The notes below the pieces were generated by a model. That model was not told where the DNA came from. It ran no database searches and saw only the letters and a list, made by a program, of their open reading frames with translations. DNA of 64,000 nucleotides, taken from contig JANQKF010000001.1 in the NCBI GenBank assembly GCA_028281285.1, positions 62,001 through 126,000 on the forward strand, given 5' to 3'. A program made the translations under genes and the position numbers. This DNA comes from Cyclobacteriaceae bacterium. Lineage in GTDB: Bacteria; Bacteroidota; Bacteroidia; Cytophagales; Cyclobacteriaceae. Position 1 is the first letter of the stretch. Every line of letters starts with the position of its first letter. Below are positions 1-64,000 of the stretch, in pieces.

Positions 1-711
1 AGGTAGAACCAATTCACCGGGTATGTCTTTTACTCGCATAATCTGGCCGGCAGCTACCGCGAAACATCTTCCTTCAAAAGCATACGATCTTGTGGCTAAT
101 TGTAACATTTCGTGCACCTTGGGCCAAACGGCAACGTGAATGTGCTCTCCTGAATCATGCATAGTTTGGCGTGTCAATGGCATCCAATGTTCCCAACAAA
201 TTAGTCCTCCTACTTTACCAAATGCAGTATCGGAAGACTTTAGTCCCGCACCATCACCAGTTCCGTAGAGGAGCTTTTCAGTATAGGTTGGCATCAGTTT
301 TCTATGGTGATTGGCTAATTCTCCTTTTTCATTCCAGGTGAGCAGTCCGTTATAGATGGTTCCATTTCCCGGCCCGGAATGGACCACTTCATTAATCCCC
401 ATGACAATCACTACACCATGTTTTTTGGCCAGTTTTCCAATGTGATTTACTTCCTTTCCTGGCACCTCCAAGCTATTGGCGTACAGCTTGGAAAACGCCT
501 GCTTAGTGGGTTTAAAGTCCCATTGGGCGTATTCATGACAGTAATCAATCCAGGCAGGATATCCGGTAAACCAGGTCTCTCCAAATACAATAACGTTGGA
601 CCCGAGGCCAGCTGCTTCATCAATCAATGCTTCTGCTTTTTCCAGGCATTTTTCCTTGTTTAGGTAAACAGGAGCATGTTGGACGATACCAATGGTGACT
701 TCTTTATTCAT
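1..711 (-). CDS. Nitrilase, C-terminus cut by window edge
   Basis: The reading frame starts at an ATG at 711 and is open to base 1, giving 237 residues with no stop; the C-terminus lies outside the window. It is a carbon-nitrogen hydrolase of the true nitrilase branch (nitrile to carboxylate plus ammonia). The catalytic triad is visible as Glu45 (FGETWFTGYP), Lys138 (HRKLMPT) and Cys172 (GGLICWEHWMPL). The CWEH-x-x-PL context is typical of aliphatic/aryl nitrilases rather than amidases. There is no signal peptide, so it is probably cytoplasmic. It has no operon partner inside the window and is separated from the flotillin gene by a terminator. The natural substrate cannot be told from the sequence. 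Confidence 0.9.
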   Translation of the reverse strand, partial: MNKEVTIGIVQHAPVYLNKEKCLEKAEALIDEAAGLGSNVIVFGETWFTGYPAWIDYCHEYAQWDFKPTKQAFSKLYANSLEVPGKEVNHIGKLAKKHGVVIVMGINEVVHSGPGNGTIYNGLLTWNEKGELANHHRKLMPTYTEKLLYGTGDGAGLKSSDTAFGKVGGLICWEHWMPLTRQTMHDSGEHIHVAVWPKVHEMLQLATRSYAFEGRCFAVAAGQIMRVKDIPGELVLP

Positions 712-760
712 AGCACGATATTAAATAATCTAATTGACTTCAAACGTCCGTTAAACAAAA

Positions 761-782
761 AAGCCGGGTTATTACCCGGCTT
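761..782 (-). terminator. Rho-independent terminator after flotillin gene
   Basis: A perfect 9-bp stem (AAGCCGGGT with its complement ACCCGGCTT, loop TATT) lies 22 bp past the flotillin stop. On the minus strand it is followed by TTTTTTGTTTAA, a typical U-tract. It ends the NfeD-flotillin transcript before the nitrilase gene. Confidence 0.85.
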
Positions 783-804
783 AATGCATTTTCAGTTTAG
801 TCGT

Positions 805-2256
805 TTATTCAGTGTCTGAATCTTCAGTGCTATCAGGGTCTTCAGCAGCTTGCTTGGCTTTTACTTCATCGGCCATTTCCTGAATTTCTTCATTTGATTT
901 ACCCTTCAGATATTCTGGCAATTGAAGTCCAGCCATATTGAACATCTCCTGTAATGGGGGAACAGATCCATACAATCCAGAAATGAAATCAGCGGTCGAA
1001 GTCTTGCCGTCTTTTCCTTTGGCTCCATTGTCCCAAACAGTGACTTTGTCAATTTTAATGTTCTTGATTGCCTCTGCTTGAAGACTTACCAATTCAGGCA
1101 ATTTATCTGCTATTAGTAGCAATACTGCATCACGAGAATTCTCTCCAGCTGCTTTAACAATTTGTTCAAGACCTTGAGCCTGTTTTGTCAATACTTCAAA
1201 AATACCTTTTGCTTCCGCTTGCTTTTTGAATAGAATAGCATCTGCTTCACCTTTAGCCTTTCGTCTGATCATTTCCGCTTCAGCCTCGGCATCGATCTCA
1301 ACTTTTTGTTTATCGATTTCGGCAGGAACTACCACATCAGCGGTTTGAGTCGCTTTGTCTCTTTCCGCTCTTGCATTTTCAGCTTCCTGTTCTGCAGCAT
1401 AGGCTTCTTCCAGTGCTTTAGCTGCCTGAACTTTTTCGGCTGCAGTGGCAATTTTTTGTGCCTCAGCTTCTTTTTCTTGTCGCAGGGCGTCTGATTGAGC
1501 GACTTTGATTTTGGCAAGGTTCTCACCTTCAATAGCACCTGCATCGGCATCTGCAACTTTAATACGCTGATCTTGAAGTGCATTGGCCTCACCAATCGAA
1601 CCATCTCTATTCTTCTCGGCCACACTTTTCTTGGCATCGTTAATTGCCTTGGCAGCGGCTTCCTTACCGAGTGCCTCAATATATCCTGACTCATCCTTGA
1701 TATCAGTGACATTCACGTTGATGAGTTTCAAACCAATCTTCTTCAATTCGGCTTCCACATTGGATGCTACATTCGCCAAAAATTTATCTCTGTTGCTGTT
1801 GATTTCTTCAATGTCCATGGTGGCTACAACTAAACGCAACTGACCGAAGATGATGTCTTTAGCTAAGTCGTGGATATTTTGCTGGGTCAATCCTAATAGT
1901 CTTTCTGCAGCGTTGTTCATTACACCTTCTTCCGTAGAAATACCAACCGTGAAACGTGAAGGTACATCAACCCTGATGTTCTGTCTACTAAGTGCATTCG
2001 TCAGGTTTACTTCAATGGAGATAGGAGTGAGGTCGAGAAAAGAGTAATCCTGGATAATTGGCCAGATGAATGCTGCACCTCCATGGATACATTTGGCAGA
2101 ACGTCCAACATCGGTTCCTTTAGCCGAACCGACTTTACCGTATACAACAAGGATTCTGTCCGAGGGACATCTTTTGTATCTTCTGAAGATACCCATCAGC
2201 ATCACGAAGACAAAGACGACCGCGGCAGCAATAATTATAATAAACGACTCACTCAT
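805..2256 (-). CDS. Flotillin-like SPFH-domain membrane scaffold protein
   Basis: 483 residues. An N-terminal membrane segment (about 5-23) is followed by a PHB/SPFH domain (about 30-200) and a long Ala/Glu/Lys-rich coiled coil (about 200-360) with the EA repeats typical of flotillins. The tail is acidic. Bacterial flotillins (FloT/FloA, YuaG) oligomerise in the membrane and organise lipid microdomains and protein complexes. The gene lies 11 bp downstream of an NfeD-like gene, the arrangement known from yuaF-yuaG in Bacillus and yqiJ-yqiK in E. coli, so the two are probably co-transcribed and interact. Family assignment is firm; the cargo is unknown. Confidence 0.93.
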   Translation of the reverse strand: MSESFIIIIAAAVVFVFVMLMGIFRRYKRCPSDRILVVYGKVGSAKGTDVGRSAKCIHGGAAFIWPIIQDYSFLDLTPISIEVNLTNALSRQNIRVDVPSRFTVGISTEEGVMNNAAERLLGLTQQNIHDLAKDIIFGQLRLVVATMDIEEINSNRDKFLANVASNVEAELKKIGLKLINVNVTDIKDESGYIEALGKEAAAKAINDAKKSVAEKNRDGSIGEANALQDQRIKVADADAGAIEGENLAKIKVAQSDALRQEKEAEAQKIATAAEKVQAAKALEEAYAAEQEAENARAERDKATQTADVVVPAEIDKQKVEIDAEAEAEMIRRKAKGEADAILFKKQAEAKGIFEVLTKQAQGLEQIVKAAGENSRDAVLLLIADKLPELVSLQAEAIKNIKIDKVTVWDNGAKGKDGKTSTADFISGLYGSVPPLQEMFNMAGLQLPEYLKGKSNEEIQEMADEVKAKQAAEDPDSTEDSDTE

Positions 2257-2267
2257 ATTGATTAGGA

Positions 2268-2849
2268 TTAATTTTTAGAAACTAACAACATATTATCATT
2301 GATAACATCTTTTACATTGACCACGGCACCCATTGGGAGATCTTCTTCGTCATCGGTAATGGCTTCTAACTCTCTCAGTGAACCTTGAACCTTGATCAAT
2401 ACTTTACCGATATTTCCTCTTCCACCCTGGATTTTTAGATAAACTTCTCCCACACCGCCTTTGGCATTGTTGATGTTCATTGTACCATCATCAGTAAGTT
2501 TGCTGAAGAAGTAAAACATTGCGGCCATCACGGTCATCATGATCAATCCACCCACTGTAGAGATGATCAGGCTCACCTCAGTACTATATCCGGAGTCAAG
2601 GGAAGCAATTCCCGCCCAGGAAAAAATGGTAAAAAACCCAATGAAGTTTTTGAGCGTGAAAAATTGAAACCCAACACCAACATCTCCTTCAACATCAAAG
2701 TCAGTATCACCACCTGCATCCACTTCACCTCCGATGAAAGTGAGTATCATTTGGATGATGAAAATCAGGGTAAATGGGATAGCCAATCCCCAGTAAATCC
2801 TGTGGATTGAGTCAAGTGTACCCCACCATTCTGAAAGGTTCGAAAACAT
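2268..2849 (-). CDS. NfeD/YuaF-like membrane protein with OB-fold tail
   Basis: 193 residues. Three hydrophobic segments (about 18-40, 66-83 and 93-114) are followed by a soluble C-terminal part (about 128-193) rich in Gly, Val and Ile. Its pattern (GGVGEVYLKI, GKVLIKV, AVVNVKDV, MLLV) fits the OB-fold domain of NfeD-type proteins. An acidic Asp/Gly loop lies between helices 1 and 2. NfeD proteins act as partners of SPFH scaffolds; the flotillin gene directly downstream supports that role. It is the short NfeD1b/YuaF type without the ClpP-like protease domain. Confidence 0.82.
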   Translation of the reverse strand: MFSNLSEWWGTLDSIHRIYWGLAIPFTLIFIIQMILTFIGGEVDAGGDTDFDVEGDVGVGFQFFTLKNFIGFFTIFSWAGIASLDSGYSTEVSLIISTVGGLIMMTVMAAMFYFFSKLTDDGTMNINNAKGGVGEVYLKIQGGRGNIGKVLIKVQGSLRELEAITDDEEDLPMGAVVNVKDVINDNMLLVSKN

Positions 2850-2979
2850 AGAATTAAAAGTTATATCAATTAAAATATCACTTTTTCTTCTACTATTCTA
2901 TTCTTTTGATGGGGTGGTGAATATAAGCTAGTGAGTGGTTGCCCCGGCTGATGGTTTCGGACAACACAGTGGTTTGGAC

Positions 2980-3762
2980 TTAATTTTTAGTTATTACAAT
3001 ATCCTCATTAATGATCTCTGAAAGCACTTTTAACTCCCCGTTTTCATAAAGCTCATTGATGGTCATAATGTCAATACTTTCGTCTTCAGGCTTCATGTTT
3101 ATGTAGTCTTGGACAAGCATTCCATTGACTCGTCTTGAGTTTATGGCTTCTCTGAAACGTAGACCCCCACCATCCGTGTGATAGAGATAGGCCATATAAT
3201 CCATGCTATAATCTTCCTTGTCGAACCAGTAAAGGAATACATCGTCAAAATCTTCACCCCCTCCTTCTTGGACAAAGGTGATTTTCACCTCATGATAGGC
3301 TTTTCCTTTAATTTCGGCTTCACCTAAGTATTCTTTGATTACCGCTGCATCATTAAGACCATAGGGGAGTCGAAAGAAATAGATTACCGAGTTTACAGAT
3401 CGTGTATAGGCAGCTCTTCTTTCTTCCGTGATTTCAGCCTCTTCATTGTTGATATACCTTATTAATCCATCGTTGTTCATTACATCATAGACAGTGGCCC
3501 CGGTACTGTCTATCTGAGTTCTGGAATATTCATACATCCCATTTTCATTTTTATAGGTGTAGTCGATATCTCGAAAGGTCAAAGTGAACTCCGCATTTCC
3601 TAACCCTTCCATCCCGTGAAAGGCAATGGAGGAATCTACTATCCTTTGAACTTCACTTTTGGGCTCCTCCTGAACTTCTTCGGAATTATTGTCTTGGTTA
3701 CCGGAGCATGCGACCAGTACGCTCAAAATGAATAGTGTCAACAATAATGACAAGTACTTCAT
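2980..3762 (-). CDS. DUF6503-type lipoprotein
   Basis: 260 residues from the ATG at 3762. This start puts a classic lipoprotein signal (MKYLSLLLTLFILSVLVAC, lipobox LVAC) at the N-terminus; an in-frame start 36 bp upstream would add a charged extension before the signal and is unlikely. After an acidic linker the mature part resembles DUF6503, a Bacteroidota family of unknown function with a beta-rich fold, beginning near SIAFHGMEGL and containing FRLPYGL and YWFDKEDY. It is predicted to sit on a periplasmic or outer-membrane face. No operon partner is evident. Confidence 0.72.
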   Translation of the reverse strand: MKYLSLLLTLFILSVLVACSGNQDNNSEEVQEEPKSEVQRIVDSSIAFHGMEGLGNAEFTLTFRDIDYTYKNENGMYEYSRTQIDSTGATVYDVMNNDGLIRYINNEEAEITEERRAAYTRSVNSVIYFFRLPYGLNDAAVIKEYLGEAEIKGKAYHEVKITFVQEGGGEDFDDVFLYWFDKEDYSMDYMAYLYHTDGGGLRFREAINSRRVNGMLVQDYINMKPEDESIDIMTINELYENGELKVLSEIINEDIVITKN

Positions 3763-3865
3763 AGATGGTTTGTTTTGGCTTTTCGAATGTACGATCATTA
3801 GAACAATAAGTTGATATCGAAGATTCCAAGCTTATTCAATTGTATTCAGTCTGACAAATTTCGTG

Positions 3866-5062
3866 TCATTTCATTCTAGTCAGAATGACCAATCCGGACA
3901 GAATGGTTAATCCGGCTATTGAGTTTATTGAGGCTTCGACATTGACTAAATCAGCAATGATTCCCGTAAGGATGGCACCAACAGCATAGCCGAGGTCGCG
4001 CCAAAGCCGAAAAACTCCTATGCTATTCGCGCGATCCATTGGATGGGTATTTTCTGCTATCGCAGCCAAAAAAGTAGGATATACCAATGCGGTGCCAATA
4101 CCAAGGACGGTACTGATTAAAATCAGAGACGATTTAGAATCTGCCATAACCAAAAGGAACAAAGCGGCTCCTTGGAGAAGCATTCCTAAAACCAATAATT
4201 TCTTTTTGGAGAAAAAATCGGCCATTGCACCTGTAAATAGCTGGCATATTCCCCAAACGGTAGGATAAACAGCAGCGATGGTTCCAATTTCCATAATGCC
4301 AAATCCCTTTGATGCCAGGAGGATAGGAAAGATACCCCACATCATCCCATCGTTGAGGTTATTCACCAACCCTGCCTGGGTAACGGATCCCAAGTTTCTA
4401 TGTTTTATACTGGTTTCCAGAAAGACATTTTGTAGCCTTGAAATTGAGCTGGATTTGGTTTCGAGGTTGACATGTTTTCTGGTGTCTCTTACCAAAAATA
4501 CGCTTCCCAAAAGTCCCATAATAGCCAGACCTAGACCTAAATAAAAAGGATAAGGCCTTAATCCATATTCATGAGCGATCCAACCCGTGAAAAATGCCAA
4601 CAGCCCAACTGCGAGATAGCCTGCTGATTCGTTGATGCCCATGGCAAGTCCCCGCTGTTTTTCACCCACCAAGTCGATTTTCATAACTACGGTACTTGAC
4701 CAGGTCAAGCCCTGATTGATTCCCAAGAGGACATTTGCGAGAATTACCCAATTCCAGTGGTTGGCGAACATGAGAATGAGAGGTACCGGTAGGCCAATCA
4801 TCCAACCAATAATCAAGAGCTTTCGTCTTCCCAACTTGTTGGCCAGCGCTCCGGTGTAATAATTGGTTACCGCTTTGACAATACCGAAGACCACAATGAA
4901 GCTGAGGATGGCGGTTTTGGCAGCAATCTCAAACTCGGTAACACCAATCTCAGGGAGAATGGATCTTTCTAACCCGACCATGCCTCCAACAAAGGCATTG
5001 ATAATTACAAGGATTGAAAATTGCCTCCAGTTTTCCTTAAGACCGAGTCGAATCTGATTCAT
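3866..5062 (-). CDS. MFS transporter
   Basis: 398 residues from the ATG at 5062, with about 12 hydrophobic segments of a major facilitator transporter. The cytoplasmic loop 2-3 signature is present as GALANKLGRRKLL, and a matching loop follows TM8 (GAMADFFSKKKLLV). A longer frame runs upstream to 5116, but that extension contains the rho-independent terminator at 5088-5108, so 5062 is the better start. Substrate is not predictable; the pattern is of a drug- or metabolite-exporter-like MFS protein. The gene stands alone. Confidence 0.87.
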   Translation of the reverse strand: MNQIRLGLKENWRQFSILVIINAFVGGMVGLERSILPEIGVTEFEIAAKTAILSFIVVFGIVKAVTNYYTGALANKLGRRKLLIIGWMIGLPVPLILMFANHWNWVILANVLLGINQGLTWSSTVVMKIDLVGEKQRGLAMGINESAGYLAVGLLAFFTGWIAHEYGLRPYPFYLGLGLAIMGLLGSVFLVRDTRKHVNLETKSSSISRLQNVFLETSIKHRNLGSVTQAGLVNNLNDGMMWGIFPILLASKGFGIMEIGTIAAVYPTVWGICQLFTGAMADFFSKKKLLVLGMLLQGAALFLLVMADSKSSLILISTVLGIGTALVYPTFLAAIAENTHPMDRANSIGVFRLWRDLGYAVGAILTGIIADLVNVEASINSIAGLTILSGLVILTRMK

Positions 5063-5087
5063 TGGAATAGCGCAACATAATGAAAAA

Positions 5088-5108
5088 AGCCATTCAATAC
5101 GAATGGCT
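5088..5108 (-). terminator. Rho-independent terminator after PD40 gene
   Basis: An 8-bp perfect stem (AGCCATTC/GAATGGCT, loop AATAC) is followed on the minus strand by TTTTTT. It lies 28 bp past the stop of the 5136-6059 gene and just upstream of the MFS start at 5062, and so also argues against a longer MFS N-terminus. Confidence 0.82.
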
Positions 5109-5135
5109 GATTGCATCTGTCGTGGTATTTAGACC

Positions 5136-6059
5136 TTACCTACGTTTCCAATAAATATCACTTCCTGCAGGGCCAGGAGAAAGGAGTTTATTCACCACGG
5201 CACTGATATCGAAAGGGTTGTTGGACCCGGAGGCGCTTTGCCCACGTTCACTGGTGAAGAATAAATACAGCCCGTCAGGTGATACAAATGGGCTATAATC
5301 AAGCCTGTTAGTATTCACCGGAGATCCAAGATTTTCCGGAGTACTCCAGCTATTGCCTTGTCTTCTGCTGAAGTAAATGTCACCACCTCCCAGGCCATCT
5401 GATCTGCCAAAACTTCCGAAGTAGATATACCGCTCTTGTGGGTCAATGAATGCATTGAACTCATCTGCAGTGGTGCTTATCACCCCGACAGGGCTGGGTG
5501 ATTGGTATTCGTTGTCGACCAATCTCGATCTCCAAATATCTTCCCCTCCTACACCTCCATCATAGGCTGCCGTATAATACAAGGTGCCATCATTCGTGAT
5601 TGAGGGATAGAACTCATTAACGGATGTATTAACGTTGTCTCCAACATCAATGGGGTCTGACCACGGACCTCCGTTTGTTCTTTCTACATAGTAGATGTCG
5701 TAATCTGCACCATCTCTTTTCGAGGAAAAAAATAAACGGTTTCCATCCGGAGCGAAGGCCGGTTCCAGGTCTTTTCTATTCCCCGAGAACGGAGCAATTT
5801 CAGGTAGAGACCAAACTCCATTTTCAAGTTTTACGAAATAGATATTCCCATCAAAACCTGCATTAAATACGGTGAAATAGATCTCTGAGCCGTCAGGTGA
5901 TATGGTGATGTCCCTTTCCCTCATGCCGGTTGAGATTATCTGAATTCCAAAGATCTCCGGTGTAAAGCTGGGTGTTGTTTGTCCAAGATATTCCTGACCA
6001 TGGAGGATAAAAGAAGTGGTAAGCAGCAGTATCGCCAACAAGTTGAATCTAAATTTCAT
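5136..6059 (-). CDS. Secreted TolB-like (PD40) beta-propeller protein
   Basis: 307 residues with a signal peptide (MKFRFNLLAILLLTTSFILHG). The rest is a repeated beta-propeller with blades ending in motifs such as SPDGSEIYFT, APDGNRLFFSS, DPQERYIYFGS and SPDGLYLFFTSE, each followed by a D-I-Y-type strand. This is the WD40-like PD40 family seen in TolB and in Bacteroidota envelope proteins; it lacks an OmpA domain. It probably binds protein or glycan in the periplasm or at the surface. The stop of the upstream lipocalin-like gene is only 4 bp away, so the two form an operon. Confidence 0.8.
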   Translation of the reverse strand: MKFRFNLLAILLLTTSFILHGQEYLGQTTPSFTPEIFGIQIISTGMRERDITISPDGSEIYFTVFNAGFDGNIYFVKLENGVWSLPEIAPFSGNRKDLEPAFAPDGNRLFFSSKRDGADYDIYYVERTNGGPWSDPIDVGDNVNTSVNEFYPSITNDGTLYYTAAYDGGVGGEDIWRSRLVDNEYQSPSPVGVISTTADEFNAFIDPQERYIYFGSFGRSDGLGGGDIYFSRRQGNSWSTPENLGSPVNTNRLDYSPFVSPDGLYLFFTSERGQSASGSNNPFDISAVVNKLLSPGPAGSDIYWKRR

Positions 6060-6063
6060 GGTG

Positions 6064-6549
6064 CTATTTGGTTAGAGTGAATAAAAAAGTGGCCGACTGT
6101 GCTCCCGTAGAGGCTTCTCTCCAGCTGTTTCCGGACTCAGTGAGTTTTTGATTGGCCACAGTAATTAGCCCTCGAGCCTCATTGTCAAGAGGTGCATTGA
6201 GGTCCACTGTTTTGATTTCCAAAGTGATCTCGGTTTCTGTTTTGGAGATGATCGGAAAGGTGAGATTTTTGTTTTCAAAATTGGCAGTGAACTGTGTTTC
6301 GTCCTCATTAATTTCCCATGCTCCGCTTCGAGAACCTCCGTCATTATAAGAAAAAGAGTCACTGGAAAAGGTGGTTTGGAGTCCGGAAACAGAAAATTGG
6401 GTCAGTTGACTACCATCGAGGTTTACAGTGATTTGGGAAAGTCTCCAAATACCATCCATTGCAGAGTTTCCCCCTCCTTCAGAGTCACCACAACTCTGAA
6501 AAGCTATCCCCAACCCTAGTAGGATGAGAAAAAAGAAAAGTCGTTTCAT
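6064..6549 (-). CDS. Lipocalin-like lipoprotein
   Basis: 161 residues with a lipoprotein signal (lipobox FQSC, Cys20). The mature part has the short beta-strand pattern of the Bacteroidota lipocalin-like families: a G-x-W start (DGIWRLSQITV), a G-x-W-E-I-N-E-D turn and E-x-T-L-E-I strands. It is the first gene of a two-gene operon with the propeller gene downstream. Function is unknown; ligand binding or an envelope-assembly role is inference. Confidence 0.65.
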   Translation of the reverse strand: MKRLFFFLILLGLGIAFQSCGDSEGGGNSAMDGIWRLSQITVNLDGSQLTQFSVSGLQTTFSSDSFSYNDGGSRSGAWEINEDETQFTANFENKNLTFPIISKTETEITLEIKTVDLNAPLDNEARGLITVANQKLTESGNSWREASTGAQSATFLFTLTK

Positions 6550-6676
6550 TTGTCTTTGTTATTTGTGTAAAAGACAAACAGGGGGCTCAGAAAGGGAAAG
6601 CAGTAGGAGTGAGATGACACTTTTTCGTGTCGGAGCCACTAATCTGAGGATAAAGTAGAATTCTCAGATGCAGAAT

Positions 6677-7126
6677 TCAATTCAGCTTTTTAGCAATTAA
6701 ATTGTCAATGGCATATTTGCCTGATCCCTTGATCACCACGATGATTCCCAGGGTTATCGCCAGAATATGAAATTCGAATCCTTCACCATATTGTGGTTGA
6801 TTGTACCAGTTCATGAAAAAATGGCCGTTAACCACAAAGTAAATTGCACCGAGCATCACCAAAATTATGCTGGCAGCCATAAACCGGGAGAACAATCCTA
6901 TGACCAGAGCAATTGCTCCAAAAAATTCAGCAATGGCCACAAGGGCAGTCATAAATGGAGGAATTCCAAACCATTGATTAAATCCATCCATTGCAGCCTG
7001 AAGCCCATGACCACCCCAGATTCCCAGGATTTTTTGAGCACCATGTGCAAAAATAACTCCACCAAGAGCGATTCTTGCGATGGTCACGGAAATATCTGGA
7101 GTAGTTCGAATTAGTTTTTTGAGCAT
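6677..7126 (-). CDS. DoxX family membrane protein
   Basis: 149 residues from the ATG at 7126. A start 33 bp further up (7159) is possible but adds residues unlike the family N-terminus. The typical DoxX features are present: the ARIALGGVIFAHGAQKI segment in TM1, a G-rich loop (GGHGLQAAMDGF), then three more hydrophobic helices with AEFFGAIALVIGLF and ending in GIIVVIKG-x-GKYAID. DoxX/DoxD-like proteins are small inner-membrane proteins tied to oxidative-stress or redox functions. Single-gene unit, divergent from the acyltransferase gene. Confidence 0.88.
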   Translation of the reverse strand: MLKKLIRTTPDISVTIARIALGGVIFAHGAQKILGIWGGHGLQAAMDGFNQWFGIPPFMTALVAIAEFFGAIALVIGLFSRFMAASIILVMLGAIYFVVNGHFFMNWYNQPQYGEGFEFHILAITLGIIVVIKGSGKYAIDNLIAKKLN

Positions 7127-7305
7127 GACTGTTCTTTTTTCTAAAATAAATTGATCCATGGGCTTTTAACAGGCCTTTCATGTAAATGGCAAGATTGAAA
7201 TGGAGCATTTCATTTTCTATTTCATAGCACTTCATTCATCGAGTTGGTAAAAATCTAGTTTAGGGAGATCCAATAATCCTTCTTTCGGTCAAAGTCAAAA
7301 CTCAC

Positions 7306-8469
7306 ATGAAGATATCTCCGAAGACAGAGCGCATTCATGCCTTAGATGCTTTGAGGGCAGTAATGATGATGCTAGGTATTGTACTGCATGCCACTGAACC
7401 CTATAGCCTTGGAACGGATGCTTTTTGGCCAAAAGATCCACATTCCAGGAGTGCTCTAATGAACTACATCTTCGGTATTATTCATGTTTTTAGGATGCCA
7501 ATATTCTTTTTGATAGCAGGCTTTTTTGGCGCCTTGCTCTACTATGAACGAGGACCAAAGAGTATGCTAAAGAATCGATTTTCGAGAGTCGTTTTGCCTT
7601 TCTTTGTATTTCTTTTGTTTCTACATCCCATTATTGTTTCTGCCTTTTCTTTTACCGAAAGTGCATTTGAAACGAAGGTGTCTCCAATCGTAACTACACT
7701 CAGTGTATTACCTCGGATAACCTACCACCTTTGGTTTTTATACTATTTAATTTTCATTACTGTGTTGTCTTTCGGACTGGCGACATGCATGAGACGGATT
7801 CCTTCTGTTTCCAGATTTGTTCAACGGTCATTCAACTGGTTGATGAGAAGGAGACTGTTTTTCATTCTTACCTTATCTATAGTGGTCTTTGCATTATTGG
7901 TGTGGATGTGGGACACTTGGATTAGCACCTCGGTTTCGTTTACTCCCAACTTACCTGTGCTGGTAGCCTACAGTGTATTCTACTTCTTTGGCTGGGTACT
8001 CTTTAAGAGTAGAGGGTTGCTGGATTCGTTTCTAAAATTTGATCGCCAATACCTTGGGTTGGCTGTTCTGGTATTTACAGGAAAAGAGATTTATCATTCG
8101 GCAATGGGAGATGTAGTATATGGGGCATTGAACGCCATTGTAGTCTGGTTTTTTGTTTTTGGGTTTATTGGGGTCTTTATGAGGATGTTCAGCAATCACT
8201 CATCTTCACTTCGATACATTTCTGATGCTTCCTATTGGGTGTATTTGATCCATTTGCCGTTGACTGGATTCATTCCCGGATTATTGGTGGATTTGCCCGT
8301 GTCGGCTTTTGTGAAATTTCTAATCGTAGTGGCGTTGACCACCGTATTTTCATTTGCTACCTACCATACATTAGTTCGAGGCACGTTTATCGGGAAATTC
8401 TTAAATGGCAGAAAGTATCCCACCAGACTCGTTAGCGAGAATGAACCAAAGGTTTCATCCCGTTTTTAG
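7306..8469 (+). CDS. Acyltransferase-3 family (OpgC-like) membrane protein
   Basis: 387 residues with about 10 membrane helices. The N-terminus has the acyltransferase-3 signature: RIHALDALRAVMMMLGIVLHATEP with the conserved Arg and catalytic-type His, then FRMPIFFLIAGFFGALLYYERG and SRVVLPF. The closest overall style is OpgC/MdoC, which succinylates periplasmic glucans, but Bacteroidota carry many such genes that modify surface glycans or lipids, so the acceptor is open. The gene ends inside the last codons of the converging LytTR gene (15-bp tail overlap). Confidence 0.84.
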   Translation: MKISPKTERIHALDALRAVMMMLGIVLHATEPYSLGTDAFWPKDPHSRSALMNYIFGIIHVFRMPIFFLIAGFFGALLYYERGPKSMLKNRFSRVVLPFFVFLLFLHPIIVSAFSFTESAFETKVSPIVTTLSVLPRITYHLWFLYYLIFITVLSFGLATCMRRIPSVSRFVQRSFNWLMRRRLFFILTLSIVVFALLVWMWDTWISTSVSFTPNLPVLVAYSVFYFFGWVLFKSRGLLDSFLKFDRQYLGLAVLVFTGKEIYHSAMGDVVYGALNAIVVWFFVFGFIGVFMRMFSNHSSSLRYISDASYWVYLIHLPLTGFIPGLLVDLPVSAFVKFLIVVALTTVFSFATYHTLVRGTFIGKFLNGRKYPTRLVSENEPKVSSRF

Positions 8470-9324
8470 CCATTTTCTGAATGCAGCGGCACGTTTTCGA
8501 CTAATTGTAATGGTCTCTGAATCGCCATTCATTGAGAGGGAGACCTCAATTTTGCCATAATCCAACGAACGAATTGAGCTTACTACTTCTTGACGTACAA
8601 TAGTCTGTCTGTTGGCTCTAAAAAAGTGAGCTGGGCTGAGGCTCTTCATTAGGTGCTCTAAAGAGTCTCCATAGGGCAGTTTCCGATGGTCACGCGTCAG
8701 GACGATAACAAGGCCTTGTTTGCTGACGGCATATAGTATTTCAGATTCTTTAATAAGATGTTGAGATCTTCCGAGTGTTAATCTTATCTGGTTCTGGACT
8801 TTCGCTCCTTCCCTTTTATCTGCCAGTGCATGCGTCTTCCAGTTCCTATAAAAGAATATTCCGATATCTATGATGGATACAAAAAAGGTTAAAGACACAA
8901 CACCAATATTGATCACGGCCATGTCACCCATGGTATAAAATCCACCATATACGAAGTACGTGATGGAAACCAAAAGGAGATTTAGCGAGATTAAAATATA
9001 AGCGAGATGTAAACCGAGTTGTACAAAAATCCGCTTCGTTACACCTGATGTCCATGGCAGTTTCTTGTCCAGTATACTCGTGATCCATCTTGTCCCGGTA
9101 AGGAGAACGGCAGCAGCTACAATAGCATTGAAGTATTCTTCTATGCTGAATGATACTAATGGGCGCTGATACTTATAGTCGAAGATGGCATTTATGGCCC
9201 AATTGCAGGAAATGCCCAGAGCAAGTACGCTCATCCAGTTCCATCGGAAGATTTTCACAATCAGTTTCCAGGCTGAAATCAACTTCGAATTGAACCAGAC
9301 TGCGTCAATTGACTTTGAAGACAT
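8455..9324 (-). CDS. Membrane-anchored LytTR DNA-binding regulator
   Basis: 289 residues. About four membrane helices (30-170) precede a C-terminal LytTR DNA-binding domain (about 190-289), with the typical EILYAVSKQGLVIVLT strands, the FRANRQTIV motif (commonly F-x-R-x-H/N-R-S-x-I/L-V) and a final ISRKRAAAFRKWL helix. This is the membrane-embedded 'LytTR without receiver' class common in Bacteroidota; the membrane part probably senses the signal. A perfect 22-bp palindrome lies 8 bp upstream of its start and may be an autoregulatory site. It lies between the acyltransferase and the copper efflux operon; a link to either is speculative. Confidence 0.85.
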   Translation of the reverse strand: MSSKSIDAVWFNSKLISAWKLIVKIFRWNWMSVLALGISCNWAINAIFDYKYQRPLVSFSIEEYFNAIVAAAVLLTGTRWITSILDKKLPWTSGVTKRIFVQLGLHLAYILISLNLLLVSITYFVYGGFYTMGDMAVINIGVVSLTFFVSIIDIGIFFYRNWKTHALADKREGAKVQNQIRLTLGRSQHLIKESEILYAVSKQGLVIVLTRDHRKLPYGDSLEHLMKSLSPAHFFRANRQTIVRQEVVSSIRSLDYGKIEVSLSMNGDSETITISRKRAAAFRKWLKTG

Positions 9325-9332
9325 AGGCTTTC

Positions 9333-9354
9333 TTTAGTAGATCGATCTACTAAA
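9333..9354. promoter_or_regulatory. Perfect 22-bp palindrome upstream of LytTR gene
   Basis: Two 11-bp arms without a loop: TTTAGTAGATC followed directly by its exact reverse complement. It lies between the stop of cusB (9390) and the start of the LytTR gene (9324). No U-tract follows on the minus strand, so an operator-type dyad fits better than a terminator. Confidence 0.5.
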
Positions 9355-9389
9355 AGACTTTAATTACAGCCTTATGGATGCTTGCGAAT

Positions 9390-11141
9390 TCAATTATTTA
9401 GGATAGCCTCGACATTTCCGCAATGCAGCATTGCATCTCCGAAGTAGGGATTGATGATTTCTTCTTCCAGACTCACCCAGGTCGCACCTTTATCATTATT
9501 GGCCATAGGACAAAACTGTACGTAAAGTGGACTATCAAAGCTTGTTCCAAAGGATTGTATGGCATTAATAAGCGCTTTGGAAAGATTGATGAATTGAAGG
9601 CGTTGTAAATCCCTATCACCAGTGGAGGTGATGATTCGGAGGCTTTCGGTCATCGGGTTTAGTAAAGTCATCCAATGCAGATGCGCTTCACCTTTAGCGA
9701 GGTTCATATCCACCTTGGACAATGCCTCTTTCACCTTAATTCCGGCTTTTCTGATTGGAGTGCCTTTACCCTCTACCATAAGATCTTTCAGCGCAATATA
9801 TTCCATTGACAAGTCTTCCAATTGTTTTTGAAATTTGGGGTCTACCTGATTTTGAAAATCCTTGAATTCAGGAAGCTCCACCTCCTCAAATCGGCTATTT
9901 TCCGGATGATCAACTGTAATGACTTGATTCATCATACTGTTTTTCCCCTGAAGTTGTGCCTCGGCATCAATGGTAAATGCACCATTGGTCACCACCTCGT
10001 CACCTTCGCTGAGCCCCTCTCTGATGATATAATTATCATCACTTTCGGGTCCAAGTTCAACCTCTCTAAGCTGGAAGCTCAAGTCATCTGTTTTGACATA
10101 GACAATAGACCTTTTACCTGTCCATAGCACAGCCGATTTTGGTACCACTAATTCCTGGTCATTAGAACTACTACTTATGATTCCTTTAACAAGCATATCG
10201 GGTTTCCAGTGGCCGTTGTTGTTAAATTCCGCACGTGCTTCAACAATACGAGTTTGTGGGTTTACCTCAGGAGAGATGAAGGAAATGGGTGCATCCATAT
10301 AAAGTGTTCCGCCATTGCCAGAACCTACGAATTTGACTTCGTCTCCAAGCTTCACTTTTCCCAGGTCTTTTTCATACACTTCTAAAATCATCCACAGACG
10401 GGAAAGATCAGTAATTTCAAATAATGCATCACCTTCATGCAGATGGTCTCCGTTATTGACCATCTTTTTGGTGATTACTCCATCAAAATCGGCATGTAGA
10501 TCAAAATTTCTCTTGGCTTCCCTGGAATTTTCGATTTCACGTATCTGATGGTCCGAAAGCTTCCAGTATTTGAGTTTTTTTCGGGCAGCATCAAGAAGGA
10601 CAGGATTGGTTCTTTCTAATTTTTTTGCTTCAATTAATTCCTCTTGAGCTGCCAGAAGTTCTGGAGAAAAAACTGAAGCAATTCTATCTCCCTTATTGAC
10701 CTGTTCACCTTCAAAATTCTTATACAATTCTTCAATTCGGCCAGGGAAATGCGTGGTTTGAGTATTAACCCTTCTGTCATCGACTTTTATTTTACCATTC
10801 AGTATAAGTCCGTTATTAACCTTGGAAGTACCAATAATTGTCGTCTGGATGTTGGCCAATTGAACAGCTTCATTGGACATTTTCAGAACCGTAGGGTCTG
10901 CATCATCCCCCGATTCAACCGGAATCAAATCCATTCCACAAAATGGGCAGGAGCCAGGCTCCGACTGACGAACCTGGGGATGCATGGAACAGGTCCACTC
11001 ACCGTTCTCATTGAGCTCATGTTGATGATCATCATGAGCAATTTCAGCATTAGACGAACCGCCAAAGATTATGGCACCGATAATTAACCCCATGCCCAGA
11101 GTCACTATCATTCCAATTATTGTCGATCTCTTAAATTCCAT
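9390..11141 (-). CDS. cusB: Cu/Ag efflux RND adaptor (CusB-like) with HMBD and DUF3347
   Basis: 583 residues. A membrane anchor (about 8-28) is followed by a His-rich stretch (HDDHQHE) and a heavy-metal-binding domain (about 48-74: WTCSMHPQV and CPFCGMDLIP, with Cys51, His54, Cys65 and Cys68). The membrane-fusion core follows (barrel-sandwich, helical hairpin with PELLAAQEEL, then beta-barrel to about 400). The C-terminus (about 425-583) is a DUF3347 domain with the conserved FCPMANN, NPYFGDAMLHCG signature. Adaptors of this type link inner-membrane CusA to TolC and pass metal to the pump. It is the last gene of the operon, 3 bp after the BNR gene. Two extra metal domains make it longer than E. 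coli CusB (about 400). Confidence 0.93.
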   Translation of the reverse strand: MEFKRSTIIGMIVTLGMGLIIGAIIFGGSSNAEIAHDDHQHELNENGEWTCSMHPQVRQSEPGSCPFCGMDLIPVESGDDADPTVLKMSNEAVQLANIQTTIIGTSKVNNGLILNGKIKVDDRRVNTQTTHFPGRIEELYKNFEGEQVNKGDRIASVFSPELLAAQEELIEAKKLERTNPVLLDAARKKLKYWKLSDHQIREIENSREAKRNFDLHADFDGVITKKMVNNGDHLHEGDALFEITDLSRLWMILEVYEKDLGKVKLGDEVKFVGSGNGGTLYMDAPISFISPEVNPQTRIVEARAEFNNNGHWKPDMLVKGIISSSSNDQELVVPKSAVLWTGKRSIVYVKTDDLSFQLREVELGPESDDNYIIREGLSEGDEVVTNGAFTIDAEAQLQGKNSMMNQVITVDHPENSRFEEVELPEFKDFQNQVDPKFQKQLEDLSMEYIALKDLMVEGKGTPIRKAGIKVKEALSKVDMNLAKGEAHLHWMTLLNPMTESLRIITSTGDRDLQRLQFINLSKALINAIQSFGTSFDSPLYVQFCPMANNDKGATWVSLEEEIINPYFGDAMLHCGNVEAILNN

Positions 11142-11144
11142 GAT

Positions 11145-12326
11145 CTATAGATTAATTTTTGCTGTTTTAACTACTGTTTTTTCTTTGACCTCGGTCCAGG
11201 CCATATAGATATCATTACCTGAAATAGTAATCACAGGGAAGCCACTTGCTCGCTCGGCACTGGTCTCTGCCACTTCAATTTTTTTGAGTAGCATCCCACT
11301 GCTGTCATAGTTGCCGATCATGATTTGGGCTTTATCGTTGCGGGTCTCCATCCAACTCACGATAATGGTACCATTGTCGAGCCGATCAATTCCCACTCGG
11401 CCGTTAGTGATTCCCTGGCTCACCAATGTTGGAGAACTGAAGGATTCACCGGAATCATTACTAAAAGCGATTTTCACTTTAGGCGTATCACCTTTGGCCG
11501 TAAACCAGGCCACTGCAACTTGATCGCCATTAGCGCTGATGGCAGGGCCATTAACCGGACATCCGTGAATTTCCCAAAGGTCAATGGCTATAGACTGAGG
11601 CGTTGTCCAATTTCTACCAACCAATCTTACGATCGATATGTCTCTGATTTCTCCTGCCGATCGATCACGATATACCACAACCGGACCATTACTCGTCATT
11701 GCGGCTCCTGTTTGACAACAATCGCAAATGCGGTCGTCCAATTCCCATTCAGCAATGGTTTCCCCTGCGTGATCGAAAATACCAGCTCTTAAGGTCATGG
11801 CGCCACCCTCGGTCTTGGTATTTCGCCCATCCAGCCAAGTCATGAAGGTATGTCCGTCATCCATAGGTAACATGCTTACAAATCCGTGTTCGGCTGCCAC
11901 CTGATCTTTGTGAGGAATGATGGACTCTCCCCAGGTCTCTCCATTGTCGTTTGAGAAGCTTACTCGAACATCGTAGTCATAAGTACCCAAATCACTTTTT
12001 TGCAGCCAATGTGCTGCCATTTGATTACCATTGACAAGCAGGGAAGGGAAGTCAGCCCAATTGACAAACCAATTATCTCCTTCCGCAACTTGTGATGGGC
12101 TTTCCCAAGTCTCATTGCTGAGCTTTGAGTACATTAGGTGACTCATTTTCTCGGCCTTCTTTTCCACCCATGATAGGTAAACATCGCCATCAGGAGAGGT
12201 GACCAGCCTTGGAAGACTACTGTTGTCGTCTGCCGGTGATGAGAGCATTTGCACAGTTTCAACCTTCTCATTTGAACATGAAAGGACAAAAACTAGTGGA
12301 AGAAATGGATATAATAGTTTTTTCAT
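11145..12326 (-). CDS. BNR/sialidase-like propeller lipoprotein with Cys motif
   Basis: 393 residues with a lipoprotein signal (lipobox VLSC, Cys17). The mature part is a six-bladed sialidase-type propeller with Asp-box-like repeats (SNDNGETWGES, SNDSGESFSSP). No sialidase active-site Arg triad can be assigned, so glycosidase activity is doubtful. Unusual for the fold, it carries a Cys cluster (Cys201, Cys203, Cys204 in ICDCCQTGAA) and an HGCPVNGP motif (His254, Cys256) on neighbouring blades. Given its place inside a Cu/Ag efflux operon (4-bp overlap with tolC upstream, 3 bp to cusB), a periplasmic metal-binding or sensing role is my inference. Confidence 0.75.
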   Translation of the reverse strand: MKKLLYPFLPLVFVLSCSNEKVETVQMLSSPADDNSSLPRLVTSPDGDVYLSWVEKKAEKMSHLMYSKLSNETWESPSQVAEGDNWFVNWADFPSLLVNGNQMAAHWLQKSDLGTYDYDVRVSFSNDNGETWGESIIPHKDQVAAEHGFVSMLPMDDGHTFMTWLDGRNTKTEGGAMTLRAGIFDHAGETIAEWELDDRICDCCQTGAAMTSNGPVVVYRDRSAGEIRDISIVRLVGRNWTTPQSIAIDLWEIHGCPVNGPAISANGDQVAVAWFTAKGDTPKVKIAFSNDSGESFSSPTLVSQGITNGRVGIDRLDNGTIIVSWMETRNDKAQIMIGNYDSSGMLLKKIEVAETSAERASGFPVITISGNDIYMAWTEVKEKTVVKTAKINL

Positions 12327-13558
12327 CGGTTCGAATTTAGGTTTGCTGACACCAAGTATTCTCTCATTGAAATGGCCTTTTTTAATTCAACGGTTGCCTT
12401 TATTTCGGCCAATTGAAGTTCAAGCAGAAGCTGTTGAGTATTTAGAATTTCTTCAAAATCGCGGTTGTTATTACTGTATTCAGTAGTCAGAACTTTCAAC
12501 AGAATATTTGTTTTTCGAATTTCCTCATCATAGGTATTGATTTCGGTATTGGCTTTTTCGATTTGATAGTCGACTTGTGTCCATTGATGTCTGAGTTCAC
12601 TCTTTAGGGCTTGTAAACCGAGCTGTGCTTCTTCCTTTCTTAGTGAAGCCATCTTGTTTCTGGACTGATTTTTCTTTTTAAAAATTGGGAGACTCAAAGA
12701 GATCATGGGCATGAATATATCTTTACCATTGTCGGGTACAGTGACATCGTTTCGTTCGCTCACAAAAGCATAGTCCAAACCTACTCCGATATTGGGTTTA
12801 TTCCTCAGGTTGGCCAGTGATATTTGGACGTCAGTGGCTTCAATTCTGGATTGGGCGGCCTTGATTTTCGGATGATGGACCAACGCAGAATCCAAGGAGA
12901 TAAAAATCTCTTGGTTGTTCAGTACTGTAGTCAGTACCTGTCTATCGGGTTCGCGATGGAGCAGGGTATTGAAATCGCTTAGAAGCGCATTTGATTTGAT
13001 TTCTATTAATCGAAGCTGCGCTTCCACTTCATCGATTTTTATCTGGACTCTAACAAGGTCCGCCAAGGACACCAAGTTTGCCTCATACTTGGTTTTGGTG
13101 ATGGGTTCGTAGGTATTCAATATTTCAAGATTTGCCCGTGTGATTTTCATTTCCTCCCTAATCGAATAGAGTTCGAGCCATTTTAATTTGACATTCAGGA
13201 AGAGGCGGTTTTTGCTTTCCAGAAAATCGGCATAGGCCGCTTCGGCTTGTTTTGTAGCCAAATTACTCCTTGCTTTTAAGGTTCCGAACCAAGGGAACAG
13301 TTGAGACAACCCAACCTTAAATCGCTGGGCACCAACGCGTGTTTCTATAGGAGAAATGAAGTACCCGAAATTGAGAGTTGGGTCGTTCAGGCTTTTACTT
13401 CCCTGGATATTCTCCATAGCTTTTTCAAAAGCCTTATACTTCATTTGAAGTTGTGGGTTTTGTTCCGCTGCAACTTTCAGATAGTTATCCAATGGTGTCT
13501 GAGCACCAAGACTCAACACAATGCAGAGGAGCATAATTGTCCAGTTTAACTTTTTCAT
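12323..13558 (-). CDS. TolC/CusC-like outer-membrane efflux protein
   Basis: 411 residues with a signal peptide (MKKLNWTIMLLCIVLSLGAQ). It shows the duplicated outer-membrane-efflux architecture: long helices with a conserved NPQLQMKYKAFEKA start, GLSQLFPWFGTLKARSNLA in the first half, and ISLSLPIFKKKNQSRNKMASLRKEEA in the second. It forms the outer-membrane channel of the tripartite CusCBA-type pump. It overlaps both neighbours by 4 bp. It lacks the N-terminal lipidation site of E. coli CusC. Confidence 0.9.
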   Translation of the reverse strand: MKKLNWTIMLLCIVLSLGAQTPLDNYLKVAAEQNPQLQMKYKAFEKAMENIQGSKSLNDPTLNFGYFISPIETRVGAQRFKVGLSQLFPWFGTLKARSNLATKQAEAAYADFLESKNRLFLNVKLKWLELYSIREEMKITRANLEILNTYEPITKTKYEANLVSLADLVRVQIKIDEVEAQLRLIEIKSNALLSDFNTLLHREPDRQVLTTVLNNQEIFISLDSALVHHPKIKAAQSRIEATDVQISLANLRNKPNIGVGLDYAFVSERNDVTVPDNGKDIFMPMISLSLPIFKKKNQSRNKMASLRKEEAQLGLQALKSELRHQWTQVDYQIEKANTEINTYDEEIRKTNILLKVLTTEYSNNNRDFEEILNTQQLLLELQLAEIKATVELKKAISMREYLVSANLNSNR

Positions 13559-14280
13559 TGGTCAGAATTTTTAGGAAGTAATAGTTGAATTGGCCCATTG
13601 AATTCAAGTTCATCTACATGTCCCATTTTGGTTCTGTCTTGATTTACAAAATGCAAATGGATATAACTTCCATGATGAGTGAATACCCCTTCATGTTGAT
13701 TTGAGTAAAATCCCAAAATTTGGACTTCGGATTGTATTTCAGTGCCGCTTAATCCTGCCTCTTTGTAAGCGTCATGATTTCGCTCAGTCGCGTCAGCAGC
13801 ATTAATTACATGCCATTCCAAGCGATTCGCTGTGCCGATAATCTGAAACGGGAATGGTAAGTCAACATCGATCTCATTTTGATCAGCCAGTGCTGCAATT
13901 CTATTCTCTAACTGCTTAAGGCCACTGACATCGAGGTCAACCTCAATGACTTTCCACTCTTTGACCTCGGTTTTGACCAACAATGCCGCTCCCGAGTTGA
14001 ATGACGTATCGATAGTGAGTGAACCATCATTCGCTCGACTGTTGACCGGCTGTCCATCAATAATTAGGATTTCTCCTCTTAATTCGTCCATTGCTCCTAA
14101 GGCATAAAGATTTTCGACCTGCTTGAGCGTAGACAAATCAATTCTGGATTGCATTTTTTGTTCCATCATAATTTCTCTCAACATTCCATAATGCTCGACC
14201 GTGAAGTTGCCATTTGAGGTATGCTGATTTGTACAAGCCGCTAATGTCAGTACGATTATATAATTGATCAGACCTCTCAT
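13555..14280 (-). CDS. Acetolactate-decarboxylase-like lipoprotein in Cu operon
   Basis: 241 residues with a short lipoprotein signal (lipobox LAAC, Cys16). The mature part matches the acetolactate decarboxylase (ALDC/BudA) fold: ALGAMDELRGEILIIDG holds the Glu (Glu70) equivalent to the family's active-site Glu, and IHLHF...MGHV gives His208, His210 and His221 with the H-x-H-x10-H spacing of the ALDC zinc site. ALDC is a cytoplasmic enzyme of butanediol formation, but this copy is exported, lipidated and 4-bp-overlapped with cusA and tolC. A periplasmic metal-handling role using the metal site is inferred; enzymatic activity cannot be excluded. Confidence 0.75.
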   Translation of the reverse strand: MRGLINYIIVLTLAACTNQHTSNGNFTVEHYGMLREIMMEQKMQSRIDLSTLKQVENLYALGAMDELRGEILIIDGQPVNSRANDGSLTIDTSFNSGAALLVKTEVKEWKVIEVDLDVSGLKQLENRIAALADQNEIDVDLPFPFQIIGTANRLEWHVINAADATERNHDAYKEAGLSGTEIQSEVQILGFYSNQHEGVFTHHGSYIHLHFVNQDRTKMGHVDELEFNGPIQLLLPKNSDQ

Positions 14281-17200
14281 TTTGATGTTTCTTTAGATAA
14301 TTTGAATTGAGCCTCTTTGTAGTAAGAGTAGAGTATAGGAACTACAAAAAGGGTAATCAAAGCGATAAGCATTCCACCAAATGCTGGAATGGCCATTGGT
14401 ATCATTACGTCCGATCCTCTGCCTTTTGAGGTAAGAATTGGCAATAGGGCAAGCAATGTCGTTGCTGTTGTCATTAAACATGGTCTCACCCTCTTTTGTC
14501 CCGCTTCTATTACCAGGTTTTTGATTCTCTCTTTGCTCAGTTGCGTCTTTTCCTTGAAGGATTGATCGAGGTAAGTGGCCATAAGCACTCCATCATCGGT
14601 GGCTATTCCAAACAAGGCAATAAAGCCTACCCAGACGGCAACACTTAAATTGACCGGGCAAACCTGGAATAAGTCCCTCATGTTGGTGCCGAGGATGTCA
14701 AAGTCCATAAAACCTGATCTACTGTAGAGCCATAGCATGATAAAGCCTCCTCCGAAGGCCACGGCCACTCCGCTAAATACCATTAGTGACACGGGCACCG
14801 ACTTGAATTGAAAGTAGAGGATTAGGAAAATCACAACCAGGACAATGGGTATTACCAAGCTAAGCCGCTCTTCTGCTCTAACCTGGTTCTGATAGTTGCC
14901 GGCAAATTCATAGGAAATACCTGCAGGTAGTGTCAACTCTCCATTGGCTATTTTTTGCTCAATTTGAGACTCGACCAAATCAACTACGTCTATTTCTGAA
15001 TACCCTTCTCTCTTATCAAAAATTACATAGCCCACCAGGAAAGTGTCTTCACTTTTGATCATTTGAGGGCCTTGAGTGTATTTGATGCTGGCCACCTCAC
15101 CCAGCGGGATGTTTCTAGAATCAGAGATCGGAATCAATATGTTCTCCAATGATTCAGGTCGATCCCGTAGTTCTCTTGGGTACCTGACCCTAATGGGATA
15201 CCGTTCTCTGCCTTCTATTGTTTTGGTCAAGGGCATTCCACCTATGGCCACCTGAAGGTATTGCTGAACTTTTGATATGCTCAGCCCATAACGAGCCAGC
15301 GCATCACGGTTCAAGTCCACAAGCAGATAAGGTTTGCCTACAATTCGCTCAGCAAAGACCGCCTCTGATTTGACGGATGGGATTTCCTTTAGAATTTCTT
15401 CCAGTTTTAATCCAAAGGCCTCAATGGTCTGAAGGTCGGGGCCTTTCACTTTTAGTCCCATTGGAGCTCGCATGCCGGTTTGGAGCATGACCAACCTGGT
15501 TTCAATGGGTTGAAGTTTTGGAGCAGAAGTGACGCCCGGCAACTTGGTAACTTTCACTATCTCATTCCAGATGTCATCAGGGCTTTGAATTTCATCCCGC
15601 CATTGTCGGAAGTAGCTTCCTTTTTTATCCGGAATCAGTTGACCTCGCTCATCTCGTGCGAAGTCTCCGTTTTCAATTTTGAACCGCAATCGCCTTCCAT
15701 TCTCATCTGTTATATACTCGCTCTTGTAGTTGATAACATTCTCATACATGGAAATCGGGGCCGGGTCAAGTGCGCTTTCGGTTCGTCCGAGTTTTCCTAC
15801 GACCGATTCCACCTCTGGTATTGCGGTCACAGCCATATCAAGCAACCTGAGCACTTGCCTATTCTGATCGATGCCTGAATGAGGCATGGATGTGGGCATT
15901 AGCAAAAAGGCACCTTCTCCTAAGGAAGGCATAAATTCCTTTCCTATTCCCGGAAAACTGTGTGATAGGTTCGAATAAACCTTGTTAGCCCTGACGTTTT
16001 CACCAAATGTGTTGGGTATAAACCTAAAGACACTGTCAAAACCCAACCAGATCGTGGTTCCCAACAGAACAATCAATGCAGGAAGACTGAGAAAGAGCTT
16101 TCGATTGTTCAGACACCATCCTAGCACTTTCGGATAGCTTCTCATGAATACCCAGAAAATACTCAGTGTAATTCCAATGATAAGTGCGACAAAGAGAAAG
16201 TTCATAAATCCATTTACCTGAACTCCCAAAGGGAGCCATTCCCGACTTAGGAGAACAGTGATAGCAATAAGAGCGATGGCCAGGTCAGCAAATTTCAGGA
16301 TGCCTGAGAATTGCGGGGTATAATGATGCAATAGATTGACTAGTCCGAATCCGACAAGAATAAAAGCGGCCAGAAGGTATCCCTGAATTAGTATCCATAG
16401 CCCGAAAATTAGCAGTGCAGCATTTAGAACGGTTTTCACCCATTTCGATTTAGGCTTAAGACCAAATAGCCAGTAGGCCATCGCGGGTAAAATCAATAGG
16501 GCCACAATAATTGCTGCAATCAAAGCGAAGGTCTTTGTATAGGCCAATGGTCTGAATAGCTTTCCCTCTGCGGCTTCCAAGGTAAATACTGGAATAAAGC
16601 TGATCACCGTGGTCATCACGGCAGTGATTATTGCCGGTGCTACTTCCTTTGCTCCCCCAAAAATTACCTGCAATAGTCTCTGATCTCTACCTAAACTGAT
16701 TTTTCTGGAAATGTTCTCAGTCATTATTATTCCGACATCTACCATCGTACCAATGGCGATCGCAATGCCGGATAAGGCCACTATGTTCGCATCAATACCC
16801 AGGTATCTCATGGCGATAAAGCACATCAAAACTGCGATAGGTAGGAGGGAGGAAATCAAAATGGAAGCCCTTAGATTGAGCAGCATCACAATAACTACTA
16901 CAATCGTTATGATTATTTCCAAGGTCAGTGCCTTTTCCAATGTACCAATGGTTTCTTTGATCAATTGGGTGCGATCGTAGAAAGGGACAATGGTAAGTTT
17001 CGACAGAGTTCCATCATTCAAATATCTTGAAGGAAGGCCATCACTGATTTGCGCGATTTTAGCCTTGACATTGTCTATGACTTCAATCGGGTTTGATCCG
17101 TAACGGGCGACTACAACTCCACCTACAGCTTCAGCACCGGATTTGTCTAGTGCACCTCTTCTCGAAGCAGGTCCTAAGCTTACCCGTGCAATGTCCTTGA

Positions 17201-18023
17201 TTACTATAGGGGTATTATTCACGGTTTTGACTGGAGCATTTTCCAGGTCCTTAAGGCTCTTGATATAGCCCAGTCCCCTAACGAGGTATTCTGCTTGGTT
17301 TATTTCAAGTGCCTTCGCACCAATGTCCAGGTTACTCTCTCTGATGGCCTTAATGACATTCGTCAAGGTGATGCCATATCCCTCCATAGCTGTCGGATCG
17401 ATATCAACTTGATACTCCTTTACGAATCCGCCTACAGAGGCTACTTCCGAAACACCATCGGCAGATGCCAACGCATACCTCACTGTATAGTCCTGAATTG
17501 ACCGTATTTCCTGGGGATCCCAACCTCCTGTGGGGTTACCTTCTTCATCTCGCCCTTCAATGGTATACCAGAATATTTGTCCTAATGCGGTGGCATCAGG
17601 ACCCAAAGAAGGTTGCACCCCATCAGGTAAAAGGTCTTTGGGCAACGAATTGAGCTTTTCAAGAATTCGACTCCGACTCCAATAGAATTCGATATCCTCT
17701 TCAAAGATCAGATAGATAGAAGAGAACCCGAAAATTGAAGAGCTTCTCACCGTTTTCACTCCGGGAATCCCCAGCAAAGAAGAAGTCAGCGGATAGGTGA
17801 TCTGATCTTCAATGTCCTGAGGAGATCTTCCGCTCCATTCTGTGAATATGATTTGTTGATTTTCACCAATATCCGGAATGGCATCGACCGGAACAGGGTC
17901 GGAAGGTAAACCCGTGTTCCAATCAAATGGTGAGGTGACCAGTCCCCATCCTACCAATAGAAGGATCAGCACGAAAGTAACCAGTCGGTTTTCCAGAAAG
18001 AACTTAATAAGTGTATTGATCAT
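14277..18023 (-). CDS. cusA: Heavy-metal RND efflux pump, CusA/CzcA type
   Basis: 1248 residues, proton-driven inner-membrane pump. HME-RND hallmarks are present: AIPDIGENQQIIFTEWSGRSP near residue 50, the TM4 proton-relay motif GTMVDVGIIMTEN (Asp429, Glu436), and periplasmic EGAFLLMPTSMP (about 700) and MLQTGMRAPMG with Met residues at places that bind Cu(I)/Ag(I) in CusA. It is about 200 residues longer than E. coli CusA: roughly four extra hydrophobic helices are inserted between TM6 and TM7 (about 530-627), with a further insert around 665-695. First gene of the tightly overlapping set; an HYC_CC_PP-like gene lies upstream. Metal specificity (Cu/Ag) is inferred from the Met residues and adaptor domains. 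Confidence 0.93.
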   Translation of the reverse strand: MINTLIKFFLENRLVTFVLILLLVGWGLVTSPFDWNTGLPSDPVPVDAIPDIGENQQIIFTEWSGRSPQDIEDQITYPLTSSLLGIPGVKTVRSSSIFGFSSIYLIFEEDIEFYWSRSRILEKLNSLPKDLLPDGVQPSLGPDATALGQIFWYTIEGRDEEGNPTGGWDPQEIRSIQDYTVRYALASADGVSEVASVGGFVKEYQVDIDPTAMEGYGITLTNVIKAIRESNLDIGAKALEINQAEYLVRGLGYIKSLKDLENAPVKTVNNTPIVIKDIARVSLGPASRRGALDKSGAEAVGGVVVARYGSNPIEVIDNVKAKIAQISDGLPSRYLNDGTLSKLTIVPFYDRTQLIKETIGTLEKALTLEIIITIVVVIVMLLNLRASILISSLLPIAVLMCFIAMRYLGIDANIVALSGIAIAIGTMVDVGIIMTENISRKISLGRDQRLLQVIFGGAKEVAPAIITAVMTTVISFIPVFTLEAAEGKLFRPLAYTKTFALIAAIIVALLILPAMAYWLFGLKPKSKWVKTVLNAALLIFGLWILIQGYLLAAFILVGFGLVNLLHHYTPQFSGILKFADLAIALIAITVLLSREWLPLGVQVNGFMNFLFVALIIGITLSIFWVFMRSYPKVLGWCLNNRKLFLSLPALIVLLGTTIWLGFDSVFRFIPNTFGENVRANKVYSNLSHSFPGIGKEFMPSLGEGAFLLMPTSMPHSGIDQNRQVLRLLDMAVTAIPEVESVVGKLGRTESALDPAPISMYENVINYKSEYITDENGRRLRFKIENGDFARDERGQLIPDKKGSYFRQWRDEIQSPDDIWNEIVKVTKLPGVTSAPKLQPIETRLVMLQTGMRAPMGLKVKGPDLQTIEAFGLKLEEILKEIPSVKSEAVFAERIVGKPYLLVDLNRDALARYGLSISKVQQYLQVAIGGMPLTKTIEGRERYPIRVRYPRELRDRPESLENILIPISDSRNIPLGEVASIKYTQGPQMIKSEDTFLVGYVIFDKREGYSEIDVVDLVESQIEQKIANGELTLPAGISYEFAGNYQNQVRAEERLSLVIPIVLVVIFLILYFQFKSVPVSLMVFSGVAVAFGGGFIMLWLYSRSGFMDFDILGTNMRDLFQVCPVNLSVAVWVGFIALFGIATDDGVLMATYLDQSFKEKTQLSKERIKNLVIEAGQKRVRPCLMTTATTLLALLPILTSKGRGSDVMIPMAIPAFGGMLIALITLFVVPILYSYYKEAQFKLSKETSK

Positions 18024-18086
18024 TAATTATGCGTTTACATTCCTGATTGAGTTTGCCCTTGAATAGGGTGGAAGTCTTAATTCTGA

Positions 18087-18178
18087 CTGTCGTTGCGAGA
18101 CGAACTAAGGGAGTCACAGCAATCTCTTAAAAGAATTAGACAGATTCCTTCAGTAACGGTGTTACTTCGGAATGACAG
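18087..18178. repeat. REP-like imperfect palindrome (copy 1)
   Basis: Imperfect inverted repeat with outer arms CTGTCGTT / AATGACAG and an inner GCAATCT / AGATTC pair. It has the same 'GTCATTGCGAG...GCAATCT' character as the copy at 20818-20912. It lies in the 164-bp gap between the HYC_CC_PP-like gene and cusA and can fold in RNA, so it may affect expression across the gap. Confidence 0.6.
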
Positions 18179-18187
18179 CTAGAGACT

Positions 18188-18646
18188 TCAGGATTGTAAA
18201 GCAGCGGGTATTTTCAGATTGTGGAAGAGCAGGTAGAGGTCGGGTTCGGAAATATCCGGAGGTCCCGAATCATTGATCTCAATTTCATCTTCAATAGAAA
18301 TTATCGAAGCAATAATCTCATTAAAGGGGACTTCATAAAGAAGATGATAATTTGTTTCCGGAGAGGATAACTGTCCCGTTTGTTGTTGATCATCTTCAAT
18401 TTTTTCCAGCGCCCATTCGTCATCGCAGCAGTCTGACATGTCCTTGTGCATGTCCATGCCTATACCGCACTTTTTCTCCACTTTGGCAAAAAGAGCGGCC
18501 TCTTTTACTCGACCCATACATAGATGCTGACCTACAAGGATTCCTGAGGAGGCAAGTAGGTAAAAAGCGACAAATACTATGGTTGCTGTTCTTTTCAAGC
18601 TGTGCAAATATACGGAAGATTTGAAAAATGGGTTCAAAAACGTCAA
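18188..18646 (-). CDS. HYC_CC_PP-like small cysteine-rich membrane protein
   Basis: 152 residues with one hydrophobic segment (about 20-38). Then come a QHLCMGRV motif (His41, Cys43), KKCGIGM (Cys60) and DCCDDE (Cys73, Cys74), the pattern of the HYC_CC_PP proteins often found beside metal-efflux genes in Bacteroidota. An acidic middle and a hydrophobic PDISEPDLYLLFHNL tail follow. The N-terminus is uncertain: a TTG start about 18 codons in (LKRTATIVF) would give a more usual signal sequence. Probably periplasmic and metal-binding. It lies upstream of cusA in the same direction, with a palindromic repeat between. Confidence 0.7.
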   Translation of the reverse strand: MTFLNPFFKSSVYLHSLKRTATIVFVAFYLLASSGILVGQHLCMGRVKEAALFAKVEKKCGIGMDMHKDMSDCCDDEWALEKIEDDQQQTGQLSSPETNYHLLYEVPFNEIIASIISIEDEIEINDSGPPDISEPDLYLLFHNLKIPAALQS

Positions 18647-18686
18647 AATGAGGCCAAAATCGTTACTTCAATCCCGAGTATTTGGG

Positions 18687-18752
18687 AGAGAAGTCTCCAA
18701 TTCTGCGCAAGAAAAGGAGACTTCTCTGTCATTGCACTCCTTCGAAGTGACG
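18687..18752. repeat. REP-like palindromic repeat (copy 2)
   Basis: A perfect 12-bp stem (AGAGAAGTCTCC at 18687-18698 with GGAGACTTCTCT at 18716-18727) is followed by a second arm to 18752. The right-hand 37 bp (18716-18752) matches 20310-20346 at 32 positions, which makes it a dispersed family. It lies between the HYC_CC_PP-like gene and the stop of the VGIGT-repeat gene and could terminate the latter. Confidence 0.7.
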
Positions 18753-18762
18753 GGAAATGGGG

Positions 18763-20094
18763 TTATTTCTTTTTGAGTTGGTCGATCTCCTTTCTCAATT
18801 CCAGGAACAACGCCTTTAGCTCTTGGTTCTCTTTCTTCAATTCAGAATTTTCTTCTTTGAGGTTCTTGAGACTTGTTGCTTGAAGCTTGGAACTTTTGTG
18901 CTCTTCAATCAAATAGAGGGTCAGTTCTTCGACCTTCTTCAATAGCGTGGCATCCATTGCTCCCAGGTCAAGGCCCTTTTCTTCAATTTCCTTGGCTGAT
19001 GGCACTTCCGGAAGGTGCTGATTTTTCTGGATAAAGTCTTCGACTTCCTCCAGGGTGTTTAGTGTATAGTTTTTGGAGAATACATAATCAGGCCAACCGG
19101 TGGCTTCAACTTTTACCCGTTTGGAGCGGATGGTGCCATTGACTTCAAGCTTTTCTCCCGGAGAAGTAGTGCCAATTCCCACCTGACCGGTACTGGAGAT
19201 GGTCATCAGTGTACCGGCATTGTTCTCAAAATTATACCCTCCACTTGTGGTGGTACTTGTAAACCGGTGATTTTGACCTGAAACCGCAGGGTATATATCC
19301 AATGTCCTTGCGGCTGCGCTTTCTTGAAGTCGAATAAAGTCACCTTTTACCTCTAATTTTGCAACTGGTGAAGTAGTGCCGATTCCTATATTACCCCCAC
19401 TTCTAATCACAAAACGATCATTGGTGCCTTCTCTGAACTTCAAACGTCCTCCTTCATTGGAAATCCGGTATTCAGTGGCACCTTCTGTGAGTCTTATCCA
19501 TTCACTATTGGTGCCTGCCGTATTTTCCAAATGCAGTCTCGCTCCGGGTGAAGCAGTACCGATGCCTACATTGCCTCCATTGAAATAAGATGAGCCATTT
19601 GTATGGATTACAAATTTGGCCTGATTAGAATCGTTGGTTGCCACAATATATCCGCTTGATTGGCCATTCAATGAAACCCGGTAGTTGCCGCTTTTCTCAA
19701 CTGAAAGGGTTCCGGAAGCCCTGATATCGCCTGCGACATGCAGCGTATAGCTCGGATTGGTACGACCAATTCCCACTTTACCATCTGAAAGTATTGTTAA
19801 TCGATGGCTATTGTCCAGAGAGGAAGTGGAGGCAATTGAAAAGGCATTTGAGTTAGAATAATCAATCCCCATTGACCAGTCTGCTGATCCATTGAAATAT
19901 AGTAATTGATCATACCCCGAGTTGTTTCCAACTCGCAGTCGAGTATTGGCGGCTGTTTTATGGATATGAAGTATATCATTTGGACTTAAAGTGCCTATGC
20001 CCACGTTCCCGCTAGTAGGGAAGGTATTGGTTTGGGCAAAAGTTGATGAGCCCAGAACGATTGTAATGATTGTCAGGATTATCTTTTTCATCAT
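18763..20094 (-). CDS. Secreted VGIGT-repeat protein with C-terminal coiled coil
   Basis: 443 residues with a signal peptide ending ...STFAQ; the start could be either of two adjacent Met codons. Five copies of a short repeat (G-x-V/I-G-I-G-x-x-x-P-x-x-x-L-x-V/L) occur, for example GNVGIGTLSP, GKVGIGRTNP and GQVGIGTTSP. They resemble the repeats of tail-fibre-like and S74-type surface proteins. The C-terminus has the Bacteroidota KRVKVEATGWPDYVF...HLPEVPSAKEI segment and a heptad coiled coil (about 375-443), which suggests trimer formation. A phage origin is not supported: no other phage genes are near. Likely a surface fibre of unknown role. Confidence 0.78.
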   Translation of the reverse strand: MMKKIILTIITIVLGSSTFAQTNTFPTSGNVGIGTLSPNDILHIHKTAANTRLRVGNNSGYDQLLYFNGSADWSMGIDYSNSNAFSIASTSSLDNSHRLTILSDGKVGIGRTNPSYTLHVAGDIRASGTLSVEKSGNYRVSLNGQSSGYIVATNDSNQAKFVIHTNGSSYFNGGNVGIGTASPGARLHLENTAGTNSEWIRLTEGATEYRISNEGGRLKFREGTNDRFVIRSGGNIGIGTTSPVAKLEVKGDFIRLQESAAARTLDIYPAVSGQNHRFTSTTTSGGYNFENNAGTLMTISSTGQVGIGTTSPGEKLEVNGTIRSKRVKVEATGWPDYVFSKNYTLNTLEEVEDFIQKNQHLPEVPSAKEIEEKGLDLGAMDATLLKKVEELTLYLIEEHKSSKLQATSLKNLKEENSELKKENQELKALFLELRKEIDQLKKK

Positions 20095-20203
20095 AAGGTT
20101 GTTTTAGTGAGTTGCTGAATTCACTTGAATTCAGCATTAGTTCCTTATGAAAAAGAAAGGGAAGCAGGGTGAGTAGAAATTTTTTGTTTTGCGAACTCTA
20201 TAG

Positions 20204-20250
20204 ATCCTGAAACCTGCCTTTGCCGGCAGGCAGGTAAGCAAGTTCAGGAT
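20204..20250. repeat. Palindromic intergenic repeat
   Basis: Outer arms ATCCTGAA / TTCAGGAT (8 bp, perfect) enclose CCTGCC / GGCAGG arms around TTTGCC. It belongs to the same cluster as its neighbour at 20262 and lies downstream of the SnoaL-like gene on the minus strand, where it could act as a transcript-end hairpin. Confidence 0.6.
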
Positions 20251-20261
20251 GACAGGAGGAA

Positions 20262-20346
20262 CGTCACTTCGAACAGAGTGAGAAGTCCCCCTGTAGGTCA
20301 ATGCCAAAAGGAGATTTCTCAGTCGCTACACTCCTTCGAAGTGACG
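20262..20346. repeat. REP-like palindromic repeat (copy 3)
   Basis: Long imperfect palindrome with ends CGTCACTTCGAA / TTCGAAGTGACG and inner GAGAAGTCCCC / GGAGATTTCTC. Its right half is the homologue of 18716-18752. It starts 9 bp after the SnoaL-like stop (minus strand) and probably serves as the 3' hairpin of that transcript. Confidence 0.7.
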
Positions 20347-20354
20347 ATAGGGGA

Positions 20355-20801
20355 TTAGTCGTAGACGTAGCGCCAAGTGCCATCCGGTTGGCGCTTCCAC
20401 ACCGTATGGAAAAGCCCTTCACCTGAATAATCTTCTCCATTATCACGGGTGCCACTGAATTGGGCTTTTCCCCAGGTATAGGCCATCGTAAAATCATCGG
20501 AAACCTCTACACGATCAGGCTTCCAGGTGAGCGTTACATTGGTATTCGTTCGGCTCGCATAAAATGCATAAATCGAGTCTTTACCAATGATCATTCGTCC
20601 GCTTCGTTGAATTCCGCCATTAGGTGCCGCAAAATGGGCGAAGGCGGCCGCGCGTCCCTCTTTGGCCAGCATTTCATTGAATTCCTGTTCAACATCGTAG
20701 ATCTGCTGAATGGCTTCTTCCATGGTCATCTCGGAGGTGTTTTGATGAGTGCCACAGCTTGAAACAAGAATGATAAAGAATAAGCTTAAAAAGTATTTCA
20801 T
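20355..20801 (-). CDS. SnoaL/DUF4440-like lipoprotein
   Basis: 148 residues with a lipoprotein signal (lipobox VSSC, Cys16). The mature part has an NTF2-like pattern: an N-terminal helix (EQEFNEMLAKEGRAAAFAHFAAPNG), a middle IIGKDSIYAFYASR and C-terminal strands FTMAYTWGKAQF and GLFHTVWKRQPDGTWRYVYD, as in DUF4440/SnoaL proteins. These are small ligand-binding or enzymatic cones; no catalytic residues can be assigned. Flanked on both sides by REP-like palindromes, so it is probably a single-gene transcript. Confidence 0.75.
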   Translation of the reverse strand: MKYFLSLFFIILVSSCGTHQNTSEMTMEEAIQQIYDVEQEFNEMLAKEGRAAAFAHFAAPNGGIQRSGRMIIGKDSIYAFYASRTNTNVTLTWKPDRVEVSDDFTMAYTWGKAQFSGTRDNGEDYSGEGLFHTVWKRQPDGTWRYVYD

Positions 20802-20817
20802 GGTCTTTCCAATTTAG

Positions 20818-20912
20818 TGTCATTGCGATGAGCGGACAGCGAAGAAGCAATCTCTGGATTTGGGGAGATTGCTTCGATGCCCTGATGGTCATCAGGATTT
20901 CTCGCAATGACA
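20818..20912. repeat. REP-like palindromic repeat (copy 4)
   Basis: Nested perfect arms: TGTCATTGCGA (20818-20828) with TCGCAATGACA (20902-20912), and GAAGCAATCTC (20844-20854) with GAGATTGCTTC (20865-20875). A third small dyad, CCTGATG/CATCAGG, lies within. It begins 16 bp upstream of the SnoaL-like start and ends 8 bp before the homogentisate dioxygenase stop. Confidence 0.75.
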
Positions 20913-20920
20913 TTCGTTAT

Positions 20921-22081
20921 TTATTCAGTCCAGCTCATGGGGTAGTTAGTGTCTACAAACTCAAGTGCCTCTTCCGTCAGGTAAAGTGGTTTGAACGTGT
21001 CGATCATCACTGCCAGCTCTTCTGTTTCCTTGGCCCCAATACTTTTTTCCACTGTTCCCGGGTGCGGCCCATGGGGAAGTCCTCCGGGATGCAAGGTGAA
21101 AGAACCTCGATCAATTCCCTTTCGGCTCATGAAATTGCCCTCAACATAATAGAGAACCTCATCAGAGTCAATATTGCTATGGTTGTAAGGTGCAGGAATC
21201 GCTAAGGGGTGATAATCGAACAATCGCGGTACAAACGAGCAGATCACATAACCATAAGCCTGGAATGTTTGATGGACTGGCGGTGGCTGGTGAATCCGAC
21301 CGGTTATTGGCTCAAAATCATGAATTGACATCGCATAAGGAAATAAAAAGCCATCCCAACCTACGATATCGAAGGGGCTATGACCATAAATATACTGGTG
21401 GAGGTATCCTTGTTTCTTTATTTTGACCAGGTAATCACCTTTTTCTCTTTCGGTTACCAGTTTTTCTGGCGGACGCATGTCGCGCTCGCAATAAGGAGAA
21501 TGCTCCAGTAATTGGCCGAGTTCATTTCTATATCGTTTGACAGTTTCTACCGGGGCATTGGATTCGATCACCAATATCCTGGCAGGTTCATTGTCCCATT
21601 CCACCTTGTAAATGGTAGTTCGAGGTATCACTACATAGTCACCCGATTTAATTCTAATACTGCCAAACTGAGAATGGAGATACCCATTGCCATCATGAAG
21701 GTAAAGCACTTCGTCAGCTTCTGCATTTTTATAGAAGTAGTCCATCTCCAGCTTTTCGGCATGAAGCAAACCGAATGTGACATCGGAATTGGTGAAAAGC
21801 ATCTTTCTTCCCTCGAGAAAGTCGTTGCCTGTAAACCCAATTTTGGAAGTATTCAGATGGGTTTGTTTGAGGGCATAGTCCTCTGCTATTTTATGTCCAA
21901 AAGGCACTGGCTCCTTAAGTTCTTTTATTTCAGTTGGAGGATAAATGTGATAAAGGTTGGAGTAGATTCCAGAAAACCCTTTGGAGCTTACCAGCTCTTC
22001 CTTGTAGAGTGATCCATCCGGCTGACGGAACTGAATATGCCTTTTGGGAGGTATCTCACCTAGTTTGTAGTAATACGCCAT
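20921..22081 (-). CDS. hmgA: Homogentisate 1,2-dioxygenase
   Basis: 386 residues. It opens the ring of homogentisate to maleylacetoacetate in tyrosine/phenylalanine breakdown. Iron ligands can be placed as His301 (PAPYNHSN), Glu308 (DSDEVLYY) and His337 (GGLPHGPHPG), the order and context of the cupin-type HGD family. It has the shorter length usual in Bacteroidota (about 385, against 430-445 in animals and proteobacteria). Its start lies 26 bp inside the end of the upstream protease gene, so translation may be coupled. No other tyrosine-degradation gene (hppD, fahA) is in the window. Confidence 0.93.
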   Translation of the reverse strand: MAYYYKLGEIPPKRHIQFRQPDGSLYKEELVSSKGFSGIYSNLYHIYPPTEIKELKEPVPFGHKIAEDYALKQTHLNTSKIGFTGNDFLEGRKMLFTNSDVTFGLLHAEKLEMDYFYKNAEADEVLYLHDGNGYLHSQFGSIRIKSGDYVVIPRTTIYKVEWDNEPARILVIESNAPVETVKRYRNELGQLLEHSPYCERDMRPPEKLVTEREKGDYLVKIKKQGYLHQYIYGHSPFDIVGWDGFLFPYAMSIHDFEPITGRIHQPPPVHQTFQAYGYVICSFVPRLFDYHPLAIPAPYNHSNIDSDEVLYYVEGNFMSRKGIDRGSFTLHPGGLPHGPHPGTVEKSIGAKETEELAVMIDTFKPLYLTEEALEFVDTNYPMSWTE

Positions 22082-23705
22082 TCGTTTTACTTAAAAGTTC
22101 AGAGTTATTTAGAAGTCTTATGGCTTCCAAATAAACCTCATTGGTTTCATTGAAAATTTTATAGAAAATATCATCGTCCCTGAATAAGGTACGAGTCACT
22201 TGAGCCTTGACCAGTAACCTGAGTAATTCTTTGTATTTGTTGTATTCCTTTCGATAAAATGGAACACCATTTCTTTCTCCAATTGCCGTGACCTCGCGAA
22301 GCATTTTATCGGTGATCTGAAAGTTCTTTGCAAAATTATCTGCACCCATATTCTTGATGTCGTCACTTGCATTGTCTCTGAATTTAAAGCTAAACTCAGC
22401 CATAGCATTGCTTCCTACAAGACGGTTGATATATCGGCTATTGCCTGCGGTATCGAGTGCCACAAAGTAATCCGGCATGATTCCTCCACCCCCATAAACT
22501 GTTCTTCCGGTGGTGGTCTGGTAGGCAAGGCTTTCATCGAAATGTACGCTGTCCTCACTGAATAATTCCCCCGAGGTATATCGATTATAATAGTCGGAAT
22601 TGTAGTTCGACTCTCCATCGTCATAAGGTTTTTGAATGGACCGACCGCTTGGAGTATAATACCGTGCGATAGTCATTCTTAATTCCGAACCATCATTCAG
22701 ATCAAAAGGAAGCTGAACCAATCCTTTACCAAAAGACCTTCTTCCTACGATCAACGCACGGTCATTATCCTGTAGAGCACCGGCCACAATTTCAGAGGCG
22801 GAAGCACTGTTTTCGTTGATCAAAACAACAACAGGCCCTTCTTCAAAAATTCCCTTTCTTCCGGCTCTTGCCTCACTATCGTATTTACTACCTTGTCCTT
22901 TTTGAGAAACAATAAGTGCTTTGCCAGATAGAAGCTCATCTGACATATTGATCGCAGCACTCATAAATCCCCCTGTGTTGTTTTGGAGATCAAGAATCAA
23001 TTTTTTCATCCCGCTGTCAACCAGTTCTTCGAGGGCATTCCTGAATTCGCTATATGTGTTTTCAGCAAATCGATTGACTTTAATGTATCCGGTTTCATCG
23101 TCCACCATGTAGTTGGCATCAATTGAATATTGTGGAATGGCTCCGCGCTTGAGGGTAAATTCCAGTAATTCGTCATGTCCGGGTCGCTGAACGCCCACGG
23201 TAACTTCTGATCCCCTGGGCCCTCGCAACATATCGAAGATCTTACGATTGTTAAGTCCAATACCCGCGATGGTTTTGCCGTCCACTGTTATAATGCGATC
23301 ACCTCCGATTATCCCTGCTTTTTCGGAAGGGCCTCCTGGTAGTTCACGTACCACATAGATGGTGTCTCTGAGAAGATTGAATTCTACTCCAATTCCGTCA
23401 AAGCTGGCTCTGAGTTGAGAGGCCGCCAATTGCTGGTCGCGTGCTGAAATATATACAGTGTGTGGATCAAGTTTATCCAGCATCTGGGAAATGGACTCTT
23501 CCAGGAGCTGTTCAGTGTCCACTGAGTCGACATAATCATTTTCTATATAATCCATCAGTTGCTTGAACTTCTGGATGGACGCCAAATACTTTGAATCTCC
23601 TTTAGGCTCTCCAAATTGTGCCCCGATCAGGATGCCCACCACAATGGCACCCGAAATAAAGAGTGGTAATCTTATACTGAATTTTGAGTTGTTGATCTCG
23701 CTCAC
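22056..23705 (-). CDS. C-terminal processing peptidase (S41, CtpA/Prc)
   Basis: 549 residues. A signal anchor (about 13-31) is followed by an N-terminal helical region, a PDZ domain (about 100-190: FDGIGVEF, GGPSEKAGIIGGDRIITVDG) and the S41 core with NENSASASEIVAGALQ. The Ser/Lys dyad fits Ser302 and Lys327 (RRSFGKGLVQ), with the 25-residue spacing of Tsp. The C-terminal 150 residues are a family-specific helical extension. It cleaves exported proteins from their C-termini in the periplasm. The gene overlaps hmgA downstream. Confidence 0.93.
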   Translation of the reverse strand: MSEINNSKFSIRLPLFISGAIVVGILIGAQFGEPKGDSKYLASIQKFKQLMDYIENDYVDSVDTEQLLEESISQMLDKLDPHTVYISARDQQLAASQLRASFDGIGVEFNLLRDTIYVVRELPGGPSEKAGIIGGDRIITVDGKTIAGIGLNNRKIFDMLRGPRGSEVTVGVQRPGHDELLEFTLKRGAIPQYSIDANYMVDDETGYIKVNRFAENTYSEFRNALEELVDSGMKKLILDLQNNTGGFMSAAINMSDELLSGKALIVSQKGQGSKYDSEARAGRKGIFEEGPVVVLINENSASASEIVAGALQDNDRALIVGRRSFGKGLVQLPFDLNDGSELRMTIARYYTPSGRSIQKPYDDGESNYNSDYYNRYTSGELFSEDSVHFDESLAYQTTTGRTVYGGGGIMPDYFVALDTAGNSRYINRLVGSNAMAEFSFKFRDNASDDIKNMGADNFAKNFQITDKMLREVTAIGERNGVPFYRKEYNKYKELLRLLVKAQVTRTLFRDDDIFYKIFNETNEVYLEAIRLLNNSELLSKTNGVLLQTR

Positions 23706-23880
23706 GTTCCTTCTTGTTCTAAATGACAGGTAAATTTAGTCTTTTTGGAAAAACAACGGCAGTCGAAGTTCCAGGATATGGTTTACGAAAATCAAGTTCA
23801 CCGGTTTTCGCAAAAAATCACCACAACAGACTGGGATTCAAGCTTGAAATCTTGTTATTTTAGCTTATTCAAATTGTGAG

Positions 23881-24633
23881 ATGGAAGGACTAGAGCAGCG
23901 AACTATCACCGACTTAGTGGCAGAAGATTTTGTGAGAGCTTCAGTGTTATTTTACTTCGGAGTAAAATTCTATGACTACGAAGAAAAAACATTGACTCAA
24001 GTTTGCAAAGAGAATGGGTTGAACCTGACTACAGTGTTGAATGCGCTAGAATCCAGTGAAGAACAGGAAAATAACCAGGATTTGCGTCTGATGGCCTATC
24101 CGGTTGATTTGGTCATTGAGTATCTTAAACATACCCATTATCTTTTTGTCAAAAAACGACTTCCCTACATTGGTCAGTTGATTGATGGTTTAGAAAGTGT
24201 AAGTCTAAAATATTCCGGACTTGCTGGAGATTTAAAATCCGTTTTTCCACTTTTTGTTGAGGATTTTATTGAGCATATCTACGAAGAGGAAGATATTCTT
24301 TTTCACTACATCCAACGACTCTCGAGATTTTTGTCTGGTGATATACCCGCTTCTTCTATCTATTATTCCATGGAAAGAAACTCCATACAAGAGTTTGCCA
24401 TAGATCATGGGGAACATGAGAATGAAATGGATGGGCTGAATAAGATTACCAACGGTTACAACTATTGTGATGAGGCCGATCTGCACATTAAAGTGCTTTT
24501 TGAGGAGATGGCTAGACTAGAAAAAGACCTAAAGACCCATGCCAGGATTGAAGATACAATTCTGTTCCCCAAGGCCATTCAATTGGAGCGTATGGTTAAG
24601 TTGAAATTCCACGAATTGATCAAATTAAATTAA
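23881..24633 (+). CDS. RIC/YtfE-like hemerythrin protein lacking the Cys pair
   Basis: 250 residues. The C-terminal part is a hemerythrin-type four-helix di-iron domain of the iron-centre repair (YtfE/ScdA) kind, with metal-ligand stretches KHTHYLFVKKRLP, EHIYEEEDILF, DHGEHENEM and THARIEDTILFPKA. The N-terminal 60 residues align with the ScdA_N/DUF542 domain, but the Cys-Cys-Gly-Gly motif is replaced (KFYDYEEKTL at 29-38). It may store or donate iron, or bind NO or O2, without the Cys-dependent step. It overlaps ruvX by one base (TAATG) and leads a four-gene set with ruvX, def and a Dabb lipoprotein. Confidence 0.83.
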   Translation: MEGLEQRTITDLVAEDFVRASVLFYFGVKFYDYEEKTLTQVCKENGLNLTTVLNALESSEEQENNQDLRLMAYPVDLVIEYLKHTHYLFVKKRLPYIGQLIDGLESVSLKYSGLAGDLKSVFPLFVEDFIEHIYEEEDILFHYIQRLSRFLSGDIPASSIYYSMERNSIQEFAIDHGEHENEMDGLNKITNGYNYCDEADLHIKVLFEEMARLEKDLKTHARIEDTILFPKAIQLERMVKLKFHELIKLN

Positions 24634-25043
24634 TGGGCAGGATTCTGGCCATTGATTATGGTTCCAAAAGAGTAGGGCTGGCAGTGACCGACCCCCTTCA
24701 GATTATTGCCTCACCCTTGGATACCGTACACTCCAAGGATGTGATACAATTCTTGAAAGATTATGACAGGTCAGAGGGGATTGAAGAGTTAGTTCTGGGT
24801 ATGCCAAAGAAACTGGACAACACTGCCACTAATGCAACACCTCTGGTGGAACAATTTCATAACCTCTTGAAAAAGAACTTTCCTGAAAAACCCGTTTATT
24901 TGCATGACGAAAGATTCACGTCCAAAATGGCGCTTGATGCCATGATTGCTGGTGGATCAAAAAAGAAGGATCGAAGAGAGAAGGGAAACATTGACAAGAT
25001 CAGTGCGACCATCATTCTCCAATCCTACCTGGAGAGCAGATAG
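24633..25043 (+). CDS. ruvX: YqgF/RuvX Holliday junction resolvase-like protein
   Basis: 136 residues, the usual family length. RNase-H-like fold with the first acidic residue in ILAIDYGSKRVGLAV, GMP motif in LVLGMPKKLDNT, Glu in HDERFTS and the final Asp in KGNIDKISATIILQ. The family (RuvX/YqgF) has resolvase-like activity and has also been linked to 16S rRNA pre-processing. Its start overlaps the stop of the RIC-like gene, and def follows 4 bp later. Confidence 0.93.
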   Translation: MGRILAIDYGSKRVGLAVTDPLQIIASPLDTVHSKDVIQFLKDYDRSEGIEELVLGMPKKLDNTATNATPLVEQFHNLLKKNFPEKPVYLHDERFTSKMALDAMIAGGSKKKDRREKGNIDKISATIILQSYLESR

Positions 25044-25047
25044 AGTT

Positions 25048-25602
25048 ATGATTTACCCGATTGTTGCCTACGGTGACCCCGTATTGAGAAAAGAAGCCAA
25101 AGATTTTCCTGAAGGTTCAGAGGATTTGACTGAATTGGTGGAGAGTATGTTCGAGACCATGTACAAGGCAAATGGTGTTGGACTGGCAGCTCCTCAAATT
25201 GGCAAGTCCCATCGAATTTTTGTGATTGACTCTACCCAAATGGGAGATGAAAACTTTGAAGGCGTGAAACGCGCTTTTATTAATCCGGAAATTCTGGATG
25301 AATACGGTAATGACTGGATTTTTGAGGAAGGTTGTCTGAGTATTCCGGATATTAGAGCAGATGTAGAGCGACCGGAAAAGCTAACCATCCGCTACTTCGA
25401 TGAGCAATGGAATCAGCATGAGGAGGAGTTTGATGATGTGACGGCACGAGTGATTCAGCATGAATATGATCATTTGGATGGCGTGCTATTTACAGATTAT
25501 CTGAAAGGGCTGAAAAAGCAGATGTTAAGATCTAAACTGGTTAATATTTCCAAAGGAATTGTCAAGGTCGACTATCGAATGCGATTCCCAAATAAAAAAT
25601 AA
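25048..25602 (+). CDS. def: Peptide deformylase
   Basis: 184 residues from the ATG at 25048; a longer in-frame extension runs back inside ruvX and is not needed. It removes the formyl group from the N-terminal Met of new proteins. All three metal/catalytic motifs are present: GVGLAAPQIG (44-52), EGCLSIP with Cys96, and QHEYDHLDG with His138, Glu139 and His142. The start lies 4 bp after the ruvX stop, a pairing common in Bacteroidota. Confidence 0.96.
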   Translation: MIYPIVAYGDPVLRKEAKDFPEGSEDLTELVESMFETMYKANGVGLAAPQIGKSHRIFVIDSTQMGDENFEGVKRAFINPEILDEYGNDWIFEEGCLSIPDIRADVERPEKLTIRYFDEQWNQHEEEFDDVTARVIQHEYDHLDGVLFTDYLKGLKKQMLRSKLVNISKGIVKVDYRMRFPNKK

Positions 25603-25607
25603 AGGCT

Positions 25608-26045
25608 ATGAAGACTGCGGGACTGAATAATCTGAAACTCCTCGGTGCCCTTGTTTTGACTTTGATCCTAGCGTCATGTGGCGGGCATCAAGATTCAAAG
25701 CAATACAATGTTCATCCGGAAGAGAAGGAGTCACTGGAAAATCCGTTTATTCACTCTGTCTATTTTTGGTTTAAGGAAAGCACCACTCAGGAGGAAATAG
25801 ATGCCTTTTATGCAGATACCGAGAAGTTGAGACAAATAGAATCTGTAAGAGGATTGTTCTACGGTAAACCCGCCTCTACAGATCGTCCAATAGTAGAAAA
25901 AAGCTATGACCTGGCAGTGATCGTGCACTTCAAAGACCTTGCAGGTCATGATGCCTATCAGCAGGACCAAATACACCTGGACTTATTGTCTACCCACTCT
26001 GACATATGGGAAAAGGTAATGGTCACCGATGTCGATCCGCATTGA
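25608..26045 (+). CDS. Dabb (stress-responsive A/B barrel) lipoprotein
   Basis: 145 residues with a lipoprotein signal (LILASC, lipobox Cys near residue 24). The mature domain begins with the typical HSVYFWFKE strand of the dimeric A/B barrel (Dabb) family and ends with HLDLLSTHSDIWEKVMVTDV. Dabb proteins are small dimeric barrels, mostly of unknown role. The gene starts 5 bp after def and is the last in that set. Confidence 0.82.
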   Translation: MKTAGLNNLKLLGALVLTLILASCGGHQDSKQYNVHPEEKESLENPFIHSVYFWFKESTTQEEIDAFYADTEKLRQIESVRGLFYGKPASTDRPIVEKSYDLAVIVHFKDLAGHDAYQQDQIHLDLLSTHSDIWEKVMVTDVDPH

Positions 26046-26073
26046 TTCTAAACTGTTAATCAAGAGTTAAATT

Positions 26074-26099
26074 TTTGGAATGTTGTAACTAATTCCAAA
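26074..26099. promoter_or_regulatory. Inverted repeat upstream of padR
   Basis: TTTGGAAT-N10-ATTCCAAA, 8-bp perfect arms, 36 bp before the padR start. PadR regulators usually bind dyads in their own promoter, so this is a candidate operator. It lacks a U-tract that would make it a terminator. Confidence 0.4.
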
Positions 26100-26110
26100 T
26101 TCATAAGTAT

Positions 26111-26138
26111 ATTACTTTGACAAATAAGAGTGAAATGA
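26111..26138 (+). repeat. Leader repeat A (padR 5' region)
   Basis: 28 bp ending at the padR ATG. It matches the leader of the permease gene (26461-26488) at 25 of 28 positions and at the same distance from the start codon. The core is TTTGACAAATAAGA, with TTTG-A-CAAA a small dyad; the TA-x-TTTG part resembles the Bacteroidota -7 promoter element (TAnnTTTG) one base short. Confidence 0.7.
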
Positions 26139-26458
26139 AAGGAACTCACCTCGGAGAATTTGAAGAATTGGTATTACTCACTTGCGCCCTTTTGATCAAT
26201 AGTGCTTATAGTGTCACTATAGGAGACGAGATCGAAAGGCAGACTGATCGATCTGTAACACTTTCAACAGTACATACAGCCCTCTATCGACTCGAAAAGA
26301 AGGGTTTTGTAGAATCATACATGGGCGGAACAACGAAAGATCGTGGGGGAAGAAGAAAGCGACTATATCGGATCACAGCAGCTGGATTTGACGTTCTTAA
26401 CCAGGCAAAAGAAATGAGGAATCGCATGTGGGATATGATGCCTGACTACAAATTTTAA
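26135..26458 (+). CDS. PadR family transcriptional regulator
   Basis: 107 residues from the ATG at 26135 (MKGTHLGEFEELVLL). A TTG 18 bp upstream would place the start inside the conserved leader. Winged-helix domain with typical PadR features: LGEFEELVLLTCALL, GDEIERQTDRSVTLSTVHTALYRLEKKGFVES and GGRRKRLYRITAAGFDVL. PadR-permease pairs are greatly expanded in Cytophagales; the regulator probably represses the permease gene 26 bp downstream. The identical leaders suggest both genes respond to the same factor. Confidence 0.92.
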   Translation: MKGTHLGEFEELVLLTCALLINSAYSVTIGDEIERQTDRSVTLSTVHTALYRLEKKGFVESYMGGTTKDRGGRRKRLYRITAAGFDVLNQAKEMRNRMWDMMPDYKF

Positions 26459-26460
26459 TT

Positions 26461-26488
26461 ATTAGTTTGACAAATAAGATTTAAATGA
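26461..26488 (+). repeat. Leader repeat B (permease 5' region)
   Basis: Second copy of the 28-bp leader, located in the gap between padR and the permease gene and ending at the permease ATG (26485). It differs from copy A at three positions only. Confidence 0.7.
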
Positions 26489-29103
26489 GTGACTACAAAC
26501 CACCTCGGTGGGCCGATCGCTTTCTGGAATGGTATTGCTCTAAGCACTACTTAGAGGAGGTTCAGGGCGATTTGCATGAATGGCATAAGCGCAGAGTACT
26601 GAAATCGGGGAGGTTCAGAGCCCGGTTGATGTATCCAATTGATGTGGTCGCGTACCTTAGATTATTCAGGGTCAAAAACATAGATGAAATGGAAAAAAGA
26701 AACAACAGGTTATTCTTCAGTTATCTGAAGATGGCAATCAGGCAGTATAGAAGGAACCTTGCCTATTCCACCTTAAATACTTTGGGGCTGGCCATAGGAT
26801 TAGTTAGCGTCATGCTTATCTCATTATTCATTTTGGATGAACTAAGCTTTGATCGATTTCACGATGGCCATGACCAGATATACCGACTTGTAAATCACAA
26901 TCCGAGTTCAGGCAGGTTGGGTGATGCCACACCATCACCCTGGAAAGCAAATATGGAACTTGCGTTTCCTGAAATTGAACAACACGTCAGGCTAGGACAG
27001 GATAATGTGTTGATGAAAAAAGAAGGAGAGAATTTCCTGGAAAACGGATTCTATTGGACAGATGCTGGATTCACAGAGTTCTTCAGTTTTGAAGTACTGG
27101 CTGGGGACAGGGCAACAATGTTGGATGAGCCAAATTCAATTGTACTGACCAAGTCAAAAGCGCTTCGGTACTTTAATCGTTTGGATGTGGTAGGAGAACT
27201 TCTGCCACTAAAGGTGTATGACGGGAATAAAGAGTTCACCATGAAGATAACGGGTGTTCTGGAAGACGTGCCGAGAAATTCGCACCTACAATTTGATTTT
27301 CTCGGTTCGATGTCCACTACTGACGAAATGTACGGCAGGTTTAATAGTATCTGGGGACTTAACTGGATGCAGGCCTACGTCAGACTTCCAAAAGGCACCG
27401 ATCCGGGTACTCTTGAGAAGAAAGTTCCTGCATTCTTCGAAAAATACAGGGGTGAAGGTTCCTCTGAGTTTAGTGATATCATTTTTCAGCCACTAACTGA
27501 AGTTCGACTGGAATCGAACAACGTGGAAGGTCGGATTGCCAAGGGGGACAAGAATAACATACTCCTTTTTGGCTTTGTGGCTGTTCTGATACTTTTTGCT
27601 GCATCCATCAATTACATTAATCTCACTACGGCAAAGTCTACCAGAAGAGGAAAGGAAGTTGGGATGAGGAAGGTGTTCGGTGCAAATCGAAGACATGTCA
27701 TTCGTCAGTTTTATGTAGAGTGCGCCTTGCAATTGAGTATCGCTTACATTTTGGCCATTGGCATTGTAGTGACTGTTTTGCCTCAGTTCAATGCTGTGGT
27801 TCAAAAAGAGATGTTCAACGCTGATCTGTTTAGGCCATCGATTTTGATGGTGATGGCTGGCGTTTATCTTATCATATTGCTCTTATCCGGTTTCTATCCG
27901 GCTATTGTGATGAACAGGTTTCGACCCATTGAGGTATTAAGAAATAGTCAAGGCACTGCCGGGGTTAATCGGGGATGGATCCGGAGGATTCAGGTATTGG
28001 TGCAGTTTGCGATTGCTACGTTTTTGATTTCCTGTACGATTATTGTCTTGAATCAGATGAATTACTTCAATAGTCATGATAAAGGGTTTAACTCGGACCA
28101 ATTGATCAATATTCCGGTAGATGATCGGAATCTTCAAGAACGATTGGTTTTAATTAAGGATCGAATGTCCAGAGTTTCAGGTGTGACTTCGATTACAGCC
28201 TCAGGAGAGGCGTTACCGAGTGCAATGAATAACACCTGGGGTTTTGATTGGGAAGGGAAACCCGATGAGCAAAGTGAAGGCATCAATGTGGTCGCGATTG
28301 ATTACGACTACCTTCAGACATTAGAAACTGATTTGGTACTCGGTAGGAACATTTCCAAAGATCTGGCTTCAGATTCCAGTTCCGCGTGTTTATTAAATGA
28401 GTCGGCATTTAAGCTTACAGGTTGGACTGACCTGGAGGGAAGAAAGGTTAATATTGGTGGGAATGCTTTGTTTGTTGCAGGAGTGGTTGAAGATTTTAAC
28501 TACAATTCTTTGCACAGCGAGGTAGCACCCGCTGCCTATATGCTAATACTACCCGGGGCAAGAGTAAGTCCTGATAATTTGATTTTGCGTTTAGACGCTT
28601 CCAATATATCAAGTGCAATTGATGATCTTGATGACGTTTGGAAAGAGTTTTCGGAACAGCCCTTTGACTTTTCATTTGTTGATCAATCCTTCGCCCAATT
28701 ATATGGAGATGAGAAAAGGTTTATGAAGGTCTTGGTCAGTTTTGCCATTATTGGTGTGTTTTTAGGTGTTTTGGGCCTGGTAGGGCTGATATCATTTGTT
28801 GCTGAACGACATGCCAGAGAGATAAGTATTCGAAAAGTACTAGGGGCCAGCAGAGGTAGTATAATGGCAAAAGTGGGTACCCAGTTCATGCAAATATTCG
28901 TGATCTCGGTCCTGATTGCATTACCACTTAGCCGGATGGTCATGAGTAATTGGCTTCAGGGATTTGCCTATTCTATATCGCTAAATTGGCAAGTATTCGG
29001 TTTTGCCACGCTCGTAGCATTGACCATCACACTTTTGAGTATAGGCACTCATACTTTGAGGATTGCATCAGCAAATCCCACAAAACATCTGTCTGATCAT
29101 TAG
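26485..29103 (+). CDS. MacB/FtsX-type ABC permease with permease prefix domain
   Basis: 872 residues. A short N-terminal prefix domain (about 1-65: PPRWADRFLEWYCS, LEEVQGDLHEWHKRR) precedes two MacB-like halves. Each half has a membrane helix, a periplasmic MacB_PCD domain and a three-helix FtsX core carrying the GMRKVFGANR (first half) and SIRKVLGASRG (second half) loop that contacts the ATPase. No ATP-binding subunit lies near, as is usual for this Bacteroidota group. The proteins are thought to be mechanotransmission exporters of peptides or lipoproteins. It pairs with padR. Confidence 0.92.
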   Translation: MSDYKPPRWADRFLEWYCSKHYLEEVQGDLHEWHKRRVLKSGRFRARLMYPIDVVAYLRLFRVKNIDEMEKRNNRLFFSYLKMAIRQYRRNLAYSTLNTLGLAIGLVSVMLISLFILDELSFDRFHDGHDQIYRLVNHNPSSGRLGDATPSPWKANMELAFPEIEQHVRLGQDNVLMKKEGENFLENGFYWTDAGFTEFFSFEVLAGDRATMLDEPNSIVLTKSKALRYFNRLDVVGELLPLKVYDGNKEFTMKITGVLEDVPRNSHLQFDFLGSMSTTDEMYGRFNSIWGLNWMQAYVRLPKGTDPGTLEKKVPAFFEKYRGEGSSEFSDIIFQPLTEVRLESNNVEGRIAKGDKNNILLFGFVAVLILFAASINYINLTTAKSTRRGKEVGMRKVFGANRRHVIRQFYVECALQLSIAYILAIGIVVTVLPQFNAVVQKEMFNADLFRPSILMVMAGVYLIILLLSGFYPAIVMNRFRPIEVLRNSQGTAGVNRGWIRRIQVLVQFAIATFLISCTIIVLNQMNYFNSHDKGFNSDQLINIPVDDRNLQERLVLIKDRMSRVSGVTSITASGEALPSAMNNTWGFDWEGKPDEQSEGINVVAIDYDYLQTLETDLVLGRNISKDLASDSSSACLLNESAFKLTGWTDLEGRKVNIGGNALFVAGVVEDFNYNSLHSEVAPAAYMLILPGARVSPDNLILRLDASNISSAIDDLDDVWKEFSEQPFDFSFVDQSFAQLYGDEKRFMKVLVSFAIIGVFLGVLGLVGLISFVAERHAREISIRKVLGASRGSIMAKVGTQFMQIFVISVLIALPLSRMVMSNWLQGFAYSISLNWQVFGFATLVALTITLLSIGTHTLRIASANPTKHLSDH

Positions 29104-29125
29104 GAAGTTCAATTCTGGGGGGCTT

Positions 29126-29947
29126 TTACTTCTCTATCACTTCCATTACATAACGGAAGCCGATATAGGGTGAATATTCAAAACCTTCGAATTGATCTTC
29201 CGCATTGATTCTGAGATAGTATCCTGAGCTTCCAAAGCTACCACCTTTAGTAGAACCTTTTTCGGCCACCATTTCAGCAACATTTCCGCTGAGGCTATGT
29301 AGTCCGTAGGGGCCTTGAGGATATTGATCAACAGGGACGGTAAGTGCCACAGGTTTTAGATCTTCGGGTATATGATATTCGATTTTCGATCGATCCTTAA
29401 TATCGATCTTCACCCTGCCTTCTCCAATTCGGAGAAAGTTGGCAAGGTACCTTCCTTTGGAATTTTTTAAGTAGGGTGATCCCCATGGAAAAGCGACAAT
29501 TTGTCTACCTCCAGACGCTATGCTTACCCACTCTTCTTTAGTAGGCAATCGAAAACGGACCTCCTTAAATTTTCTCTTTCTAGAGCTATTGTATTGATCT
29601 GTGAGCCAATTGCAATAATTCAAAGCACCTTCATAAGTAATATTGACCACAGGGTAATTGTCGAAGGCTTGATGTTTGTAATAATATTGGCTGTTGACCG
29701 GCATGAGACCTAATTCACTCCAACCCTCATGGTGGACTTTAGAATCTTTGATCAGATTTGCCATTTCCTTTTCTTCTGCCCATTTCAAAAAGCTTCTGTA
29801 TTCAGAATTAGTAGTTTCAAATTTGTTAACGTACAGGTCTTCCTGAACTTTGACAAGACTGTTTTCGACTGATTTGATTGAAATCAGGTCGATGGAAGCA
29901 GGCAGTAAAAACAGAAACGAGATTATGGTTGAGGTGAGGAGTTTCAT
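29126..29947 (-). CDS. FGE/SUMF1-fold protein, no catalytic cysteines
   Basis: 273 residues with a signal peptide (about 1-20). The body has the formylglycine-generating-enzyme fold: VNKFETTNSEYRSFL, YPVVNITYEGALNYCNWL, RFRLPTKEEW, GPYGLHSLSGNVAEMV, GSTKGGSFGSSGYY and a final IGFRYV. The two active-site Cys of true FGE are missing; the only visible Cys is in NYCNWL. It is therefore more like the structural SUMF1-fold proteins of Bacteroidota such as GldJ/GldK, which belong to gliding and type IX secretion, though it is shorter. Its role is unknown. Confidence 0.8.
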   Translation of the reverse strand: MKLLTSTIISFLFLLPASIDLISIKSVENSLVKVQEDLYVNKFETTNSEYRSFLKWAEEKEMANLIKDSKVHHEGWSELGLMPVNSQYYYKHQAFDNYPVVNITYEGALNYCNWLTDQYNSSRKRKFKEVRFRLPTKEEWVSIASGGRQIVAFPWGSPYLKNSKGRYLANFLRIGEGRVKIDIKDRSKIEYHIPEDLKPVALTVPVDQYPQGPYGLHSLSGNVAEMVAEKGSTKGGSFGSSGYYLRINAEDQFEGFEYSPYIGFRYVMEVIEK

Positions 29948-30016
29948 GTTGTTTTGGAGTTGATTTATCTAAAAACGGAGAATGTAACTTTCATCTTGTA
30001 TAAAAAGCAAAAAATA

Positions 30017-30041
30017 ACCCTCAGCATAAATTGTTGAGGGT
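30017..30041 (-). terminator. Rho-independent terminator of blaI-blaR1 operon
   Basis: A 7-bp stem (ACCCTCA/TGAGGGT) is followed on the minus strand by TATTTTTTGCTTTTT. It lies 45 bp past the BlaR1-like stop. Confidence 0.78.
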
Positions 30042-30043
30042 CT

Positions 30044-30066
30044 TCACTCTCAGACCAGGAGAGTGA
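30044..30066 (-). other. Second 3' hairpin after BlaR1-like gene
   Basis: A perfect 8-bp stem (TCACTCTC/GAGAGTGA, 7-nt loop) lies between the stop codon and the terminator hairpin. It may stabilise the 3' end or form a tandem terminator. Confidence 0.5.
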
Positions 30067-30086
30067 TCAACTAGCATCTGTCTTTC

Positions 30087-31463
30087 CTAGTTATCATCAT
30101 TGTACCTGAAAACTCGTGTTGTTGCGAAGCTATCGTACACAGGAAAGTATCGTTTGAAAATGGCCTTATACTTTTCATACTTGTTTCCGAGAGTGGTCTT
30201 ACCGTTCAGCAGATCCGAATATTGAAACATCAATGTTACCTTTTGTTTGTCTTCATTGAGAATCCCATCCTTGATCAATTCGCTTCTGATTTCGGCCATC
30301 ATTTTATCTGATTTTTCCAGTGCGTTTTGCCTACCGATGATGAATTTTATTGGCTCTCGATCGACCATGAGCACTTTTCCTTTTAAATTTTCAACACCCT
30401 TATCTTTGACGAGAACTTCCAGTTCCTTCCTGTCTTTGAGCCATAACGTGTCTTGTCTGGCCTGCTGTACAGGGGCAATTTCGTGAGTTTTCAACTCATT
30501 GTTTGAATAATTTACAAATGCAGAGCTCACCATGATAGTTAAGAAAAGTAAAGCCGCGAAGCCAATCTTGTGACTGACTGAGTTGTTGTTTTGAGTAATC
30601 ATACGTTCTATTCTGTTTTTAAATTCCGAATTGTTTTTGGCTGCGAGGGCAACCTGATTTGAAAGATTGATCTCCTGAAGTTTGATCAATGTTTTAGCGT
30701 AAGACAGATTGTTGTTCAGTTTCAGTACTTCATCATCGCAGGTATACTCCATTTCTTTTCGCAGATTCCTGACCATCAAAATCACGAAAGGATTAAAGAA
30801 GAAGGTGGTTTCGAGAAGGACCAGAATGGTATTTACCAGGTAGTCGTTTCTTCGAATATGAGCCAACTCATGTAGAAGAATAGTATCCAATTCTTGCGAA
30901 TTAAATCCTGAGATAAGGCCAGCAGGGAAATAAATGATGGGCTTCATTACACCCGTTGTCATGGGGGAGTTGACCAAAGGACTAACCAGTAACTTTATTC
31001 TTCGCCTAATACCTAAGCCCTTAGACAGGACATCTATTCTAGTAATGACCGATAGATCCGTACAAGGGATTGCCTTTGATCTATAGAGGTTCACCCGATT
31101 TTTGTTGACAAGATATCTAAGTACTCCAAATAAGGCTCCCAAAAGCCAAATCCAGCTTATCCATCGACTATTGTGGGTGATGGCGAGCTTGAGTTTGTCC
31201 ACAAAATTCAGTTCAAGATTGAAGACGGTTGGCTCCAGCCCCAAAGACCAAAAACTATAGACTTCTGGTTGAGTAGGAATTTGTTGGAAAAGGACTAAGA
31301 TAATGCTCAGAAGAAATAAGATAAGCCCACCAATTTTGATGATTCTTTTGGCACTTGATTGTGAAGTCAAAGTCGTGATCAAGCCGGTGAGAATCCAAAT
31401 GGCTGACCCTATCCAGAAAGAGTGGATCAATGTCCAGGACAATATTTCCTGTACACCGCTCAT
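30087..31463 (-). CDS. BlaR1/MecR1-like M56 membrane metalloprotease
   Basis: 458 residues. About four membrane helices and an M56 zinc-protease domain with HELAH (His198, Glu199, His202) followed by the RRNDYLVN motif. After the last helix (about 297-315) the periplasmic tail (about 320-458) is not a penicillin-binding sensor domain. It is short and holds EKSDKMMAEIRSELIKDG, as in many Bacteroidota copies. By analogy it is a sensor that cleaves the linked BlaI-type repressor; the signal is unlikely to be a beta-lactam. The start overlaps blaI by 4 bp. Confidence 0.9.
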   Translation of the reverse strand: MSGVQEILSWTLIHSFWIGSAIWILTGLITTLTSQSSAKRIIKIGGLILFLLSIILVLFQQIPTQPEVYSFWSLGLEPTVFNLELNFVDKLKLAITHNSRWISWIWLLGALFGVLRYLVNKNRVNLYRSKAIPCTDLSVITRIDVLSKGLGIRRRIKLLVSPLVNSPMTTGVMKPIIYFPAGLISGFNSQELDTILLHELAHIRRNDYLVNTILVLLETTFFFNPFVILMVRNLRKEMEYTCDDEVLKLNNNLSYAKTLIKLQEINLSNQVALAAKNNSEFKNRIERMITQNNNSVSHKIGFAALLFLTIMVSSAFVNYSNNELKTHEIAPVQQARQDTLWLKDRKELEVLVKDKGVENLKGKVLMVDREPIKFIIGRQNALEKSDKMMAEIRSELIKDGILNEDKQKVTLMFQYSDLLNGKTTLGNKYEKYKAIFKRYFPVYDSFATTRVFRYNDDN

Positions 31464-31843
31464 TGTTCCTGATCCTTGTTTTCCAACTTGTCTAACATAG
31501 CCCTAATTTCATCCAGTTCTTCTTTGTTTGGCTTTTGATTACCTAAAGCATGAAGGATCAAATTGGTGGATGATCCGCTGAAGACTTTGTTCACAAATCC
31601 ACCCAGCATTTCTTTCTGTATTTGCTCTTTTGCAACTGCCGGGCTGTATATGTGAGTCTGGCCCTTGGGTTCTCGGGTTAAAAGATCTTTCTCATACATA
31701 TTTTGAATGATCTTCAGTGTAGTGGTGTAACCGGTGTTCTTGATCTTTACCAGCTCATTATGTACTTCACGAGCGGTCGAGTCGCCAAGATCCCATAAGA
31801 CTGTCAGGATTTCTAGTTCACTATTTGTTGGAGATATTGACAT
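31460..31843 (-). CDS. BlaI/MecI/CopY family repressor
   Basis: 127 residues, the standard length. N-terminal winged helix (SELEILTVLWDLGDSTAREVHNEL, TTTLKIIQNMYEKDLLTREPKGQTHIYSP) and a C-terminal dimerisation helix (FVNKVFSGSSTNLILHAL). It probably represses its own operon and is removed when the M56 partner cleaves it. Two dyads with TACGA-N6-TCGTA half-sites lie 15 and 69 bp upstream of its start. Confidence 0.93.
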   Translation of the reverse strand: MSISPTNSELEILTVLWDLGDSTAREVHNELVKIKNTGYTTTLKIIQNMYEKDLLTREPKGQTHIYSPAVAKEQIQKEMLGGFVNKVFSGSSTNLILHALGNQKPNKEELDEIRAMLDKLENKDQEQ

Positions 31844-31857
31844 GTTTCTTAGTTAAT

Positions 31858-31875
31858 CTACGATTAGTATCGTAG
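31858..31875. promoter_or_regulatory. BlaI-type operator 1
   Basis: Perfect dyad CTACGAT-TAGT-ATCGTAG, 15 bp upstream of the blaI-like start. The half-site TACGA-N6-TCGTA resembles the TACA-x-TGTA-type dyads bound by BlaI/MecI/CopY proteins. It is repeated at 31912-31933. Confidence 0.75.
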
Positions 31876-31911
31876 CAAAGAAATAGAGTGCGATTTTAAG
31901 AAACAAGAAAA

Positions 31912-31933
31912 ACCTACGATTTTTGTCGTAGGT
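31912..31933. promoter_or_regulatory. BlaI-type operator 2, also terminator-like on minus strand
   Basis: Perfect dyad ACCTACGA-N6-TCGTAGGT with the same TACGA-N6-TCGTA geometry as operator 1. On the minus strand the dyad is followed by TTTTTCTTGTTTC, so it also looks like a terminator for the TfoX-like gene, whose stop is 30 bp away. The one sequence may serve both uses. Confidence 0.65.
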
Positions 31934-31963
31934 GATCAAAATATTTAATTAGAGAGGTTGGAG

Positions 31964-32308
31964 CTACTTTTTCTTTTTGCTGGATTTCGCCAACGGGTTG
32001 AAGTCAAGACAAAGTTGAACCCAATATTCCAGTCCTTCATCGGTATCGATGCCTTCACCTTCTACAAAAACGAAGCCTTTCATCGCTCGCCCGGTAAAGT
32101 TCATTTCCTTACAGCCTGGCTTGTTCAATGCCTCTTCGTAGAGATCAGGGTTGATGCGTGCCATGATTTCATCTTTCACAATACCAACGCACATTTTATC
32201 ATCCACCATATAGCATAGTCCACCCATCATTTTCTTAGATTGATAGACTATCCCTTTATCTTTTAATATGTGATCGATGCGGTCTTCAAGGAGTTCGTTG
32301 TAAGCCAT
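31964..32308 (-). CDS. TfoX N-terminal-domain protein
   Basis: 114 residues. Matches the TfoX_N domain: an N-terminal helix (ELLEDRIDHILKDKG), KKMMGGLCYMVDDKMCVGIVKDEIMARINPD, a middle GCKEMNFTGRAMKGFVFVEGEG, and a basic Lys tail. In gamma-proteobacteria TfoX regulates competence, but stand-alone TfoX_N proteins in Bacteroidota have no known role. No TfoX C-terminal domain is present. Single gene; a dyad downstream may end it. Confidence 0.88.
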   Translation of the reverse strand: MAYNELLEDRIDHILKDKGIVYQSKKMMGGLCYMVDDKMCVGIVKDEIMARINPDLYEEALNKPGCKEMNFTGRAMKGFVFVEGEGIDTDEGLEYWVQLCLDFNPLAKSSKKKK

Positions 32309-32330
32309 GATTTTGAAATTACGAATTACA

Positions 32331-32360
32331 AATTGAGAATTAAGAATTAGATTCTCAATT
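32331..32360. repeat. AT-rich inverted repeat
   Basis: AATTGAGAAT-N10-ATTCTCAATT, 10-bp perfect arms, in the gap between the 32393-33259 gene and the TfoX-like gene. It could be the 3' hairpin of the former (minus strand), but no clear U-tract follows. Confidence 0.45.
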
Positions 32361-32392
32361 AGAGGACGATTGACTTACGATAAAATGGACTT

Positions 32393-33259
32393 CTAAACTC
32401 CAATAATTTTCTTGGATGCGGCTATTCCAGCTACCAAAAACCCACATAACACTCGTGCCTGATCATGTGGGGTGGGCTGATTAACAAATTCTGAAGCTCT
32501 TAAGATCGCTCCGTTAAATGGAGTTGTCAGCCATTCCCCAAATGGAAGGGGAGTTAATTTCTCGTAGAAGTTATCGCCAGTTGCTGACCATGTAGTGATA
32601 TAGTAGTACGGCTCGTCAATGGCTTCATCATGAATTGCGAAGCCTATGCTGTATGATTTGATGGCATTGCCTTGATCATCAAATACCATGGGAATATAGG
32701 CTCCATTATCGAAATGATGAGGCCAGGTACGAACTGGAGAAGCAGTTTTGTCTTGTGCTGCAAATGCCTTCAAAATGATATCACTATTGGCTCGATGGTT
32801 GGCCATTTCTGCAAATAACTCAGGGTCATTGTATTCAAAAGGAGCTCCATCATCTGTCGGATGATGAGGAATATCATAATGTAAATCCAGTTTTAATTGC
32901 TCACCATCCACTTCAAGTTGATGTAATCGAACTTTGACCCAATCCAGAATTTGTGATAAGACCTGACCATGGAGAGGGTAGTGGTCTATTTCACTCATCT
33001 CCTCATCAAACATGATCAATCTTAAATCTTTTGGTCTCATGGCAAATCGAAACTTGCCTTTTGGACTATTGGCCCAATTGCCTGCCAGGACTTCATGCTC
33101 TGAGAGCCATTCCATATTAGTATGACTGTCATCTGCCTGATTTTCAACATAGTATTTACCCACCATGGAGATGAACTGCACTCCTCTGTGAATCATGTTA
33201 ATTGCAGGGGCCAGAGATTTAGGATCTAGACTAAGAGGCTTCCAGTCGAAATTGTTCAT
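32393..33259 (-). CDS. Conserved hypothetical protein
   Basis: 288 residues with no signal peptide and no family I can name. It is rich in His, Trp and Pro, with HYDIPHHPTDDGAPFEY, RTWPHHFDNGAYIPMVF, and YYYITTWSATGDNFYEKLTPLPFGEW in the middle. It ends in a hydrophobic helix (QARVLCGFLVAGIAASKKIIG). The many acidic and His residues would allow metal binding. It forms an operon with a zinc-ribbon-like protein (one-base overlap) and a DUF427 protein upstream. It may be an enzyme of small-molecule metabolism, but nothing proves that. Confidence 0.6.
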   Translation of the reverse strand: MNNFDWKPLSLDPKSLAPAINMIHRGVQFISMVGKYYVENQADDSHTNMEWLSEHEVLAGNWANSPKGKFRFAMRPKDLRLIMFDEEMSEIDHYPLHGQVLSQILDWVKVRLHQLEVDGEQLKLDLHYDIPHHPTDDGAPFEYNDPELFAEMANHRANSDIILKAFAAQDKTASPVRTWPHHFDNGAYIPMVFDDQGNAIKSYSIGFAIHDEAIDEPYYYITTWSATGDNFYEKLTPLPFGEWLTTPFNGAILRASEFVNQPTPHDQARVLCGFLVAGIAASKKIIGV

Positions 33260-33531
33260 TATCTACTGATTTCTTTCAGGTCTTTATCGTAATTGGTCTG
33301 GCAGGTTGCACATACATATCCCTGACTATGCTTCTTTAACTGGATTCCACTCACATGGTTTACCACAAAGTCTTGAATAAAGGCATGTCGACTTGAGTTA
33401 TTGTTTACATCGATCTGCTTGTCTTCCATCAAGTCAATCGCCTTGCCTCCATATTCTTGTCTTCCCCAACAATTCGGGCAGACACCTTCCGGAGTTGGTA
33501 TTGATTTATTTTTCTTAAAAATACCCATCAC
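33259..33531 (-). CDS. Small protein with two CxxC pairs
   Basis: 90 residues. Two Cys pairs, CPNC near residues 18-21 and CATC near 74-77, suggest one zinc ribbon split by a helical insert (SSRHAFIQDFVVNHVSGIQL). Start could be either of two adjacent Met codons. It overlaps the DUF427 gene (4 bp) and the hypothetical gene downstream (1 bp), so the three are co-expressed. Function unknown. Confidence 0.7.
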   Translation of the reverse strand: MMGIFKKNKSIPTPEGVCPNCWGRQEYGGKAIDLMEDKQIDVNNNSSRHAFIQDFVVNHVSGIQLKKHSQGYVCATCQTNYDKDLKEISR

Positions 33532-33809
33532 TCCTCAACTTGGACACCTCTCCAAAAGGCGACATAATTTTTGATTCCTTTGGCCAACTCTGAAGTTTCA
33601 GGGTAATACCATGCCGCATCCGTGTTTTCACTACCGTTCACTTCAACCGTATAATAACTAGCGACACCTTTCCAGGGACATGTAGTATGCGTGTTGCTCT
33701 CTTTGTAGTACTCTTTTTTTATGGAGTCATGAGGGAAATAGTGATTACCTTCCACAACTACCGTTTCATTGCTTTCAGCGATTACTTCGCCATTCCAAAT
33801 AGCTTTCAT
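33528..33809 (-). CDS. DUF427 family protein
   Basis: 93 residues, the usual size of DUF427. Signature residues are visible: KAIWNGEVIAESNETVVVEGNHYFP, TTCPWKGVASYYTVEVNG and AAWYYPETSELAKGIKNYVAFW. DUF427 is a small beta-barrel family of unknown biochemical role. First gene of a three-gene operon with the CxxC protein and the hypothetical protein; it lies 56 bp after the malic enzyme gene and may share its transcript. Confidence 0.9.
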   Translation of the reverse strand: MKAIWNGEVIAESNETVVVEGNHYFPHDSIKKEYYKESNTHTTCPWKGVASYYTVEVNGSENTDAAWYYPETSELAKGIKNYVAFWRGVQVEE

Positions 33810-33865
33810 TTCTTAATTATTTTGTTGAAAACCGATTGGACGGTTGTAATGTTCCCAAAATGACT

Positions 33866-35482
33866 TCAGTAGGTCGGGTCGAACATGTAATTGTCAATTA
33901 CCTGACGAATGTCGTCCGGTCGGTCGGTTCTGGCAAGGTCATGATCATAGATAGTTTCGGCCACTGCAGCGGCTATATTCAACGAGATTTCACGTATGTT
34001 GGGCAAAGGAGGATATAGCGCTCCCTCATTAATGTCACTATCACTAACCTGATCGGCAAGCGTATGAGCAGCAGTCAGGAAGCATTCCTCAGGAATTTTC
34101 TTAGCCTCCGACATGATTGCTCCAAGTCCAATTCCAGGAAAGATATAGGCATTATTGCCCTGCCCCGGTCTGTAGGTTCTACCTCCGTAGTTGACTTTTC
34201 TGAATGGACTTCCACTTGCAAAAATTGCCTGCCCATTACTCCAGGAGTAAGCCTGTCGTGCAGTACATTCAGCTCTTGAGGTAGGGTTTGACAATGCAAA
34301 AATCACAGGCCTATCATTGATTTCAGTCATTTTCTCAATGACTTCACGGGTAAAGGCCCCGCCAAATCCAGTCGCACCAATTAGCACATGCGGCTGGATG
34401 CTTTCAATTGCTTCCATAAACCCACAATGCTCATAGTCATGGGCATAGGGGAGGTTATGTTCCATCAAATCATCCCGACCAGAAACCACCAACCCGTTCA
34501 CATCTACAAACCATAGTCTTTGCAAGGCCTCTGTTTCCGTTAGACCGGATTGCTCGAAGGCCGCTACCATTAGATCTGCAATGCCTGTTGCTGCCGATCC
34601 AGCACCAAGGAACATGATTTTGAGGTCCTTGAATGGAATACCTGTGATTTTGGTCGAAGCATAGACCCCTGCAAGTGTTACTGCCGCGGTGCCTTGTATA
34701 TCATCATTGAAGCAGAGCACTTTGTCACGGTACTTGTTAAGAAGTCCATACGCATTTGGGGTAAGAAAATCTTCAAATTGGATAAGTGCTTTTGGATACT
34801 TTTCCTGAACAGCCATTACAAATTCATCGACCAATTCAAAGTAGGCATCTCCTGTGAGCCGTTTATGTGGATATCCAAGGTATAGAATATCGTTAAGAAT
34901 TTCTTCATTATTTGTTCCCACGTCAAGCATTACGGGTAGGCATTGATCCGGACGAATGCCAGCACATGCGGAGTAGAGGGCAAGCTTTCCGATGGGTATA
35001 CCCATTCCGTTTGCCCCTAAATCACCTAGCCCCAGAATCCGTTCTCCATCTGTGACTACAATACAGCGAATGTCTTTTTTTGGCCAATTGTCAAGGATTT
35101 TTCGAATTTCACCCTTGTCATCCGGAGTGATGTAGAATCCCTTGGATTCCCGGAAAATCTGAGAAAACTCTTTGCACGCCTGTCCAACTGTTGGCGTGTA
35201 GATGATGGGCATGAGTTGCTCAATGTTATCAATAACTGCCCGATAATATAGACGTTCATTGCGGTCCTGCAATGCGGAAAGCAGAACATACCTTTCGATA
35301 TCTGATTCCTTTCTACGAAGGTTTTCCAATAGTCGTGTGAGTTGAAGCTCTTGTGACCCAACAGAATAGGGCAGTAGTCCCCGAAGGCCATATTTCTCTC
35401 GTTCCTTACGGGAAAATGCAAGTGATTTATTGATTACAGCATCCTGTAATACATCAAAATTTCTCTTCTCGGTGTCGGCCAT
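33866..35482 (-). CDS. maeA: NAD-dependent malic enzyme
   Basis: 538 residues, SfcA/MaeA type. It converts malate to pyruvate and CO2 with reduction of NAD. Motifs: IIYTPTVG near 97-104, the RILGLGDLGANGMGIPIGK region with the catalytic Tyr/Lys context, CFNDDIQGTAAV (metal ligands) and the dinucleotide fold FLGAGSAATGIADLM. The length fits the single-domain 60-kDa enzymes, not the PTA fusion type. It is the last gene of the Rieske-rich operon, 8 bp after the TPP enzyme, which probably uses its product pyruvate. Confidence 0.94.
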   Translation of the reverse strand: MADTEKRNFDVLQDAVINKSLAFSRKEREKYGLRGLLPYSVGSQELQLTRLLENLRRKESDIERYVLLSALQDRNERLYYRAVIDNIEQLMPIIYTPTVGQACKEFSQIFRESKGFYITPDDKGEIRKILDNWPKKDIRCIVVTDGERILGLGDLGANGMGIPIGKLALYSACAGIRPDQCLPVMLDVGTNNEEILNDILYLGYPHKRLTGDAYFELVDEFVMAVQEKYPKALIQFEDFLTPNAYGLLNKYRDKVLCFNDDIQGTAAVTLAGVYASTKITGIPFKDLKIMFLGAGSAATGIADLMVAAFEQSGLTETEALQRLWFVDVNGLVVSGRDDLMEHNLPYAHDYEHCGFMEAIESIQPHVLIGATGFGGAFTREVIEKMTEINDRPVIFALSNPTSRAECTARQAYSWSNGQAIFASGSPFRKVNYGGRTYRPGQGNNAYIFPGIGLGAIMSEAKKIPEECFLTAAHTLADQVSDSDINEGALYPPLPNIREISLNIAAAVAETIYDHDLARTDRPDDIRQVIDNYMFDPTY

Positions 35483-35490
35483 ATGTTAAT

Positions 35491-37437
35491 TTAGATAAGG
35501 CTCACATCCGCGATCACCTCAAGCATTGCCGGACCTTTATGATCCAGTACTTGCTTCATGGCATCTTCCAGGTCCTCTTTTTTCTCTACCCGAATTCCCA
35601 GAGCTCCGCAGCTGTTCGCATAATCTGCAAAGTTAGGGTTTGAAAGATCAGTTGCCCAAACATCAAACTCACCAGCTCGCTGTTCTTTAGATATCTTACC
35701 AAGCTCCGAATTGTTTAAAAGAATTAGCTTAATCGGCATGTTGTACTTGACAGCGGTTGTCATTTCTGCAAGGTATTGACAGAATCCTCCATCTCCGGCC
35801 ACGGCAATTACCGGTCTTGAATCACCAACAGCTGCCCAGGCTCCCATAGCCGCTGGAAAGGCGAACCCTATTGAGCCCAGATAACCGGACATTAGGAACG
35901 TATGACTTCGACTTTCGAAATATCGCCCGAAAGAATAGGCGTTGTTCCCGACATCAACACACATCACAGCGTCTTCCGGGGCTAGTTTGTTCATGGCTTC
36001 AAATATGGCAATAGAACTTACACCCTGACCGTGGTCATCAAGCATACGTTTGGCTTTCTCCGATTTCCAGATGGCCCATCGTTTCGCCACTTCAGGCCTT
36101 TGATCTACAGAATTTGATTTGTCAGATAATGCCTGTTTGAATAGATCAACGGTCACGGATATTTCTCCCCAGACGGCCGCATCGATTTTATGGAACTTGC
36201 TCAATGCAAGTGGGTCAAAGTCAACCTGAATTGTAGGTTTATGATCAGTAATGCCTGTATGATTTGAAAATGAGGCACCAAAGACACAGAGTAGATCGGC
36301 CTCATTCATAAACCAGGAGGCAATTGGAGTTCCACTTCTTCCAAGTACCCCACAGCCTAATGGATGATTATCCGGAATTTGTCCTTTGCCCTTGAATGTG
36401 GTCATCACGGGTGCGTTGATGCTTTCTGCAAAGGCAATAATAGCATCCATATTGAATCGGGCTCCGTGCCCAACGATAATGACCGGTCTTTTTGATTCCT
36501 TGAGCATGTCAATAGCCTTGTCCAGGCTTTCTTTTGGAGGTGCAATTTGGATGGGGGTGATCCTTCCTTCCGGTGTTTGAGACTTGGAATTGGCAGGGGC
36601 TGGTAATTCCTGGACTTCGTCAGGGAAGGTAAGGTGTGATACATCTCTCCTTAAAATGGCATGCTTGACAGCCAAAGACATCAATTCTGAGTGTTTGGAA
36701 TTGTTCTGAACGCGATGATTGAATTCGGCCACTGTGCTAAAAGCTCTCACCAAATCCACTTCCTGGAAATTGCCTGTTCCTACTACCTGAGTAGCTACTT
36801 GACCTGTCAGAGCGAGAATAGGTGCGCGATCTACTTTTGCGTCCCATAGCCCTGTAAAAAGATTAGTGGCACCAGGCCCCGCAATGGAGAAACAAGCCGC
36901 GGGCTTGCCGGTAAGCTTGCCATAGGCAGAAGCCGCGAACGCGGCTGCACCTTCATGGCGAATGCCATAGAAGTTGAGCTTACCGGCTTCTTCAGCTCTT
37001 CGCATGGCATCGGCAAAGCCCAGGTTGGAATGGCCAACCATTCCAAATACTTTATTTACTCCCCAATTAGTCATGGTTTCTACCATCACATCCGAAATGG
37101 TTGTTTGATGAGGAGCCTCTTCCTCCAAACCAACGAATACAGCACCATCTTCCACTTTGGTCAGAAAAGTGTCTACCCCATCGTCATATCCGGGAGCTTT
37201 GCCCGTACATGGATGATAATCCCACCCGTGCCAAGGACAACGCAGGAGTCCATTTTCAATGCTTCCTTCACCTAATGGTCCTCCCTGATGCGGACAGCGG
37301 TTATCCAATGCAGAATACTGACCTTCAAAATGGGTCAGACAAATGCCTTGATGTCCAGCCGTAACCGACATGACACGACCTTCTGGAAGTTCAGAAGCAT
37401 CATCTAACACTTTGTACCATTTCATACTTTTTCCCAT
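35491..37437 (-). CDS. Rieske-TPP fusion enzyme (pyruvate oxidase/ALS-like)
   Basis: 648 residues. Residues 1-107 are a Rieske [2Fe-2S] domain with Cys48, His50, Cys67 and His70 (CPHQGG, CPWHGW). Residues about 112-648 are a full three-part thiamine-diphosphate enzyme: catalytic Glu162 in RHEGAAAF, the middle dinucleotide-type domain, and the TPP motif GDGGF (548-552) ending in LILLNN. The core looks like acetolactate synthase/pyruvate oxidase/POX-type enzymes. No AHAS regulatory subunit is near. A fused Rieske domain suggests electrons from the TPP reaction go to a redox partner, probably a membrane protein of the same operon. Substrate (pyruvate) is inferred from the malic enzyme gene 8 bp downstream. 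Confidence 0.88.
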   Translation of the reverse strand: MGKSMKWYKVLDDASELPEGRVMSVTAGHQGICLTHFEGQYSALDNRCPHQGGPLGEGSIENGLLRCPWHGWDYHPCTGKAPGYDDGVDTFLTKVEDGAVFVGLEEEAPHQTTISDVMVETMTNWGVNKVFGMVGHSNLGFADAMRRAEEAGKLNFYGIRHEGAAAFAASAYGKLTGKPAACFSIAGPGATNLFTGLWDAKVDRAPILALTGQVATQVVGTGNFQEVDLVRAFSTVAEFNHRVQNNSKHSELMSLAVKHAILRRDVSHLTFPDEVQELPAPANSKSQTPEGRITPIQIAPPKESLDKAIDMLKESKRPVIIVGHGARFNMDAIIAFAESINAPVMTTFKGKGQIPDNHPLGCGVLGRSGTPIASWFMNEADLLCVFGASFSNHTGITDHKPTIQVDFDPLALSKFHKIDAAVWGEISVTVDLFKQALSDKSNSVDQRPEVAKRWAIWKSEKAKRMLDDHGQGVSSIAIFEAMNKLAPEDAVMCVDVGNNAYSFGRYFESRSHTFLMSGYLGSIGFAFPAAMGAWAAVGDSRPVIAVAGDGGFCQYLAEMTTAVKYNMPIKLILLNNSELGKISKEQRAGEFDVWATDLSNPNFADYANSCGALGIRVEKKEDLEDAMKQVLDHKGPAMLEVIADVSLI

Positions 37438-37440
37438 GAC

Positions 37441-37839
37441 TTATGATTTGGATATGCTTTTCAAATATTGATTTCGTTTGATTTTAACTGAACGGACTGA
37501 GAATATCATTAGTAAGATCGTGGCCAGTACCAAAGTGGCTATTCCGATGATTACAAGAATATGATGATAAGTCAGATCAATCATGATATTCTGAAGGTCA
37601 GAGATGCCGCCAACTAGTCCAGCAATTGCAAAAACCGAGGTGCTTATATACAAGCACACCATTGCGATATTTAGCAACGACATTTGAGAGATTTTGACCT
37701 GTACCAGTTGGGTATTGCACTCTTTTTCGTGGAGCAACGCATTGATTTCATCGCTGATGGCGGTAGATAAGTTTGAAGTCGACATGATCATCATGCCGAT
37801 TCTCGGAAGCAAGGTGAGTGGTATGATCCAATTGTCCAT
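37441..37839 (-). CDS. DUF2721 membrane protein
   Basis: 132 residues with three hydrophobic helices. Matches DUF2721: an N-terminal helix (LLPRIGMMIMSTSNLSTAI), then LLHEKECNTQLVQVKISQ, two long helices and a basic tail. The family has no known role. It shares a base with the gene upstream and ends 3 bp before the Rieske-TPP gene, so it belongs to the Rieske operon. Confidence 0.85.
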   Translation of the reverse strand: MDNWIIPLTLLPRIGMMIMSTSNLSTAISDEINALLHEKECNTQLVQVKISQMSLLNIAMVCLYISTSVFAIAGLVGGISDLQNIMIDLTYHHILVIIGIATLVLATILLMIFSVRSVKIKRNQYLKSISKS

Positions 37840-38639
37840 CAGTCAAGTCGTTTAATTTCTGAAGGATTAATATAGATTACATTCCATTCATCATGTGTTT
37901 CTATGCGTCCTGATAACGAAGCCGGATCTGCAACATAAGGAAGTACTTCACTATTAATCTGCTCTCCATTTTCACCCATGATCAAGTAGTAATCCGCTTG
38001 ATCCAACTCATTTTGTGTCACGAACATTGGCGGAATACCTCCGGCTATACATAAACCAGCACAAGACCGATGTGGTTTGCCTTGTCCGGGTTTCATCGAA
38101 CCGAAATAACATTTTGGGTCTACGATTTCGCCCTCCAATTGGGCAAACCCTCGTCCGACTTTTACAGGATAATACATGTAATCGGCATCGAGGTCTTCTG
38201 AGTCCAGATAGGCCTTTTCTTTTTCGGTTAACTCTAGCAAAGTGACACCATTGTGATAGATTAAGGTGCCTCGCAGTTTCACCTTGACTTCATTCAAAGG
38301 TCGGCCAATCTTAGCCTTGATCTTCTGAATTGATTCTAGTGCTCCAAATTTTCCATAATTGATCAATAGGATATTCTTGAATACATCGTGTCCATGAATG
38401 TCTTTTCCGGCATGAACTTTTAAAAAGGGTTGTGGACTTTCATATAAAATACCTTCCACTTCAGTTAATTCACCATACTCGTAGGTTCCGTTAGAGATGA
38501 ACCGCTGGGAAGAACCAATTGTGAACGCCACAGCTACCGCGATCAGGAAAAGCAATACAACAATCTGCCTCGAAAACTTGGCAATGCCCTTAGGGGCATT
38601 TGGCAGGTATCCGATATAGAATTCCTTTTTCCTATTCAT
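37839..38639 (-). CDS. Membrane-anchored protein with Cx15Cx3C motif
   Basis: 266 residues with an N-terminal membrane anchor (about 25-43) and a large soluble part, probably periplasmic. A conserved-looking block GEIVDPKCYFGSMKPGQGK-PHRSCAGLCIAGGIPP gives C-x15-C-x3-C with nearby His and Pro, which would suit a haem, copper or Fe-S site. I have no family name for it. It overlaps the ferric-reductase-like gene by 8 bp and DUF2721 by 1 bp, inside the Rieske operon, so a redox role is likely. Confidence 0.65.
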   Translation of the reverse strand: MNRKKEFYIGYLPNAPKGIAKFSRQIVVLLFLIAVAVAFTIGSSQRFISNGTYEYGELTEVEGILYESPQPFLKVHAGKDIHGHDVFKNILLINYGKFGALESIQKIKAKIGRPLNEVKVKLRGTLIYHNGVTLLELTEKEKAYLDSEDLDADYMYYPVKVGRGFAQLEGEIVDPKCYFGSMKPGQGKPHRSCAGLCIAGGIPPMFVTQNELDQADYYLIMGENGEQINSEVLPYVADPASLSGRIETHDEWNVIYINPSEIKRLD

Positions 38640-39675
38640 TACCTTCAGTTTTAGGTATTATTATTGGAGGTCTTTCCGTTCCTTCAGGATGAGGCTTTGG
38701 ACTGACCATTACTCTATCCCCTTCTAACTTCAGGTCATAGGTGCTTACTTTTTCAGTGAATGGAGGAGGAGAGGAGCCGTTATGAGGCTCATACTGATAG
38801 CCATGCCATGGACAGGTTACACATCCATCAATCACTTTGCCTTCCCCCAACGGGCCGTTCTGGTGCTTGCATACGTTGTTGATGGCCGATAGCTTGCCCT
38901 CATACTTGAAGATGGCGATGTTCTCTCCGTTAAGCGTTATGATTTTAGCGCTGTCATCAGCAATGTCATCCAGATCACAGGCATAGGCGAATTCTTGAGT
39001 GGTAATTTCATCTACGGCTCTGGTGGACCTCAGTGACGAAGTAATATGTAAGGAGGCAATTAGTAGAAAACCAACCGCCAAAAGGCCGATAAGGATAGGT
39101 GAATTTTCCAACTGTATAGCGCCTAGTACTACATGCATGATGATCAGGGCATAAGCTAAGTATACCATCATATGTAATGTTTTCCACACCTTAGGAGTGA
39201 GGTTTTTCAACCAAAAGTCGTGACTGGTTGCAGCCATCAAAAAGAAGATGATCAAAGCAAAAAAGCCGAGTACCTGAAAAGGGAATTGAGTGAATGATAG
39301 ATAATTGGTGTTAGAAGTGAACAGTGCTACCAAAGCCACTTTGTTTCCTAATGAACTGAATTGAAGAATACTAAACACCCCATGGACCAAGGCAACCAGG
39401 AACATGGTAACCCCTAAGTGTCTACGATTATAAAGCAAAGGGAGGAATTTGGTATTTAATCGTGCTAATGGACCAATTGAAAGAATGATATGCAAGAGCA
39501 ATAGGGCTAGGGTTGCAGTTGCTCTTATGATTAAGGTCTCGGCCGTAATCTCAGGTTGATAGGTGGATGTAATACCAATAAAACCAACGAGATAGACCAA
39601 TACAAACACTACCAAGATCGTATCATAGATCTTCTTTTGACGGTTCCATAATATGGGGGCATAGTCCACACTCAT
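38632..39675 (-). CDS. Ferric-reductase-like haem protein with Rieske tail
   Basis: 347 residues. Six hydrophobic helices (about 17-37, 45-70, 84-104, 133-150, 163-186 and 192-212) resemble the ferric-reductase-like/MsrQ domain. Possible haem-binding His are His62, His86, His98, His168 and His181. Residues about 225-325 are a cytosolic Rieske domain (Cys269, His271, Cys288, His291; CKHQNG, CPWHGY). This would pass electrons across the membrane between a [2Fe-2S] centre and b-haem. It overlaps its neighbours in the operon by 4-8 bp. Confidence 0.86.
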   Translation of the reverse strand: MSVDYAPILWNRQKKIYDTILVVFVLVYLVGFIGITSTYQPEITAETLIIRATATLALLLLHIILSIGPLARLNTKFLPLLYNRRHLGVTMFLVALVHGVFSILQFSSLGNKVALVALFTSNTNYLSFTQFPFQVLGFFALIIFFLMAATSHDFWLKNLTPKVWKTLHMMVYLAYALIIMHVVLGAIQLENSPILIGLLAVGFLLIASLHITSSLRSTRAVDEITTQEFAYACDLDDIADDSAKIITLNGENIAIFKYEGKLSAINNVCKHQNGPLGEGKVIDGCVTCPWHGYQYEPHNGSSPPPFTEKVSTYDLKLEGDRVMVSPKPHPEGTERPPIIIPKTEGNE

Positions 39676-40124
39676 GGCCGAATACTATTTAAGGGTTCTG
39701 AATGCAGGACTCTCTTTTTGAGTTGGTCATAAATAACCAGGTAGCCTTTTCCCGGTATTCTTGACCACGGAATGAAAAATGGATAGATGTCCATTTCGTT
39801 GATTTCGCCTAGCAGGATGGATTGATCCGTAGGGTTTTCTTCTTCACTCAAATACACCAGCGTGAAGGCAGATTTTAGTGGATTTTCAAAGGCAACGACC
39901 ACTTTGGCCACACTGTCCTGGTTTTCATAGTGAAATTCGAATAGCGCCTTTTCATCATCATGGGTTGCAAGGCAATTGGTAATACCCAATGGGCAGTAAT
40001 TGATGGGTATATCCTCGATTGAATTCTTAGGGATTGCATTCATCCCCAATACCAAAATGAGAGCAAATGGAATGAATAAGCCCAACCAAATTCGTTTATG
40101 ACGCTTTCTTAGTTGAATATTCAT
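39672..40124 (-). CDS. Membrane-anchored hypothetical protein
   Basis: 150 residues with a basic N-terminus and one hydrophobic segment (about 13-30), then a beta-rich soluble part, likely periplasmic. A short Cys pair occurs in YCPLGITNC (C-x6-C). No family is recognised. Overlaps of 4 bp with both neighbours place it in the Rieske operon, just before the ferric-reductase-like gene, so it may be an accessory subunit. Confidence 0.6.
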   Translation of the reverse strand: MNIQLRKRHKRIWLGLFIPFALILVLGMNAIPKNSIEDIPINYCPLGITNCLATHDDEKALFEFHYENQDSVAKVVVAFENPLKSAFTLVYLSEEENPTDQSILLGEINEMDIYPFFIPWSRIPGKGYLVIYDQLKKRVLHSEPLNSIRP

Positions 40125-40354
40125 GACTTGGCTCTATTCCACTTCTTCAACAAAATCGGCCATAAAGCCACAATCCCTGGAAAGATAAGCACCTTGAAGA
40201 AGCGTGGTGCTTTTTTGACACCATCATCGATGAGGTGCACTCCGGTTTTCATAAACGGGAAGTAGAATATTATTCCAATCAGGAGGTAGAGACCCGCTAG
40301 AATTAATGCTATAGAAACAACCTGTACTGCCATGTCAAGGATTAACTCCTGCAT
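40121..40354 (-). CDS. Small two-helix membrane protein
   Basis: 77 residues with two hydrophobic helices (about 9-34 and 52-68) and a basic loop (KKAPRFFKV) and tail. Its start lies 20 bp inside the end of the GltB-like gene and its end overlaps the next gene by 4 bp, so it is translated as part of the operon. Probably a membrane anchor for the GltB-like Rieske protein. No family recognised. Confidence 0.65.
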   Translation of the reverse strand: MQELILDMAVQVVSIALILAGLYLLIGIIFYFPFMKTGVHLIDDGVKKAPRFFKVLIFPGIVALWPILLKKWNRAKS

Positions 40355-41948
40355 AAGGAATTCCGGTCAGCTTATGCATATCCCAATTAAATGTGCTCAA
40401 ATCTGACCTTTCAAACTTTGTGAAATTGTCATGTCCGCAAGACCGAGCAATTACCTTCATCAAATCCGTAGTGGCCGAAAAGAAATTGAACAGCTGTTTG
40501 GCTGAAGCCTGAATCTGAAGGCGCTGTCTTAGGTTTTCCTTTTGAGTGGCGATACCCACGGGGCAGTTGTTGGTGTTACAGGCTCTCATTCCCAAGCAGC
40601 CTATGGCTTGAAGAGCCGAATTGGACACTGCGATGGCATCTGCACCCATCATCATCGCTTTTGCAAAATCCTCTGCAACGCGCAGTCCTCCGGTAATCAC
40701 AAGACTTATTCCTTTGGCTCCACGATCGTCCAAATGCTTTCTGGCTCTTGCCAAGGCTGGGATGGTAGGCACATTAATGTTATCCCTGAGTACAATTGGT
40801 GCGGCTCCTGTTCCACCACCACGTCCATCAAGAATGATATAATCAACACCCACTTCTAATGCGAAGTCGATGTCTTCTTCCAATCTTGCAGCTGATATCT
40901 TGAATCCTACGGGAATTCCTCCCGTGACTTCTCTGACCTTTGCAGTGAAGTCCTTAAAATCCCGTACGCCATGGAAATCGGGGAAAGTGGCAGGAGAGAT
41001 AGCCGATTCACCCTCATTCAACCCTCGAACTTCTGCAATTTCCTTGGAAACCTTATGTCCGGGCAAATGTCCGCCTGTTCCTGTTTTAGCTCCCTGACCT
41101 CCTTTGAAATGAAAAGCTTGAACATTTGCCAGCTTGTCCCAGGAAAAACCGAATTGGGCTGAGGCCAGTTCATAGAAATACCTGGAGTTATTGGCCTGCT
41201 CATCGGGTAGCATTCCACCTTCCCCTGAACATATTCCTGTTCCTGCCATTTCTGCCCCTTTCGAAAGTGAGATTTTCGCTTCTCTTGACAGTGCGCCAAA
41301 TGACATGTCTGAAACAAAAATCGGAATATCTAACTCCAGAGGTTTATTGGCGTTTGGTCCGATTACAGTCTTGGTTTCCACCTCTTCATGATCGAGTAGC
41401 GGCCTCCTGGAAAGTTGAGCAGGTAGAAACTGAATATCTTCCCATTTTGGTAACGCATTGCGATCAACACCCATGGCCTCCGTAGGGCCATGATGTCCCC
41501 AATTCTTTAATCCATTTCTAGCCAGCTCCTGAATATAGCGGGTATAGGGTTCGGTGCTTTCGGGATGAGTGTCATCATAAATACCGAGATATCGGTCCCT
41601 GTTAAATGGGGCTGGATGATCAACTTCATAGTCGAGTACATCTTGCCGATCGATGAGGACCTCATCGCCACTGATTTGCGAAGGAAACTTATGCAGAAAC
41701 TCACTGTTGTTGTATTCGCTTACGCCCGTATCAATGCGATAATCCCAATTATGCAATCCGCAAATCAGGTTATGGCCATCCACATGGCCATCGGCAAGTA
41801 GTGCACCTCGATGAAGGCATCTTCCGTAAAGAACGGACACATTTTCATCATAACGGATCACTACAAGATCGGTAGATGAAACAAGAGCATGAGCCGGAAC
41901 TTTGTCCTGAAGCTCAGAAAATAGAGCAACCTTTACAGGGTCTTTCAT
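40335..41948 (-). CDS. Rieske-GltB-like FMN/Fe-S oxidoreductase
   Basis: 537 residues. An N-terminal Rieske domain (about 5-105; Cys44, His46, Cys63, His66, with CLHRGA and CGLHNW) is fused to a glutamate-synthase-type TIM barrel that binds FMN (IFVSDMSFGALS, SGEGGM, GGQGAKTGTGGHLPG, LDGRGGGTGAAP) and a 3Fe-4S cluster (Cys451, Cys457, Cys462 in CLGMRACNTNNCPVG). There is no glutaminase domain, so it is one of the 'FMN-binding glutamate synthase-related' proteins, not GOGAT itself. It leads the eight-gene operon 41948-33866. Substrate unknown. Confidence 0.88.
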   Translation of the reverse strand: MKDPVKVALFSELQDKVPAHALVSSTDLVVIRYDENVSVLYGRCLHRGALLADGHVDGHNLICGLHNWDYRIDTGVSEYNNSEFLHKFPSQISGDEVLIDRQDVLDYEVDHPAPFNRDRYLGIYDDTHPESTEPYTRYIQELARNGLKNWGHHGPTEAMGVDRNALPKWEDIQFLPAQLSRRPLLDHEEVETKTVIGPNANKPLELDIPIFVSDMSFGALSREAKISLSKGAEMAGTGICSGEGGMLPDEQANNSRYFYELASAQFGFSWDKLANVQAFHFKGGQGAKTGTGGHLPGHKVSKEIAEVRGLNEGESAISPATFPDFHGVRDFKDFTAKVREVTGGIPVGFKISAARLEEDIDFALEVGVDYIILDGRGGGTGAAPIVLRDNINVPTIPALARARKHLDDRGAKGISLVITGGLRVAEDFAKAMMMGADAIAVSNSALQAIGCLGMRACNTNNCPVGIATQKENLRQRLQIQASAKQLFNFFSATTDLMKVIARSCGHDNFTKFERSDLSTFNWDMHKLTGIPYAGVNP

Positions 41949-42037
41949 AGGAGGTCAATTAAAAAGTCTCGTGTTACGTAAGCTAATTAATTACCCTCGC
42001 AAAAGAAAGTCTGTTAGGCGACCGACAAATTCTGGAT

Positions 42038-42742
42038 TTATGAAGATCGGGCTACCGTATATGTCTTTTGGCTTGCCAATTCTCGGGTCCTGATAAAGTA
42101 GAGATAATCTGCCAGTAAGAAGGCTCCAATTCCAGTGAATATATGCCATAGAAAATGCGTGCCGAAAGGAACAATATGAGTGAAATCCTTGTCGGCTCCT
42201 CGAAAGTAAATGGCCAATATGAAGCAGACTATGGCAAGCAAAATTTGGACAATATGGTCACCTCCGGTCCTTTTCAGTATTAAGACCACAGGCAGGAGAA
42301 ATGCAATTCCACCAATCGCATAGGACATATTGATGGCGAATTGACCTGAGAACACTGCAAAGATTCCGAACCGAGCCAGGAAGACGCCCACCATTACCAG
42401 AATACCCATCCACCATTTGGGTAAAATTTTGATCCAGAGATAAGCAGTAATAGAAAGGGTCAGGAGCAGAGCCGGCATGTAGTCCATGACGAGAAAAACC
42501 CTTGAAGATCTCAAGCCGTGAAAAAGTGTACTGCCAATGCCATTCAGAAACAAGATGGGAATGCACCAAAGCAGAAAGCCATATTGCAGCGGCTGTTTTC
42601 TGATTTTCCAAAGGAAATAAACGGCTGGTGCCGCTATGACCAACGAGGAAAAAGCATTCCAGGGTTCTACTATTAAATTGTTAGTAATGTGGGTTTCGGC
42701 ATACCACGGGCCTCCGTCACTAATCTGGTCTGGTCCGAACAT
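42038..42742 (-). CDS. CREST/alkaline-ceramidase-like membrane hydrolase
   Basis: 234 residues with about seven helices. It has the CREST-superfamily pattern of metal-dependent membrane hydrolases: EPWNAFSSLV (Glu/Asn), GIGSTLFHGLRSS (Ser/His), MDYMP (Asp) and a late H-x3-H pair in GTHFLWHIF. CREST members include alkaline ceramidases and PGAP3-like proteins that hydrolyse amides or lipids in membranes. Bacteroidota make sphingolipids, so a ceramide-like substrate is plausible but unproven. Single gene upstream of the Rieske operon and in the same direction. Confidence 0.78.
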   Translation of the reverse strand: MFGPDQISDGGPWYAETHITNNLIVEPWNAFSSLVIAAPAVYFLWKIRKQPLQYGFLLWCIPILFLNGIGSTLFHGLRSSRVFLVMDYMPALLLTLSITAYLWIKILPKWWMGILVMVGVFLARFGIFAVFSGQFAINMSYAIGGIAFLLPVVLILKRTGGDHIVQILLAIVCFILAIYFRGADKDFTHIVPFGTHFLWHIFTGIGAFLLADYLYFIRTRELASQKTYTVARSS

Positions 42743-42857
42743 GTGAGTTTTTACTATTCCTTACTCAACTGAATGAATGGGAATTAGGTTGCCGAATTTT
42801 TCACTTTTGTGATAAACTGATGACACTTTGGGCTACACGATAATTGCAATGAACTAG

Positions 42858-43754
42858 CTAATTCGTTAAGGTGAAAATCATGATCTCGACATTTCCATCC
42901 TTTGTACGTGTACAAACAATACGACCGGATCCATCCTTTGCTGCTACAGGTTTGGTATAACTGGCGTTCTCTTGTTCACCATAGGTGATTTTGGTGATTT
43001 CTGAACCGTTCAAGTCGATTATGTGAATTTGAAAATCTTTGCCATTATGTCGGTTAGAGGCAAAAAGTATATGCTCTCCATCGGCCGACCAGGTAGGCCA
43101 TCCATCAAAAGCTGTGTTGTAGGTCAAGCGCTCTTCTTTACCGGAATCGATATCCAATACAAACAGGTCACCTGAACTCCTATTACCTTCTATTTCTACC
43201 CAGCGCACGAACACGATCTTTTTTCCGTCCGGAGACCAGTGGGCATAAGTGTCAGGCCTTTCGGAGGTAGTTAGCCTCCGGATGCTCCTGGTAGCAAGGT
43301 GTATGGTATAAAGGTCGTAATCACCTGTTCTGTCAGAGTTAAACAATAAATACTGTCCATCAGGAGAGAACTGTGGATGGATGTTCTTCCCTTTTCCTTC
43401 AGTCAGATTCAGTTGGTTTTTTCCATTAATGTCCATTAGGTAAATATCTTGATGGTTGTTCCTGACAGATGCAAAAGCGATTTTTTCGTTGTCAGGGGAG
43501 AAAACAGGATACTCATCCAGGCCCGGGTTGAAAGTCAGCCTTCGAATGGCTTTGCCATCATCAGATGAGACGTATATTTCCGAATCATCGTCATTCCGGT
43601 TGGATTGAAAAACCAATTGACGTCCATCACTTGACCAACTCGGATAGGAGGTTTCGATATTGGTAATTTTGATCAGAGTGTCCAATTTCCATTGTGTCTG
43701 GGCCTGCGTTCCGACTAACATTAAGAGTGTCAATAGACACATTATTCTTTTCAT
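42858..43754 (-). CDS. Secreted PD40 propeller, paralogue of regulator sensor domain
   Basis: 298 residues with a signal peptide (MKRIMCLLTLLMLVGTQAQ). The rest is a TolB-like six-bladed propeller with SPDG/SADG turns. It matches the periplasmic domain of the regulator at 45553-46947 along its whole length, sharing ETSYPSWS, QSNR near the start, RRLTFN/KRLTFN, LLFNSDRTG/ILFDSDRSG and CTRTKDGNVE at the end. It looks like a released copy of the sensor domain. It overlaps the upstream stripped permease gene by 4 bp, so they are co-translated. Confidence 0.8.
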   Translation of the reverse strand: MKRIMCLLTLLMLVGTQAQTQWKLDTLIKITNIETSYPSWSSDGRQLVFQSNRNDDDSEIYVSSDDGKAIRRLTFNPGLDEYPVFSPDNEKIAFASVRNNHQDIYLMDINGKNQLNLTEGKGKNIHPQFSPDGQYLLFNSDRTGDYDLYTIHLATRSIRRLTTSERPDTYAHWSPDGKKIVFVRWVEIEGNRSSGDLFVLDIDSGKEERLTYNTAFDGWPTWSADGEHILFASNRHNGKDFQIHIIDLNGSEITKITYGEQENASYTKPVAAKDGSGRIVCTRTKDGNVEIMIFTLTN

Positions 43755-45469
43755 GAGTTTTGTTTTTTTGGATGAAGCATGAGGCTCGAAAGAACAAGTA
43801 GCAACAGGATACCTGTTGCCAGTACATGCTTTTGAGACTCTTGGAGTTTTATTTTTTGTTCTCTCAGAATATAATCGTCACGGTCATTATGGATGCGTAT
43901 ATCTAATTCCGTACTCGGATAATGCTTCTCCCATGCAGATTTTATTCTTTTGTAAGCCTGAAGTTCCTCCCCCTTACCTGGTTTGAAGGCAACAAAGTTG
44001 AAGGCGTTGTCCCTGAAAAAGCAAACCAGAGGCTCCACGGGGACATCATACTTATCAAACTTGAAGTCAGGGACTATGCCCACTACCCGTCCATAGATTC
44101 CCCCTTGCCCGGCAATAAAGAAGTGCTTACCGAGTGGGTCTCTATTTTTCCCCAATAGTCGAGCCGCTGATTCATTCAGTATCAATGGCCTCAGAGAATC
44201 GACCGACAGTTCCGTTTCCCGGAAGTCCATTCCAGCCACAAAAGGAATGCTCATTGTTTCAAAAAAGTCGTCATGAACAGGATAAAACTTCATATTTTGA
44301 CCAGTTATGCTCTGTTTCCCATTCTCTACTTCGAAAATTCGATAGGTTCCAAAGATGCCTTCCATGATGTGATTGCTACCCCCTAAGTTTTCAATAACTG
44401 ATGTTCTTAGAAGTTCTTCCTTGAAACTTGCATAACCGGCTTGTAACTGATCATGATCAAACTCGATGATGAAGTTTTCAGTGTCAAACCCCAATACACT
44501 AACTTCAGTTTGATAATTGTGACTGGCATCGAAATATTGTTTTAGGGACAGGCCGAATAACGCGATAGCTCCAAGTAATACTGCATACCGGAAATAAAAA
44601 CCTTTTAGATGAACTATGAACAAGGTGAGAAGAGCAACAATGAAAAAAACAAGATTCTGTCTTTGGTGTTTTTTTGCCAGGTCGAAAACTCCCTGAAAAA
44701 TCACTGCCCCATCTTCGGAAAAGCGTCCTTCCTGATAGATTTCCAAGGCGCTTTGGAGGCGCATATCGAAAGCTGCAGCTACACGCTCATTACCTTGAGT
44801 GGCAAGGACCTTTTCAAGCACACTGTCAATTTTTTCCCTGCTTTTTTGAGAATCCAATTTGACATAAGTGTAAAATGTGATCCAGCCCCAATTATCCAAT
44901 GAACCGTAAGAAGGTACCTCAAAACTTTCCATTGACAGCAGGAAGTCGAAGTCTAAATGACTGTTTTCATCATCCTCTATGATGGCTTTGACCCTATATT
45001 CAGAACCGTCAATGTTAATTGATTGGCCAATGGTTGATTGGGTATTCAGGATTTCCTGAGCAAAAGAAGCTACAAGGACTATATTCCCAGGTGATTGCAG
45101 GGCTTTCTCGGCATTGCCAAAGAGCGATTTTCGCTCAATAATGTCAACAAAATCAGGGTCCGTATAAAAGAATTTCTTAGTGAATAACTGTTGATCGTTG
45201 ATTTTTAAGAGCACTTTTTCGCCTTTCCTGAGGCGTGCTGCCCTGGTAACCTCGGAAAAAGAATTTTTGAGCGCTGCAGCCAATGGGGGAACCGATGTCG
45301 CATGAGCAACTGTCCAATCCGTAACTACACGATAGGTCAACGGAAGATGATCGTTGATACTACTTTGTTGACCTATTTCCATACTTTTCCGGAAGAGTAG
45401 GTACCCAGAAAGAAAGATGGCGACAATAACAATTGTGTAAGTGATCAGCGATCTTGATCGTCTCAACAT
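43751..45469 (-). CDS. MacB-like permease without FtsX cores
   Basis: 572 residues. The two periplasmic MacB_PCD-like domains (about 40-250 and 325-540) are clear: FFYTDPDF, LVASFAQEIL...GQSINIDG and RVKAIIED in the first, and DDFFETMSIPFVAGMDF, ILNESAARLLGKNRDPLGKHFFI in the second. However, the membrane part is reduced to one N-terminal helix (8-27), two in the middle (273-309) and one at the C-terminus (552-567). The FtsX three-helix cores and the RKVLGA loops are missing. It may act as an envelope scaffold or sensor rather than a transporter. It lies between the CadC-like regulator and the free propeller. Confidence 0.78.
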   Translation of the reverse strand: MLRRSRSLITYTIVIVAIFLSGYLLFRKSMEIGQQSSINDHLPLTYRVVTDWTVAHATSVPPLAAALKNSFSEVTRAARLRKGEKVLLKINDQQLFTKKFFYTDPDFVDIIERKSLFGNAEKALQSPGNIVLVASFAQEILNTQSTIGQSINIDGSEYRVKAIIEDDENSHLDFDFLLSMESFEVPSYGSLDNWGWITFYTYVKLDSQKSREKIDSVLEKVLATQGNERVAAAFDMRLQSALEIYQEGRFSEDGAVIFQGVFDLAKKHQRQNLVFFIVALLTLFIVHLKGFYFRYAVLLGAIALFGLSLKQYFDASHNYQTEVSVLGFDTENFIIEFDHDQLQAGYASFKEELLRTSVIENLGGSNHIMEGIFGTYRIFEVENGKQSITGQNMKFYPVHDDFFETMSIPFVAGMDFRETELSVDSLRPLILNESAARLLGKNRDPLGKHFFIAGQGGIYGRVVGIVPDFKFDKYDVPVEPLVCFFRDNAFNFVAFKPGKGEELQAYKRIKSAWEKHYPSTELDIRIHNDRDDYILREQKIKLQESQKHVLATGILLLLVLSSLMLHPKKQNS

Positions 45470-45552
45470 AGGCTTTATATTGGTTTACAAGCCTTCGAAG
45501 GAACGGCATTACACCTATAGAAACCTGTATATTTAGAAAATTATTGGAAACT

Positions 45553-46947
45553 TCAGAAACTTGCGAGTACCTTACCTTGTACCTTTTCCGAATTGAATGT
45601 AGCAAAGCTTTCTGACTGAATGGGATCAGTCAATATAAAGACTTCAACATTCCCGTCCTTTGTTCTAGTACAGGCTAAGCGTGACGACCTATCTAATGCA
45701 GCAAATGGCTTGGTAAAACTCGAGTTGTCCTTTTCTCCTGATGTGATCTTTTGAGTTTTGCCATTTTCAAGATCTAAGTGATAGAGTTGAAAAGTCGTAT
45801 CGTTTCCTCTATTACTGGCGAAGAAGATGCTCTTACCGTCTCCTGACCATGATGGCCAGGAATCATAGTTGCTTCCATCTGTTAAAGCAATTTCCTTTTT
45901 TTGGAGAAGATCAATCAAAAAGATCTGTGCCAGCTTCTGATCGGTCGAAGAAAGTAGTCTGACGAACAGAACCTTGTTACCATCTGGTGACCATGAGGCA
46001 TACTTTTCATCTCCATAGTCATTGATCAATCTTGAGATTTCCCCCGAAGCCAAATGCAACTGGTACACGTCTAATGTGCCCGAACGATCCGAATCAAATA
46101 GAATGGATTGTCCGTCCGGAGACCATCTCGGCATGAAGTCATTGGCGCTGTGAACGGTAAGATTTTTTTGTGCGCTTCCATCAATTTTCATCCAATAAAT
46201 CTCCTTGTTGCCATCTTTTTCGGAAGTATAAATAATACTAGTACCATTAGGCGAGATGCTTGGATGTTCATCGGCCACAGAATTGAAAGTGAGTCGTTTC
46301 AGGAATTCACCTTGGTCTGACATCAAGTAGATTTCGGAGTTATTATCCATTCTATTCGATTGTACGGCAAGGACCTTGCCGCTAGGAGACCAACTAGGGT
46401 AGGAGGTCTCGACAGAGGTGATCTTTTGTATGGTTAGATTTTGTAAACTAACGCCCTGTTTATTAGGCGATATGAAAAACGAACTTACAAATGACAAGAT
46501 ACCTATAACTACCGCAGCTAAGTAAAAGACTTGCCGTTTGTTGTGACGGTGGGGTGGCTGATCAGACTCCTTGAGAGAATCAGCAGTGGACATTAATCTG
46601 TATCCAACCTTGGGGACGGTTTGAATTAAATCAGAGACTCCAAGTTCTTCTCTTAACACCTTTCTTAATCTGGAAATGCCTAGCGTCAGGGATTCGTCTG
46701 AAGTAGAGCTAAAATTAGTGGAATAGGCGTTGATTAACTCTTCCCGGCTTACCGTTTCAAATGGCCTTGCAGCTAGTTGAGTTAGTATTCTTATTAGTCG
46801 AGGTTCAATTTTGACCTTTTTGTGAGGAGTGGATGTTGAACTTAAACAATTGTCTTGAACCCTCAAAAGCAACATCTCTCCAATCAAAATGACATGTTGA
46901 GGAGCCCTTGTATCAAATGTTGGAGATGTTGAATTCATAAGTTCCAT
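45553..46947 (-). CDS. CadC/ToxR-like membrane regulator with PD40 sensor
   Basis: 464 residues. Cytosolic OmpR/PhoB-type winged helix (about 20-120: VKIEPRLIRILTQLAARPFETVSREELI, SLTLGISRLRKVL, TVPKVGYRLMS), one membrane helix (139-159), and a periplasmic TolB-like PD40 propeller (about 175-450). This is a one-component transmembrane activator like CadC/ToxR. The propeller probably binds a periplasmic partner. The next two genes encode a stripped MacB-like permease and a free paralogue of its own propeller. A divergent protease gene shares its upstream region, where direct repeats suited to OmpR-type binding are seen. Confidence 0.87.
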   Translation of the reverse strand: MELMNSTSPTFDTRAPQHVILIGEMLLLRVQDNCLSSTSTPHKKVKIEPRLIRILTQLAARPFETVSREELINAYSTNFSSTSDESLTLGISRLRKVLREELGVSDLIQTVPKVGYRLMSTADSLKESDQPPHRHNKRQVFYLAAVVIGILSFVSSFFISPNKQGVSLQNLTIQKITSVETSYPSWSPSGKVLAVQSNRMDNNSEIYLMSDQGEFLKRLTFNSVADEHPSISPNGTSIIYTSEKDGNKEIYWMKIDGSAQKNLTVHSANDFMPRWSPDGQSILFDSDRSGTLDVYQLHLASGEISRLINDYGDEKYASWSPDGNKVLFVRLLSSTDQKLAQIFLIDLLQKKEIALTDGSNYDSWPSWSGDGKSIFFASNRGNDTTFQLYHLDLENGKTQKITSGEKDNSSFTKPFAALDRSSRLACTRTKDGNVEVFILTDPIQSESFATFNSEKVQGKVLASF

Positions 46948-47011
46948 TTACGAATTCTAACAAGTATTGTTGAACCCTAAAACCATGCTTCTGGGAAGGA
47001 GGGTTTCTTTT

Positions 47012-47028
47012 GTTAAAAACAGTTAAAA
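47012..47028. promoter_or_regulatory. Direct repeats, candidate site for the CadC-like regulator
   Basis: GTTAAAA at 47012-47018 and again at 47022-47028, 10 bp apart, one helical turn. OmpR/PhoB-type winged helices bind tandem direct repeats with this spacing. Located in the divergent gap between the regulator and the protease gene. Confidence 0.45.
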
Positions 47029-47044
47029 CGAAGGATTTAGTTGT

Positions 47045-47058
47045 TAGTTATGTAACTA
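47045..47058. promoter_or_regulatory. Dyad TAGTTA-TG-TAACTA
   Basis: Perfect 6-bp arms just upstream of a TAGTTTG promoter-like element (47065-47071) in the protease leader. Could be a second binding site in this divergent region; no factor can be named. Confidence 0.35.
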
Positions 47059-47093
47059 CTTACTTAGTTTGTCTTAGTCAAAAGCTTAAAATC

Positions 47094-47852
47094 ATGAATC
47101 TGTCAATCAAACTTTTGTTCATTGCTTCTTTACTCTTCGGTCTTACACCGGATATCGTGATGCGTCATGATGTGGACGAATCAAAATATCTGGAACTCGC
47201 TGAAAAACATGCCGGATCAGTCATTCGCCTCAATGCTGGTTGTGGCACGTTCATAAGATCTAACTGGATCATTACCGCTGCTCATGTGGCCACCGTTCCT
47301 CAAATAGGAGATGATGTCACCGTGAATGGAGTGAAGTATAAAATCAAGAATAATATCCCTCATCCTGATTTTGATATGAACCGAAGTATAGCCAACGACA
47401 TTGCTCTGTTGGAATTGGAAAAAGGTGTACCAGGAGTAGAATTAGCGAAACTCTATACCAAAAAGGACGAAGTTGGAAAAACGATCGTTTTTGCCGGAAC
47501 AGGATGGGCAGGAACCGGAGATAAAGGCATGGCGGAAGGAGAGATCAACAAGGATAGAAAAATGCGTGCTGCCGAGAATAAGATTGAAGGTACACGAGCC
47601 GATGGCTTCATTTGCTTCACTTTTGACAGCCCAGACAGTGGAAATGCGCTACCTCTGGAAGGCATCAGCGGTCCCGGAGACAGTGGAGGTCCCGCCTTAT
47701 GGTTTGATGGTGATCAGGCTTTTATTTTGGGAGTCAGCTCACATCAAGATGGCAAGGGCATGGGCCGACCAGAAGGCAGATATAATGTTGACGAGTACTA
47801 TACCAGAGTATCTTCCTTTATTGATTGGATCAATAAAACCATGGGCAAATAG
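47094..47852 (+). CDS. Secreted trypsin-like serine protease (S1)
   Basis: 252 residues from the ATG at 47094; an upstream TTG-initiated extension (47010) overlaps the regulatory repeats and is unlikely. Signal peptide (MNLSIKLLFIASLLFGL), then a chymotrypsin-fold protease with the catalytic triad visible: His64 (TAAHV), Asp102 (NDIALLEL) and Ser197 (GPGDSGGP). It has a single visible Cys50-type pair (GCGTF, FICF). Acts in the periplasm or outside the cell. It is divergent from the CadC-like regulator, which may control it. The downstream lipoprotein gene converges with a 16-bp gap. Confidence 0.92.
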   Translation: MNLSIKLLFIASLLFGLTPDIVMRHDVDESKYLELAEKHAGSVIRLNAGCGTFIRSNWIITAAHVATVPQIGDDVTVNGVKYKIKNNIPHPDFDMNRSIANDIALLELEKGVPGVELAKLYTKKDEVGKTIVFAGTGWAGTGDKGMAEGEINKDRKMRAAENKIEGTRADGFICFTFDSPDSGNALPLEGISGPGDSGGPALWFDGDQAFILGVSSHQDGKGMGRPEGRYNVDEYYTRVSSFIDWINKTMGK

Positions 47853-47868
47853 ACAAGGGCCAGATGCC

Positions 47869-48468
47869 TTAGCCTGCCGTCAATGAATAGGTCGATCCGT
47901 CATTGGGAAAGTTGATAGCGGATCGATTTCCTTCTTTGTCCACCACTGCGTTAATCCTCATTTTAATCTTCCATTCCCCTTTTCCAAACCTCGCTTTGCT
48001 TAATTGGAGTTCACGGGCGCCCGCATTTTTGAATTTATAGCGAGGTTCGTCACCTGAACGGTCCATTCCGTTGGCCCACACCTCGTTGGCATACCAACCT
48101 CTTGCGTTCCACCATCGGTCACTTTCAGGGCCATCCGGAGCCAGTTCGGGGTTGTTGATGGGCCATTCCCCGATTTGCGCTGATATATGAAGATTCAAGG
48201 GTCCGTCAAGGTTTGGTGATTCGATCTCCATATCCAAAGTTCCCCAACTGCCCTCATTGTAGTCATAGGCAATCCACACGTAGTGATCATCTTGATAGAA
48301 ATAAAGATGTACATCCGGGTCAAGCAAAATTGGCTCAACACCTAACTTTGCATATTCTTCAATATGACCGTCTACAAGGGGCGGAGCCATATTGTTTTCG
48401 GATGTTGTTAGTGAGCAGGCTACAAAAAAAGTTGCTCCTAAGAGGAGGAAGTTTCTTAAAAATTTCAT
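47869..48468 (-). CDS. CBM9/DOMON-like lipoprotein
   Basis: 199 residues with a lipoprotein signal (lipobox FVAC, Cys18). The mature part starts VDGHIEEYAKLG and goes on with DVHLYFYQDDHYVWIAYDY, DMEIESP and GEWKIKMRINAVVD, the pattern of CBM9-like carbohydrate-binding or DOMON-like beta-sandwich domains. Many aromatic residues would suit sugar binding. It converges with the protease gene. Function unknown. Confidence 0.62.
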   Translation of the reverse strand: MKFLRNFLLLGATFFVACSLTTSENNMAPPLVDGHIEEYAKLGVEPILLDPDVHLYFYQDDHYVWIAYDYNEGSWGTLDMEIESPNLDGPLNLHISAQIGEWPINNPELAPDGPESDRWWNARGWYANEVWANGMDRSGDEPRYKFKNAGARELQLSKARFGKGEWKIKMRINAVVDKEGNRSAINFPNDGSTYSLTAG

Positions 48469-48598
48469 GTTTACAACTAACGATGTATCCTCTAATAGGA
48501 TGCACCGCTAATCGTGCTTTTGTCTGAACTTAAGCTACTTCTGTCGAAATCGATGTAATACTTCCATTTTTGACTTAGCGGGTTCATGCTGAAAAATG

Positions 48599-49468
48599 TC
48601 AACCTGCCTCCAATTCAGCTTTTCGGAATTGACTGGGAGGCAAACCATATTTTTCTTTGAAGGCTCGGTTGAAATGAGAGGCATTGGTGAATCCGGACTC
48701 AAAACAAACCTCATTGCTGTTCAGGTCTGAGGTAAGCAGTAGGGTGCGCGCGTATTCCAGTCGTTTGTTCATCAACCATCGTTGTGGTGTATCATTATAG
48801 ATTTTTTTGAAATCTCGTTTGAAAGTAGAAAGGCTACGACCACTCAGTCTTGCAAATTCTTCCATGCTGAGTTCACAATGGAAATTTTTTCGCATCACTT
48901 CATCAAGACTGGTCTTCTCCATGGATTGCACCGATCTGAAGAATTCGATTATCTCTTTATTCTTAGGGTCCAGAAGTAGGTTGTACAGCAGTTCCTTTAG
49001 CTTGATCATCACGAGCTCCTTAGGAACTTCTCCTCCCTGGATCATATAGTTGAATACCGACATAAACGTTGATTGAAGACTGTCATTCACGTCAATTTCA
49101 AAGATTTGTCTTTCTGGTGTAGAAGTAGGGGCTTTTTGAAGTCCATCTGTCTCTTTCATGAAATTTCGAATGAAATCGTCATTCACAAAAAAGAGCATTA
49201 CGCAATAATCTTCCTCGAAATACTGCTTGGTATTATATACTCCCTTCCTGATGAATAGTGCATCTCCGGCATGGGTTTCGTAAGTCTTTTCGATAGCGGT
49301 CCAATCCTTTTTCCCACTAAGAACAAAGGAAATAAAATGAGATTCAGTCCAGAGCTTAAATTGTTCAACTTCTATTGGGCATTTATATTCGATCAGGCAA
49401 AAATCCTCACCCACCAACTTGTTGTAGGTCGGGGTTTCCATTAAATGCTGATAGATATCGACAATCAT
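48599..49468 (-). CDS. AraC family transcriptional regulator
   Basis: 289 residues. An N-terminal cupin-like sensor (about 25-120) with KKDWTAIEKTYETHAGDALFIRKGVYNTK is followed by a linker and a C-terminal double helix-turn-helix (about 195-285: LSMEEFARLSGRSLSTFKRDFKKIYNDTPQRWLMNKRLEYA, SNEVCFESGFTNASHFNRAFKEKYGLPPSQFR). The ligand is unknown. It is divergent from the MacB-like permease gene; the shared 153-bp gap holds a perfect 15-bp dyad. Confidence 0.92.
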   Translation of the reverse strand: MIVDIYQHLMETPTYNKLVGEDFCLIEYKCPIEVEQFKLWTESHFISFVLSGKKDWTAIEKTYETHAGDALFIRKGVYNTKQYFEEDYCVMLFFVNDDFIRNFMKETDGLQKAPTSTPERQIFEIDVNDSLQSTFMSVFNYMIQGGEVPKELVMIKLKELLYNLLLDPKNKEIIEFFRSVQSMEKTSLDEVMRKNFHCELSMEEFARLSGRSLSTFKRDFKKIYNDTPQRWLMNKRLEYARTLLLTSDLNSNEVCFESGFTNASHFNRAFKEKYGLPPSQFRKAELEAG

Positions 49469-49565
49469 GGATGAAATTTACAAATTTTAACTCCAACTAG
49501 TTCTCAAGGAGTTTTTTTGAGCTTTAATTTATGCAGACGAATTAATTAAAATCAATGATCAAATG

Positions 49566-49580
49566 ATGTGAGACTCACAT
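49566..49580. promoter_or_regulatory. 15-bp dyad in AraC/permease divergent region
   Basis: ATGTGAG-A-CTCACAT, 7-bp perfect arms, 42 bp upstream of the permease start and 98 bp from the AraC start. Possible operator for a dimeric regulator; AraC proteins more often use direct repeats, so the factor is open. Confidence 0.42.
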
Positions 49581-49621
49581 ATTGGGTCAGTCTGAATGCT
49601 TAATTACGTCAAAACTCAATA

Positions 49622-52051
49622 ATGAAAAAACTACTCCGAGGACTTAATCAAGTCAAGGGCAGACAACGTGCCTTTCTCAATTTCTTAAATATACTTGGCC
49701 TTGCCATTGGCATTTCGGTGTTTATGTTCATCCTTCAGTATGCGCAATATGAATGGAGCTATGACGAGTTTCATGAGGATGCTGATAGGATCTATCGGGT
49801 GACCTATGCTCGTGAGCGACCAGGCCAGGATCCTTATGTAAGTGCCGCTTCCTTCCCCGCCTTAGGTCCTGCCATCGGACGCGAATTCGAGGAAGTAGAA
49901 TCGACTTGTCGTGTGGTACCAGTTTGGGGATTAAAAGGGCTAATTGTCTGGGAAGACAGATCAATTGAATCGGAGTTTATCAATTATGCAGACCCGAATG
50001 TATTTGAGTTTTTTTCATTTGAAGTATTGAAAGGTGATCCAAAACGCTCCTTGACAAATCAACATACATTGGCCATTTCAAAGTCTAAAGCTGATGCGTT
50101 GTTTGGAGACAATGATCCAATTGGTGAGCGAGTAGAAATGCAAACGCGGGACGGTCGATATTTCTTTGAGGTAACTGCTGTCTTTGACGATTCGAAGCCG
50201 ACTCATATGACCACAGACGTGTTCCTATCATGGACTTCTCTTTATGCTATACCCAACGTTGACAAGGCTACGATAGAAGAGAATTGGCGGTGGCAGCAAT
50301 ACCCGGCCTATGTCAAATTGATACCAAGTGTCCGACCTGAACAATTGATTGCAAAATTTCCTCGTCTCATTGAGAAGTATATTCCGGACCGGCCTGGTAA
50401 GGACCTGATTTCCTTCGGACTTCAACCGTTAACGGATATTCATCTGAAATCAAGTTTATATCGTGAGATTGATCAGAATGGGGATGCCCAGGTAGTGAAT
50501 ACGCTAGTGATCATTGGTATCCTGGTATTGATCATTGCCTGGATCAACTATGTTAATCTTTATACAGCAAGGGTGGCCGATCATTTGAAGGCGGTCGGCA
50601 TTCGAAAAACGCTAGGTGCTTCACAAACCAATTTGTTTCTGAGTGTTATCCGACAATCTATTTTATATGGCCTCTTCGCTGTCCTATCGGCCTTATCGAT
50701 TCTATTTGTTTTAAGACCTTTTATAAGCCGGGAGATTGGTCTGAACACCCCAATGGATAGCTTCATTTCCTTCAATGATGGAATGATGTTGGTCGGGATT
50801 TGGTTAGCAACAAGCGTTATATGCGGCTTATATCCGGCCATACTGATTTCGAGAATTTCTCCATTAAGAGCCTTGGCAAAACAAGATAATCGAAGTGCCT
50901 CCGGAGGTCTGAGAAAAGCATTAGTAATCTTTCAATTCATGGCATCGGCCGTCTTGGTGGGAGGGACATTGGTGATTCAACAGCAAATAAAACATATGTC
51001 CCAACTGGATATGGGAGTGAATAAGGAAGATGTTCTTGCGATCGATACGTATTTGTATGATTTGGGCGAAAGGGAGCACAGACGAAAGATGAGGCTTTTG
51101 AAGAATATACTAGCCGGTCAGCCAGGAGTAGACGGTGCTGCCTATGCCTCAGAAGTTGTGGGTCAGGGTACAGCCTACTCTACGGGGTCCGATGTCATGG
51201 GAAATACCTATGGTGAGGCAGGTGCCAGAATAGTGGAAATGCAAATTGTGGGTCCGGATTATTTGCAACTGTTCGAAACCAATCTCCTGGCCGGGCGACA
51301 TTTTCAGTATGAATTGGATAGTCAAAATCTCGTGATCAACCGTGAAGCGATGGATTTGTATGATTTCGAGAGTCCTGAGAATGCGGTGAATAAACAGATC
51401 GTTTTTCCAAGCAGTGGGGATACATTGACAATAGTTGGAGTGATAGAAAATTTCCTAACCCAATCAGCACGAGAGGGTATAAAACCTACTGTATTCAGAA
51501 ACAATCACTGGGAGCTTTCGAAGGTGGTTGTCAAGGTGGAGGAAAGCTATAGAAATGAACTCGTTGCTTTTGCACGGGAGGAGCACCGCAAACTATTTCC
51601 GAAATCGCCCTTCAACTATCAGTTGATCGATGAGATAATCAGCAAAAACAACAGTGCTGAAGATAAGTTCTCGAGCCTATTCAACATGTTTAGCTTCCTT
51701 ACCATTTTTATCGCGTTGTTGGGAATACTGGCGCTGTCTTACTTTATGGCCGATAAGAGGAAAAAAGAAGTCTGTGTCAGGAAGGTTCTGGGTTCAAGCA
51801 ACAACTCAATTATCGGATTGGTGTTCAGAGACTTTGCCAAATTAGTTTTGCTTGGTAATGTTCTGGCTATTCCATTGATCTACTTTTCAGCAGAAAGGTG
51901 GTTAAGCCAGTTTGCCTATCGCATAGAGTTCAACTGGTTTATTCCAATTCTTGCGGCAGGATTAAGCATAGCCTTGGCATTTATATTTTCCTATGTCAAT
52001 TTGGCTCAACTTGCCAGGTCGAATCCTGCTCAGGTACTTCGCAATGAATGA
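49622..52051 (+). CDS. MacB/FtsX-type ABC permease
   Basis: 809 residues. Two complete MacB-like halves: N-terminal helix (FLNFLNILGLAIGISVFMFI), periplasmic domain starting YDEFHEDADRIYRVTYAR, then FtsX core with GIRKTLGASQTN; second half with RKALVIFQFMASAVLVGGT, periplasmic domain and final core with CVRKVLGSSNNS. No prefix domain, unlike the copy at 26485. No ATPase gene nearby. It ends 6 bp before the converging coiled-coil lipoprotein gene. Regulation by the divergent AraC protein is likely. Confidence 0.92.
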   Translation: MKKLLRGLNQVKGRQRAFLNFLNILGLAIGISVFMFILQYAQYEWSYDEFHEDADRIYRVTYARERPGQDPYVSAASFPALGPAIGREFEEVESTCRVVPVWGLKGLIVWEDRSIESEFINYADPNVFEFFSFEVLKGDPKRSLTNQHTLAISKSKADALFGDNDPIGERVEMQTRDGRYFFEVTAVFDDSKPTHMTTDVFLSWTSLYAIPNVDKATIEENWRWQQYPAYVKLIPSVRPEQLIAKFPRLIEKYIPDRPGKDLISFGLQPLTDIHLKSSLYREIDQNGDAQVVNTLVIIGILVLIIAWINYVNLYTARVADHLKAVGIRKTLGASQTNLFLSVIRQSILYGLFAVLSALSILFVLRPFISREIGLNTPMDSFISFNDGMMLVGIWLATSVICGLYPAILISRISPLRALAKQDNRSASGGLRKALVIFQFMASAVLVGGTLVIQQQIKHMSQLDMGVNKEDVLAIDTYLYDLGEREHRRKMRLLKNILAGQPGVDGAAYASEVVGQGTAYSTGSDVMGNTYGEAGARIVEMQIVGPDYLQLFETNLLAGRHFQYELDSQNLVINREAMDLYDFESPENAVNKQIVFPSSGDTLTIVGVIENFLTQSAREGIKPTVFRNNHWELSKVVVKVEESYRNELVAFAREEHRKLFPKSPFNYQLIDEIISKNNSAEDKFSSLFNMFSFLTIFIALLGILALSYFMADKRKKEVCVRKVLGSSNNSIIGLVFRDFAKLVLLGNVLAIPLIYFSAERWLSQFAYRIEFNWFIPILAAGLSIALAFIFSYVNLAQLARSNPAQVLRNE

Positions 52052-52057
52052 CTTTGC

Positions 52058-53083
52058 TTAGTGCTCGATAGCCATTACTTGTTTCAAATCATTATGAATT
52101 CCAGTCGTTTTTGCCTTGGACTTAATGGTCTCAATAAGATCATTCGCAGAACTATGACTTTCCGATTTTTGAATGGAATCGACAAATAATTGAAGCAACC
52201 GTTTGTTCTTGTCTTTCCATTCAGTTTGCTGGTATAAGTTCTGGTTCTTAAGGATTTGATCCAGGTGTTTTCCCAAGCCTTTTTGAGAGATATCGGTCTT
52301 GATTCTTCCTATCAGTTCATCATAATGACTTCTAACCGGTATTCGGTCAATAGCATTGGTGAGTACTTGAACTGTTTTCTTATTCCTCCTGCCTTTAATG
52401 TAGAAATAACCAGCGACTATGATGAGTATAAGAGCAATGACACCTCCTATGATCAATATGTTTTTCACCGATGCCGATACGTCTTCTGTAACCTCTCCAG
52501 CATCTTGTTTTACTTCGTTCAATGTTTCGGAAATCAACGGTTTTAGATCTGATTCATAACTCTCAGACAACTGAGCCATTGCTGTTTTCACGGCTCCCTG
52601 AACCAAAGAATCTACTAGTACCCCAAGATCTTTACCCAGCAATGAGTCCCTTAAGTTCTCCAACTTTGCGATTGATTTCGGAGAAGTTATTTGGTTAATA
52701 GTTGATTCAATGATTTGATCGATATCCGTCTTCAACTGACCAGTCAGTGCGGCTGTCTCTTTGCGTACAGAGGTCCCGACAGTTTTGATTTTCACATCAA
52801 GTAAGCTGTCCATTTTTTCGCCTAAGAGCTCTTCACGAGCAGTCACAACGGTCATCTCTATGGTGTCCTTCAATTGCCCGGTAATTCGGCCTAGAATTCC
52901 CCGGATTTTGGTGCTGTCTTCTTCCAGTTGGGAAGTCACTCCGGCCACAGCTGTTCTGGTAGCGCTGTTTACAGTTGAGTCTAATTCGGTACGCGTTTTT
53001 CTCAACATTTTATTCACTCCCTTCGAAAGTGAACATCCGTAGGCAAAGGTTACAATAAGGAGGAGGGGAATAAGTCGTTTCAT
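52058..53083 (-). CDS. Coiled-coil lipoprotein with internal membrane helix
   Basis: 341 residues. An N-terminal lipoprotein-like signal (lipobox AYGC, Cys17) is followed by a long Thr/Ser/Glu-rich helical region (about 25-205), a strong membrane helix (about 208-229: ILIIGGVIALILIIVAGYFYI), then a basic second soluble part (230-341). A lipidated N-terminus with an inner-membrane helix 200 residues later would span the periplasm face of one membrane or bridge two. No family recognised. A 26-bp dyad lies 6 bp upstream of its start. Confidence 0.6.
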   Translation of the reverse strand: MKRLIPLLLIVTFAYGCSLSKGVNKMLRKTRTELDSTVNSATRTAVAGVTSQLEEDSTKIRGILGRITGQLKDTIEMTVVTAREELLGEKMDSLLDVKIKTVGTSVRKETAALTGQLKTDIDQIIESTINQITSPKSIAKLENLRDSLLGKDLGVLVDSLVQGAVKTAMAQLSESYESDLKPLISETLNEVKQDAGEVTEDVSASVKNILIIGGVIALILIIVAGYFYIKGRRNKKTVQVLTNAIDRIPVRSHYDELIGRIKTDISQKGLGKHLDQILKNQNLYQQTEWKDKNKRLLQLFVDSIQKSESHSSANDLIETIKSKAKTTGIHNDLKQVMAIEH

Positions 53084-53089
53084 TTTTAT

Positions 53090-53115
53090 ATCATTATTTG
53101 TATATAAATAATGAT
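53090..53115. promoter_or_regulatory. 26-bp AT-rich dyad upstream of coiled-coil lipoprotein
   Basis: ATCATTATTT-GTATAT-AAATAATGAT, 10-bp perfect arms, ending 6 bp upstream of the ATG. It could be an operator or a leader hairpin that controls translation. Confidence 0.45.
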
Positions 53116-53176
53116 TATAAGGCGTAAATACAACTAATTCATAGAGTCACAAGCGTTGACTAATCCTGGAAATTCC

Positions 53177-53902
53177 TTAATCCGGATTCAACTCTAGATC
53201 GATCAGGCTATAGATTGTGCTGGCTTGATAGTCCATTGCCTCGTAGTTATCCTTGATCATCTCCTGTATATATAGTGACATGTGCAGGAGTTCCTTGAAA
53301 AAGGGATCATTCATGACTTTGCCATAATCATTTGGAGTGGAGGTTTCCCCAAGGTCGGTGTCATGAAAATTACTGAGCAGATAATCGGTCCAACGAGGAG
53401 TCAGTTGTCCGGCTTCATATTCCTTCTCAAGCTTTTCCAAATAGTTAATCGAGACTTCATAAAAATTGGTGATGGACATTCTGAGATCATCATCGCTGAT
53501 AAAGGTCAGACCGGCCGATTTGATTGCTTCAAAGGAAGAAGTGTTCAGCGTCATGGTGCTTAGGTTACACATATTTCCAAAATGAAAATCCAGCGAGTCG
53601 GAGTACGGTAAGTCTTGTTCGATGGCCTTAATGATTGTATTTATTGATATAATGGCCTGATCTCGGAGTTCAATATTGAAGTCAAAATCACTGCGATTTT
53701 GGTCGATATCATCTTTGAGTTCCGCAAGAAGCTTTAGCTCCAGGTTCCGAATCTTACGGTTGGCATTCCAGTTGTTGATACTGAGTGCGATAAGAATACC
53801 GGCCACCACCAAAATGATCTCACCGATAACATAGGGCATATAACTGCTCCAGTTCCCATTTTTGGTGGAGTTATGGCGCATTTTGTTAAAAACTTTGATC
53901 AT
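53177..53902 (-). CDS. DUF6090 family membrane protein (copy A)
   Basis: 241 residues. A basic N-terminus, then the family signature YMPYVIGEIILVVAGILIALSINNWNANRK (single membrane helix about 25-45), and a helical soluble part likely in the periplasm. DUF6090 is a Bacteroidota family of unknown role, usually in tandem copies, as here with the next gene. Confidence 0.85.
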   Translation of the reverse strand: MIKVFNKMRHNSTKNGNWSSYMPYVIGEIILVVAGILIALSINNWNANRKIRNLELKLLAELKDDIDQNRSDFDFNIELRDQAIISINTIIKAIEQDLPYSDSLDFHFGNMCNLSTMTLNTSSFEAIKSAGLTFISDDDLRMSITNFYEVSINYLEKLEKEYEAGQLTPRWTDYLLSNFHDTDLGETSTPNDYGKVMNDPFFKELLHMSLYIQEMIKDNYEAMDYQASTIYSLIDLELNPD

Positions 53903-53985
53903 CCGGTTAAGGTCGGTCGATCACAATACGTGAAAATGGAAGTAAAAGCTGCGGATAGACTTGGGGTATTCTTTAGTAGCTAAAG

Positions 53986-54735
53986 CTATTTTAGGTCGCT
54001 ATCGATCATCACTATAATCTCATCAGTTTTCTCAATGAGTCGTTGAGTTTCAAGCTTACCGGCAGTGTAAAGCAATTCCATCTTGGTAATTGTATTTTCA
54101 AATTTCCTGTCGTTGAATAGGCCCCTATAATCCTTTTTGACCCTGGAGGTTCGATGCTCTGCCGGTAATCCTTCAAAGCCAAAATTCTTAAACCAATCAT
54201 TCACAGATGTATAACTTTGGGCAAAAGGGATCCATTCACCAAGAGTAATCTGTTTGCCATCTTGTTCTCCTTCAGTCATGTCTTCTACCTGCTGAGGCCA
54301 GGCAAGGAGCATGGTTTTCAATCCTTCGTTTCTGAGCAGGTTCATTTTACCTGAATTCACTATGATGGAAATAGAGCTCGTTTTCCCATTGTAAGTAGGT
54401 GTGAACAGTGTCTTGGCCAATAATGAATCGATGTAGTTTTCATTTGAAAAATCACCCTCTTTACCGATTCGGAACAGCTCATTGAAAACAAAAAGTGATT
54501 CATTCCTCCTTGTATTGAGTCGCTTGAAATAATTTCGGGTTTCCTCAAAGTCGATTTTAAGGCTCTGTAATAGCTTCTTTTCTTCAATACGCTCAAGTCT
54601 GCCCTGATTCCAATTATTGATGCTTAGGGCGATAAGGATTCCTACAACTACCAATACAATTTCTCCAATAGCGTACTTTAGATACTTGCTGCTCTTCATT
54701 TCTTTTTTTCTAAGCTTGTGAAGGAAGTTAAACAT
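53986..54735 (-). CDS. DUF6090 family membrane protein (copy B)
   Basis: 249 residues. The N-terminal signature YLKYAIGEIVLVVVGILIALSINNWNQGR matches copy A. The rest is helical (LLQSLKIDFEETRNYFKRLNTRRNES, SSISIIVNSGKMNLLRNEGLK). It starts 83 bp before copy A in the direction of transcription and probably arose by gene duplication. Function unknown. Confidence 0.86.
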   Translation of the reverse strand: MFNFLHKLRKKEMKSSKYLKYAIGEIVLVVVGILIALSINNWNQGRLERIEEKKLLQSLKIDFEETRNYFKRLNTRRNESLFVFNELFRIGKEGDFSNENYIDSLLAKTLFTPTYNGKTSSISIIVNSGKMNLLRNEGLKTMLLAWPQQVEDMTEGEQDGKQITLGEWIPFAQSYTSVNDWFKNFGFEGLPAEHRTSRVKKDYRGLFNDRKFENTITKMELLYTAGKLETQRLIEKTDEIIVMIDSDLK

Positions 54736-54818
54736 TGGTTTGGAGATTGGACCTGAGGATCATCTTTTAGTTAAAGGTCATAAAAAATAGGTGAATTTTC
54801 CATGACCATTAGCGCGAG

Positions 54819-56213
54819 CTAAATCAACCCTTTCCACATTGAACCCAAAAGAGATTGAAATTCTGAGGTGTCCTTGAGCCTGCTAAATACGGCTTCCTTG
54901 TCGTCAAATTCTTCGGGATACCCTAAGTCCATTGCCTTCTTAAAATACTCAATGGCATTCTGTCGCTGACCATTCAAGGCATAGAGTTTCGCCATCAAGT
55001 AGGTCAGGTCAGGCAAATCAGGATGCGACCAATGTACAATTTGATAATAGTGAATTGCCTTGTCAAGCTGTCTCTGTCTCAAATGATTACCCCCGTAGGG
55101 CAGCGCATAAATAGCAGTGAAATTGAGTAAGCGCTGGGCCCTGTGTCGGTCTTTTTCAGACCGCCCATTCCTCGAAGTTCTAAGCCACTGAGATAAAGAA
55201 GTCTTCCACCATTCTGAGGAGAGCTCACCGGAATCGGTTGATGGTTTGCTCAATTCCTTCAAAATCAATTGCTGATCTGCAAGTTCGGATTGGAATAGCC
55301 GACTCCTCGATTTCACCTGTTTCTTTAAACCTTTGATTTTATCAATTTCTTGAACAAGTTCATGGATTTCCTCAATCTCAGTAAGCCCTTGTAGTACATT
55401 CGATGCTCTGTTGCAAAGTAACTTTGCTTCTACCAATTCTTCGTTCAGAACTTGTTCTTTTGCTCTCGCAATGACGCCATCTTTGAAAGATTGGATAAAG
55501 TCGAGCTGAGGAACTTTCAATTCCTTTTTCATGGAGAAGATTTCCAGCCAGGCCATGGCTTCAACCAATTGGTCCGATGGAGGCCAGTGGTGTCTTCCAT
55601 CAAAACTGATCATGCGATTTGGTATTTCAAGGCGGTCGAGCTTGTCGTGAGTTTGGATCAACTCTGCATAATTGAAGTCCTCACGTCCCATTACACTCAC
55701 GTACATATAGTCATGACCACTAGCTGGTGGAATTGCACTATTGAATCCGGCAGCCGAAGCAATTACGCCAATTACGTTTGGCATATTGATAGCCATTGAA
55801 CTGGCCATTCGAGCACCACCTGACAGTCCGGAAGTAAAGTACCTGTTTTCGTCCACTGAAAATCGTTGTGGTATTTCTTCAAATAGAATAGTAGCTGCTT
55901 CAACCGCCTGAAGCATAGAGCCATTTCGGAAATTGTAGGATCCAACCACTATATAGCCGAACCGTTCCGCTGCTTCCTGAAAAGTCTGGACGGATTGTTT
56001 CCCTAGTCCGCTCGCATGATAAATGAAGAGCACCGGCCATTTTTCAGCGGGATCGTATGTGCTGGGCAGGTAGAGACTATAGGTATGTAAAGAGTCCTTT
56101 TTGCAACTGATCCTGTCAATAATTCTGCCAGGAACAAACTCTGATTGGGCAATGAGGCCTGTCGAATACAGAAAGAAAATACTCGTCAGCAGAAGTTTTG
56201 ATACATGCATCAC
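54819..56213 (-). CDS. Secreted alpha/beta-hydrolase with TPR tail
   Basis: 464 residues with a signal peptide (about 1-22); the first or second Met may start it. Residues about 30-225 form an esterase/poly-hydroxyalkanoate-depolymerase-like alpha/beta hydrolase: YLPSTYDPAEKWPVLFIYHASG, nucleophile elbow GLSGGARMASS and a C-terminal DGRHHWPP His. Residues about 235-464 are helical and end in TPR-like repeats (QLDKAIHYYQIVHWSHPD, YALNGQRQNAIEYFKKAMDLG). The fusion suggests a hydrolase that binds a protein partner. Substrate unknown. Confidence 0.78.
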   Translation of the reverse strand: MMHVSKLLLTSIFFLYSTGLIAQSEFVPGRIIDRISCKKDSLHTYSLYLPSTYDPAEKWPVLFIYHASGLGKQSVQTFQEAAERFGYIVVGSYNFRNGSMLQAVEAATILFEEIPQRFSVDENRYFTSGLSGGARMASSMAINMPNVIGVIASAAGFNSAIPPASGHDYMYVSVMGREDFNYAELIQTHDKLDRLEIPNRMISFDGRHHWPPSDQLVEAMAWLEIFSMKKELKVPQLDFIQSFKDGVIARAKEQVLNEELVEAKLLCNRASNVLQGLTEIEEIHELVQEIDKIKGLKKQVKSRSRLFQSELADQQLILKELSKPSTDSGELSSEWWKTSLSQWLRTSRNGRSEKDRHRAQRLLNFTAIYALPYGGNHLRQRQLDKAIHYYQIVHWSHPDLPDLTYLMAKLYALNGQRQNAIEYFKKAMDLGYPEEFDDKEAVFSRLKDTSEFQSLLGSMWKGLI

Positions 56214-56327
56214 ACGAGTTAAACGAGAACGAAGTCCCTAAGATACATGAGTCCTTACCAACTTTATGGACTAACAGAAAAGTCTATCAGATCAGATTGA
56301 CGAAAGAAGGAGAAGGGTTAATTCGAT

Positions 56328-56606
56328 TTAAAGCTGATCCTTGATCTGCTCAAATCGCTTGACCTTTCCGCGATACATAAAATAGCCAAACAACAAGCCT
56401 GCTACCATAAACACGACTACTCGGGTAATGTATTGAGCTAAGTCGAATGCCGCTCCATTCATCGACATAGTAATGAAGTAGGCAATTGAACCTGCAATAG
56501 TGCCCCACATTAATGAACCATAAATAAGGATGAATTTCCACATGGGAGTGGGATTATCTCTCCATTTCCTGAAGCTTTCTTTTTCGCGATCGGTTGGTGC
56601 TCTCAT
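56328..56606 (-). CDS. Small two-helix membrane protein
   Basis: 92 residues from the ATG at 56606; a longer frame runs to 56819 but would overlap the opposite aminotransferase gene. A basic N-terminus (RAPTDREKESFRKWRDNP) precedes two membrane helices (about 24-45 and 58-80) and a charged tail. No family recognised. Divergent from the aminotransferase gene. Confidence 0.65.
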   Translation of the reverse strand: MRAPTDREKESFRKWRDNPTPMWKFILIYGSLMWGTIAGSIAYFITMSMNGAAFDLAQYITRVVVFMVAGLLFGYFMYRGKVKRFEQIKDQL

Positions 56607-56736
56607 GCTATTAAAGTTACAATAATTGCTTGACTGTTTCAGAGAATCTGCCAACCTAAGGAAATTCCAAAGGGACCGGTTAACTAATAAGTTCGCATCT
56701 TTTTGTTCCAATGTTCTGGCTTGCCTATTTTCCATT

Positions 56737-57879
56737 ATGCAAATCGACTCTAAGCTGCCGAACGTTGGTCTCACCATTTTCACGGTGATGTCCAAAATGG
56801 CCCAGGAATGTGGTGCCATTAATCTTTCACAAGGGTTTCCGGATTTTCCTGTAGCCGAAGAGCTGGTGGATGGAATTCACCATTATATGAAACAGGGAAT
56901 GAATCAATATGCTCCAATGCCTGGAATGCCTCAGTTGAGAAAGGAGATTTCTAACAACCTGGAGCGTACTTATTCCAAGCCTTTTGATGCGGATACGGAG
57001 ATCACAATTACAGCCGGAGCCATCGAAGCATTGAACTCCACTATCACTGCTCTGGTTAGGGCAGGAGAGGAGGTAATTATTATTGATCCAGCCTATGATG
57101 CCTATGCTCCAATTATTGAAATGAATGGCGCTATTCCGGTATCGGTACCCTTAAAAAGTGACGACTTCACCCTGGATTGGGAAGGTATTCGAGCAAAGGT
57201 GAATGATCGTACAAGAATGATCCTGATCAACTCACCGCATAACCCAACCGGTTCGGTCATCTCAGAAGATGATCTACGACAACTGGAGGATACCGTTCGA
57301 GATACCGATATTTTGGTGTTATCCGATGAAGTCTATGAGCATATCATATTCGATGGCAAAAGGCATCAATCGGTGCACTGGTCAGATGAATTGAAAAAGA
57401 GGACGATTGTGACAAATTCCTTTGGTAAGACTTTCCATGCCACCGGATGGCGCATAGGCTATATGATTGCACAACCGGAATTAATGAATGAGATCAGGAA
57501 GGTTCATCAATACAATGCTTTTTGCGCTCATACACCTACTCAATTGGCTATAGCTGATTATTTGAAGAATCCCGCCAATTACGAGAGTTTACCGGACCTG
57601 TATCAACCAAAGCGAGACTTGTTTTTGGAATTGACCAAAGATTCCAGGTTTAAACCAATCCCCTGCTCGGGAACCTATTTCCAGGTGTTGTCCTATGAAG
57701 GGGTGAGTGAATTGGGTGATGTTGAAATGGCTGAATGGATGACTAAAGAACATGGTGTGGCCTCTATTCCAATGTCCGTTTTTTACGAGGACAAACGGGA
57801 TCTGAAAATGCTGCGATTCTGTTTTGCCAAAGGCGAAGATACGTTGAGGGCCGCAGCTGAAAAACTTCGAAACCTTTAG
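56737..57879 (+). CDS. PLP-dependent methionine/aromatic aminotransferase (YbdL-like)
   Basis: 380 residues from the ATG at 56737; an in-frame start at 56626 lies within the opposite gene's leader. Fold-type I class I/II aminotransferase: GAINLSQGFPDFP, NQYAPMPGMPQLR, INSPHNPTGSV, LVLSDEVYEHI and the PLP lysine Lys231 in NSFGKTFHATGWRIGY. The pattern is that of methionine aminotransferase YbdL/MtnE-like enzymes. With the omega-amidase gene at 58890 it would transaminate 2-oxo-4-methylthiobutyrate using glutamine, in methionine salvage. Confidence 0.88.
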   Translation: MQIDSKLPNVGLTIFTVMSKMAQECGAINLSQGFPDFPVAEELVDGIHHYMKQGMNQYAPMPGMPQLRKEISNNLERTYSKPFDADTEITITAGAIEALNSTITALVRAGEEVIIIDPAYDAYAPIIEMNGAIPVSVPLKSDDFTLDWEGIRAKVNDRTRMILINSPHNPTGSVISEDDLRQLEDTVRDTDILVLSDEVYEHIIFDGKRHQSVHWSDELKKRTIVTNSFGKTFHATGWRIGYMIAQPELMNEIRKVHQYNAFCAHTPTQLAIADYLKNPANYESLPDLYQPKRDLFLELTKDSRFKPIPCSGTYFQVLSYEGVSELGDVEMAEWMTKEHGVASIPMSVFYEDKRDLKMLRFCFAKGEDTLRAAAEKLRNL

Positions 57880-57911
57880 TCGAACAATTCATTTAGGTAT
57901 AAAAAGATCTC

Positions 57912-58829
57912 ATGAATAAGACTAACCTCCCTCAATTGCCCCTTGGAGAGTGGGAAGAAACCCAGATTACATTACATCTTTGGCTGCAGGTGGTAGGTAA
58001 GATAAAACTTGCCTTGATGCCGAAGAGAAATCATTGGTGGCATATTACGTTTCTTGTTAGTTCAAAAGGCCTTACCACCGGTGCCATTCCTCATCCCAGA
58101 GGAAATTTCACAGTTGAATTCAATTTTGTTGACCACAGACTAGAATTGACGACCAGCTGGGGATTTTCCAATTCATTCAAAATGGAAGATGGACTGAGTG
58201 TTGCTTCTTTTTATTCAAAGATGTACAAGCTGCTGGACGAAATCGGATTAGACCCAAAAATATTGGGCGTACCGTATGATCATCCTTGTAAGGAGCCATT
58301 CGCTACCTGCGAAACCTATCATTCCTATCAGTCTGATTACGTAAATCGATTTTACCAAGTATTGGTGTTCACGAATAACGTATTCAGCGAGTTTTCAGGC
58401 CATTTTATGGGCAAGGTCAGTCCGGTGCAGTTATATTGGCATCATATGGATTTGGCTGTCACTAGGTTCTCCGGGAGGCCGGGTCCCCCTATGTGGGATA
58501 ATGCTTCAAAGGCGGATATAGAAGCCTATTCTCATGAAGTGATCAGTGCAGGTTTTTGGTCGGGAGACCAAAACGTAAGGGGTGCGGCCTATTATTCTTA
58601 TACCTACCCATCACCTGAGGGAATAGATAGTGAAGAACTCAAACCTGAATCAGCAAATTGGCAAGATGCGAATGGAAGCCCAATGGCCATGTTGATGTAT
58701 GATGACTTGCTGGAGTCTGAAGATCCGGGTAAAGATTTAATGGAATTCTTAGAAAGCACTTACGATGCCGGGGCCAAACATGCAGGTTGGTCTGAGGAGC
58801 TTAAGGCTGATCCACCATTAGACAATTAA
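57912..58829 (+). CDS. DUF5996 family protein
   Basis: 305 residues. Strong match to DUF5996: LPLGEWEETQITLHLWLQVVGKIKLAL, NHWWHITFLVSSKGLTTGAIP, VDHRLELTTSWG, MGKVSPVQLYWHHMDLAVTRFSGRPGPP, and EAYSHEVISAGFWSG. The family is widespread, cytoplasmic and of unknown role; its many conserved His/Trp residues suggest an enzyme. It is inserted between the aminotransferase and omega-amidase genes, all in one direction (33-bp and 60-bp gaps), so it may act with them. Confidence 0.88.
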   Translation: MNKTNLPQLPLGEWEETQITLHLWLQVVGKIKLALMPKRNHWWHITFLVSSKGLTTGAIPHPRGNFTVEFNFVDHRLELTTSWGFSNSFKMEDGLSVASFYSKMYKLLDEIGLDPKILGVPYDHPCKEPFATCETYHSYQSDYVNRFYQVLVFTNNVFSEFSGHFMGKVSPVQLYWHHMDLAVTRFSGRPGPPMWDNASKADIEAYSHEVISAGFWSGDQNVRGAAYYSYTYPSPEGIDSEELKPESANWQDANGSPMAMLMYDDLLESEDPGKDLMEFLESTYDAGAKHAGWSEELKADPPLDN

Positions 58830-58889
58830 TTATTGTAATAACTTTATCATTGTCATGAATTTCTAAAGGGACGATCTAGATACTTTTAC

Positions 58890-59660
58890 ATGAATGATTT
58901 AAGGCTATCTCTAATCCAATCCGATATCCACTGGCACCAGGTGGACGCTAACCTTGCAATGTTCGAGGAGAAGATCTGGCAGATCGATGAAGAGACGGAT
59001 ATTGTTGTATTACCTGAGATGTTCAGTACCGGTTTTACCATGGAGACCGGTTTAGCCGAACCTATGAATCTGACAACCTTTAAATGGATGAAACAGATGG
59101 CAGCACAAAAGAATGCTGTGGTCGCTGGGTCTTTCATATGTAAAGAAAACGGGCAAAACTACAATCGTTTGATTTGGATGAAGCCAGATGGCCAATTTCA
59201 TCAGTATGATAAGAGACATCTTTTCCGAATGGCCGATGAACACCATCATTATGACTTCGGAAAGAACAGGATAGTAGTAGAGTGGAAGGGATGGAAGATA
59301 TGCCCATTGATCTGTTATGATCTAAGGTTTCCGGTTTGGTCCAGAAATAGAAACCTGGAATACGATCTACTGCTTTATGTGGCCAACTGGCCAGCCGCTC
59401 GAGTCAATGCCTGGGATGCTTTGTTAAAAGCCAGGGCCATTGAGAATGTATCTTATTCTGTAGGATTAAATAGGGTCGGAAATGACGGGAACGACATCCC
59501 GTATAATGGCCACTCGGGAGCCTATTCTCCAAAAGGTGAAACGCTTGCTTTTTCCGATAAAGAACAGATCATCACCATCTCATTGAATGGAAGCGAGCTT
59601 CAACGGTTCAGAGAGAAGTTTCCTGCTCAGTTGGATGCCGATGATTTTGAGATTAGTTGA
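58890..59660 (+). CDS. Omega-amidase (YafV/NIT2-like nitrilase family)
   Basis: 256 residues. Catalytic triad: Glu43 (VVLPEMFSTGF), Lys108 (YDKRHLFRMADEH) and Cys142 (LICYDLRFPVW). This ICYDLRFP context marks the YafV/Nit2 omega-amidase branch, distinct from the nitrilase at the start of the window. The enzyme hydrolyses alpha-ketoglutaramate or alpha-ketosuccinamate left by glutamine transaminases. The aminotransferase gene two genes upstream is the natural partner. The next gene converges directly, with no gap. Confidence 0.92.
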   Translation: MNDLRLSLIQSDIHWHQVDANLAMFEEKIWQIDEETDIVVLPEMFSTGFTMETGLAEPMNLTTFKWMKQMAAQKNAVVAGSFICKENGQNYNRLIWMKPDGQFHQYDKRHLFRMADEHHHYDFGKNRIVVEWKGWKICPLICYDLRFPVWSRNRNLEYDLLLYVANWPAARVNAWDALLKARAIENVSYSVGLNRVGNDGNDIPYNGHSGAYSPKGETLAFSDKEQIITISLNGSELQRFREKFPAQLDADDFEIS

Positions 59661-61850
59661 TTAGCGTTCTACTATTATTCGCTTTACAGTAGGTCGATTG
59701 GTGCCATTGAATGCTCGAATCAGGTAGATTCCCGGAGATAATCCTGATAGGCTAATCTCGATACTCGAATTGCCATTAATTTCGATGCCTGAATTCACTC
59801 GCTGGCCAGTCATGGCATAAATCTCTAATGTCGATGAGACGTCTGTCCTCACAAAGAAAGTTTCCCTGGCGGGATTCGGAAAGACTTCTACTCGAATCGC
59901 TGACAAACCAGTTGTGTTACCTCTTTCGGAATTGTTGTCGAGATAATAGAATCCGCCCCTATTGTTGCCCACGATCAACTCAGGTAGCCCCGAACCGGTC
60001 AAGTCTCCGAAAGCCATCGGACTAATTACTCCATATGTGGTTGGAACGTAGGAAGAGATGGAATTATAAGCGATGTTGGTACTAATACTATCAGGTTCAA
60101 AACTGGCACTCAATTCTCCGGAGTGGATTCTGATCTCACCGGAATTGTCGGACGTTATAAGCTCTCTTGTCCCATCGTTATCAATGTCATGAACAATGGC
60201 GCTGACATTTCTTCTGTCAAAATTATTGCCAATCCCGGCAAATTCTTCTGAAGCCAGAGTGAAGTTAAGCCCTCCGGAGTTCGTGTATAACTCGAGCGCT
60301 CCTAGCGGATTCCCCACAAGCAAGTCAATTTGGCCATCTCCATTAATATCTGAGAAATATGGCTGGTCGTCCTCATCGAGCGAAAGTGAGATGGTTTGTT
60401 GTTCACCAAGACTAATAGATTGATCAGATGACGCTGAATTCAACCTGTAGAAAAGAGCGGGCTGATTACTGGTGTTGGTTGCAAAATAAGTAAGGTCCAA
60501 ATCCTGATCCCCATCGAGATCGACAAGCTGTGGTTTAATATTTCGAAGTTCGGCACCCCCAAGATTTAAATAATCCGAATCGGTTAGCTCAAACTCAGGA
60601 GCCAATCTGCTCCCAGTATTTTCGAATAGAAATAGGTTTGCGACAAACTCACTTCCATTATAATTGCCTCGATTGCCAACCAATAAATCCAGGTCACCAT
60701 CCCCATCGATATCTCCTAAAGTTGGGAAAGTTGTTTCTCCCAGATCAATCATTTGATTCTGCAAAAATGGGCTCGGTGGCTGAAAGTCGACAGCGGTATT
60801 GGTGCCATTGTTCCGGTAAATCGTGACATTGTTCCGAAAATCGATTTGATTAAGTAGATTTTGATCAGAATTCGAAGAGATTACCAGGTCTTTTACCCCA
60901 TCGAAATCGAAATCTTCATAGAAGGCGGAAGGGAAGATAAAGAAGCCAGCCGGGGCAAATTCAGGGAAGCTGACGAATGAGGTCATTACAGCATTGTCTG
61001 AATCACCCACATTCTCCATAAAGTAGAGCGTTTCGCAAAATTCGTCTGAGGTGATCAAATCCATATCCCCATCACCGTCAATGTCCAGCGGTAGCACAGT
61101 TTTACCTCCCGCATGTTCTATTTGCTGAATTCCTTGAGGTTCTTCTGGTTCGATAATTCCCCCGGGGTTACATCCAACCCCACCAAACACAATGTCATTG
61201 CAATTACATTCCTCAAAACCGCCCCATATTCTGGTTTCACGGATAAACGTCAACGCTCCACATTCTCCGGTGGTTTCAATACTGGTGTTCTTGTAATAAT
61301 CGATTGTACTGGCAGTACTAAATCTGTAGGATAAAATATCGAGATCGCCATCGCCATCAATGTCTTCAATACCCGGGATGTCTGAAGCATTGACCTGTAA
61401 ATTTATGCCCGAATCGAACCGCAAGAAGTCTGCGGCCTCTTCCCATTGCAGTCTATCTCCGGTAGTGATATTTCTAAAGACTTTAATGCCAAAAGGGGTG
61501 CTGGTAAAGATATCTTTAAGGCCATCGCAATCATAATCTTTTAAAATCAACCAATCTTCAACCTCAGGAGGAAACATGGAAGGATAGTCGGCATTAAATA
61601 CATACTCGTTGTTAATGGCCAGGAAGGTGGTCAGCTCTTTGGAGATCCGATGATAAATAACCAAATCTTCGGTGCCGTCATGGTTAAGGTCAAACTTGAG
61701 AAATTGGGCAGAGTTGAGCCCGCCAGTCCAGGGAAGCATCAACTCAGAGTCGTCCAACGTCACGGGGATATCAGTATTCGACCTGAATTGGTATTGTGCT
61801 GAGACGAGTGTGGGTAGCACAAGAAGAACAAGAAGGGCGATTCGCCTCAT
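59661..61850 (-). CDS. FG-GAP/VCBS repeat protein with T9SS sorting domain
   Basis: 729 residues with a signal peptide (MRRIALLVLLVLPTLVSAQ). Many FG-GAP/VCBS repeats carry Ca-binding D-x-D-G-D-x-D-L loops (DINGDGQIDLLVG, DIDGDGDLDLLVG, DIDGDGDMDLI), which build a propeller. The C-terminus (about 655-729) is a type A T9SS sorting domain: VEVFPNPARETFFV, LEIYAMTGQRV, LSGLSPGIYLIRAF and final KRIIVER. It is exported to the cell surface by type IX secretion. Cys-rich region near the middle (FEECNCNDIVFGGVGCNPGG). Adhesion or scaffold role is inferred. Confidence 0.92.
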   Translation of the reverse strand: MRRIALLVLLVLPTLVSAQYQFRSNTDIPVTLDDSELMLPWTGGLNSAQFLKFDLNHDGTEDLVIYHRISKELTTFLAINNEYVFNADYPSMFPPEVEDWLILKDYDCDGLKDIFTSTPFGIKVFRNITTGDRLQWEEAADFLRFDSGINLQVNASDIPGIEDIDGDGDLDILSYRFSTASTIDYYKNTSIETTGECGALTFIRETRIWGGFEECNCNDIVFGGVGCNPGGIIEPEEPQGIQQIEHAGGKTVLPLDIDGDGDMDLITSDEFCETLYFMENVGDSDNAVMTSFVSFPEFAPAGFFIFPSAFYEDFDFDGVKDLVISSNSDQNLLNQIDFRNNVTIYRNNGTNTAVDFQPPSPFLQNQMIDLGETTFPTLGDIDGDGDLDLLVGNRGNYNGSEFVANLFLFENTGSRLAPEFELTDSDYLNLGGAELRNIKPQLVDLDGDQDLDLTYFATNTSNQPALFYRLNSASSDQSISLGEQQTISLSLDEDDQPYFSDINGDGQIDLLVGNPLGALELYTNSGGLNFTLASEEFAGIGNNFDRRNVSAIVHDIDNDGTRELITSDNSGEIRIHSGELSASFEPDSISTNIAYNSISSYVPTTYGVISPMAFGDLTGSGLPELIVGNNRGGFYYLDNNSERGNTTGLSAIRVEVFPNPARETFFVRTDVSSTLEIYAMTGQRVNSGIEINGNSSIEISLSGLSPGIYLIRAFNGTNRPTVKRIIVER

Positions 61851-61967
61851 AACCTCAAATTGGGGTAAATTTAGGTAAAACCTACAGTTGACATAGAATT
61901 AACGTATGAAGTCGAACTTTGTGTATTAAATTGAGCAAGCAGAAAGACATTCCACCTGTTATCCTTC

Positions 61968-63248
61968 ATGATTGAATCATTATACGCCTATTATTTACAA
62001 TCAACCGGAGTATCCACCGACACTCGCAGTATCAAGCCGGGGCAGATTTTTATTGCCTTAAACGGGCCTAATTTCAACGCTAACAAATTTGCAGAACAGG
62101 CCCTTGAAAAGGGGGCGTTGCTTGCTGTAGTAGACGATCAGGAATATGTAAAGGGTGATGCATGTTTCCTGGTAGAGGACTGCCTTAAGACGCTGCAGGA
62201 ACTTTCCACCTTCCACAGGAGAAAAATGGATATCCCGTTCATAGGGATTACAGGTTCTAATGGCAAGACAACTACAAAGGAACTTACCAGGGATGTGCTG
62301 GCTAAGAAGTACAAGGTATTAGCAACTAAAGGTAATTTGAACAATCATATTGGTGTCCCACTGACACTGTTGTCAGTAGATCAGGATATAGAAATCGCAA
62401 TTATCGAAATGGGTGCGAATCACCAGGGAGAAATTGCCGAACTGAGTCGAATCGCAGAACCTACACATGGACTTATCACCAATATCGGAAAGGCTCATTT
62501 GGAAGGATTTGGAGGAATAGAGGGAGTTTTCAAAGGCAAGACCGAACTCTATTCATTTATGGGTGAGCACGGAGGTACGCTCTTTGTGAATAGTGCTAAC
62601 CAGCGTTTATTCGAAAAGGCAAATTCTCTTGTCGAAGAGGTGATAACCATGGGAGGTGAGGGTAGCCATTTTCAAGCTAAATTGGTTCAGACTTCACCTA
62701 ACCTGATCATTGAGGCATTTGAACAACAATTCACACCCACAATAACCGGTGAGTATAATTTTGACAATATTTTGGTAGCGCTGTGCATTGGGCATTATTT
62801 TGGTGTGTCCAACGAGGATGCTATTGCCGCAGTAGTCGATTATGTTCCGGATAACAACCGGTCACAGCTTGTCCAAAGGGGAGACCTCAAGGTGATTCTC
62901 GATGCGTACAATGCCAATCCAACTTCCATGGCTGCTGCCTTGGAGAGTATTGCCATTGACTCTTCCAGTCCCAAGACGGTGATTCTTGGTGATATGTACG
63001 AATTAGGAGATGATGAAACGTTGGAACATAGGAGAATAGGAGAAATCACTTCTCGTTTGAATTTAGACAAGGTCATGTTTGTAGGTGAATTAATGAAAGA
63101 AGCGAAGAGAGCAAACGAAAATGCCCAGTATTTTCAGAATAAGGAGCTCTTGCACGAATACCTTACTAGCAATCCCTTGAAATCGGGCGCATTACTCATA
63201 AAAGGTTCCAGGGGAATGGGCCTTGAGACGTTAATGGATGTGATATAA
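61968..63248 (+). CDS. murF: UDP-N-acetylmuramoyl-tripeptide--D-Ala-D-Ala ligase
   Basis: 426 residues. Adds D-Ala-D-Ala to the UDP-MurNAc-tripeptide in peptidoglycan synthesis. MurF features: N-terminal STDTRSIKPGQIFIALNGPNFNANKF, P-loop GITGSNGKTTTKE (93-105), KGNLNNHIGVPLTLL, IIEMGANHQGEI, TNIGKAHLEGFG and DAYNANPTSMAAAL in the C-terminal domain. The length is slightly below E. coli MurF (452) and usual for Bacteroidota. Not in a dcw cluster here. Confidence 0.96.
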   Translation: MIESLYAYYLQSTGVSTDTRSIKPGQIFIALNGPNFNANKFAEQALEKGALLAVVDDQEYVKGDACFLVEDCLKTLQELSTFHRRKMDIPFIGITGSNGKTTTKELTRDVLAKKYKVLATKGNLNNHIGVPLTLLSVDQDIEIAIIEMGANHQGEIAELSRIAEPTHGLITNIGKAHLEGFGGIEGVFKGKTELYSFMGEHGGTLFVNSANQRLFEKANSLVEEVITMGGEGSHFQAKLVQTSPNLIIEAFEQQFTPTITGEYNFDNILVALCIGHYFGVSNEDAIAAVVDYVPDNNRSQLVQRGDLKVILDAYNANPTSMAAALESIAIDSSSPKTVILGDMYELGDDETLEHRRIGEITSRLNLDKVMFVGELMKEAKRANENAQYFQNKELLHEYLTSNPLKSGALLIKGSRGMGLETLMDVI

Positions 63249-63252
63249 AAAA

Positions 63253-63277
63253 GGGGGACCGTCCTCACGAGTCCCCC
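63253..63277 (-). terminator. Rho-independent terminator for FecR transcript
   Basis: A 7-bp GC stem (GGGGGAC/GTCCCCC) is followed on the minus strand by TTTTTT (63252-63247). On the plus strand no T-tract follows, so it serves the minus-strand FecR transcript. It abuts the murF stop codon. Confidence 0.8.
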
Positions 63278-63358
63278 ACCTCAACCTAAGAATTGGTGAC
63301 TTTAACTGCTTAACCATTTAACTTATTTCCGTCACCATAATTTTGAATATTGTCACGG

Positions 63359-64000
63359 CTATTGTTTTGCCGATATAGTTACTTTTTTGTCTTTAATTTC
63401 GTATTCCAAGTGCTTGTAAGTAAGCGAGAATTCCTTCATTGTATTATCCAGGTTGTCTCTGTATAAAGAGCCATTATATCTGATTGACTCGGTCTCTACA
63501 TCTTTCAACTCAACTTTAATATCGAATTGTCGCTCGAGTTCTTCTATTACCTCGTCCATGCTTGCACTTATGAATGCAATTTCACCTGAAATCCAGGAAT
63601 CAATTTCTTCTAAGGAGACCTCTTGAGGTTCTTCAACTTCACCGTTTTCAAGCGCTCTTACCCTGAATCCGGGAGTAATGATTTCTGAATCTTCTGCAAC
63701 TCCGGTGACACGTACTTTACCGGTCTTGCAGGCCACAATCATCTCGTCATCATAGGCTTTAACATCAAAGCTGGTGCCGAGAACCTCTACTTTACCTAAA
63801 TCGGTATTGACTGTGAATTTACTACCGTGTTGCACCTCGAAAAAAGCCTCCCCGTCCATAGAGAGACTCCTTTCGTTCTTCCATTTTCTTTTGGAAAAGC
63901 TAAGTGCAGACCCTGCATTCAGGGTTACGGTTGAATTATCCGGAAGGCGAAAGGAAGCCGTTTCACCGAATGAAGTTTTGTATGTGACCACATCTAAGGC
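63359..64000 (-). CDS. FecR-type anti-sigma factor, N-terminus cut by window edge
   Basis: 214 residues, open at the window end, so the N-terminal cytoplasmic part and membrane helix are outside. The periplasmic FecR domain is clear: TSFGETASFRLPDNSTVTLNAGSALSFSKRKW, MDGEAFFEVQHGSKFTVNTDLGKVEVLGTSFDVKAY and the C-terminal SASMDEVIEELERQFDIKVEL region (DUF4974-like). Such proteins control ECF sigma factors and work with TonB-dependent SusC-like receptors; sigma factor and receptor genes are probably nearby outside the window. Confidence 0.93.
   Translation of the reverse strand, partial: ALDVVTYKTSFGETASFRLPDNSTVTLNAGSALSFSKRKWKNERSLSMDGEAFFEVQHGSKFTVNTDLGKVEVLGTSFDVKAYDDEMIVACKTGKVRVTGVAEDSEIITPGFRVRALENGEVEEPQEVSLEEIDSWISGEIAFISASMDEVIEELERQFDIKVELKDVETESIRYNGSLYRDNLDNTMKEFSLTYKHLEYEIKDKKVTISAKQ

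Follow-up and report, generated by a model that had tools for sequence, protein, structure and literature searches.

Among the domains joined to bacterial haem proteins of the ferric reductase (FRD) type is the Rieske domain, as given for model M4 in the legend to Fig. 3 of PMC3591440, where, as far as that legend and sections 11 and 12 of the paper extend, the architecture comes without gene context, partner enzymes or function. Here we describe an operon in which a protein of this kind is encoded together with two further Rieske fusions. According to the original prediction for this DNA, no described system is known to contain such a set, which does not apply to the Rieske-ferric reductase fusion itself, since this is already in print in the legend cited; an account of the whole system (A, D-E and G, see below) was not found among open-licence PMC papers.

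Organization of the operon

The window, a stretch of 64,000 nucleotides analysed as a whole, derives from a marine bacterium of the Cyclobacteriaceae and contains eight minus-strand genes (A–H) at positions 33866–41948, where neighbouring ORFs overlap or lie at most 8 bp apart. The ORF coordinates place overlaps of 20 bp between A and B, 4 bp between B and C as well as between C and D, 8 bp between D and E and 1 bp between E and F, followed by gaps of 3 bp between F and G and 8 bp between G and H, the latter being the largest, in agreement with the tight packing originally proposed. The set is flanked upstream, at a distance of 89 bp, by a ceramidase-like gene (42038–42742) and downstream, at 56 bp, by a gene at 33528–33809.

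The Rieske domains of A, D and G

Three of the eight products were predicted to be Rieske fusions with a shared C-x-H-x16-C-x2-H spacing, and the ligands can indeed be read from the sequences of A (C44-x-H46-x16-C63-x2-H66), D (C269-x-H271-x16-C288-x2-H291) and G (C48-x-H50-x16-C67-x2-H70). Equal ligand spacing is usual in Rieske-type ferredoxin domains and unremarkable by itself. In alignments that include the window proteins, the ligands are invariant in 40/40 sequences for A, 20/20 for D and 78–79 of 79 for G, one G row being cut short. The genome encodes seven Rieske domains at E ≤ 1e-4, three of which fall within these 8 kb. In a small tree of 31 of the 44 Rieske matches (13 were left out), the domains of D and G form sister clades (support 0.98), and that of A is not tied to this pair (support of 0.21 for a grouping of A, D and G).

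A membrane-anchored, high-potential Rieske protein of the bc1/b6f type, acting with cytochrome b, was rejected for D, which has a Ferric_reduct domain and a Rieske domain that matches ferredoxin-type models, and a Rieske oxygenase was rejected for A, D and G, none of which contains a non-haem iron catalytic domain detectable with Pfam.

The membrane haem protein and its small partners

D (38632–39675, 347 aa) comprises a six-helix ferric-reductase/YedZ-type haem domain (Ferric_reduct PF01794, 2e-13) and a C-terminal Rieske domain (PF00355, 1e-15), the latter predicted from hydropathy and the positive-inside rule to be cytosolic. The six helices and the haem His residues in TM3 and TM5 assign D to the YedZ/MsrQ branch of the FRD superfamily, and His62, His86, His98, His152, His168, His181 and His210 are invariant in 20/20 aligned sequences. 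Judged by spacing against the patterns in sections 11 and 12 of PMC3591440, D has the three-His pattern of YedZ with an Arg at the position of the cytosol-side His. Because of this Arg, it is uncertain whether D has the second haem that electron passage across the membrane would require. The predicted topology of D fits electron transfer through membrane haem. Pfam detects only Rieske-type domains after the FRD of D, with no FAD- or NADPH-binding domains as in NOX. The match to the MsrQ model (1e-9) reaches 38 bits vs an equivalog cut-off of 130 bits, and no molybdoenzyme family, the class of the MsrP partner, was found among the scanned genes of 30087–43754.

E (37839–38639, 266 aa) is predicted to have one N-terminal membrane helix and two OB-like domains, the second of which carries Cys177, His190, Cys193 and Cys197, invariant among 19 aligned sequences. 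E has an AlphaFold2 model with a pLDDT of 83.9 and gives matches to OB folds. The gene lies next to D, on its downstream side, in every stretch checked; it is called as an ORF in 22 of 24 D stretches, with the copy in L154 located by tblastn and that in L152 traced by tblastn for its first 42 residues before the contig ends, and it is fused to D in one genome (L094). From hydropathy, B (40121–40354, 77 aa) is a two-helix membrane protein and C (39672–40124, 150 aa) a single-helix, N-in protein with a predicted periplasmic domain. Homologues of B occur beside D in other classes (33% identity and 4e-6 for the match in Rhizobium), and C is fast evolving, with 19–35% identity to 11 homologues. No Pfam family was found for B, C or E. 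F (37441–37839, 132 aa) is a two-helix protein that weakly resembles DUF2721 (PF11026), the best of its matches, all sub-threshold, at 20.3 bits vs a Pfam cut-off of 28.3.

The predicted cytosolic enzymes and malic enzyme

G (35491–37437, 648 aa) combines a Rieske domain (6e-16) with the three TPP domains of a pyruvate-oxidase-like enzyme. Its best match among solved structures is the E. coli pyruvate dehydrogenase [cytochrome] PoxB (4e-79), and the catalytic and TPP-binding residues Glu162, GDG548-550 and NN575-576 are conserved in 79/79 sequences. The Gly positions of the middle domain and Asp406 are conserved in the alignments, and by comparison with PoxB they may bind FAD. G also keeps Phe112 of PoxB (as Phe224) and has no Trp motif of acetolactate synthase (ALS). 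The pyruvate-type oxidation originally proposed is not borne out in that form: PoxB is the closest solved structure, but Phe465 of PoxB, an active-site residue, aligns to Lys581, a Lys in 79/79 G proteins, and no equivalog cut-off is reached, the best NCBIfam model, the pyruvate oxidase PRK08611, giving 415 vs 742 bits and the other pyruvate oxidase or dehydrogenase models scoring lower and below their own cut-offs. Pyruvate is a likely candidate substrate.

A (40335–41948, 537 aa) carries a Rieske domain (PF00355, 1e-11) and a glutamate-synthase-type FMN/3Fe-4S barrel (Glu_synthase PF01645, 2e-90). The 3Fe-4S cysteines C451-x5-C457-x4-C462 are invariant in 40/40 sequences, and the full-length GltB model gives 137 bits vs a cut-off of 1047, covering only positions 865–1149 of 1490. 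Close homologues have two CDGSH [2Fe-2S] domains in place of the Rieske domain.

H (33866–35482, 538 aa) is an accessory malic enzyme (Malic_M and malic domains; 714 bits vs a cut-off of 326 for PRK13529) and the only one found in its own genome with two queries. The loci of the genus contain malic enzymes of two kinds, related only distantly to each other (about 27% identity), and one or both are present in 9/9. The original prediction had included this enzyme in the electron route, but among the best 80 of at least 577 loci, many cut by contig ends, it lies near G in only 1 of the 77 not titled Roseivirga (Dokdonia, L102, one gene away from G). On its distribution, malic enzyme is a genus-level add-on and not part of the core of the set.

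A candidate transmembrane electron-transfer module

The reading that we tentatively prefer, at a little under an even chance, is a transmembrane electron-transfer module into which two cytosolic enzymes are wired by Rieske [2Fe-2S] domains. It builds on gene order, domains, cofactor ligands, co-occurrence, linkage, the D-E fusion and the sister relationship of the D and G Rieske domains, all observed in sequence. G would decarboxylate and oxidize a 2-oxo acid, most likely pyruvate, in the manner of PoxB, and its Rieske domain would pass electrons to the sister domain of D, a YedZ/MsrQ-like haem protein whose cytosolic Rieske domain sits where NOX enzymes carry a flavin/NADPH domain. D-E would form a YedZ-like conduit across the membrane, with electrons running from cytosol to haem to E, the anchored double-OB protein with its Cys/His motif being the putative extracytoplasmic partner and acceptor, and B and C may be small subunits of this unit. 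A may exchange electrons with the D-E hub through its own Rieske domain, and the malic enzyme, in the operon in this genus, could supply pyruvate. Because relatives of the parts stay together in distant microbes, A, D and G probably pass electrons to one another. Counted against this reading are the Lys at Phe465 of PoxB, a locus of the same genus (L039) that keeps A–E and H and has neither F nor G, the position of the Rieske domain of A outside the D/G pair, the uncertain second haem, the genomes, stretches and loci given below in which D lacks A and G, or G lacks A and D, and the frequency of antiporter and Y3-type genes beside G (also below).

Co-occurrence, linkage and alternative readings

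Among 196 family genomes, D is carried by 23, G by 26 and Rieske-bearing A by 34, with D and G together in 14 (p 5e-9), D and A in 18 (4e-12) and G and A in 23 (1e-18); collapsed by genus, p is 4e-4, 1e-5 and 3e-11, respectively. In a phylum sample of 395 genomes, 13 have D, 11 have G and six both (p 1e-7). These counts assume that, within each sample, the searches for the different proteins covered the same genomes, and the genomes listed agree. A matched in 39 genomes, of which five without the Rieske part were excluded (G077, G155 and G179, with CDGSH domains; G141 and G215, at 44–45% identity, with matches that start at residues 163 and 150), and an internally shortened A (G023) and two partial ones (G126, G225) were counted. 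Four of the 26 G genomes were counted on partial contig-end matches (G020, G091, G157, G173), that in G157 missing the Rieske part.

Conservation beyond this strain, on which the original prediction depended, is observed within the family. Linkage of D, G and A extends to other classes and to MAGs of Acidobacteriota, haloarchaeal megaplasmids carry A and G together, and Rhizobium has B-D-E. These distributions support the three Rieske fusions as a conserved, co-inherited set. Among the best 80 of at least 577 G loci, where G was located by ORF calling in 78 and by tblastn in the remaining two, D is near G in 19, of which 16 have A and 19 have E. A, D, E and G are all present in L145, L146, L158 and L162, whereas L150 has G-E-D without A. 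Of 20 stretches centred on D, 9 show neither A nor G nearby, although contig ends truncate some of them, and both are absent from 5 of the 23 D-bearing family genomes. Since A and G can each stand beside D alone and these five genomes have neither, the set is modular rather than one fixed chain. Of the single electron route originally proposed, co-inheritance and the fitting topology of D are retained, but its parts are separable.

In an alternative that we regard as unlikely, A, G and D-E would be unconnected proteins of the redox stress response under shared regulation, gathered beside antiporter, K+ channel and thiol/sulfoxide-repair genes, with Rieske domains serving general ferredoxin-type partners and G acting like stress-induced pyruvate oxidases. 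Near G in the same best 80 of at least 577 loci, a Na+/H+ antiporter recurs in 28, a Y3-type protein in 34 and a DUF2721-like F homologue in 23, along with a Pyr_redox_3 reductase (presumably YpdA-type), an EgtD-type methyltransferase, an ion channel and a member of the FMN reductase family. Where 7 kb or more is available on both sides of G (42 of these loci), the Y3-type protein (25) and the antiporter (23) accompany G roughly as often as A does (26) and more often than D (13), and 15 of the 42 have neither A nor D. Antiporters, mercury reductase and peroxiredoxin are annotated near plasmid copies, and the best NCBIfam model of G, PRK08611, has a B. subtilis member that we take to be a general-stress protein. 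What such an island leaves unexplained is three Rieske fusions in one operon, the sisterhood of the D and G Rieske domains, the compact order of A, D-E fusion and G, consecutive in L094, and the retention of B-D-E in Rhizobium.

Still less probable, in our estimate, is a reverse flow, in which D would take electrons from quinol or E and pass them through its cytosolic Rieske domain to A for the reduction of an imino or oxo acid. G would then be no electron source but a second reductive or non-oxidative client, such as for acetolactate-type carboligation. GltS barrels are reductive as a family, A stands beside D without G as A-B-D-E in L143, L144, L147 and L148 and also in L160 and L161, in Rhizobium an ALS-like TPP enzyme is encoded close to D-E (scored in one), ALS adjoins a CDGSH-GltS gene in L217, and Phe465 of PoxB is absent from G; yet G aligns best with PoxB and has the Phe112 equivalent without the ALS Trp motif, and an electron-carrier domain would be superfluous for a carboligase.

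The wired-module reading can be widened, doubtfully, to an electron bus across Bacteria and Archaea, in which oxo-acid TPP enzymes and GltS-type barrels would plug into a YedZ-like membrane conduit through interchangeable His-ligated [2Fe-2S] domains and pyruvate-level electrons would cross the membrane to the double-OB Cys/His protein, with neither quinone nor NAD(P)H as carrier. The plugs would be Rieske domains, or CDGSH domains in the sister group of the barrel, and the double-OB protein would be of a new class. The swap of Rieske for CDGSH on one enzyme barrel offers a natural experiment on the function of these plugs, and Rieske domains as matching plugs predict electron exchange between those of G and D. 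If the module is correct, it would also give a role to two families annotated on plasmids merely as thiamine pyrophosphate-binding protein and glutamate synthase-related protein.

Comparison with known systems

Like glutamate synthase (GltB and Fd-GltS), A has the FMN barrel and the 3Fe-4S Cys pattern, but it lacks the glutaminase part and has an N-terminal Rieske domain (two CDGSH domains in homologues). G shares the TPP fold, the catalytic Glu and the Phe112 equivalent with E. coli PoxB and L. plantarum POX, from which it differs by its N-terminal Rieske domain and the Phe465-to-Lys exchange, and the last 45 residues of PoxB have no counterpart in the alignment with G. D resembles MsrPQ and YedZ, in which a single-domain bacterial FRD protein acts with a periplasmic partner, in that it matches the MsrQ model, has a YedZ-type His pattern and adjoins the gene for a predicted extracytoplasmic partner; in contrast, D adds a cytosolic Rieske domain and scores far below the MsrQ cut-off, and E is a double-OB protein rather than a molybdoenzyme. 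The M4 legend in PMC3591440 also lists FMN, which is absent from D. As in the bacterial NOX enzyme SpNOX, to the extent described in PMC5676040, an FRD membrane core would be fed from the cytosolic side, although D has a Rieske domain in place of the FAD/NADPH domains, and the module, if correct, would be another route by which FRD haem proteins receive electrons, besides the NADPH-flavin domains of NOX and the donors of MsrQ.

Gene cluster with three Rieske fusions

Eight minus-strand genes, taken from ORF calls in the window, run from 41948 down to 33866, with successive junctions that overlap by 20, 4, 4, 8 and 1 bp and then leave gaps of 3 and 8 bp. They encode a Rieske domain joined to a glutamate-synthase-type (GltS) FMN/3Fe-4S barrel (A), a two-helix (B) and a single-helix (C) membrane protein, a ferric-reductase (FRD)/YedZ-type haem domain with a C-terminal Rieske domain (D), a membrane-anchored double-OB protein (E), a weakly DUF2721-like two-helix protein (F), a Rieske domain joined to a pyruvate-oxidase (PoxB)-like TPP enzyme (G) and malic enzyme (H). 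A, D and G each contain a complete Rieske motif joined to a different redox domain, and the original prediction described the cluster accurately, down to the 3Fe-4S-type cysteines in A (C451-x5-C457-x4-C462).

Directly upstream of A lies a gene for a ceramidase-like membrane protein (42038–42742; PF05875), which may be an operon member or part of lipid metabolism; a homologue occupies the same place in 8/9 genus loci, the ninth ending at a contig end. A DUF427 protein (33528–33809) is encoded 56 bp downstream of H, and among the loci of the best 80 of 577 relatives, 10 have a DUF427 homologue close to G. The BlaI/MecI-type repressor and BlaR1-type M56 peptidase downstream of the cluster (30087–31843; PF03965, PF05569) are an ordinary signalling pair.

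Conservation and linkage

A search of 59 genomes gave high-scoring matches to D in its own genome, in 10 of the 18 further genus members (one a partial match) and in 4 of 18 genomes from the rest of the family, and none in 22 from other families of the order. Within nine genus loci (L031–L039), each examined across 14–20 kb, D and E are present in all nine, A in eight (L033 ends at a contig end) and G in eight; the locus of genome G006 (L039) keeps A-B-C-D-E and H, with F and G both absent from this place. Identity to the window copies is 81–89% for A, 84–88% for G, 72–82% for D, 47–72% for E and 29–39% for C, which places the strongest constraint, among the proteins compared, on the cytosolic enzymes. 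Malic enzyme is found in 9/9 loci, although of two types that are ~27% identical to each other: seven loci have a 408-aa type between A and B, and four have the H type, placed after G in three of these and after E in L039; two loci have both. H is the sole malic enzyme detected in the window's own genome with two malic enzyme queries. A decayed copy is seen in genome G023 (L046/L114), where A has a large internal deletion, only an 18-residue remnant of the D start persists and G is full-length.

Across 196 family genomes, D is present in 23, G in 26 and Rieske-bearing A in 34, with 14 sharing D and G, 18 D and A, and 23 G and A; all 14 genomes with both D and G also have A, and 5 of the 23 with D have neither A nor G. 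The associations (Fisher p 5e-9 for D/G, 4e-12 for D/A and 1e-18 for G/A; 4e-4, 1e-5 and 3e-11 after collapse to genera) are inflated by shared ancestry and whole-island transfer, as is that among 395 genomes sampled across the phylum (D 13, G 11, both 6; p 1e-7).

The best 80 of 577 listed relatives matching the G alignment were taken as loci. These are 64–88% identical and come from Bacteroidota, Chlorobiota/FCB, Calditrichia, Acidobacteriota, Gemmatimonadetes, Planctomycetota, cyanobacteria and Shewanella hanedai, the nearest named loci among those listed being those of Roseivirga. Because MAGs make up many of them, an isolated foreign placement may reflect mis-binning; isolates include Flagellimonas, Aquimarina, Ulvibacterium, Xenococcus, Leptothoe and Shewanella. 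Among these 80, the neighbours of G are A (43), a recurrent protein termed Y3-type (34), a Na+/H+ antiporter (28), an F-like protein (23) and D with E (19, of which 16 also have A). Where at least 7 kb is available on each side (42 of the 80), the counts are 26 for A, 25 for Y3-type, 23 for the antiporter and 13 for D, and A and D are both missing from 15; G thus also occurs independently of D. In seven of the 80, the cluster of a Pycsar effector-type membrane protein (PF18967; L090 13207–13878) lies near G.

In 20 further D-centred stretches, D is adjoined by A without G in six (L143, L144, L147, L148, L160, L161), by G without A in one (L150) and by both in four (L145, L146, L158, L162), and the remaining nine, some ending at contig ends, have neither nearby. 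E follows D in 19/19 G loci with D (of the best 80 of 577) and in 24/24 D stretches, and in Saprospiraceae (L094) the two are fused into a 623-aa protein that is preceded by A (in two frames) and followed by G. From these linkage patterns, D-E forms the shared part of one module, and A and G accompany it singly or together. The D-E neighbourhoods of L149, L151 and L154 contain GNAT (Acetyltransf_5) genes and, in the latter two, genes for acyltransferase-family, DinB-like and hydrolase/VTT/ATP-grasp proteins, which suggests a lipid context in some lineages.

Plasmid records searched by tblastn contain further copies. G is found at ~60% identity in four haloarchaeal megaplasmids, three of which carry A at 59%; the distance between A and G is 1.4 kb in one, 4 kb in another and ~17 kb in Halorubrum, and in Halorarius, an antiporter lying between A and G is 30% identical to that adjoining G in Bacteroidota. 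The G of a Mycobacteroides plasmid (52%) has an annotated antiporter nearby, without a match to the antiporter marker, and a flavodoxin-family neighbour that shares 57% identity with a protein close to flavobacterial and cyanobacterial G. D occurs at 44–47% in five Rhizobium plasmids, and in 3/3 examined its end is overlapped by one base by a 256-aa gene, which in the one plasmid compared is an E homologue (28%, 2e-25). The same single-plasmid comparison places a B homologue (4e-6) upstream of D, and in one plasmid a 53-aa ORF between them resembles, by eye, the start of C. An annotated TPP enzyme lies ~3 kb from Rhizobium D-E; the one scored is acetolactate synthase (ALS)-like and has no Rieske domain.

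Rieske-bearing enzymes

E. coli pyruvate dehydrogenase [cytochrome] is matched across the entire TPP part of G (4e-79) and ranks above ALS. G shares with PoxB the catalytic Glu, the GDG/NN motif and the F112 equivalent, and lacks the ALS Trp motif. In contrast, PoxB F465 is replaced by Lys in 79/79 aligned G proteins, which makes the substrate assignment of G tentative.

No glutaminase domain is present in A. Among its homologues without a Rieske domain, the closest are 64% identical over the barrel and have two CDGSH domains at the Rieske position in 3/3 examined and in Vibrio fortis. GltS-type barrels that carry the two CDGSH [2Fe-2S] domains at the N-terminus are encoded at L214 5680–7230, L215 6390–7901, L216 5938–7452 and L217 441–1961, the last adjoining an acetolactate synthase gene. 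Rieske and CDGSH [2Fe-2S] domains are both His-ligated, and the presence of either type on the A-type barrel argues that the attached [2Fe-2S] domain would be functional wiring.

Eight genomes supplied 44 Rieske domains, of which 31 were placed in a small-sample tree. Those of D and G form sister clades (support 0.98), which suggests a shared origin or a shared partner. The A domains form a separate clade (support 1.0) whose grouping with D and G is unsupported in these 31 domains (0.21), and the tree is silent on A.

Membrane conduit

D has six predicted helices with both termini inside according to the positive-inside rule, and its Rieske domain should therefore be cytosolic. H98, H168 and H181 match by spacing the YedZ/STEAP1-type His set, and an Arg occupies the cytosol-side TM3 position as in YedZ (PMC3591440). 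In addition, H62, H86, H152 and H210 are invariant in 20/20 aligned sequences, such that a second haem is possible. E is modelled as one N-terminal helix followed by two OB-like domains (pLDDT 83.9), the second bearing a D-x-K-C...H-x2-C-A-x2-C motif invariant in 19 sequences; structure searches with E returned generic OB folds only.

The simplest reading would be an electron wire from the cytosol to the membrane, in which D-E would be the conduit and G and A the enzymes coupled to it through their Rieske domains; its direction, substrate and terminal acceptor are what we infer. An open alternative is that the cluster is a stress island, since antiporter and thiol-/sulfoxide-related genes recur as neighbours, among them, by eye, one for an MsrA-like protein.

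For the three-fusion set, the D-E pair and the Rieske-TPP enzyme, no description was found in searches of open-licence PMC papers. FRD-Rieske combinations are already mentioned in the Fig. 3 legend of PMC3591440, and the broader kind, FRD-based transmembrane electron transfer, is known. One role that would fit is periplasmic repair of the MsrPQ kind, since D resembles MsrQ and E would stand as acceptor in the place of MsrP.
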